From a virus, in IMG/VR virus record IMGVR_UViG_3300048768_000026, positions 1 through 22,090 of that record: DNA of 22,090 nt; one strand, written 5' to 3'. Of the stretch, positions 1 to 22,090 are shown in pieces (positions within the stretch are counted from its first letter, which is position 1; the number at the start of each line of letters is the position of its first letter). Below the pieces are notes generated by a model. It saw only the letters and a program-made list of their open reading frames with translations, had not been told where the DNA came from and did not search any database. The position numbers were made by a program, and so were the translations under genes.

Positions 1-86
1 CTGAGCGCTGTTGTAGTTGCCCGTGGTGTTGTAATAGAGGGCCGCGTACCCCTGAGCGCTGTTGTAGCTACCCGTCGTGTTGTAGG
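1..86 (-). repeat. 51-bp tandem repeat encoding YadA-like units
   Basis: The 16-mer ctgagcgctgttgtag occurs at 1-16 and again at 52-67, a spacing of 51 bp or 17 codons, and both copies are followed by cccgt.gtgttgta. On the coding (minus) strand each unit reads about YNSAQGYAALYYNTTG. Only about 1.7 units are inside the window and the array probably continues to the left. Confidence 0.7.
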
Positions 87-1578
87 ACCCACCCCCACCG
101 GAAAATGTATTACGCAGAGACGCTAGCTCTTGGTATAGTGCCTGAAACGATACGGCGCCGGTAGAATCTTTTCCTGTGTAAGAAAATGTCGAGATCGGAT
201 TAATTTGTTTAGCTGTAACTGCAATGGCCCCAACAAACGCCACTGTGGGCGTATATGTCAGTGAGGTTCCGTCAGCTCGCGGGGAGAAACTGTACATTGA
301 AGTTGCAGCGCTAGAAGAGGTGGAAGTCTGCGCTGTTCCAATCGCTCCCGTGATGGTTCCCCCACCGATAATAGATGTCATCACCAAGGTTCCGGTACAT
401 GACGCACTCCCCGTAGGCGTTCCTAATGTGCCCGTGGTAGGTGCAGAGGTAAACGCTGTGCCACGAGTAACTACGGCAATGGCGGCTGTGACAACTCCGG
501 AGGTAACAGTGATTGTGCCGGTCGCACCAGATCCGCCGCCTCCTGTAACGGTCAACGGATAGGTCCCTGTGCCCGTGCAGCTTAATCCACTAGCATAGGT
601 CATCCCCGTGACGCCTGCATTGTTAGTGATCGTCGCGCCGATCTGATAGAGGTTCCCACCGGTGAACCCCGTGCAGGTGAGCGGCGCTATCGTACCGGGT
701 GCAACGTAATTCGGATACGTGCCAGTCCATCCTGTCCCGCTGCATGTCCCACTGGTAGTTAGCTCCGAGCCGAGAGATGCGGAATCGGTTGTAGTGGCAC
801 CAAGGAAAATCTCATTCCCAGGGTTCGCTGCCGTGCCCACTGTTAACTGTGCTGATCCTGTGCGCGTAATTCCCGGCGCGTTTTGAAGATTCCCGCTACC
901 ATCGGCATACAAGATTGCGTTTGCCGTGGGGGAACCACCAATAGGATTACTGAGAGATAGGCCAAACCCGCAGGACTCCACCCCAGTAGAGTTCTTGGAA
1001 CACATCGTGCCTGATTTGGAATAAAACGCCGTAGTCCCAGCACTCGGCGTTGCGGGGGTGCTTTGGTCGGTGGATATAAAATTTGCACCTGTCCCGTGCA
1101 GCACCGTATTCCCCACCGATAGACTGCCCGTCGCAACCCCTCCCGCGGCACTCGGCACGATGGCCGGGGCTCTCCATTCGGTGCCGTCGTACCGTAGCGT
1201 TACCGGCACGGACCCAGAGAACACGGCCAGGGGTGGCGCCGCGCCTTCGTTGGTCTGGACGGCCTTCGCCCCGCACCCGACGTCCAGCGTCGGTGATGCA
1301 CCCGAGGTCACGTCGGGAGTCCACAGGACTGTCATCCCGCCCGCGCATGTACTGATCGGTTGCTGCGCAGTGCAGGCGTAGGCCGTGGCGGAGCCGCTGC
1401 TGCTGACGCAGGGGTTGCTCGCCAGGCTCGCTGGGACCGCGCCGTTGACTTTGGCGACGGTCGGGCTGGGGTAGGTTCCGCTGAGGTCTCCCGTAGCCGG
1501 GCCTGCCGGAGAACGTGAAGGGATCGGCTGCGCCACAGCCGCGCCCGCGAGAATCAAGATCGAGAAAAGTCGTTTCAT
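1..1578 (-). CDS. Secreted-type tail-fibre/adhesin-like protein, C-terminus cut by window edge
   Basis: The frame is open for 526 codons from the ATG at 1578 to the window edge without a stop. A strong Shine-Dalgarno (GAAGGAG, about 7 nt before ATG) supports the start. Residues 1-17 form a Sec signal peptide (MKRLFSILILAGAAVA, then Q). Next comes a GDLSGTYPSPTVAKVNG motif, which recurs in phage tail-fibre and host-specificity proteins. The middle is low-complexity Gly/Thr/Ser/Ala-rich beta-type sequence. The last visible part has 17-residue repeats of the type GYAALYYNTTGNYNSAQ, resembling YadA-head-like repeats of trimeric adhesins and phage fibres; such proteins often end in an S74 chaperone domain, which would lie outside. 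It is the last of three consecutive fibre-like genes. Role (receptor binding or surface adhesin) is inferred. The signal peptide is odd for a virion protein. Confidence 0.7.
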   Translation of the reverse strand, partial: MKRLFSILILAGAAVAQPIPSRSPAGPATGDLSGTYPSPTVAKVNGAVPASLASNPCVSSSGSATAYACTAQQPISTCAGGMTVLWTPDVTSGASPTLDVGCGAKAVQTNEGAAPPLAVFSGSVPVTLRYDGTEWRAPAIVPSAAGGVATGSLSVGNTVLHGTGANFISTDQSTPATPSAGTTAFYSKSGTMCSKNSTGVESCGFGLSLSNPIGGSPTANAILYADGSGNLQNAPGITRTGSAQLTVGTAANPGNEIFLGATTTDSASLGSELTTSGTCSGTGWTGTYPNYVAPGTIAPLTCTGFTGGNLYQIGATITNNAGVTGMTYASGLSCTGTGTYPLTVTGGGGSGATGTITVTSGVVTAAIAVVTRGTAFTSAPTTGTLGTPTGSASCTGTLVMTSIIGGGTITGAIGTAQTSTSSSAATSMYSFSPRADGTSLTYTPTVAFVGAIAVTAKQINPISTFSYTGKDSTGAVSFQALYQELASLRNTFSGGGGSYNTTGSYNSAQGYAALYYNTTGNYNSAQ

Positions 1579-1594
1579 GTTATCGCTCCTTCTT

Positions 1595-2977
1595 CTACCT
1601 AGCTACGAAAGCAGCGTTTACCTGCCCAGACAGAACATTGATAACCCTCGGGGTATTTTCCACCAGCTCAAGGTCGCTTAGCTGGATGCAGTGCAGCCAG
1701 CCCGCGAAGATCCATGTATCTGATGCCGGAGAATTCGGGTCTCCCCATGCCTGGTCTGCGTCCGTGGTAATAAGCCCGGGTGATCCGTTGTCCGTGAAAT
1801 ACAGCCCGTACTGCTGCAATGCGGCCAGCGTCGGGAGAAACCATGCCGGGAAAGGATGGCCAGCGTTGTCCTTGTACCCGCACGTGGCAGAGCTGAAGGA
1901 CGCCTTAAGCCGAAATGTCGCTCCAAGGTAGACTCCGGACGATCCCGACCCGCCGGCCTGATGTGTGGCAGGCCACTGATACCCTGCCGTGGCCATCGCC
2001 GAGGTGAGCGCGAAACGGACGCCATGCAGAATGGGCTTTCCGGAGTAGACATCCGCGTGAGTCAAAGTAAGAGGCCAGATTGGCATACCAGCCGCGTCCG
2101 CCGAGGTTAGCCCGGTGGAATCGACCGTGTAGGGGATCAGCTTCGTTGCGCTTCGCAGCCGATAGTCAGACAGCGGCCAGATAGCCCCGTTCCCGATCTG
2201 ATAGGGCTGCGTCCCTGCCCCAAATGAGTACGTCTCGTACAGGAGACAGGTGTCTGTGTTGACCACTAGGACGTGATTGTCGCCTCCCGATGGCCCCCCC
2301 CCGGATACTAGCGCGGGCGCTCCGAAGTTGTACGAACTTAAAAACATGGACGGCGTAATCGGATAATTCCCGGAGTCGTGTTCTGGGTTGGGGCCGGCCC
2401 AATTGATGGCCGGAATTGGCGTTGCGCTGGTGGCCAGATTGATAGCCATCTCGGGGCTTGGCCCGAGGTTGCCCTGCCCGAGGGACGCTATTTTGGCAAC
2501 GCTGAACGAATCGACGGGCAGCCTGCTGACGGGCGAGTTGAGGTAGTAGTCTCCGGGGAATGCTGGGCAGGTTGAGCCGGGGATCGTCCGCGTAACCGGG
2601 ATTGTCACAGTGCCTCCTGTGCCGCCGGAGCCGCCGGAGGTACCTTGCTGACCCGCTGGCCCTTGCGGCCCTGCCGCGCCGGTCAATCCCTGTGGACCCG
2701 CAGGACCCGTAGGCCCTTGCGGTCCGGCTGCTCCCTGTGGCCCTGCTGGCCCTTGCGCACCAACCACTCCTGGCAATCCCTGCTGTCCAGGTGCCCCGGC
2801 CGGCCCCTGCGGCCCCGTGGCTCCCTGCGGGCCTTGAGCGCCCGGAGTACCCGCCCCTGTCAAACAAGCCAGCCCACCTCCTGGACACGTCGCCTGCATG
2901 GTGATTACGAGGCTTGCCGGCTGGGCTTGAGCGATTGGACACACAGCCAACGCGCACAGCAGAATTGTTAGTTTCAT
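1595..2977 (-). CDS. Collagen-like protein with Sec signal peptide
   Basis: This 460-aa protein starts at ATG 2977 behind an AAGGAAG Shine-Dalgarno. Residues 1-19 are a signal peptide ([19 protein letters not shown]). Residues about 41-120 are uninterrupted Gly-X-Y triplets ([13 protein letters not shown] type) rich in Pro, Gln and Ala, which is the collagen-like triple-helix pattern found in phage fibres and some bacterial surface proteins. A Gly/Ser hinge follows and then about 335 residues of a Trp/Tyr/Pro-rich domain with several Cys that I do not recognise; it is probably the distal binding head. The gene lies 16 nt upstream of the next fibre gene and 21 nt after the previous one, so the three are probably co-transcribed. 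A trimeric fibre is inferred from the collagen repeat. Whether it is on virions or exported by the host is open. Confidence 0.75.
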
Positions 2978-2998
2978 GATGCTTCCTTTTGTGTCACG

Positions 2999-3997
2999 TT
3001 AGAATCCATCCCTGCCGCTGACATTACAGTATCCCGCGACTCCTGGCGAAGCAAATGTCGGGGAAATCGTTGTCAGTGTACCGCTGGAACTTGTCGAGCC
3101 GAGCGGGCCAAGTGAAAACGCGGCTGTCGGCGTGGTATAGGAGTAACATTGCCACATCACCGACTCTATGTGAGTCAGATTGAGGCTTCCTACGTTGATC
3201 GTGCAACTTGTGTCCGTCGAATTAAATGTGCAGTACAAGTGCGGCGCGGTATTGTCCGGGATGTCTGCGAGTTGAAGCGCGCGGAAAGTCGGCGCGCCCG
3301 GCCCCCCACTTACCGGGCCGATGAAAACGGCATTCTGCGCCGCAGCGGACAGCGTGAAACTCAGCGCCGGGTAGCTCGTTGCGTTCGCAACGGCCGCTGT
3401 GAACAGAGGGGTCAGGCTGCCCGTACTGAAGCTCTGCACTGCGCCTGGGATGCCCGGCGGCCCCGGCGTCGGGATGGAAACCACTGCGGGTTGCGAGAGA
3501 CGCACCTGATCGATTGTGACCGGACTGCTGCTCGTTGGAACCGCCCACTGCTCAGTCCAGCCCGCCGAATTGTTCCCGACGAACCATCGAACGGTGTACG
3601 TCGGGCTGATGTCGAGCCACGTAGCAGGGGACGATCCGGGCACGGTTCCGGTGTTGCCAACCCGCGCCAGCCAGATTTGGCCAGCGTATTGCACCCGCGT
3701 CCCACTTACGTAGGCCGTCGTGGATGACCATGCGGATCCGCTCGTGGACCCCTGCGTAGGGCAGGCGTCGGTAGGAGGCAGGTTGACCGCGAAATTGCCG
3801 CCGGAGAAACTCACGACATCCACCGTGCCGCCGATAAATGCGTTGCCGCCGGCAACGCAGGACGCGGAGATCGTAATCGTCGCCGTGCCGCTGGCACCGC
3901 CAGCAGCCGGGTCGAACGGCGTCGGGACGAACTGGGAAACGGTGGTAGTTGACGCCCACGCCGCGCCGGCCAGCAGGATCAACCACGGTCTCCGCAT
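2999..3997 (-). CDS. Tail-fibre-like protein with chitin-binding-like module and signal peptide
   Basis: A protein of 332 aa is called from ATG 3997, chosen because it sits one base after the preceding stop (TAACATG) and begins a Sec signal peptide (MRRPWLILLAGAAWA, cleaved before STTT); an in-frame start 12 codons upstream would bury this signal inside the previous gene. Around residues 100-140 the pattern AWSSTTAYVSGTRVQYAG...IWLA...PGSSPATW matches the ChtBD3/CBM5-12 carbohydrate-binding style. A short Pro-Gly tract (PTPGPPGIPG) follows, then PTFRALQLADIPD, a signature often seen in phage fibre and side-tail-fibre proteins. The C-terminus has Cys-containing beta-rich sequence. Likely a receptor- or polysaccharide-binding fibre component; the export signal is unusual. 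Confidence 0.7.
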   Translation of the reverse strand: MRRPWLILLAGAAWASTTTVSQFVPTPFDPAAGGASGTATITISASCVAGGNAFIGGTVDVVSFSGGNFAVNLPPTDACPTQGSTSGSAWSSTTAYVSGTRVQYAGQIWLARVGNTGTVPGSSPATWLDISPTYTVRWFVGNNSAGWTEQWAVPTSSSPVTIDQVRLSQPAVVSIPTPGPPGIPGAVQSFSTGSLTPLFTAAVANATSYPALSFTLSAAAQNAVFIGPVSGGPGAPTFRALQLADIPDNTAPHLYCTFNSTDTSCTINVGSLNLTHIESVMWQCYSYTTPTAAFSLGPLGSTSSSGTLTTISPTFASPGVAGYCNVSGRDGF

Positions 3998-3998
3998 G

Positions 3999-4316
3999 TT
4001 ACACCGCCCGCGCTGGGCAGGCCACGTCGCCACTCCGAATGATGACGTAAACCGTGTCGAGCGGGTAGTTCTCCGTCCCCTCGGAAACCGGCGGCGCGAA
4101 CTGCGCGTTGTTCACTGTCCCGATGGGGATACCGTTGGTAGCGGAGACGTTCGAATCGCCCACGCGCGAGATGCCAGTGGAACTCAGCATCACGATTTGC
4201 CACCATTTCACTAGCCAGTTGGCCTGGCTCACAGCTACCCCGCCAACCTTGAGCAGGGTGATGAGTTGGTGCTTTGCTCCGTCGCCCACAATATCGTCAA
4301 ATGCGGAAATCTTCAT
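3999..4316 (-). CDS. Small phage protein, probably virion-associated (105 aa)
   Basis: A 105-aa protein with an ATG at 4316. The pattern AVSQANWLVKWWQIVML..GISRVGDSNVSATNGIPIG......FAPPVSE....YPLDTVYVIIRSGD resembles small phage proteins carrying a VGDxxVSxxxGxPI motif and a Leu/Asp-I/V-Y-V-x(3)-GD end, found among tail-associated genes; this is from memory of the pattern only. It has no Shine-Dalgarno. Instead TAAAAT ends six bases before the ATG with a TTGCTA box 17 bp further upstream, suggesting a leaderless transcript. Its stop is one base from the next gene's ATG, so it leads the three-fibre operon. It is divergent from the plus-strand cassette at 4418. Confidence 0.6.
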   Translation of the reverse strand: MKISAFDDIVGDGAKHQLITLLKVGGVAVSQANWLVKWWQIVMLSSTGISRVGDSNVSATNGIPIGTVNNAQFAPPVSEGTENYPLDTVYVIIRSGDVACPARAV

Positions 4317-4322
4317 GCCCGC

Positions 4323-4351
4323 ATTTTACACCACAACGCAAACTCTAGCAA
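4323..4351 (-). promoter_or_regulatory. Leaderless-type promoter for the fibre operon
   Basis: On the minus strand TTGCTA (4351-4346), a 17-bp spacer, TAAAAT (4328-4323), six bases and then ATG (4316). The -10 matches 5/6 and the -35 4/6 of the sigma70 consensus. Transcription would begin at or next to the A of the start codon, which fits the missing Shine-Dalgarno of the gene. Confidence 0.5.
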
Positions 4352-4383
4352 AACCGGAATTCGCGTAGGTGTATGCTGTAGGC

Positions 4384-4411
4384 ATGACAAATACCAGTAA
4401 CCGTCTATAAT
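4384..4411 (+). promoter_or_regulatory. Leaderless-type promoter for the plus-strand gp10 cassette
   Basis: On the plus strand ATGACA (4384-4389), a 16-bp spacer, a perfect TATAAT (4406-4411), six bases and then ATG (4418). The -35 matches 5/6. The predicted start site coincides with the ATG. The imperfect inverted repeat ATGC-TGTAG-GCAT (4373-4385) touches the -35, and ATGGT-AA-ACCAT (4418-4429) covers the start codon; either could be an operator or a 5' hairpin. Confidence 0.55.
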
Positions 4412-4417
4412 CGAGGC

Positions 4418-4579
4418 ATGGTAAACCATAGCCAGGGTGCGCGGGGGGCTGGGCATGAAACCCGGCTCCCTCCTGGTGCGTTGGGACGCCACAATCTGCC
4501 AGGCCTCCCCGGACTTGCCCTCCAGGAGGATTACGTCACTGCGGGAGATCCGCAGGACCTGGCCCCAAAAACTCCATGA
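4418..4579 (+). CDS. Small protein upstream of gp10-like gene (53 aa)
   Basis: This 53-codon frame begins at the ATG six bases after a perfect TATAAT and ends at TGA 4577-4579, overlapping the gp10 start as ATGA, the same junction type used by genuine gene pairs here. The protein is Gly/Pro/Leu-rich at first (LPPGALGRHNLPGLPG) and ends with an acidic part (LQEDYVTAGDPQDLAPKTP). I do not recognise a family. In other phages the slot before gp10 often holds a head-closure or connector protein, but this one is far shorter than those. Promoter position and coupling make it likely to be translated; its function is unknown. It could also serve mainly as a translated leader for the downstream gene. 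Confidence 0.5.
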   Translation: MVNHSQGARGAGHETRLPPGALGRHNLPGLPGLALQEDYVTAGDPQDLAPKTP

Positions 4580-4986
4580 AGATCCGCGCCACCGCGACGT
4601 TCAGGCCCGGCAATTATGCCGCAGTCGAAGCGAAACTGCTGCCCCGGCTGATCGAGGGCGCGACAGTGGGCGCCAACATCGTGCTGGACATTTCCCAGGA
4701 AATGGTTCCGGTGGACACGGGAGAACTGAAGGGCTCTGGCCGGGTGAGCGTGGAGAAGCAGGGGACCGTCATCACCGGGTATATCGTTTACGGCGGAGAC
4801 GGCATTGATTATGCCCTATATGTAGAGGCGGGCACGGGCCGAAGAGGCGCAACTTCCGCCGGCTCAGGGCCATGGGAGTACAATCTGGCTTGGCCCGGCA
4901 TGGTCGCTGAGCCCTATATTAGGCCAGCCCTAGATATTGGGCGTCAGGACGTTCTGGACGCTTTCCGCGCGGCGTTGGGGCTCTGA
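4576..4986 (+). CDS. HK97 gp10-like head-tail joining/tail protein, opposite strand to its neighbours
   Basis: A 136-aa protein of the HK97 gp10-like family, whose members act at the neck/tail-completion stage of virion assembly. The hallmark VPVDTGELKGS lies at residues 44-54, followed by a beta-rich middle, YALYVEAGTGRRG around residues 79-92 and the C-terminal PYIRPALDIGRQDVLDAF helix; length is normal. ATG 4576 is used because no start codon lies between it and the upstream stop in this frame, and it overlaps the preceding gene as ATGA. It is one of only two plus-strand genes in the window, while every other structural gene runs leftward. Its 3' end overlaps the convergent HNH gene by 68 bp. 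It depends on its own promoter at 4384-4411. Confidence 0.8.
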   Translation: MKIRATATFRPGNYAAVEAKLLPRLIEGATVGANIVLDISQEMVPVDTGELKGSGRVSVEKQGTVITGYIVYGGDGIDYALYVEAGTGRRGATSAGSGPWEYNLAWPGMVAEPYIRPALDIGRQDVLDAFRAALGL

Positions 4987-5449
4987 GCGTGCCGTCCGGG
5001 AGGACGGTGTAGAGAACTCCCTTAATTTTCTTGCGCGTGCGCCGGGCCTCCAGGATTGGCCTACACTCCAGGCATTTACGGCCCCCTCCAAGGATGCGCG
5101 TATTCTCTGGTGTATATTCGTGGCCGCGTGGGCAATGCGTCTTGGCTCGCTCCCGCGCCCCGTTAACCATCCCCGATATTCCGCGTCGGACATTCTCGGC
5201 GTGGGTTACCAACTCCATGTGATCGGTGTTGACGCACGGGCGATACCTGCAAAGGTGATCCGGCTCCAGTCCTTCCGGGATCTGCCCGCGCTGGATCAAC
5301 CAAGCAGCGCGCGGCATTCGCACGTTTTTACCGTCGATCCTGAAGCTTCCGTATCCGTTTGTCAGGTACCCCACCCACTCCCAGCAGCCGTTTGGCAGGA
5401 CGCGGACGTGCGACATGAAGCGTTCGAGGGTAGAATTGAATTTGGGCAT
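4919..5449 (-). CDS. HNH endonuclease, homing-type (HNH_3-like)
   Basis: A 176-aa free-standing HNH nuclease with a strong Shine-Dalgarno (TGGAGGTG, 8 nt before ATG 5449). The N-terminus RF-(x)8-GCWEWVG(x)4-GYG is typical of this phage family. The HNH core is PDHLCRYRPCVNTDHMEL: D64-H65, N74 and H77 are the likely metal-binding and catalytic residues, followed by THAENVRRG. A second zinc-binding segment CPRGHEYTPENTR...CLEC (C106, H110, C126, C129) follows, and the C-terminus is basic. Such genes cut DNA at specific sites and spread themselves among related phages, often inserting beside head and packaging genes. Its 3' end overlaps the convergent gp10-like gene by 68 bp. The 71-bp gap upstream shows nothing beyond its ribosome site. 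Confidence 0.85.
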   Translation of the reverse strand: MPKFNSTLERFMSHVRVLPNGCWEWVGYLTNGYGSFRIDGKNVRMPRAAWLIQRGQIPEGLEPDHLCRYRPCVNTDHMELVTHAENVRRGISGMVNGARERAKTHCPRGHEYTPENTRILGGGRKCLECRPILEARRTRKKIKGVLYTVLPDGTLRAPTPRGKRPERPDAQYLGLA

Positions 5450-5520
5450 GTGAACACCTCCAGGGTTCGCGTGCTCTGCCGGACGGCGTGCAACCGCTGC
5501 CCGGCTCTTTTATTCTACCG

Positions 5521-6141
5521 CTATTCGCCCGTAATAGTGGCGTCCGTTTTGCGAAAGTTGACTCCGCAATCGCAACGCGGGTGCGCCGTCGGCTCACTGT
5601 CGCCGCTCGGGAAATTGTCGTCGATTGGAATCCACCCGGCGTCGATGTTTGGCTGGCAGATTTCCTCGCAGGCCTCGCCGTCGCCGTCCCATGACTTCTC
5701 ATCCGCGCCCCATTCATCCGCCATCGCGCGGAGTCCGGCGTTGTAGGCGTCGTTTCCCTCGGTTTGAGCGACCATCTCGGCGCGCGCGCTGGAAAAGTCG
5801 GCGTAGGTGTCGGTGATGGCTTTCACGATGTCATCCGCCGTGCCGCCGGCCTGCCAAGCGTCCGCAATCGCTCCCTGGAGCCGTTCGACCGTCGTATCGT
5901 TGATCCCGCCGGTCAATTTCGACAGCGACCGGTCGCGGAGGTAGCGGCTGGCCACGGTGTCTCGGAGGCTCGCGTCCGTGCCGAGTTCCGCGGCTAACGT
6001 CTTTGCGGCATTGGAAATCAACGCAGAAATCGCCGCGTCGTAGTCCGCATCCTCGCCTTTCGTAACCGCAAACCGGAGCGGCTGGATGCTGGATGGAAGG
6101 AGCGACGATGCGAATGCTTTTGCGGCCGGTGTGCGCATCAC
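5521..6141 (-). CDS. MuF-like minor head/morphogenesis protein (C-terminal domain)
   Basis: A 206-aa protein with the Mu gpF/SPP1 gp7 signature: ARAEMVAQTE at residues 119-128, then KSW, CEEIC (C158, C162), GW-IPIDDNF and HPRCDC at residues 187-192. Members sit inside the procapsid near the portal and assist head assembly or DNA delivery. The start overlaps the preceding stop: GTG at 6141 (GTGA) or ATG at 6138, with AAGGG just upstream. The full-length family usually carries a helical N-terminal part; here that part seems to be encoded by the separate preceding gene (6138-6425), so the protein looks split. Downstream it is followed by the HNH gene rather than by the usual scaffold, protease and capsid genes. 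Confidence 0.8.
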   Translation of the reverse strand: MMRTPAAKAFASSLLPSSIQPLRFAVTKGEDADYDAAISALISNAAKTLAAELGTDASLRDTVASRYLRDRSLSKLTGGINDTTVERLQGAIADAWQAGGTADDIVKAITDTYADFSSARAEMVAQTEGNDAYNAGLRAMADEWGADEKSWDGDGEACEEICQPNIDAGWIPIDDNFPSGDSEPTAHPRCDCGVNFRKTDATITGE

Positions 6142-6425
6142 CAGCGGCCCTTGATTTCCGAGAGTCCATAGATCGCGCGGGGCCAGGTCGCGTCGGATTC
6201 GTAGATCTTCGCGGGAGCCGGGTGCGCCGCCAATGCCTGCTCGACGCGCGCGCGCACCTCGCGGAGCACCGCCGCCTCTTGCCGAGCCCAGTAGTGCCGG
6301 AGGATGGACTCGATCTCGGCGCGGGCTGGCTTCAGGTGGCGCTCGTGCCGCCGGTGTTTAAGCCCGGTGGCTGGTTTGGCCCCCAGTAGCGTCACGGCTG
6401 CCATGGCGGCCTCGGTGATGTTCAT
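6138..6425 (-). CDS. Helical small head-region protein, possibly the N-terminal half of a split MuF protein
   Basis: This is a 95-aa protein from ATG 6425, which overlaps the previous stop as ATGA; a longer in-frame start upstream would run through the preceding gene. The middle (KPARAEIESILRHYWARQ and on to about residue 70) is strongly alpha-helical and Arg/Ala/Glu-rich, similar in style to the N-terminal helical region of MuF-type minor head proteins. It ends with a TGA that overlaps the GTG of the MuF-like gene. Two readings are possible: two separately translated subunits, or one ancestral protein broken by a frameshift. I cannot distinguish them by eye, and no classic slippery heptamer was identified at the junction. 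Confidence 0.6.
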   Translation of the reverse strand: MNITEAAMAAVTLLGAKPATGLKHRRHERHLKPARAEIESILRHYWARQEAAVLREVRARVEQALAAHPAPAKIYESDATWPRAIYGLSEIKGRW

Positions 6426-6952
6426 CGGTCGCCACCGCTCGATCCGCGCGCCATGCGCCACTCACGCCACTTCTCAAGATCGGCCGCGGGCGCAGTCAAG
6501 AAGTTGGCGAAGTGAGCACTCGCCCACGAAGGATGGATGCGCCAGTAGCGGGTGAGGTCCGGGAAGACCTCCCGGACGAACTCCGTGCCGCACGTGCCAC
6601 ATGTCCACGATGTTGTCGGGGAGTTTTGGAACAAAAACGGCGCGAGCCCTGCCCGGCAGCACTTGTCGGCGTCCTCATCGATGACGTTGAGTGGCCCGTT
6701 ATCGGTTGCGGGCCACTCTGCTCTGGCTGTTGACTGTGCGCCCTCCTTTCCGTAGATCAAAACCGATGCGCCGCTGGTATTCCGCAGAAATGAGCCCTTA
6801 CTCGGTGCGGCCAGCAGCGCGGCATAGTGCGCGGCTGTCCATCCGGCCCGCGCGTACAGCGTTCCGTCGCGGTAGCGCACCAGCAGCACTCCGTCCGGCT
6901 CGATCAGCCCCACCGCGGCGATGTGCGAGGATTCTACGGGCGTCATTGTCAT
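6422..6952 (-). CDS. KTSC-like domain protein with zinc-knuckle (176 aa)
   Basis: ATG 6952 overlaps the portal stop as ATGA, with GGAG 8 nt upstream; the frame is open further upstream but that part lies inside the portal gene. Residues about 18-50 (VLLVRYRDGTLYARAGWTA, then LLAAPSKGSFLRNT) follow the pattern of the KTSC domain: a beta-hairpin with YRDG-LY, then an S-K-G-S-F turn. Around residue 100 a CGTCGTEFV segment forms half of a zinc-ribbon, with a further Cys pair just before it (DKCCRAG). The C-terminus is Trp-rich. KTSC-type proteins occur in phages and near lysyl-tRNA synthetase genes, but their function is not established. The position between portal and minor head protein suggests a head-associated or accessory role, which is inference. 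Confidence 0.55.
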   Translation of the reverse strand: MTMTPVESSHIAAVGLIEPDGVLLVRYRDGTLYARAGWTAAHYAALLAAPSKGSFLRNTSGASVLIYGKEGAQSTARAEWPATDNGPLNVIDEDADKCCRAGLAPFLFQNSPTTSWTCGTCGTEFVREVFPDLTRYWRIHPSWASAHFANFLTAPAADLEKWREWRMARGSSGGDR

Positions 6953-8952
6953 CCGTGCAGCTCCATCGTGTCGGCCAGCCGCCGCAACGCCGCCGCCGCC
7001 TCTTTCTGCTGTTTCGGCGCGGGCGCGGCCGGCTCCGAAGGATTTCCGCCCGGTTGCGCCGTCGCTACAGCGTTTGGCGCTGGTTGTACTCCGCCCTGGG
7101 CTGGCAGTTTCGGCACCGGCGGCGGCAAAACCTCTTTCGTCCGGTCGGGGTCGTATTCCTTTTCGGGGTACTGTTTTTCGGCCTCTTCGTCGCCGTCTTC
7201 CACATCCAACTGCCGGTATAGCACCTTGACGCCTACCTTTTCGTCGATCCCCACTACCTGACCACCGTGATTTCCGAGCGTCATGGCTTGGACCGTCGCC
7301 CCGATCAGCGCCGGGACATCGCCCTCGCGGATCGCGGGCCACGTAACGCGGACCTCGATATCGTCACTTCGCTTGTTTTTGGCCTCCGCATAGCGCCACC
7401 CGCCTGACGGCAGGCGCACGCGCTCCGCCTCCCGGATGCGGATAGCACCGGGGTCCGGGCAGGATTCGCGGAGCTTGCCGCCGGGGGCTTTGAGCGATCT
7501 CTTGAGTACGTAGGTGAGCAAAACCACCAGGTCTTCCGTCCACTCTTCCTGGAGGCTTAGAAACACGGTTTCCGTGGGCCTGTCGAGGCTGGTCGCTGTC
7601 GCCAGATTGCCAGTGCTTACGTCGCCCAAAAAAGTCTCTGGAACGCCCATCACCATGCAGCACATCAATTTGTACTGCCGGACATCTTCGGGGCTGAACG
7701 TCGAGCCCTGGACTTTGAACGCCTCCATTGTCGTTCCCGGCCCCGAGATAAACGTGGACCCCGCGATGGCCGGAGGGTTGCTATCCCAGATCGGAGCGCC
7801 CGGCCCCACTTGGGTTTGCAGTTGTTGCTTGATGCCCTCGATAGCCGCCTGGCCGCCCTTGGTGGTGACGGTCGATGCGTATTGGCTGAGACTCTGCCGC
7901 ACGGAAGCGCAAGCCTCCAGAAAACGCCGCGCTTCTTTTGCCCAGTCGATCATTGGATAAATACGCGGGCATCCGAAGAGCCACTTGCCAACAGCGCCAA
8001 CCTTGCGGTGGTGCACAGGGCTGTCCCACATCACCGGATGGCCTTGGATCTCCGTCAACTTCGGCTCCGGCGGCCGGCACTCGGCGGGGTCGTAGTTCAG
8101 TGCCGGATACCAAGCCTCACGCGTCACTGTCGCAGATGCAGCGGTCTGTGCATCGTGGGCGCGCTGTGTCCACACACGGCGGTAGTAGCGCGGGAGATCT
8201 GCATCCTCCGGGTCCGTCCAAATGTCCTGTATCTCCGTGGCATCGATCATACGGACATCGACATCTCCCGTGCCGGGGTCGGAAAACATAGTGAAAAACA
8301 GATTCCCGTCATGGTCCTTGGATCGCTGCAAGGCCATCAGCGCAACGCGTCCCAGCACTTTCTGATTGCGCGCAAAAAAATCGTCGATCAAATTGTTCGC
8401 GTTCGGGTCATTCGTCGTGGCGTCGAAGCCGCGCGCAAACACGTACTGGGCGTTTACGTCTACTAGCCGCCGAACGATGGGATTTTTGATAGAATACAAC
8501 CGGCAAATCAGAATGATTTGCTGAATCCCCCAGCGAGAGAATTCGAGCCCCGAGTAATTGATCTCGCGCTGCCACCCGACGTTTTGCAGCAGCAGCTCGT
8601 ACATGCCATACGCGCCGGTGGGGCTGATCTCACCCACCGGGCCGGCCTCACGGAGACGTAGCGCCTCCCGGAGCGGCTTGCTGGCGTAGGCCATAGCATC
8701 CACATCGCCGGGTGCCCACGGGCCAGAGCCGCACATGGCCTGTGCTTCCACCATCTCAGCGAGGAATTGCTTTGCGCGATCTTGCTCTAGCGCCTGCCGA
8801 GCCTGTGATTCGGACAGCGCGATTGTCAACGCCCTGTTGGTTTCGCGCTCGCGCTGTAGGTTGGATTCGTAGCGCGATCCAGCGGCGAGCGCGGAGGAAA
8901 GGACTTGCGTCGGCTGCGGTCTGCGGAGCCACGACTCGAGGAAACGTCTCAT
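6949..8952 (-). CDS. Portal protein
   Basis: This 667-aa protein would form the portal ring at the capsid vertex through which DNA is packaged. Family features include an N-terminal helical segment, the GLEFSRWGIQQIILICRLY region leading into NPIVRRLVDVNAQYVFARG, a central WYPALNYDP/KWLFGCPRIYPMIDWAK region, then the LMCCMVMGVPETFLGD and ATATSLDRPTE motifs in the part that precedes the crown, and a C-terminal Pro/Ala/Gln-rich tail from about residue 600. It is longer than typical HK97-type portals (about 400-500 aa), mainly because of the N-terminal extension and the tail. There is no Shine-Dalgarno; the ATG is seven bases after the previous stop and six bases after TATAAT. It is separated from the terminase by the glycosyltransferase island, whereas portal and terminase are usually adjacent. 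Confidence 0.85.
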   Translation of the reverse strand: MRRFLESWLRRPQPTQVLSSALAAGSRYESNLQRERETNRALTIALSESQARQALEQDRAKQFLAEMVEAQAMCGSGPWAPGDVDAMAYASKPLREALRLREAGPVGEISPTGAYGMYELLLQNVGWQREINYSGLEFSRWGIQQIILICRLYSIKNPIVRRLVDVNAQYVFARGFDATTNDPNANNLIDDFFARNQKVLGRVALMALQRSKDHDGNLFFTMFSDPGTGDVDVRMIDATEIQDIWTDPEDADLPRYYRRVWTQRAHDAQTAASATVTREAWYPALNYDPAECRPPEPKLTEIQGHPVMWDSPVHHRKVGAVGKWLFGCPRIYPMIDWAKEARRFLEACASVRQSLSQYASTVTTKGGQAAIEGIKQQLQTQVGPGAPIWDSNPPAIAGSTFISGPGTTMEAFKVQGSTFSPEDVRQYKLMCCMVMGVPETFLGDVSTGNLATATSLDRPTETVFLSLQEEWTEDLVVLLTYVLKRSLKAPGGKLRESCPDPGAIRIREAERVRLPSGGWRYAEAKNKRSDDIEVRVTWPAIREGDVPALIGATVQAMTLGNHGGQVVGIDEKVGVKVLYRQLDVEDGDEEAEKQYPEKEYDPDRTKEVLPPPVPKLPAQGGVQPAPNAVATAQPGGNPSEPAAPAPKQQKEAAAALRRLADTMELHG

Positions 8953-8958
8953 GGCCCG

Positions 8959-8986
8959 ATTATACGCCCGGTAGCGGCGATGTCGT
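8959..8986 (-). promoter_or_regulatory. Possible leaderless-type promoter for the portal/head operon
   Basis: On the minus strand ACGACA (8986-8981), a 16-bp spacer, TATAAT (8964-8959), six bases and the portal ATG (8952). The -10 is perfect and the -35 matches 4/6. Spacing equals that of the plus-strand promoter at 4384-4411. Because the box overlaps the stop codon of the preceding gene (GTA TAA T), chance or simple translational reinitiation is a real alternative. Confidence 0.4.
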
Positions 8987-9712
8987 GTCCTTCCAGAATT
9001 TCAGCTTGTCCCGGTCCCAGCAGAATGGCTCCCCGTAGCCGTCCAGGTGCGAACCCCAGCCCTTGGCGAGTTCCGATGGAACCCGCCGTGCCTTGCGTTG
9101 CGCCACACGGGCGCGGGCCTGCTGCGGAGTCCGAAACGGGTAGTGTTTCATCGTGAATTGCAGTGGGAATATGCGCATCCCTGGGAATTGGACCTCATGG
9201 CCGCCCCCGCCCAACACTACGCGCCCGACGTTCTTCCACAATTTCCGATTTGGAATCCGGCTGATGCAGTCCGCCTCGTCGTAATGGTGGAAATACGCCT
9301 CGGGACTGGCATCCGTGGGCCACTCGCCATCGCAGCAGTAGAACTGGTAGACATGGAAATCGATGGCGTTGAATCCGAACTCATCGACGCGCACTACGCT
9401 CCGCGCCAGCGTCTCGCCGGGAACTGGGCTCCGGCGCCACTCATCGGCATCCGTGTAAAGGCACCAATGCGCGTTGCTTGATTCTGCCAGGTCCTCGATA
9501 CGGTGCAAGATCTGCTGGTGGCGGTTGTAAGGGTCCGGGCCTGTGCCGGGGAATCGCTCCGCAGAATCCGCACACCGGCAGGCGATGTCGTAACTTCCGT
9601 CCGTAGACCAGCCATCAATCACATGGACGGTGACGCCCTGCTCGTGCAGGTGGCGCAGCGTGTGCGGCAGGATGTCTGCCTCGTTGAAGCACGGGAGAAA
9701 CGCTTGGATCAC
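8960..9712 (-). CDS. Family 2-type glycosyltransferase
   Basis: The start is GTG 9712, which overlaps the previous stop as GTGA and has a near-perfect GGAGGTGA ribosome site; the longer in-frame ATG lies inside the upstream gene. The 250-aa product begins with a GT-A fold: FLPCFNEADILPHTLRHL (residues 5-22), VHVIDGWSTDGSYDIA, and a DXD-type metal/nucleotide-sugar site YTDADEW (DAD at 88-90). A Trp/His-rich acceptor region follows (FYCCDGEWPTD, then MKHYPFRTPQQARAR). It is the last of three glycosyltransferase genes in one coupled operon. Substrate and acceptor are unknown; candidates are virion proteins, modified DNA bases or host surface glycans. It would act in the cytoplasm, with no membrane segment visible. 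Confidence 0.75.
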   Translation of the reverse strand: MIQAFLPCFNEADILPHTLRHLHEQGVTVHVIDGWSTDGSYDIACRCADSAERFPGTGPDPYNRHQQILHRIEDLAESSNAHWCLYTDADEWRRSPVPGETLARSVVRVDEFGFNAIDFHVYQFYCCDGEWPTDASPEAYFHHYDEADCISRIPNRKLWKNVGRVVLGGGGHEVQFPGMRIFPLQFTMKHYPFRTPQQARARVAQRKARRVPSELAKGWGSHLDGYGEPFCWDRDKLKFWKDTTSPLPGV

Positions 9713-10578
9713 GGTGTCACCTCCCGTGCATTGCGCCACGCCTCGAGATCGTCTTCCCATCGCTTGTGTAGCGCTGCGTTCTCTTCCAGCGACTTCGCGT
9801 AGGGCTTCGCGTAGGGCTTCGGCTGTACGTGCGGCGCCCACCACGACGGCTCGCCGGTGCGCGGCGAAACCCCCCATTTATCCTCGAAAACCTTCTCGTG
9901 CAATCGCACGTCTGCCGGGTGTTCGGGGTCCGCGCGGAAGGTGCTCTTGAGCCTCGTGTGGTTGACCACGACATCGTTCTCCACGGCCAGCTTCAGGCCG
10001 GCTCCGCGGACCCGCCAGCAGTAATCATCATCGTCGCAACCGTAGCCGCGCGGGCCGGGGCCTCCCGCATTGACTCCGAACCGCTCATCTAGCAGGCCGA
10101 TCTTGTCGATCACCCAACGCGGGATGTAAACGCAGATGAAGGCCAGCATGGTAGATTCATCATGCAGCATGGGCTCGACATGGTATCCGCCCGCGCCGTC
10201 GGGCACGTAGCGCGCATCACAATGTACCTGTGACGGCGTGCCGCAGGAATCGCAGGACGCCGCGATCACGCCGTACTCGGGATGCTTCGCGGCGTCCCGT
10301 GCGAGCCGCGCGAGTCCTCTCGGCGTCTCCAGGAGCGCATCATCGTTCAAGATCACCACGTCATCATCTCCGGCGGCCTGGATACCGAGGTTCACGTTGC
10401 GGGAGAAAACGAACGGCTTTACGCCGTACACGCGCTCGACACCGGCGATTGGCGGCAACCCGCTATCCGTGTCATCCACAACCACCTCGCGGCATGTCTC
10501 ACCGGCCGTCCGCAGATAGCAAAGGCACATCCGCAGGTTGCGCTCGTTGCGCGTAGGGATCACGACGGAGTAAGTCAT
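9709..10578 (-). CDS. Family 2 glycosyltransferase
   Basis: The 289-aa product starts at ATG 10578, overlapping the micro-ORF stop as ATGA; an alternative in-frame ATG is three codons upstream. Motifs of a GT-A glycosyltransferase are clear: YSVVIPTRNERNL at residues 3-15, FVFSRNVNLGIQAA, VVILNDDALL (DD at 79-80), and a C-terminal acceptor/base region IGLLDERFG, then YGCDDDDYCWRVRGAGLKL, equivalent to the E-x-D-x-C/D-WR element of this family. The C-terminus has a small duplication (KPYAKPYAK), encoded by the repeated 12-mer near 9800. It is translationally coupled to the following glycosyltransferase. The acceptor is unknown. Confidence 0.85.
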   Translation of the reverse strand: MTYSVVIPTRNERNLRMCLCYLRTAGETCREVVVDDTDSGLPPIAGVERVYGVKPFVFSRNVNLGIQAAGDDDVVILNDDALLETPRGLARLARDAAKHPEYGVIAASCDSCGTPSQVHCDARYVPDGAGGYHVEPMLHDESTMLAFICVYIPRWVIDKIGLLDERFGVNAGGPGPRGYGCDDDDYCWRVRGAGLKLAVENDVVVNHTRLKSTFRADPEHPADVRLHEKVFEDKWGVSPRTGEPSWWAPHVQPKPYAKPYAKSLEENAALHKRWEDDLEAWRNAREVTP

Positions 10579-10622
10579 GCACACCACATCTCGACGCGTG
10601 CCTTAATTTCCTCTATAGTCAT
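10575..10622 (-). CDS. 15-codon micro-ORF bridging two genes by ATGA overlaps
   Basis: ATG 10622 overlaps the stop of the 76-aa gene as ATGA, and the TGA at 10577-10575 overlaps the ATG of the glycosyltransferase, again as ATGA. The encoded peptide is MTIEEIKARVEMWCA, which looks like a plausible amphipathic helix start rather than random sequence. It fills the junction exactly, so ribosomes could pass 10619 to 10578 without dissociating. It may be a translational coupler, a genuine microprotein or the surviving N-terminus of a deleted gene. Evidence is purely architectural. Confidence 0.45.
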   Translation of the reverse strand: MTIEEIKARVEMWCA

Positions 10623-10849
10623 AATTCCAGCCCCCTTTCGATTCTAAGAATTTTGTTCTGCCCCTTCAGGTTGCACGCCCAGCACACGCCGTGTTCTTCT
10701 CCGTAGCTGATGGCGCAATCAATGGCGTTACCGACATTGCCGGTTCCAGGACAGGAATTTTCCTCGATGGTGAATTCCAGATTGTCGGCGTACTGATCTT
10801 CGACCATCACCTCCACTTCGAGCGTGCATTGGACGGTGACTCTAACCAC
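10619..10849 (-). CDS. Small cysteine-containing protein of unknown function (76 aa)
   Basis: I place the start at GTG 10849 because GGCGGAGG lies six bases upstream; the frame extends nine codons further to GTG 10876, which has no ribosome site. The protein has an N-terminal beta-type VRVTVQCTLEVEVMVEDQYADNL segment, then an acidic stretch and a Cys cluster: NSCPG, NAIDCAISYG and GVCWACNLKG. The last pair (C-x2-C) could bind a metal. The end is KILRIERGLEL, with the stop overlapping the micro-ORF as ATGA. I do not recognise a family. The 60 bp between its start and the methyltransferase stop show only the ribosome site. Confidence 0.55.
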   Translation of the reverse strand: MVRVTVQCTLEVEVMVEDQYADNLEFTIEENSCPGTGNVGNAIDCAISYGEEHGVCWACNLKGQNKILRIERGLEL

Positions 10850-10909
10850 CAAACGCCTCCGCCCAGTGCTGTCCACATCCGGGAGTGCTCCGGTCTCGGC
10901 TTCTGTTTC

Positions 10910-11392
10910 TCACTTTACGGCCTCCAGTTTTGCCGAGAACTTCCAGACCTCGCAGCGCACGCCCCCGCGCCCTGCGAAATCAGTGTACACCCGCTCCGTA
11001 ACTTCCAGCACGCGGAACCGCGCCACAATGCCATAGGCGCGCGAGAATCGCTGGTGCGCCGGTGAGCCATCCTCGAAATACTGGAGGCTGTTCGGCGTCC
11101 ACGGAGATACGTGGGTGGGGTCCTGCCACTGACCGGCACCCTTAGCGGCGTCGGGACACTCCATTCGCAGGATGCCGCCGGGCTTGAGCACGCGGTGCGC
11201 TTCGTTCATCGTCAGGATTCGATTTGGTAGATGCTCGAAAATGTCTGCTGCGTAAATCTCATCGACCGTCGAGTCCGCAAACTGCCATGGCTCTGCGAGA
11301 TTCATAACCAAGTCCACGCCGGGGAGTCTCACGCGGTCTACGTTTACCCAGCCGGGCCGAATGTCATCCGAGCATCCGAGGTTCAGTCTCAT
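10910..11392 (-). CDS. Class I SAM-dependent methyltransferase (small molecule/sugar type)
   Basis: ATG 11392 overlaps the previous stop as ATGA. The 160-aa product begins MRLNLGCSDDIRPGWVNVD, the motif I glycine-rich SAM loop with an acidic motif II, then DLAADIFEHLPN-type sequence (AADIFEHLP at residues 48-56) and VLKPGGILRMECPD at residues 68-81. The DPTHVSPWTPNSLQYFE block is seen in methyltransferases located in polysaccharide and phage glycosylation clusters. It lacks any DNA methylase motif. It sits between two glycosyltransferase genes, so methylation of a transferred sugar is the likely role; this is inferred from context. It is shorter than many relatives (about 200 aa) but contains the complete core. 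Confidence 0.8.
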   Translation of the reverse strand: MRLNLGCSDDIRPGWVNVDRVRLPGVDLVMNLAEPWQFADSTVDEIYAADIFEHLPNRILTMNEAHRVLKPGGILRMECPDAAKGAGQWQDPTHVSPWTPNSLQYFEDGSPAHQRFSRAYGIVARFRVLEVTERVYTDFAGRGGVRCEVWKFSAKLEAVK

Positions 11393-12183
11393 AGTACGAT
11401 CTCCCGCAATTCCCGCTCTGTTTCCTCCGCCGCCAACGTCGGGACGGCCCCCATCGCCATCGCGCAATACGAGTTCCACTCCGGAGCCGGCCGCCACTCC
11501 GGCGCGCTCCGCAGCATCACGGAGCGGTCGTAGGCTTCGGTGTTGGTCCCGTGGATGCCACACACCATGCGCGGATGCGCGTCTCCAATCGACGGATTAC
11601 CAAGGCACTTCTCCGCGTTCTTCAGCCACCAGCGCCGGTCTTCGTGGATCGCGTCGTCAAACGGGCATGATTCCCACGCCGAGCGCCAGTAGCACATCGA
11701 TGTTCCGAGCACGTAGCGCTGGTCTCCGTGGCTGTAGAGCCAGGCCTCGTTGCGCGGCAGATCAATGATTTTTTTCCATCCCGTCGAATTGTTTTTTCCG
11801 TGGCGCGTGTCCCAAAACAGCACCTCCCGGTATCCGACGCAGGCTTTGCCGGTCGCTTGCAGCAGCGCTACCTGCTCCTCCAGGCGGCGCGGGTGGCTCC
11901 AATCGTCGGAATCCCAGTGCGCGATAATGTCGCAATGGCTGGCCAGCGAGTTTGCCGCATTGCGTAGCGCTCCAATGGTGTGGCGTTTCCATTTCTGCTG
12001 GCGGCAGACCGCCTCGCGCGAGCCGAAACAGAAGCACTCTGGGACCACCGGAGTCTCGCCGCTGTCGTAGACCAGCAGCCACTTGTTGCTGTAGGTTTGG
12101 GCGCGGAACGACGCGATAGCACGCGCCACCATCTCCGGGCGGCCGTCTGCGAGAAGAACAGCGCAAAGGCTAGGCGCTCGCAC
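11389..12183 (-). CDS. Glycosyltransferase, GT-A fold (family 2-like)
   Basis: GTG 12183 is chosen because an AAGGGGGTG ribosome site lies just upstream and the conserved fold starts immediately (APSLCAVLLADGRPEMVARAI); this gives 264 aa. The frame extends upstream but without homology-like sequence. Motifs: SFRAQTYSNKWLLVYDSG at residues 25-42, IGALRNAA, then AHWDSDDWSHPRRLEEQ with the DXD-type site at 91-94, and VGYREVLFWDT. The C-terminal half has a Trp-rich region and the HPRMVCGIHG motif. It is the first glycosyltransferase of the island, followed by the methyltransferase as ATGA. Donor and acceptor are unknown. Confidence 0.8.
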   Translation of the reverse strand: MRAPSLCAVLLADGRPEMVARAIASFRAQTYSNKWLLVYDSGETPVVPECFCFGSREAVCRQQKWKRHTIGALRNAANSLASHCDIIAHWDSDDWSHPRRLEEQVALLQATGKACVGYREVLFWDTRHGKNNSTGWKKIIDLPRNEAWLYSHGDQRYVLGTSMCYWRSAWESCPFDDAIHEDRRWWLKNAEKCLGNPSIGDAHPRMVCGIHGTNTEAYDRSVMLRSAPEWRPAPEWNSYCAMAMGAVPTLAAEETERELREIVL

Positions 12184-12265
12184 GCGGCACCCCCTTACGC
12201 AGGTAATTGGCGCACATGCGCTGTAGGCACTCGCCAACCATCACTAGCCATCCAAACGTAATCAT
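12170..12265 (-). CDS. 31-codon small ORF, hydrophobic N-terminus
   Basis: ATG 12265 overlaps the preceding stop as ATGA; TAG lies at 12172-12170, fourteen bases inside the following glycosyltransferase gene. The peptide starts MITFGWLVMVGECLQRM, which is hydrophobic, and ends basic (NYLRKGVPRASA). Its 3' part contains the ribosome site of the glycosyltransferase, so it may simply keep ribosomes moving into that gene. A small membrane peptide is also possible. Support is the coupling only. Confidence 0.4.
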   Translation of the reverse strand: MITFGWLVMVGECLQRMCANYLRKGVPRASA

Positions 12266-12645
12266 GCTGGCGAGAGCGGAGGAATCTCCCCGCGCCTGAC
12301 GATGAGGCTCGCATCGATCTTATACATGGGCTTCCGCATGTCCGTCCGGCTGTCACCTGGAGCCACCACATACTGCTCATGGCAAGTCACAGTGCCGACC
12401 ACTACGCCGTCAATCACCGATCCGGCAGGATCCCGGTAGCACACGTGGCTGTCAAGCTCGAATGTCTGGGGCAGCCCTTCGAAGACTGCCGGCAACTTCA
12501 GAATCCATTTATTGACATTCTCCTTTCGCATCTTGTCAAGCGGCGCGGCGTATTTGGCTAGATACCGGATCAGTCTATGGGCCTCCTGTAGCTGCTCGCG
12601 CGCCTCAGCCACTTTCACGAATCGTAATGGTATATCTACTGTCAT
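12262..12645 (-). CDS. Unknown phage protein with N-terminal helix and beta-rich C-terminus (127 aa)
   Basis: ATG 12645 overlaps the previous stop as ATGA and has AGGTGG upstream; the longer frame starting 12 codons earlier is in the upstream gene. Residues about 8-50 are predicted helical and charged (FVKVAEAREQLQEAHRL, PLDKMRKENVNKW). The C-terminal half alternates Val/Ile with polar residues (SHVCYRDPAGSVIDG, VVVGTVTCHEQYVV, YKIDASLIVRRGEI), suggesting a small beta-barrel. I recognise no family. It precedes the glycosyltransferase genes and is coupled to them, which is the only clue to its job. Confidence 0.6.
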   Translation of the reverse strand: MTVDIPLRFVKVAEAREQLQEAHRLIRYLAKYAAPLDKMRKENVNKWILKLPAVFEGLPQTFELDSHVCYRDPAGSVIDGVVVGTVTCHEQYVVAPGDSRTDMRKPMYKIDASLIVRRGEIPPLSPA

Positions 12646-12776
12646 GCTGGCCACCTGAACCGCTGCCAACACGTCGGGCACTCGTAGAGCGACGGCTCTC
12701 CGTGCCTGCCGAGCTGGACCAGCACCATGTTGGTGCTGTGGAAGTGCTCACACCACCATCGACGTAATCGTTTCAT
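12642..12776 (-). CDS. Small zinc-binding-type protein (44 aa)
   Basis: ATG 12776 has a CCGGAG Shine-Dalgarno six bases upstream; the frame continues 35 codons upstream into low-quality sequence without a ribosome site. The 44-aa protein is basic at the start (MKRLRRWWCEHFH) and ends with LYECPTCWQRFRWPA. The C-x2-H-x-H and C-x2-C groups could hold one zinc ion. This is the first gene after the large terminase and the head of the glycosyltransferase island; it is coupled to the next gene as ATGA. Function unknown. Confidence 0.6.
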   Translation of the reverse strand: MKRLRRWWCEHFHSTNMVLVQLGRHGEPSLYECPTCWQRFRWPA

Positions 12777-12787
12777 GTTTTCTCCGG

Positions 12788-12845
12788 GGGCCGGGAACGT
12801 CCGCGCGGGGAGAGGCCGTCCCGTTTGGTCATTTTCTCCCGGCCC
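12788..12845 (-). promoter_or_regulatory. Long inverted repeat in the only sizeable gap of the late block
   Basis: GGGCCGGGA (12788-12796) and its exact complement TCCCGGCCC (12837-12845) flank 40 bp that contain further GC-rich self-complementarity (CGGGACGG / CCGTCC-type). The structure lies in the 124-bp untranslated region between terminase (stop 12901) and the zinc-binding-type gene (ATG 12776). There is no T-run on the minus strand after the stem, so a classic intrinsic terminator is not supported. A weak promoter-like pair (TTGCAA, 18 bp, CACAAT on the minus strand, about 12855-12885) precedes it. It might be an attenuator or processing site. Confidence 0.35.
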
Positions 12846-12900
12846 GCTATTATTGTGCGCAGAAATGCGGCGGGTTTGCAATAGGGTATTTACCGGATGC

Positions 12901-14145
12901 TCAGATCGGGCTGATGGTGTACGGTTGCGGAGCGGCGCTGATCGTGCCCGCCTGCGTCAGATAACTCCGTTGCTCGCGCGGCCCCACCAGCGCGGCCCAT
13001 GCGATGGCCAGCGCCATCACGGTATCGTCGTGGAGCCCCTCCGGCGCGGCGTAGCGGATGTGGCCGGATGGCGTGTTTTTTCCTTCGAACGCTTGCAATT
13101 CGCCCAACAGTACTGGGTCATTGGGAATTCGGATCGAGCCCCGCTCGAATGCCAGCGCGAGCGCCTGGATGATGGACGCCTTCGAAGGGCCGGTTGTCAG
13201 AAATCCCGCCACGGGCAGCCGGTCGGCCTGGAGTTGCTCTATCACCGGGCCACCCATGGAGTTGCTCTCCGCGACGATCCAGCACCGCGCGCCGTGTCGC
13301 CGCCAGAACTCAGCCAGCCGGCCGCGCTGCATGGAATACTCAACACCGCGGAAACGATCCATACCGACTACATGGCCGCGCTCGGAAATCGCCACAAATA
13401 CCGTGTAGTCGCCCGTGCGACCCCAGTCCACGCCAATCATGGCGGCGGATTCTAGTGTGATTTGGCCTACCGCCTCGGCGATCCTGCGGAAGACCGCGCC
13501 CGCCCATGTGACGAATTGCGCTTCCACCTCCTGGGCAAACGCGAGGTCCGTTAGGTCCTGGCGCATGGCCTCGATTTCCGCCGAAACGATGTAGGGATTG
13601 CTCGATGTGGGCATTTGCCACGATGCCCATTCGGCCTGCGCAGGGTCCGCGCCGCGCTGGTAGAGGGAGTGGAAATAGTTCGCAGTTCCCTTGGGCGTGC
13701 TGAGAAACCACGCGCTGCCCTGGTAGTCCGCAAGCATCGGGCGCAAGGTCTGTTGCCAGGCGTGTTCGAAGTCCCCGACCAGTGCCGCCTCGTCAACCAC
13801 GATGCGCGCATAAGATCGCCCGCGGCCGGCGTCCGGAGAGTCGAGCGACCAGCAGTCGATGCGGCCGCCGCCCACCAGCTCGAGCCAGTGCTCTGATTCG
13901 TTTTTGCGCGCAGTGACGGGCGCGAGCGTCTGGTGAGCTGTGCGCCACACCTCCGAGAGCAGCCGGTAGGTGGGCGCGAACCACGCCGCGGGCTTGCCGG
14001 TCAGTGCGGTGCGGATGAGGCGGTCAAGCCCAAGGACCGTTTTTCCCCACCGGCGCCCGCAGCAAACGACGTTGAACCGCTTCGCGCCGCGGAGCACTTC
14101 ATACTGCGCCGGGTGCGGGCGCGGCAGGGTGAGGGTGAGCGTCAT
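12901..14145 (-). CDS. terL: Terminase large subunit (ATPase/nuclease)
   Basis: ATG 14145 overlaps the terS stop as ATGA; the in-frame extension upstream overlaps terS and is rejected. The 414-aa DNA-packaging motor has a Walker A CCGRRWGKT at residues 28-36, the adenine-binding/Q region FAPTY, Walker B ARIVVDEAA (D118, E119) and coupling motif FLSTPKG at 148-154. The RNase H-like nuclease starts with GVDWGRTGDYT (D240), then VAESN (E293), and ends with LHDDTVMALAIA (D373, D374). It translocates DNA through the portal and cuts concatemers. Length is normal. It is followed by the 124-bp gap with an inverted repeat. Confidence 0.92.
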   Translation of the reverse strand: MTLTLTLPRPHPAQYEVLRGAKRFNVVCCGRRWGKTVLGLDRLIRTALTGKPAAWFAPTYRLLSEVWRTAHQTLAPVTARKNESEHWLELVGGGRIDCWSLDSPDAGRGRSYARIVVDEAALVGDFEHAWQQTLRPMLADYQGSAWFLSTPKGTANYFHSLYQRGADPAQAEWASWQMPTSSNPYIVSAEIEAMRQDLTDLAFAQEVEAQFVTWAGAVFRRIAEAVGQITLESAAMIGVDWGRTGDYTVFVAISERGHVVGMDRFRGVEYSMQRGRLAEFWRRHGARCWIVAESNSMGGPVIEQLQADRLPVAGFLTTGPSKASIIQALALAFERGSIRIPNDPVLLGELQAFEGKNTPSGHIRYAAPEGLHDDTVMALAIAWAALVGPREQRSYLTQAGTISAAPQPYTISPI

Positions 14146-14489
14146 TCCGGGACGGACTTGTCGGCGTAGATCACCCGCAACGCCACCGGGCCACCTTCGC
14201 CGCCTACCAGCTCGTGGCGTTCGGTCTCTCGCCAGCCGGCGCGGGTCTTGAGCCAGAAGAACGTGGCGGCCGGGTTCTGGCCGGAGACTGCCATCGAATA
14301 GGCCATCTCCGCGACTTTTGCGTTCGCCATGATCGCGGCGGTAGCCAGCTCGTTGGCGTAGTACTTGCGTAGCGTGACGTGGGAGCATCCCACTACGCGC
14401 CCGATGTCCTCCTGGGGAACGCCGTAGGACGCCATGGCCTTGACCGTGGCGCGGTCTTTATCGCTCGGCTTATAGGCGGGGTACGCCAT
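14142..14489 (-). CDS. terS: Terminase small subunit-like DNA-binding protein
   Basis: A 115-aa protein with a strong TTGGAGG ribosome site before ATG 14489. An N-terminal helix-turn-helix covers residues about 13-42 (VKAMASYGVPQEDIGRVVGC, then SHVTLRKYY), followed by an oligomerisation helix (AAIMANAKVAEMAYSMAVSG) and NPAATFFWLKTRAGWRET, a segment frequently found in this terminase small subunit type. It recognises the packaging site and regulates the large subunit. It overlaps the upstream methyltransferase by 20 bp and the large terminase by ATGA. Confidence 0.85.
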   Translation of the reverse strand: MAYPAYKPSDKDRATVKAMASYGVPQEDIGRVVGCSHVTLRKYYANELATAAIMANAKVAEMAYSMAVSGQNPAATFFWLKTRAGWRETERHELVGGEGGPVALRVIYADKSVPE

Positions 14490-15957
14490 GCGCCTCCAAG
14501 TGCGCCTCGATGTCGGCGTCGATGGCAGCCAGGCCGCGACCCTCGCGCACGTGATCGAAGGTTGCGCCCTTGTGGTCTCCGTCGGCCAGTACTGCTTGCT
14601 TGCCGGTGAGCTTCTGCCAGCGGTGGACGATCACATCGCAATAGGCCGGGCTGATCTCGCAGCCGTAGCCCACGCGGCCCAGCACGTGGGCAGCGGCCAT
14701 CGTGGTTCCACTCCCGAGAAACGGATCGAAGACTATGTCGCCGGGATCGGAGAACGCTTTCACGAAGAACTCGACCAGCGCGCGTGGGAATGGCGCCGAG
14801 TGCGATCCCTGGCTGCTCTCCGTCTTCACCTCGATCACGTTGCTGGGGCGCGCTACTCCCCGATGTCGTCCGTCGCTATCACCGGAACCGGGCTTTCCGG
14901 CTGCATCTCCGCGCGCGCCGGTCCCCAGGAGACCGCTCCCGGAGTTTGATTTCGGGTTGTCGGGCGAGTAGTCGAAGCAATCGTCCGAGGCGTGACTCAC
15001 CGCCGCTGCGCGGAACTTGATCTGCTGCTGTTTGCAGAAGTGGTAGATCGGTTCGAACGCGTTCTTAAACCTGTTTCCCCAACCGCCCGGCACGCCGTTG
15101 TCGGTCTTGCGCCAGCAGAACTCATCCACGAACCGCCAGCACCACTGGCGACGGTGTGCCAGCACCAGATCCATCACGTACAGATTCCGCTCACCCTCGT
15201 CGGCGTGCGCCTTGATATTCAGAAGATAGGAGCCGTCGTCCGCAAGGATCGCTGCAATGTTCGCGGCCACGTCCCGATACCACTCGACATACTCCTCCGG
15301 CGGCACCGGCTTGAACCCGCTTGATGGATCGTACTCGCGCTGCGTCGCGTAGGGCGGCGAGGTCACGACCACGTTGGCCAGCGCATCGGCGAATAGCGCG
15401 CGAACGGTTTCCGCCTCGCGGCAGTCGCCGCAGATCAGGCGGTGGCCGCCCATCTGCCACAGGTCGCCCGGCTGGGTTACCGGCACTTCCGGCACGGGTG
15501 GAACGTCGTCCTCTGCCGGGTTCACGGATCGCGTGAATTCGTCGATCTCGCGCAGGCTGAAGCCGGTCGACTCGAGGTGGAAGTCCAGCGCCTTCAACTC
15601 TCCGAACTCGCGCGCCAGGAGATCCATGTCCCATTCGGCCTCGTCGTGGGTGCGATTGTCGGCCAGCCGCAGGCCGCGTATGGCCTCCGGCGAGAGATCC
15701 GCGGCGACATGTACCGGGACCTGCGGCAAGCCAGCCTGGCGGGCCGCCGCGCGTCGCAAGTGGCCAATTACGATGATTCCTGAATCGTCCACCACAAGCG
15801 GCTGGCGCCAACCGTAGGTCTGTATGCTGGCCGCGACTTTAGCGACCGCTTCCGGCTTCCACTTGCGGGCGTTCAGAGGGTAATCAACAGGCCTTTCCGT
15901 GGGCCACCACTCGATATCGAACGCGGGTTTTATGGCCGAAACCTTATCACGTGCCAT
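14470..15957 (-). CDS. ParB-like domain fused to a DNA methyltransferase
   Basis: This 495-aa protein combines a ParB/Srx-type N-domain (residues about 20-120; NARKW, IQTYGWRQPLVV, GHLRRAAA at 65-72, LADNRTHDEAEWD) with a beta-class DNA methyltransferase. The catalytic motif IV TSPPY is at 199-203, a region matching motif X is near SHSAPFP at 385-391, and the SAM-binding motif I FDPFLGSGTT is at 410-419. The SPPY form and the order IV before I suggest N4-cytosine or N6-adenine methylation. Such fusions are common in phages and probably protect phage DNA from restriction or alter gene control. No cognate nuclease is seen. ATG 15957 lies three bases after the preceding stop without a good ribosome site. 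Confidence 0.88.
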   Translation of the reverse strand: MARDKVSAIKPAFDIEWWPTERPVDYPLNARKWKPEAVAKVAASIQTYGWRQPLVVDDSGIIVIGHLRRAAARQAGLPQVPVHVAADLSPEAIRGLRLADNRTHDEAEWDMDLLAREFGELKALDFHLESTGFSLREIDEFTRSVNPAEDDVPPVPEVPVTQPGDLWQMGGHRLICGDCREAETVRALFADALANVVVTSPPYATQREYDPSSGFKPVPPEEYVEWYRDVAANIAAILADDGSYLLNIKAHADEGERNLYVMDLVLAHRRQWCWRFVDEFCWRKTDNGVPGGWGNRFKNAFEPIYHFCKQQQIKFRAAAVSHASDDCFDYSPDNPKSNSGSGLLGTGARGDAAGKPGSGDSDGRHRGVARPSNVIEVKTESSQGSHSAPFPRALVEFFVKAFSDPGDIVFDPFLGSGTTMAAAHVLGRVGYGCEISPAYCDVIVHRWQKLTGKQAVLADGDHKGATFDHVREGRGLAAIDADIEAHLEAHGVPRL

Positions 15958-15960
15958 CGG

Positions 15961-16290
15961 CTATATCGTACCGCGAAATATGCCCACACCGCTTTTCTGC
16001 ATGGAATCAAACTCCGCTTCGGCGCGCGCCACCGCGTCAAGCTGCGCCTTCCGGAAGGCATCGTGGGCCAGCGCGAACGCGGAGAGCTTGTCGTACTGGC
16101 CGGGGAGAGCGCCGTATTGAAGGTCCTCCAAAGACTCCAATATTTCCGATGCGGGTAGCCCAATATCCATATGCAGCCAATGCCTCTCCATCGCGGATTT
16201 CAGTTCACAAAAGGCAGATTTTAGTCGTATTGCTGCGGCCTCCACTTCGGGCCGGTTCTTCTTCGCTTCGTTCCAGAATTCCTTCGTCAT
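15961..16290 (-). CDS. Helical protein of unknown function (109 aa)
   Basis: ATG 16290 has a GAGGTG ribosome site and overlaps the previous stop as ATGA. The protein is mostly helical and charged: FWNEAKKNRPEVEAAAIRLK, LKSAMERHWLHMDIG, then EILESLEDLQYGALPGQYD and FALAHDAFRKAQLDAVARAEAEFDSM. No cysteines form a metal site and there is no membrane segment. I recognise no family. It lies between a zinc-ribbon protein and the ParB-methyltransferase fusion, in a run of small accessory genes. Confidence 0.6.
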   Translation of the reverse strand: MTKEFWNEAKKNRPEVEAAAIRLKSAFCELKSAMERHWLHMDIGLPASEILESLEDLQYGALPGQYDKLSAFALAHDAFRKAQLDAVARAEAEFDSMQKSGVGIFRGTI

Positions 16291-16523
16291 TTGACACCTC
16301 GTGGTATGCTGAGCGCAGGCGGCCGAAGGCACTGCGCTCTACCGGGAGAGTGCAACGCCGCCCGGTCGGGTTTGGGTTTCGGGGCCGGGATAGTGAGCGG
16401 CTCCCAGATGACGGCGAGCGGACCGCCGCATTTCGGGCAGGGATGCGGTCCTGGATTCTCGGGAATCTCTACCAATCGCTTGCAGTGCCCGCAGATGACC
16501 GCGAACGCGGAGTGCTTACGCAT
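16287..16523 (-). CDS. Small zinc-ribbon protein (78 aa)
   Basis: A zinc-ribbon is visible in the first half: CGHCKRLV at residues 11-18 and CPKCGGPLAV at 29-38, a four-cysteine arrangement typical of rubredoxin-like knuckles in phage accessory proteins. The remainder is Pro/Arg-rich and probably disordered (PAPKPKPDRAALHSPGRAQ). ATG 16523 overlaps the 30-codon ORF by 8 bp; the stop overlaps the next ATG. The ribosome site (GAGGC) is weak. Function unknown; nucleic-acid or protein binding is likely. Confidence 0.65.
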   Translation of the reverse strand: MRKHSAFAVICGHCKRLVEIPENPGPHPCPKCGGPLAVIWEPLTIPAPKPKPDRAALHSPGRAQCLRPPALSIPRGVK

Positions 16524-16608
16524 GGCGTTTCATGGCCTCAGCCACGGCCTCGCGAAAGGTCTTCTTGCCGGTCCACTGCCAGCCTGCCGTGCCGTCTTCC
16601 GTTATCAC
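16516..16608 (-). CDS. 30-codon small ORF coupled by GTGA
   Basis: GTG 16608 overlaps the stop of the 24-codon ORF and has GGAGGGAG eight bases upstream, an excellent ribosome site. The peptide MITEDGTAGWQWTGKKTFREAVAEAMKRHA (shown here as three parts: MITEDGTAG, WQWTGKKTF, REAVAEAMKRHA) looks like a real small domain with an aromatic beta part and a C-terminal helix. The stop overlaps the zinc-ribbon gene by 8 bp. It might originally have been joined to the 24-codon ORF as one 55-residue protein. Confidence 0.5.
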   Translation of the reverse strand: MITEDGTAGWQWTGKKTFREAVAEAMKRHA

Positions 16609-16679
16609 AATTCGGCTCCCTCCGCCACCGTTTTTCCGCGCACCACGCCGCCGGGGAAGAAGTCGGCCAACTCAGGCAT
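16605..16679 (-). CDS. 24-codon small ORF with strong ribosome site
   Basis: ATG 16679 has AAAGGAGATTCAG directly upstream, one of the best ribosome sites in the window, located inside the end of the methyltransferase gene (8-bp overlap). The peptide is MPELADFFPG then GVVRGKTVAEGAEL. It ends TGA inside the GTG start of the following 30-codon ORF. A frameshift between the two would give one small protein. Confidence 0.5.
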   Translation of the reverse strand: MPELADFFPGGVVRGKTVAEGAEL

Positions 16680-17427
16680 CTGAATCTCCTTTCGAGATTT
16701 GTGGAATGTCCACACCGAACAATACTTCCTGCGAGAGGCGCTTTGCGGCTATCTCGCAGTAGCGCTCCTCGATCTCGATTCCGATTGCGGGGATAGATAA
16801 TCCCTTACACGCGAGTAGTGTAGTTCCACTCCCCACAAACGGGTCAATCACTGATTCTCCAGCGAACCACTTGCACAGCCATTGGACGTGCTCCAGGCGG
16901 CGCGGGGCCGGATGTGGAAGATTGGCGGTATTGTAGCAATCTCGATTGAATCGCTTCTTTGGTCCATTCCAGTTGGACCGGCGGAAAAGCGCGTCTGCCC
17001 GGGTGCTTATACACAATCCGGGGATCAACGCCGCGCCTCCCTTGGAACCCTGCCTATGCACCGGAGGCGGCATTGCTCCGTAGACATAGGCGATATCCCC
17101 TCCGTACACCAGGCGCCCCTTGTACGAAGGACTAGCGTATTCAAGCAGGCAACTTCGGATGAAGGGAAATTGCGCAGGTACGGAGCGCAGGAATCTGGGA
17201 TCTGAATCGCATCCGAGATGGACTACAATCCGCTTTACCGCGCAGAGTATAAGCGCTTCCCGGCAGAGCTGCTCGGGGTCGGCCACCATGGGGAAGATGC
17301 TGTTAGGCCACACTGGATCAGTTATCACGGTCTCAGCCGACAGCCACGGCAGGATTTCCCGGCAGTCCCCGTGGTAAATCGTGATTCCGGCGTGCTGGTA
17401 GTAGGGCCTGATTTGGCTTTCAGGCAT
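16672..17427 (-). CDS. DNA methyltransferase-like protein with altered DPPY motif
   Basis: A 251-aa beta-class methyltransferase frame. ITIYHGDCREILPWL (residues 15-29) is the usual lead-in, but the catalytic motif IV reads TDPVWPN (DPVW at 37-40) instead of (D/N/S)PP(Y/F/W). The SAM-binding motif I SVIDPFVGSGTTLLACKGL (192-210) and IGIEIEERYCEIAAKRL are intact, and LPHPAPRRLEHVQWLCKWF is the motif X region. The start ATG 17427 has GAGG eight bases upstream. The Asp and first Pro are retained and the aromatic is Trp, so activity is possible, but the second Pro is lost. The substrate base cannot be told from this. It lies in the accessory block upstream of the ParB fusion. Confidence 0.75.
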   Translation of the reverse strand: MPESQIRPYYQHAGITIYHGDCREILPWLSAETVITDPVWPNSIFPMVADPEQLCREALILCAVKRIVVHLGCDSDPRFLRSVPAQFPFIRSCLLEYASPSYKGRLVYGGDIAYVYGAMPPPVHRQGSKGGAALIPGLCISTRADALFRRSNWNGPKKRFNRDCYNTANLPHPAPRRLEHVQWLCKWFAGESVIDPFVGSGTTLLACKGLSIPAIGIEIEERYCEIAAKRLSQEVLFGVDIPQISKGDSDA

Positions 17428-17758
17428 GGGGTAACCTCGCGCGGGTCTGCGCTCTGTACGATGCCCACTGCTCCGTGGCTCTGTTGCGCTGCTGTCTTCG
17501 GGCTTCGAAAACCCTCACGGCATCGCGCTCTGCCTCGGCGATCAGTTGGTGCTCGCGGGCGCGGCCCACGCGGATTAAATGCTCAGGCGTGTCGTAGCGC
17601 CACCTGGAAGCGGAATTATCCAACTCGGTCCGCAATGCCTCCAGCACCAGCCGGTGTTCGAATGATTCACGTGGGGTGCGCGCCGGCTCGACTTGACGCG
17701 GCGGTGGTAGATGCGCGGGCCATTCCATCTCGTGCGGAATTGACATGCGGACAGGCAT
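17420..17758 (-). CDS. Arg/Glu-rich helical protein of unknown function (112 aa)
   Basis: ATG 17758 overlaps the preceding stop as TAATG and has GGAGG 11 bases upstream; the frame runs further upstream only through the previous gene. After a Pro-rich start (EWPAHLPPPRQVEPAR) the protein is helical and very rich in Arg, Glu and Ala (ESFEHRLVLEALRTELD, REHQLIAEAERDAVRVFEARRQQ), possibly a coiled coil. I recognise no family. Its stop overlaps the methyltransferase start by 8 bp. Confidence 0.6.
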   Translation of the reverse strand: MPVRMSIPHEMEWPAHLPPPRQVEPARTPRESFEHRLVLEALRTELDNSASRWRYDTPEHLIRVGRAREHQLIAEAERDAVRVFEARRQQRNRATEQWASYRAQTRARLPHA

Positions 17759-18288
17759 TAGCGCAGCACCTCCGGCGTCAGGAATCGGCCGGCGGGCACC
17801 GGGATCGCACATCCAGCCGAGCATCGCGCGACGGCGGAATACACCTCCTGGTCAGTGCGCGCTTCCGGCGGCGCTTTGTAGAACGCTTCGGACACCGCCT
17901 CCGTGATGCGCTCCTTGCGGATTACGCGCCCATGCGAGCGCGTCCAGAGCCACCAGGATGGCTCCCACCCGCTATTGCCGCACTTCGGGCACTGGACCGC
18001 GCGCTGCCAGTGCTCAACTCCCCGCTGGGCTCGTGCGGCGGACTCCGAGAGTTCCTGCGCCACTTTGAGCAGGTCGAGGTCCGTCGGGCAGAACGCGCTC
18101 GACTGCCGGCATTTCAACACGATGGCCTCTTGCGGTATGTGGAAGCGGTCGGACGCCACTTTTAAGCCTTGCGCTAATCCGAGTTGCCCCTTACGGTCGG
18201 GCCAGTTTGAGCACCGGCTGAACGCTTGGGAGCATAGATCATCGGGCGACGGCGGGCCGTCCGGCGTTTCGTCGTACATGTCAGGCAT
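17758..18288 (-). CDS. Zinc-ribbon-containing replication-block protein (176 aa)
   Basis: ATG 18288 overlaps the replisome organiser gene by 8 bp, with GGAGG about 11 bases upstream; a TTG start six codons earlier is possible. Residues about 98-108 carry VQCPKCGNSGWE, half of a zinc ribbon, and further Cys occur in CSQAFSRCSNW near the N-terminus and in VARCSAGCAIP near the C-terminus. In phages a gene following the replisome organiser often encodes a helicase loader or accessory factor. This protein has no P-loop, so it is not a DnaC-type ATPase. The function remains unknown. Confidence 0.6.
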   Translation of the reverse strand: MPDMYDETPDGPPSPDDLCSQAFSRCSNWPDRKGQLGLAQGLKVASDRFHIPQEAIVLKCRQSSAFCPTDLDLLKVAQELSESAARAQRGVEHWQRAVQCPKCGNSGWEPSWWLWTRSHGRVIRKERITEAVSEAFYKAPPEARTDQEVYSAVARCSAGCAIPVPAGRFLTPEVLR

Positions 18289-18970
18289 AGTTCGTTTTTC
18301 CTCCAATCACGATGTTTGGCACAGTGGTCAGTAGCAACCCCGTGCCGTGATTCTTCTTTCTTCCCGGAGTCGCGTAGGACTCCCGGCACGCGAGTGCCAG
18401 TATCCGGTCGCTCACAGCCCTGGCAGCCTTCTCGTTCGGCCAGGGCGGGTCCTGGGAGGCAACCCGCTGCGCAACGGTGTGCGCCAACCTAAGGCAGAAC
18501 ATCGGGTCGGCGGCGCGGTCATTCTCGCGGATGACCGCCAGAGTTTCCGGGTATTCGTGCTGAGTTTTCAGTGGCGGCAACGGCGCGGTTGTTGTTGTCT
18601 GTTTCTGTTCTGTATCTGTATCTGTATCTGGGGGCGTTACTGAAACGTTTCGTACCCGTTTCGCGCGGTGTTTCCTGACACGGGCTGTAACGTCGTCTGA
18701 AACGTATTGATGCTCGTTCCAATCGTGCATAACAAGCTGATTTGATTCGGTTTTGTCAATTAGAAGACGAGCAACCAGTTCCGCTATCCATTCGTCGGCC
18801 TGCCCGACAGAACACCGCAATCTGAACGCGATTTCCTTGGACGATGGGATCACACCACCTCCAAGTGAGGAGATGCAGAGCAAGTTTACCCATGCCTTAA
18901 ACAGCGAAGGCGGAAGCGATTGGACCTTCCTGCAATCGAGCGTGCGCGTATGAAAACGAAACCATTCCAT
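18281..18970 (-). CDS. Replisome organiser-like replication initiation protein
   Basis: From ATG 18970 (GGAGAG eight bases upstream) the 229-aa product starts MEWFRFHTRTLDCRKVQSL, then LPPSLFKAWVNLLCIS, GGVIPSSKEIAFRLRCS and ELVARLLID...VMHDWNEHQYVSDD. This is the winged-helix DNA-binding domain characteristic of phage replisome organisers and DnaD-related initiators. A linker rich in Thr, Asp and Gln follows (DTDTDTEQKQTTTT), partly encoded by a tgtatc hexamer run at 18611-18630. The C-terminal domain of about 75 residues ends with the DRILALACRESYATPGRKK region. It probably binds the phage origin and recruits the host helicase. An earlier in-frame ATG (19063) with a GGGGTGAG sequence is possible, but adds Arg/Gly-rich sequence unlike the family. 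The strong promoter at 19078-19106 lies just upstream. Confidence 0.7.
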   Translation of the reverse strand: MEWFRFHTRTLDCRKVQSLPPSLFKAWVNLLCISSLGGGVIPSSKEIAFRLRCSVGQADEWIAELVARLLIDKTESNQLVMHDWNEHQYVSDDVTARVRKHRAKRVRNVSVTPPDTDTDTEQKQTTTTAPLPPLKTQHEYPETLAVIRENDRAADPMFCLRLAHTVAQRVASQDPPWPNEKAARAVSDRILALACRESYATPGRKKNHGTGLLLTTVPNIVIGGKTNYA

Positions 18971-19077
18971 TGTTCCAACTCTCCGAGATGCCTCGGTCGG
19001 CAGGCGACGGAGTTGGACGCCCCTGCCGAGCCGTGGCGCGCCCCGCTGGCCGGCGGAACGCATGTATCTCACCCCCC

Positions 19078-19106
19078 ATTATGCGCCGCTACGGGCGGGG
19101 TGTCAA
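19078..19106 (-). promoter_or_regulatory. Strong sigma70-type promoter before the replisome organiser
   Basis: On the minus strand a perfect TTGACA (19106-19101), a 17-bp spacer and CATAAT (19083-19078; 5/6). Transcription would start near 19071, about 100 bases before ATG 18970. It overlaps the last codons of the upstream gene, so it can fire inside a longer operon. The 132-bp gap 18971-19102 contains nothing else I can support. Confidence 0.65.
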
Positions 19107-19471
19107 CGGCGAAACAACGGCGAAATGGCGTCCGCGGGAGCCGATGCAGCGAACCCCAGAGCCACGCTCATTTCAGGTGTGGCCAGCACGATGGAATTCT
19201 GAACGGACACCATCTCGTTGTAGCGCAGAACCAAAGCGCGGATGAACTCGGCCAGATCTTCGCGCTCCAAGCGGATTATCCGATGGAAATCCCCATGCTT
19301 GTCGTTCAGCATATTGCTCGATACGCCGACTTGTATGCTCCAGGGGATTCCGGATTCAAGTGTGACGTTCAGATCATAGTCTCCAAGACAGGCGCCTGGG
19401 AAAGCTTCCTCGCGCTGTTTGAGCGCCTGTCTGCGCTCAATCCCGCGTTGCGTCTTCGGTTGTTTGGTCAC
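19103..19471 (-). CDS. Unknown early phage protein (122 aa)
   Basis: The start is GTG 19471, overlapping the micro-ORF stop as GTGA. The N-terminus is basic (TKQPKTQRGIERRQALKQRE), followed by CLGDYDLNVTLES, beta-type IPWSIQVGVSS, and a helix REDLAEFIRALVLRYNEMV. The C-terminus is Ala-rich. I recognise no family; it might bind nucleic acid through the basic end. The promoter for the replisome organiser begins inside its stop region. Confidence 0.55.
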   Translation of the reverse strand: MTKQPKTQRGIERRQALKQREEAFPGACLGDYDLNVTLESGIPWSIQVGVSSNMLNDKHGDFHRIIRLEREDLAEFIRALVLRYNEMVSVQNSIVLATPEMSVALGFAASAPADAISPLFRR

Positions 19472-19515
19472 TGGCGTTTATACCCCTTTCCGGCGAGCGT
19501 CCGCAGCTCACTCAT
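19468..19515 (-). CDS. 15-codon micro-ORF bridging two genes (ATGA in, GTGA out)
   Basis: ATG 19515 overlaps the stop of the 97-aa gene as ATGA and the TGA at 19470-19468 overlaps the GTG start of the next gene. The peptide is MSELRTLAGKGYKRQ. Length and two-sided overlap equal those of the micro-ORF at 10575-10622. It also contains GGAAAGGGG, a possible ribosome site for the next gene, though about 20 bases from its GTG. A coupler or microprotein; evidence is architectural. Confidence 0.45.
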   Translation of the reverse strand: MSELRTLAGKGYKRQ

Positions 19516-19805
19516 AGCTTCGGTGCCTTTGCGAGGTAGGCGCGGGCCTGCTCTACCGCTTCGACAAACTCCCGCCACACCACTCCATCGCAGCGCGCCG
19601 GCAGCCCCATATTCTGATGTATCCGTAGGAGGTTTTGAGCATTTTGCCACAGCGCGGCTATCACCTCGCGACATGCGCGTAGGTGCGCCAACTCGGCGGG
19701 GGTAACCACTGACCGCGCATGGCTGGCACACCAACGGCGACCGGCCTGCACGCGCACCTGGCATAGCGAGCCGTCCTGGAATTCGTACTGGCATTTAGCC
19801 GTCAT
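19512..19805 (-). CDS. Small protein with N-terminal Cys/His metal knuckle (97 aa)
   Basis: ATG 19805 has AAGGA about 8 bases upstream. Residues 5-29 follow a C-(x)9-C-(x)10-C-x2-H pattern (C5, C15, C26, H29), similar to the short knuckles found in many phage and actinobacterial small proteins. The rest is helical: TPAELAHLRACREVIAALW and WREFVEAVEQARAYLAK. Function unknown; zinc binding is likely. Coupled to the micro-ORF by ATGA. Confidence 0.6.
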   Translation of the reverse strand: MTAKCQYEFQDGSLCQVRVQAGRRWCASHARSVVTPAELAHLRACREVIAALWQNAQNLLRIHQNMGLPARCDGVVWREFVEAVEQARAYLAKAPKL

Positions 19806-19853
19806 TGCTTATCCTTTGTAATCGGCGTGCAATTTTACCCAGCTCATTTTCCA

Positions 19854-20249
19854 TCATCGAATCACCTGTGCTGAAATCAGATACACCAGGACTCCCCACC
19901 CGCAGATCGCCGCAAGTGCCCAGGCTTTAAGCTGACGCTCCGTGTGGCGCCATCCCGCCAGAAACTCAACTGACTGAGCCCGCCGGGCGTCAGACTCCAC
20001 GTAAGCCGAGCGCGCGGACCGTTCGGCCCTCTCGCGGGCGGCGCGCTCTTCCAGCCATCGCCGGTGGCATTCCGTGTGCGCGCTTTCGACGACGCGGCCC
20101 TCGGCGGGCGGCGCGTCTAACTCGATCCCCCATTCGTCCTTCAGTGCCGCGTGGCTATCGATAGGTTCCCGATTGCGTGCGGCGTGTGCGTTCATGGCGG
20201 CCATGATTCGCGCGTCTTCCAGCTCAGCGTCCGAATCTCCGTAGCTCAT
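19854..20249 (-). CDS. Tail-anchored membrane protein with charged helix (131 aa)
   Basis: ATG 20249 overlaps the previous stop as ATGA and has GAGGAGG upstream. The first 110 residues are acidic then strongly helical, Arg/Glu/Ala-rich (RRWLEERAARERAERSARS). A single hydrophobic segment ends the protein: WALAAICGWGVLVYLISAQVI, residues about 109-129, leaving two or fewer residues outside. The topology suggests a cytoplasmic coiled coil anchored to the inner membrane. Early phage membrane proteins can act in superinfection exclusion or replication anchoring, but nothing here proves a role. It has no signal peptide and is not spanin-like. Confidence 0.6.
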   Translation of the reverse strand: MSYGDSDAELEDARIMAAMNAHAARNREPIDSHAALKDEWGIELDAPPAEGRVVESAHTECHRRWLEERAARERAERSARSAYVESDARRAQSVEFLAGWRHTERQLKAWALAAICGWGVLVYLISAQVIR

Positions 20250-20464
20250 TCCGAGACCTCCTCGATGTAGCGCTCCTCCACCCGATGCGGAACGGTGCAA
20301 TGGTCCCATTGCACGAGCACGCGTGATCGTGGCCGTCCCTCGGGCATCGGCGGCGGAATCGTCCAGCCAAGGGCACTCCGTTTGAGTTTTCCGCCTACTC
20401 CGGCCATGATTCCGTCCGATGTAGGCCTGACGCGGAGGCTCCGCGTTTCGCGGCGGTCTACCAT
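20246..20464 (-). CDS. Small basic protein, divergent tandem copy of its upstream neighbour (72 aa)
   Basis: ATG 20464 has GGAGGTGGCCGA directly upstream and overlaps the preceding gene by 7 bp. The end of this protein (PPPMPEGR, VLVQWDH, VPHRVEERYIEEVSE) aligns with the end of the preceding protein (PPCSGQGR, AIVHWYG, VAQRIEPRYLEVAEW), so the two are probably diverged duplicates of equal length (72 aa each). N-terminal halves differ. No known family recognised. Very basic (MVDRRETRSLRVRP). Confidence 0.55.
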   Translation of the reverse strand: MVDRRETRSLRVRPTSDGIMAGVGGKLKRSALGWTIPPPMPEGRPRSRVLVQWDHCTVPHRVEERYIEEVSE

Positions 20465-20676
20465 TCGGCCACCTCCAGGTACCGCGGCTCAATGCGCTGT
20501 GCTACCTTGCGCCCGTACCAATGCACAATGGCGTCGGTGTGTTCCCGCTTCCGTCCCTGCCCGGAACACGGGGGATCCACGTGGCCGATGTCGCGCCGCG
20601 TGATACGGCCAGCGATCTTCAACCGCTCGCCTTCCTCTGTCAACCTTACACGTGCTCTGATATTCGCGTTAATCAT
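20458..20676 (-). CDS. Small basic protein, tandem paralogue (72 aa)
   Basis: ATG 20676 overlaps the resolvase stop as TAATG behind a strong GGGAGG ribosome site. The sequence begins MINANIRARVRLTEEGERL, then KIAGRITRRDIGHVDPPC and ends HWYGRKVAQRIEPRYLEVAEW. The frame extends upstream only through the resolvase gene. It shares its C-terminal pattern with the next gene. It has a single cysteine. Its basic nature and place after the resolvase hint at DNA binding, which is unproven. Confidence 0.6.
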   Translation of the reverse strand: MINANIRARVRLTEEGERLKIAGRITRRDIGHVDPPCSGQGRKREHTDAIVHWYGRKVAQRIEPRYLEVAEW

Positions 20677-21137
20677 TACTTCCTCCCAATCATATCCAAC
20701 CACGTTACAGCCACGGCCAGCGCCGCCCATTCGTCCGCAGCTATGCCGTAAGTTACGCCCGGAGTCGCCTTCCTTCCGGGCGCTCCTAGCCGGTCGATAA
20801 GCGCCTGCCGAATATTCGCATCCTTTGCGCGCGAAGAGTGGCACAGATGGTTTTTGACCACGTTTCGCGTCACGCGGGCATGGGCCGGGATGCCGAAGTC
20901 TATCGACCGCTCTATAAGCCTGCCGATCCATACGCAGGTTTCGAACACCTCAGCTCCCACCGGCATTCCGTAACTGGCAATCATCTCAATTACGCAAAGG
21001 TCGATTCCCCAGCCTTTGAATGCGCCGTCGCGAAACAGGGATTCGTTGGACACTTTCCCGTGTGCCCTGATCCGTCCATCCGCCATAACCACGTAGGCGG
21101 ACTTCTCGGGACCGGGGTCGATTGCCAAAATCTGCAT
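20676..21137 (-). CDS. RuvC-like Holliday-junction resolvase/nuclease
   Basis: A 153-aa RNase H-fold nuclease of the phage RuvC-like type. The first strand is ILAIDPGPEKSAYVV with catalytic D7; the second acidic residue is E51 in CVIEMIASYGMPVGAEVFETCVWIGR, a stretch characteristic of phage members; C-terminal acidic residues are in AKDANIR (D106) and GIAADEWAALAVAV (D135). It would cut branched DNA during replication or before packaging. AAAGGAGAG precedes ATG 21137, which overlaps the preceding stop as TAATG. Length is slightly shorter than bacterial RuvC (about 170 aa), as usual for phage versions. Confidence 0.8.
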   Translation of the reverse strand: MQILAIDPGPEKSAYVVMADGRIRAHGKVSNESLFRDGAFKGWGIDLCVIEMIASYGMPVGAEVFETCVWIGRLIERSIDFGIPAHARVTRNVVKNHLCHSSRAKDANIRQALIDRLGAPGRKATPGVTYGIAADEWAALAVAVTWLDMIGRK

Positions 21138-21694
21138 TACTCTCCTTTGCGCGTGCGGCGCTGGTGCGTGCCGCCCATTACCGCAGCGGGCGCCAAGGCC
21201 GCGGATGCTGGCTCCTCCGTTCCCATTATGATTATGCAGGCGTCACCATCATCGGCCCGGCCACTGTCGATCACGCCCGCTTCGATGCACCGAATTTCCG
21301 GCGCGGGAGTGACGATTGGTTCTTTCTTAGAGGATTCGGTTTCGGCCTTGGCATGCAAGTCCAAGCTGAGCTGCTTGTCCGTGTCGGTCATGGCGACTAC
21401 CTTGACCTCTTCTCCGGTGTCCAGCCTGATAATGCGCTTCCTTCCAGGCTCCGGCGTGTCCAACTCGATGCGGCACTCCACGTCGCGGTATTCGTGCCCG
21501 ACATTGATAAGCTGCGCCAAGCGCCCGACGATGGAGTTCTGCGCTTCGATGTCCGCCTTCATTTGGGCGTCGATCTCTTTCTTTCGTTGCTCCAGCGCTG
21601 CCTTAGTTTGAGCGGCCCTGGCTAAGTCCTTCGCCGCATCGTTGATCTCGGATTCCGAGAATTCGTACTTTAGATATTCCGTGTATTTACTCAC
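21137..21694 (-). CDS. Coiled-coil phage protein with DTGE motif (185 aa)
   Basis: GTG 21694 overlaps the previous stop as GTGA, with AGGAG upstream. The first half is a long helix (EINDAAKDLARAAQTKAALEQ, KKEIDAQMKADIEAQNSIV). It is followed by YRDVECRIELDTPEPGRKR and IIRLDTGEEVKVVAMTDTDKQL. I recall a similar layout (helix, then YRD-ECx, DTGE, M-x4-ERQ/DKQ) in early-region proteins of other phages, of unknown role. The last 60 residues are low-complexity and probably disordered. It is directly coupled to the RuvC-like gene. Confidence 0.6.
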   Translation of the reverse strand: MSKYTEYLKYEFSESEINDAAKDLARAAQTKAALEQRKKEIDAQMKADIEAQNSIVGRLAQLINVGHEYRDVECRIELDTPEPGRKRIIRLDTGEEVKVVAMTDTDKQLSLDLHAKAETESSKKEPIVTPAPEIRCIEAGVIDSGRADDGDACIIIMGTEEPASAALAPAAVMGGTHQRRTRKGE

Positions 21695-21882
21695 TTACTC
21701 GCTCCTGACTGTGACTTATTAAGTTGGTCCACGGGTCGCCGTCGTTTACCGTCCGGCCCAGAGAATAGGCAGATGATGTTCAGCAGGCCGAACAGGTAGC
21801 GCTCTTTGTCCGATTCCAGCTTGCGCGCCGCTTTGTGTCGCCGGATCTCGGCGTCGGACTTGGCATACTTACGCTTCGCCAT
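21691..21882 (-). CDS. Small basic protein (63 aa)
   Basis: ATG 21882 lies one base downstream of the tandem stop codons of the Gly-rich gene (TAATAAAATG); the ribosome site is poor. The product is Lys/Arg-rich (AKRKYAKSDAEIRRHKAARKL) with a short hydrophobic stretch (YLFGLLNIICLFSG) and a basic tail. It is coupled to the next gene by GTGA. No family recognised. Confidence 0.5.
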   Translation of the reverse strand: MAKRKYAKSDAEIRRHKAARKLESDKERYLFGLLNIICLFSGPDGKRRRPVDQLNKSQSGASK

Positions 21883-21886
21883 TTTA

Positions 21887-22090
21887 TTACGCTCTGCCGT
21901 CGCCGCTGCCGTAGCCGCTGCCTCTGCCGTAGCCGCTGCCTCTGCCGTAGCCGCTGCCGTCGCCGCTGCCGTAGCCGCTGCCGTCGCCGCTGCCGCTGCC
22001 GCTGCCGCTGCCGTCGCCGCTGCCGTCGCCGCTGCCGCTGCCGTCGCCGCTGCCGTCGCCGCTGCCGTAGCCGGTGCCGCTGCCTCTGCC
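21887..22090 (-). CDS. C-terminus of a Gly-Ser-rich repeat protein, cut by window edge
   Basis: From the right edge a minus-strand frame of 67 codons runs to tandem TAA stops (21889-21884). It reads Gly at every second position with Ser, Asp, Tyr, Arg or Thr between (GSGDGSGYGSGRG style) and ends DGRA. Glycine tails of this kind occur at the ends of some phage proteins of unknown function. The N-terminal domain lies outside, so no function can be assigned. The other two frames would give poly-Ala/Val/Thr or Arg/Gln/Arg-type sequence; the Gly frame is chosen because it ends properly just before the next gene. Confidence 0.55.
   Translation of the reverse strand, partial: GRGSGTGYGSGDGSGDGSGSGDGSGDGSGSGSGSGDGSGYGSGDGSGYGRGSGYGRGSGYGSGDGRA
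21891..22090. repeat. Hexanucleotide-type tandem repeat (GCCGCT/GCCGTC/GCCGTA family)
   Basis: About 200 bp, continuing past the window end, consist of 3-bp units gcc alternating with gct, gtc, gta, tct or ggt, mostly as 6- and 12-bp periods. On the minus strand it encodes Gly alternating with Ser/Asp/Tyr/Arg. Such an array is prone to slippage in 6-bp steps, which keeps the frame. It also marks the end of the sequence, so copy number may be an assembly artefact. Confidence 0.85.

Follow-up and report, generated by a model that had tools for sequence, protein, structure and literature searches.

Predicted Sec-exported fibre-like proteins encoded in the head/tail block of a probable Acidobacteriota siphophage

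Phage fibres are usually taken to be cytoplasmic virion parts. Proteins that combine a leader, a stalk and a binding head are known from bacteria, among the Scl and YadA types of collagen-like surface proteins and trimeric adhesins, and phage lambda carries two late-region morons, lom and bor, whose products are exported. Both genes influence the adherence of lysogens and their resistance to serum (PMC3430580). Even cysteine numbers are favoured in exported bacterial proteins (PMC7678975), and two closely related podophages, Tunturi 1 and 2, have been isolated on Tunturiibacter (PMC11924767; PP887698, PP885685). Our literature search on leader-bearing tail fibres gave nothing directly relevant. 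Here we describe a gene cassette that resembles lom and bor in that it would supply a tailed phage with exported products outside replication and assembly functions. It differs from them in encoding large fibre, collagen and lectin-like proteins, and in belonging to phages that mostly lack a recognised integrase. Its three proteins f1, f2 and f3 are like the Scl/YadA type in having a leader, a stalk and a binding head, and unlike it in that f1 and f2 show no anchor to membrane or wall. Likewise, no beta-barrel, the mark of a YadA-type anchor, was found in the leader-bearing relatives that we scanned with Pfam; f3 itself is cut by the contig end.

The window, i.e. the whole stretch of DNA that was analysed, is recorded in IMG/VR as a fragment of 22,090 bases; it comes from a soil phage, a siphophage that probably infects Acidobacteriota. 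On its minus strand lie the genes for the terminase large subunit (12901-14388), the portal (phrog_10963; 6949-8952) and a Mu-F-like head morphogenesis protein (5521-6141), the last conserved head gene ahead of a cargo slot. These head-packaging genes are followed by an HNH endonuclease gene (4919-5449, minus strand) and by an HK97-gp10-like gene (4576-4986; PF04883, below its cut-off), which is inverted onto the plus strand and forms the upstream border of the slot. The cassette returns to the minus strand and begins with a small jelly-roll protein of 105 aa (3999-4316), without a signal leader in the window, after which come fibre-like f1 (332 aa; 2999-3997), f2 (460 aa; 1595-2977) and fibre-like f3 (at least 526 aa; 1-1578), all three predicted to be exported. 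A predicted promoter, TTGCTA-17-TAAAAT (4323-4351, minus strand), ends 6 nt upstream of the ATG at 4316, so that the cassette mRNA would probably be leaderless; a divergent promoter-like site (ATGACA-16-TATAAT; 4384-4411, plus strand; 11/12 matches) faces the inverted gp10-like gene. Judged by these matches, the cassette seems to be transcribed on its own, and a promoter inside or beside the late operon is what would be expected of a moron. Terminator-like sites in the window were not above chance.

An earlier note on this DNA had read a Sec signal peptide at the start of each of the three proteins. This reading stands: the open reading frames lie where the note placed them and the leaders end in A-x-A sites. 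The N-termini of f1 (MRRPWLILLAGAAWA/S), f2 and f3 (MKRLFSILILAGAAVA/Q) each have a basic n-region, a hydrophobic stretch and an A-x-A site, as a Sec leader does. All three leaders are short (15-18 aa), with 15 aa in f1 (3953-3997; AWA/S), 18 aa in f2 (2924-2977; AQA/Q) and 16 aa in f3 (1531-1578; AVA/Q). They were assessed by a strict home-made rule (not SignalP) that asks for a basic n-region, an uncharged h-region (≥8 residues, mean Kyte-Doolittle value ≥2.2) and an A-x-A-like site. The rule, a heuristic tuned within the same analysis, accepted f1, f2 and f3, together with 14/656 (2%) of the conserved head, tail and terminase genes and 0.7-1.0% of shuffles of the same proteins; with this low background, three accepted genes in a row would arise by chance at about 1e-5 to 1e-6. 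By the same rule f1-f3 depart from virion tail fibres, which are expected to be cytoplasmic and to have no export signal. The leaders therefore look like real export signals, with the n-, h- and c-regions typical of Sec and signal peptidase I substrates.

The fibre signatures that the note had seen behind the leaders proved uneven. They are firmest in f2, where a Collagen match (PF01391, E 2e-10) marks the stalk in an order of leader, collagen-like stalk and C-terminal domain (about 1595-2590). In f1 we found a CBM5/12-like segment at residues 89-127, which is weak and sub-threshold (E 7e-5; 23.3 bits, the cut-off being 26.2). In f3 the leader is followed by GDLSGTYPSPTVAKVNG and YadA-head-like repeats, motifs read from the sequence; Pfam and PHROG gave no match for the 526 aa available. 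In a tblastn search against 50,697 phage records, f1, f3 and the f2 domain were all without a match, as was the closest f2 relative that we found (see below).

With the window's portal and a 15-member portal alignment as queries, we took the best 80 of 99 confirmed IMG/VR relatives. Genes were called with a codon model that had been trained on these contigs, which yielded 2,227 of them on 83 loci sharing the portal. Since the gene caller had trimmed some starts, those of six relatives were re-set by hand before the final counts. Leaders were present in 51/81 fibre-composition proteins (≥150 aa) against 32/962 others (Fisher p 3e-43); the loci, many of them fragments, include near-copies, so these counts are not independent. 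Many of the 32 resemble false positives among glycosyltransferases. A predicted exported fibre-like set inside a head/tail block, one of the options in the earlier note, thus recurs across related phages. Surface display of the set, with adhesion, receptor masking or superinfection exclusion as its purpose, is a conjecture of the note. With several gene names assigned by position and by eye, the conserved order is terminase, glycosyltransferase-like cluster, portal, MuF, slot 1, scaffold, decoration and capsid, continuing with slot 2, adaptor, neck, tail genes, tape measure, tail tip and slot 3. All three slots host leader-bearing fibre-like genes, often two to four near each other, and the window's cassette occupies the variable slot between the head-morphogenesis and scaffold genes. 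Relatives with leaders, found in comparable slots, carry GH43 plus LamG, malectin or collagen modules, which together with the CBM5/12-like segment of f1 suggests glycan binding and, in some, cutting. The name 'tail fibres' suits only part of the set, some members being rather secreted carbohydrate-binding or enzyme modules, such as GH43 plus LamG, malectin, or collagen plus a domain of host secreted proteins.

Among homologous relatives, the leader sequence swaps while the mature start stays put. The leaders of one pair (G014 and L035) are 6% identical, yet both proteins keep the same A-x-A site, followed by QY[AS]NSP[IF]NSS[ST]TAPSG; in a gene pair of G006, leader identity is 16% against 78% for the bodies. 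A further mark of export into an oxidising compartment is an even number of cysteines in leader-bearing mature chains. We found it in 33/39 proteins of the leader-bearing set (p 7e-6 against one half), compared with 127/219 core proteins (58%), 258/475 other genes and 13/21 leaderless fibre-like proteins. The mature chains of f1 and f2 have six cysteines each, as would befit disulfide-bonded exported proteins, and f3 has 10 in the part present on the contig.

On this basis we consider it probable that f1-f3 are Sec-exported, disulfide-bonded cargo, carbohydrate-binding fibre-like adhesins or enzymes that act outside the cytoplasm late in infection. Alternatively, they could be ordinary fibres of tail or head, each hydrophobic N-terminus being either a membrane-active segment or the product of a mis-called start. 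In favour of this, f2 resembles known tail-fibre families in its collagen part, and f1, which begins 2 nt past the upstream stop codon, has no Shine-Dalgarno motif at its start. Good motifs precede the other two genes, though (AAGGA in f2, AGGAG in f3), the relatives' cleavage sites persist while their leaders are replaced, and both cysteine parity and the leaders of secreted host relatives speak for export, making ordinary fibres very improbable. Mis-called starts in particular were rejected on the Shine-Dalgarno, leader-swap and cysteine-parity evidence.

The C-terminal domain of f2 links the exported cargo to the hosts. We found homologues in 18/149 sampled Acidobacteriota genomes, 32-36% identical to f2 over about 300 aa; the motif of the domain is FPADNxWN...DRHVLV...GWTSADAAGLPI. 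Most of the 12 host members whose N-termini were read have a recognisable leader of their own; a collagen stalk was not seen in the N-terminal stretches read, and two host members scanned had no Pfam match. The domain thus belongs to an uncharacterised, mostly leader-bearing secreted family of Acidobacteriota; its predicted structure is of low confidence (pLDDT 59) and gave no meaningful PDB match. The closest relative of f2 that we found is nevertheless in a phage, L172 (53% identity; host members reach at most 36%), where a protein with leader, collagen and domain, like f2, lies near T4-like neck, terminase and sheath genes recognised by eye. The two leaders are 28% identical and both end in a cleavage site. 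The domain also occurs with a leader in phages L173, L179 and L180, with neighbouring fibre-like genes of L179 leader-bearing too, and without one in L175-L178. Conservation of the leader among homologues, proposed earlier as a check, shows as function kept under a changing sequence, mostly in relatives and, for the window itself, in f2 against L172; the domain is leaderless in these four phages. In L175 the leaderless copy directly follows a tape-measure-like gene, which indicates that f2-family bodies can serve in virions.

These host homologues and their leaders could also mean that the cassette consists of moron-type host genes, captured with their leaders and kept for lysogen fitness in the manner of lom and bor (PMC3430580). 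A promoter of its own would suit such an origin, and so would the host-like style of the leaders, in which Q at +1 occurs in 46% of phage leaders and 27% of host leaders. We regard it as rather unlikely. Beyond the phage affinity of f2, leaders were gained on the small protein, which is of phage type: five of its 48 relatives have one (L113, L091, G009, L102 and G016), and a tree that includes L097 needs three changes, of which about two gains remain since the leader of L097 is an internal GTG artefact. A tyrosine integrase was found in 3/22 relatives' records and a serine recombinase in 0/22 (the window itself being a fragment), so 19 of these records speak against lysogen fitness, and classical lysogenic conversion is weakened as a general purpose. 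Moreover, the lineage is nearly absent from sequenced genomes, its only match among 84,980 species (one genome per species) being a contig binned with an Acidobacteriia MAG. That contig, together with the cultured phages described below, is what points to Acidobacteriota as the hosts. The earlier note had set captured host leaders against real export. Each is right in part, given that leaders have been gained and swapped and that the f2 domain is common to host secreted proteins.

Predicted export is also apparent in cultured phages. Within ORF12-17 of Tunturi 1 and 2, five genes (ORF12-14, 16 and 17) encode fibre- or spike-like proteins with leaders, their annotations including tail fibre, tail spike or pectin lyase, and virion structural protein; in ORF12, 13 and 17 the predicted mature chain starts at Q-T. 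We did not find signal peptides mentioned in the paper describing them (PMC11924767). In Tunturi 1 the mature chains of ORF12, 13, 14, 16 and 17 have 20, 10, 20, 1 and 32 cysteines, the odd count belonging to the 149-aa ORF16. Tunturi 1 and 2 are thus like the window in their leader-bearing fibre-like proteins, mostly even cysteines and probable host phylum. They are unlike it in being podophages rather than siphophages, and their run, which includes a pectin-lyase-like spike, is largely unrelated to the window's cassette, with only short fibre motifs common to the window's lineage. In the stretches of Tunturi 3 and 4 that were read, the fibre-like genes have no leaders, and exported fibres are therefore not the rule for all Acidobacteriota phages. 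Since leaders like those of f1-f3 recur in dozens of related phages and the two cultured ones, such phages nonetheless probably send sugar-binding fibre proteins out of the infected cell rather than retain them for building virions.

Food for thought is whether exported proteins could return to the virion. Receptor-binding proteins might be Sec-exported, folded in the periplasm with disulfides and joined to the tail or head after lysis. This applies above all to Tunturi 1 and 2, whose leader-bearing genes occupy the place of spikes in the tail module and among whose genes, as far as read, we recognised no leaderless spike. The cargo slots of the window's lineage adjoin capsid and tail genes, and the leaderless f2-family body beside a tape-measure-like gene would fit as well. 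Nonetheless, several genomes of this lineage keep leaderless fibre-like genes behind the tail-tip gene alongside the exported ones, and we found no tailed phage with such a route in the literature searched. For f1-f3 we hold attachment after lysis to be unlikely. A wider idea is that certain tailed phages of Acidobacteriota use Sec to export receptor-binding fibres or spikes of their own, which fold with disulfides in the periplasm and join virions that are otherwise complete only at lysis, as an extracytoplasmic last step of tail assembly. This seems a shade more doubtful still.

We therefore return to exported cargo as the preferred reading, for which the leaders with their conservation and swapping, even cysteines, own promoter, recurrence and secreted relatives provide support at the sequence level. 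The cassette would be cargo, driven by a promoter of its own and housed in a variable slot of the head/tail block, and the leaders of its proteins would be true Sec signal peptides that signal peptidase I removes after export. Folding, with formation of disulfides, would take place in the periplasm or extracellularly, where the fibre, collagen and lectin-like modules of the proteins may bind polysaccharide of the cell surface or matrix and, in relatives, perhaps cut it as well. Produced along with the late genes or close to them, the proteins would most likely have the infected cell's envelope or matrix as their site of action late in infection, rather than being tail parts assembled in the cytoplasm. 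Progeny might thereby escape from glycan-coated cells and debris, or receptors might be masked; loosening the matrix, changing the surface of the doomed cell and attaching to virions after lysis are other candidate roles. The host and the timing are inferred, as are the carbohydrate target and what the phage gains. If correct, glycan-binding proteins encoded by phages would be displayed or released by infected cells of the Acidobacteriota, which rank with the most abundant bacteria of soil. This points to a class of phage secretome that has gone unstudied and would alter how tail-fibre annotations in soil viromes are read. The cultured pair of Tunturi 1 or 2 and Tunturiibacter would allow this to be tested.

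The signal ahead of the small gene is shared by its relatives. A TATAAT-like box (at most 1 mismatch) lies 4-9 nt ahead of the ATG in 24/45 of them; the same box precedes 68/1,414 unassigned genes, 22/75 portal genes and few others. The small protein itself, which had no PDB match of note, is modelled (pLDDT 93) as a jelly-roll-like sandwich that resembles unnamed phage proteins.

A gene combining a leader, collagen repeats and the C-terminal domain of f2, the collagen-stalked fibre-like protein of the window (1595-2977, minus strand), is also found in another phage contig (L172:4337-12944), where the C-terminal domain is 53% identical to that of f2. Given that this contig, which has a low GC content of 36%, carries neck, terminase and sheath genes that look T4-like by eye, the module, as judged from sequence, crosses phage lineages. 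Leaders were called by a home-made rule for N-terminal export signals. A further phage contig (L179:120-6825) holds three consecutive fibre-like leader-bearing genes adjoining lysis-like genes, and the tyrosine integrase records among the 22 relatives searched for such a gene (L102, L112 and L118) have leader-bearing genes in the variable slots of the head/tail block in all three cases.

The first gene of the fibre cassette (3999-4316, minus strand) encodes a small protein that is well predicted as a beta sandwich, a predicted fold that recurs in many unnamed small tailed-phage proteins and in a Nitrosopumilus spindle-shaped virus. Its start codon is preceded by a -10 box at 4-9 nt in 24 of 45 relatives (window region 4317-4575), as is that of the portal gene (6949-8952, minus strand) in 22 of 75. 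The position of these boxes makes leaderless transcripts a probable regulatory habit of the window's lineage.

Between terminase and portal, the window (8960-11563) and many relatives carry glycosyltransferase-like and methyltransferase-like genes (labels assigned by eye), possibly glycosylating the virion, the exported fibres or the host surface. The contig end (21894-22090) is a GC-rich tandem repeat encoding an Ala/Thr-rich sequence.

Follow-up and report, generated by a model that had tools for sequence, protein, structure and literature searches.

The window, by which we mean the whole stretch of DNA analysed, is a 22,090-base record of an uncultured soil phage in which nearly all genes lie on the minus strand. 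These include a terminase gene, glycosyltransferase-like genes (so called from their translations) and the genes for the portal protein, a Mu-F-like head protein and an HNH endonuclease. Beyond the last of these comes a plus-strand gene for a gp10-like tail completion or neck protein (4576-4986; PHROG 5, E 8.7e-17) and then four minus-strand genes, among them that of a collagen-like fibre protein. The two strands part at a gap of 101 bp, with a small gene, p4, on one side and the gp10 side on the other; gene content and family scans both support the first-pass annotation in assigning fibre genes to one side and a gp10 cassette to the other. A low-complexity repeat with several open frames occupies the window end (21887-22090), and no tRNA genes were found in the window or in the nine relatives searched.

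The fibre operon begins with p4 (3999-4316, minus strand; 105 aa), which has no Pfam or PHROGs family and is predicted to adopt a small beta fold (pLDDT 88). Its fold matches are weak: the four top-scoring ones (E 1.6e-4 to 5.3e-4) are all uncharacterised viral proteins, and nothing in the PDB fell below 0.001. For the present we leave it named a putative small beta protein. Directly after its stop comes the ATG (3997) of p3 (2999-3997, minus strand), a fibre-like protein with a weak CBM5/12 match, followed by the collagen-repeat tail fibre protein (1595-2977, minus strand) and by the last gene of the operon (1-1578, minus strand), which is cut by the window edge; the latter two have SD-like starts. 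Signal-peptide-like N-terminal stretches, which are unexpected for virion proteins, occur on the fibre-operon proteins at 1-1578, 1595-2977 and 2999-3997, as well as at 15584 of the related locus L014 (e.g. MKRLFSILILAGAAVAQ).

On the plus strand the gap is followed by a candidate coding ORF of 53 aa (4418-4579), predicted to be leaderless, for which family profile scans found no protein family. Its TGA overlaps the ATG of gp10 (ATGA); gp10 itself lacks an SD at its start and is probably translated by coupling to the 53-aa ORF. The HNH endonuclease gene (4919-5449) runs towards gp10, with which it shares 68 bp at the gp10 3' end, and was not found at the corresponding place in the relatives L005, L006 or L031. 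In the window (4576-4986), L005, L006, L007 and L014 the gp10-like neck gene and the head genes are on opposite strands, whereas in L010, L012 and L019-L023 they share one, which points to an inversion within the block of structural genes.

Examination of the gap reveals a -10 box on each strand. The minus-strand box TAAAAT (4323-4328) is separated by six bases (4317-4322) from the ATG of p4 (4316-4314) and, by a 17-bp spacer, from a -35-like box, TTGCTA (4346-4351). The plus-strand box TATAAT (4406-4411) lies six bases (4412-4417) before the ATG of the 53-aa ORF at 4418, with the -35-like box ATGACA (4384-4389) at a 16-bp spacer. The start codons at 4316 and 4418 are thus 101 bp apart and the two -10 boxes, which neither overlap nor abut, 77 bp apart. 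A promoter scan of 3500-5500 returned these two sites and no others, with 11/12 and 9/12 matches, as against 0.5 in shuffles, so that the boxes and spacings described earlier are borne out by direct reading and by the scan. A second plus-strand match, TATGCT-N6-ATG (4372-4386), opens an 8-codon ORF that stops inside TATAAT and is possibly due to chance. The ATG at 4316 is preceded by no SD, and the GAGG one base from the ATG at 4418 is judged too close to serve as one; the claim that neither gene has an SD therefore stands, while the accompanying claim that most window genes have one was too strong, since an SD-like motif within 20 bases precedes 13 of 30 other start candidates chosen by hand. 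Both sides thus carry a TANNNT ending six bases before the start and no SD at a working distance, and the predicted transcription start on either strand is the A of the ATG (4316 minus, 4418 plus). In dinucleotide shuffles of the gap, TATAAT with at most one mismatch stands at this distance (d=6) on both sides with a frequency of 1.5e-5, and TANNNT with a frequency of 5.5e-4, both without correction for the choice of place. The same signal is found elsewhere in the window at two starts absent from the first-pass annotation: TATAAT (8959-8964, minus strand) lies six bases before the portal ATG at 8952 (TATAAT-CGGGCC-ATG), and TACGAT (15965-15970, minus strand) lies seven bases before the ParB/methylase ATG at 15957.

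Relatives were gathered by a portal protein search, which gave 23 loci including a contig identical to the window over 4000-5000, and further ones were added through gp10 and p4 alignments. The nearest copy of the window (L002-L004) is uninformative on conservation, being identical over 4000-5000, and no phage DNA records similar to the promoter region were found. The family set is non-redundant and comprises 45 loci, each with a relative of the portal, MuF or p4 (498 kb; 13,930 ATGs), and the 28 remaining, distant contigs serve for comparison. When TANNNT hexamers within one mismatch of TATAAT were counted before ATGs, the family loci had 38 at d=6 and 28 at d=7, against a background (mean at d=10-29) of 9.45 (Poisson P 2.3e-12 and 7.8e-7, respectively). 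The distant contigs had 3 at d=6 and 12 at d=7 against 6.4 (P 0.03 at d=7). An extended -10 TGn accompanies 10 of 68 leaderless-like sites and none of 29 control sites, and -35 matches of 4 or more occur at 23/68 and 6/29, respectively.

The p4 family displays the signal most directly. Among 23 p4 starts TANNNT stands at d=6 in 15, at d=7 in two and at d=8 in two, with 0-2 at other offsets; the four starts with no signal at d 6-8 are in L011, L050, L075 and L085. These 23 were picked from 32 rows by dropping the duplicates L016, L079 and L082 and the rows with uncertain starts (L010, the second of L012, L060, L063, L064 and L070). Among the rows with uncertain starts, L060, L063 and L070 show a box before a nearby start at d=7 and L064 at d=5, while L010 and the second of L012 show none. 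The closest independent p4 relative, L128, aligns to the window promoter without gaps and retains TTGC(T/C)A, the 17-bp distance, TAAA(A/C)T, GCGGGC and the ATG, whereas the spacer has changed; its boxes, TTGCCA and TAAACT, differ by one base in the -10, which is still TANNNT. Thus, the absence of the boxes from relatives of the same gene order, which had been named as the outcome that would count against leaderless promoters, is the opposite of what was found.

The gp10 side is less conserved than the p4 side, because the signal is seen in 15 of 74 gp10 rows only, many of the 74 being distant. A TANNNT-N6-start precedes gp10 itself in L005, L006, L031, L036 and L110, and plus-side ORFs in L006, L117 and L128; gp10 is started otherwise in L014, L029, L111, L113, L117 and L128. 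Between p4 and gp10 a tryptophan-rich membrane-like protein of 53-55 aa, not seen in the window, is encoded in L006 (14923), L111, L117 and L128 (2868); its start has the form box-N6-ATG in all of these but L111.

We then define a double-leaderless divergent pair as two starts of ORFs of at least 40 aa, 15-150 bp apart, each with TANNNT (at most two mismatches to TATAAT) at d 6/7. By this rule 24 pairs were found in 18 of the 45 family loci, against 0 or 1 for each of ten control spacings (10/11 to 28/29) and two in the 28 other contigs, both in one locus. Together with the family-wide peak and the p4 starts, this excess supports the earlier reading of the gap as divergent leaderless promoters. 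The pairs recur at fixed places, namely between p4 and either gp10 or a small ORF, between the portal and an upstream gene, and between the head protease or its neighbour and a CTKC protein. At the first of these the starts are 101 bp apart in the window, 102 in L031, 59 in L036, 23 in L079, 23 and 133 in L006 and 132 in L128. At the second they are 20 bp apart in L063 and 29 in L076, and at d=8 also 50 in L010 and 40 in L023 (d=8 pairs being taken from the hand-grouped first locus set only). The recurring pair of a head-maturation-protease-like gene or its neighbour with a CTKC (zinc-finger-like) protein of about 100 aa has 67-69 bp between leaderless-like starts (L005 12321-12389; L029 1738-1806; L031 2299-2368; L111 3599-3669; L128 3834-3902; also L113, L115 and L117). 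The two pair proteins of L111 and the two of L063 were scanned for family, and the others received their names from resemblances at the N-terminus. In the closest pairs the two -10 boxes run into each other: they overlap by TA in L006 and L079 (ATGATANCAT), overlap by four bases in L063 (ATTATAAT) and lie one base apart in L029 (ATTATACTATAAT). A scan of viral contigs for the symmetric pattern CAT-N6-ATTATAAT-N6-ATG, with N10 as control, says nothing for pairs: among the matches listed, both ORFs reach at least 60 aa at 3/88 versus 2/114 control places. At least one ORF does so at 69/88 versus 15/114 among the matches listed, an excess that may be swollen by related prophages.

Among genomes sampled one per species, a single relative was found, a 3.9-kb contig in a bin of Acidobacteriia, and Acidobacteriota is thus the likely host phylum, through a weak link via one short binned contig. 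In 21 genomes around this bin TATAAT-N6/7-ATG occurs 315 times versus 152 for N15/16, and is the commoner in 19 of them; leaderless genes have been reported in 3/3 Acidobacteria, at 13.3% on average (PMC3160421, Table 2, in the part consulted). Host phylum alone does not explain the signal, because no peak is seen in Tunturi_1 and Tunturi_4, two cultured phages of Acidobacteriota, with TANNNT at d 6/7 in 1/65 and 2/63 annotated starts within their first 50 kb. Hence, the leaderless style seems to be a trait of this phage lineage rather than one common to phages of the host phylum.

In light of the above observations, we consider it quite probable that two distinct promoters of sigma-70 type diverge from within the gap and give rise to leaderless mRNAs, as one case of a family-wide style. 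The boxes, their spacing, their enrichment over controls and their conservation in relatives are observed, and we infer from there that host RNA polymerase uses the boxes, where precisely transcription begins and that translation is leaderless; the Acidobacteriota host is likewise inferred. With a sigma-70-type host polymerase, each mRNA would have the A of its ATG as first nucleotide, and the ribosome would initiate at this 5'-terminal AUG with no Shine-Dalgarno. The minus-strand mRNA would carry p4 followed by the fibre genes; on the plus-strand mRNA ribosomes would first translate the 53-aa ORF and then gp10 by ATGA coupling, which is the weakest step of the proposed mechanism. Across the family, leaderless starts would stand at the heads of transcription units, with back-to-back leaderless promoters where units diverge, and in some relatives both promoters would be fused into one element with 20-29 bp between start codons.

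The best surviving alternative, which is possible though distinctly the less favoured, is that the mRNAs are short-leadered rather than strictly leaderless, with start points 1-8 bases around the ATG and a need for an unstructured 5' end. The spread of the family peak over d=6, d=7 and weakly d=8, which shifts the predicted start by a base or two, would fit this, but d=6 is the mode, at 15 of 23 in the p4 family. A doubtful further variant holds that only the p4 side is leaderless, the plus-strand TATAAT serving gp10 through an untranslated leader of 158 nt with the 53-aa ORF left unmade. The ORF has no family, and L128 differs at the plus side, where it has no box in the place of the window's TATAAT. 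The window leader could form a strong fold, but one hardly beyond shuffles (z -0.60 and -1.48). Against this variant, the ORF ends in ATGA at a gp10 gene without an SD, and the TANNNT-N6-starts of relatives precede both plus-side ORFs and gp10. Conserved RNA structure in the plus-side leader was itself rejected: among stretches picked by eye and unaligned, L006 (z -2.09), L031 (-2.51) and L111 (-3.40) fold better than shuffles, whereas L128 (0.06) and L117 (1.37) do not, and no Rfam family matched in the window, L117, L128 or the L111 region.

Much more improbable is the compact two-way switch of the first-pass annotation, in which a repressor or activator on palindromes would toggle fibre against gp10 expression. 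The inverted repeats invoked for it do overlap promoter and start (ATGC-N5-GCAT at 4373-4385; ATGGT-AA-ACCAT at 4418-4429), and promoters and start codons do lie together. However, inverted repeats are no commoner than expected (four-base, 4 against 4.5; five-base, 1 against 1.05), a chance level at which we reject the palindromes as operators, and they were not seen in L128. No regulator was identified among the ten window proteins scanned, and with both units encoding structural proteins there would seem to be no reason to oppose them. In favour of a switch, the rule given for bidirectional promoters of E. coli in the available part of PMC12825309 would bar overlapping -10 boxes, as in L006 and L079, from firing simultaneously in the two directions. 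Competition between directions is plausible only in relatives with such boxes; because its boxes are 77 bp apart, the window has two separate promoters and not one mutually exclusive site. Mere chance, with AT-rich hexamers happening to lie close to ATGs although the genome is GC-rich, is hardly credible given the two-sided shuffle frequency, the family-wide peak, the excess of pairs and the L128 footprint, even if one TANNNT at a given position is no great rarity (2-3% per side in the gap shuffles).

Comparison with known systems, as far as the consulted parts of the reports describe them, points to likenesses with three. The TA-led (leaderless) bacterial genes of Zheng et al. 2011, which occur in Acidobacteria among others, have TANNNT about 12 bases before the start, counted from the first T, and no SD, as here; they were described for cellular genomes (PMC3160421), while the present candidates occur in a phage family, where divergent unit heads are a common site. 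Bidirectional promoters of E. coli share a -10, with common start-point distances of 18, 10 or 23 bp (PMC12825309). The shared -10 is matched by L006, L079 and L063, and the opposed boxes sharing TA with 23 bp between start codons in L006 and L079/L081/L082 come near the 23-bp class of Warman/Grainger. The window pair differs in sharing no -10, and the relatives differ in that the start codons would fall on both start points and leave no room for ribosome sites. In the lysG-lysE pair of M. tuberculosis the divergent genes are 108 bp apart, with overlapping promoters and a leaderless P2-lysE transcript (PMC5648196), a likeness to the distance and the predicted leaderless transcripts of the window. 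Unlike the window, this non-phage pair is regulated by LysG via an inverted repeat and has one side reported as leaderless (PMC5648196); no conserved inverted repeat beyond chance was found here. Within the portions covered of the literature on leaderless, divergent and bidirectional transcription, neither phages with paired leaderless promoters nor a phage family built on leaderless genes were found.

We further propose, tentatively and with somewhat less than even confidence, that this soil-phage lineage uses the back-to-back leaderless promoter as a standard start for divergent units, with spacings of 20-29, 59-71 and about 90-133 bp grading from mutually exclusive to independent firing. 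To our knowledge, leaderless phage genes have usually been described singly, and we know of no two-way gene starts smaller than the 20-29 bp pairs. If the proposal is true, a single element of 20-30 bp would comprise two promoters and two translation starts, and a two-way gene start could not be packed more tightly. As the signal recurs at the heads of structural units, with divergent pairs common, the -10 box could serve to call start codons and would bring to light small genes missed by SD-based gene finders. The pairs of graded spacing would furthermore offer a natural series for relating promoter overlap to two-way firing.
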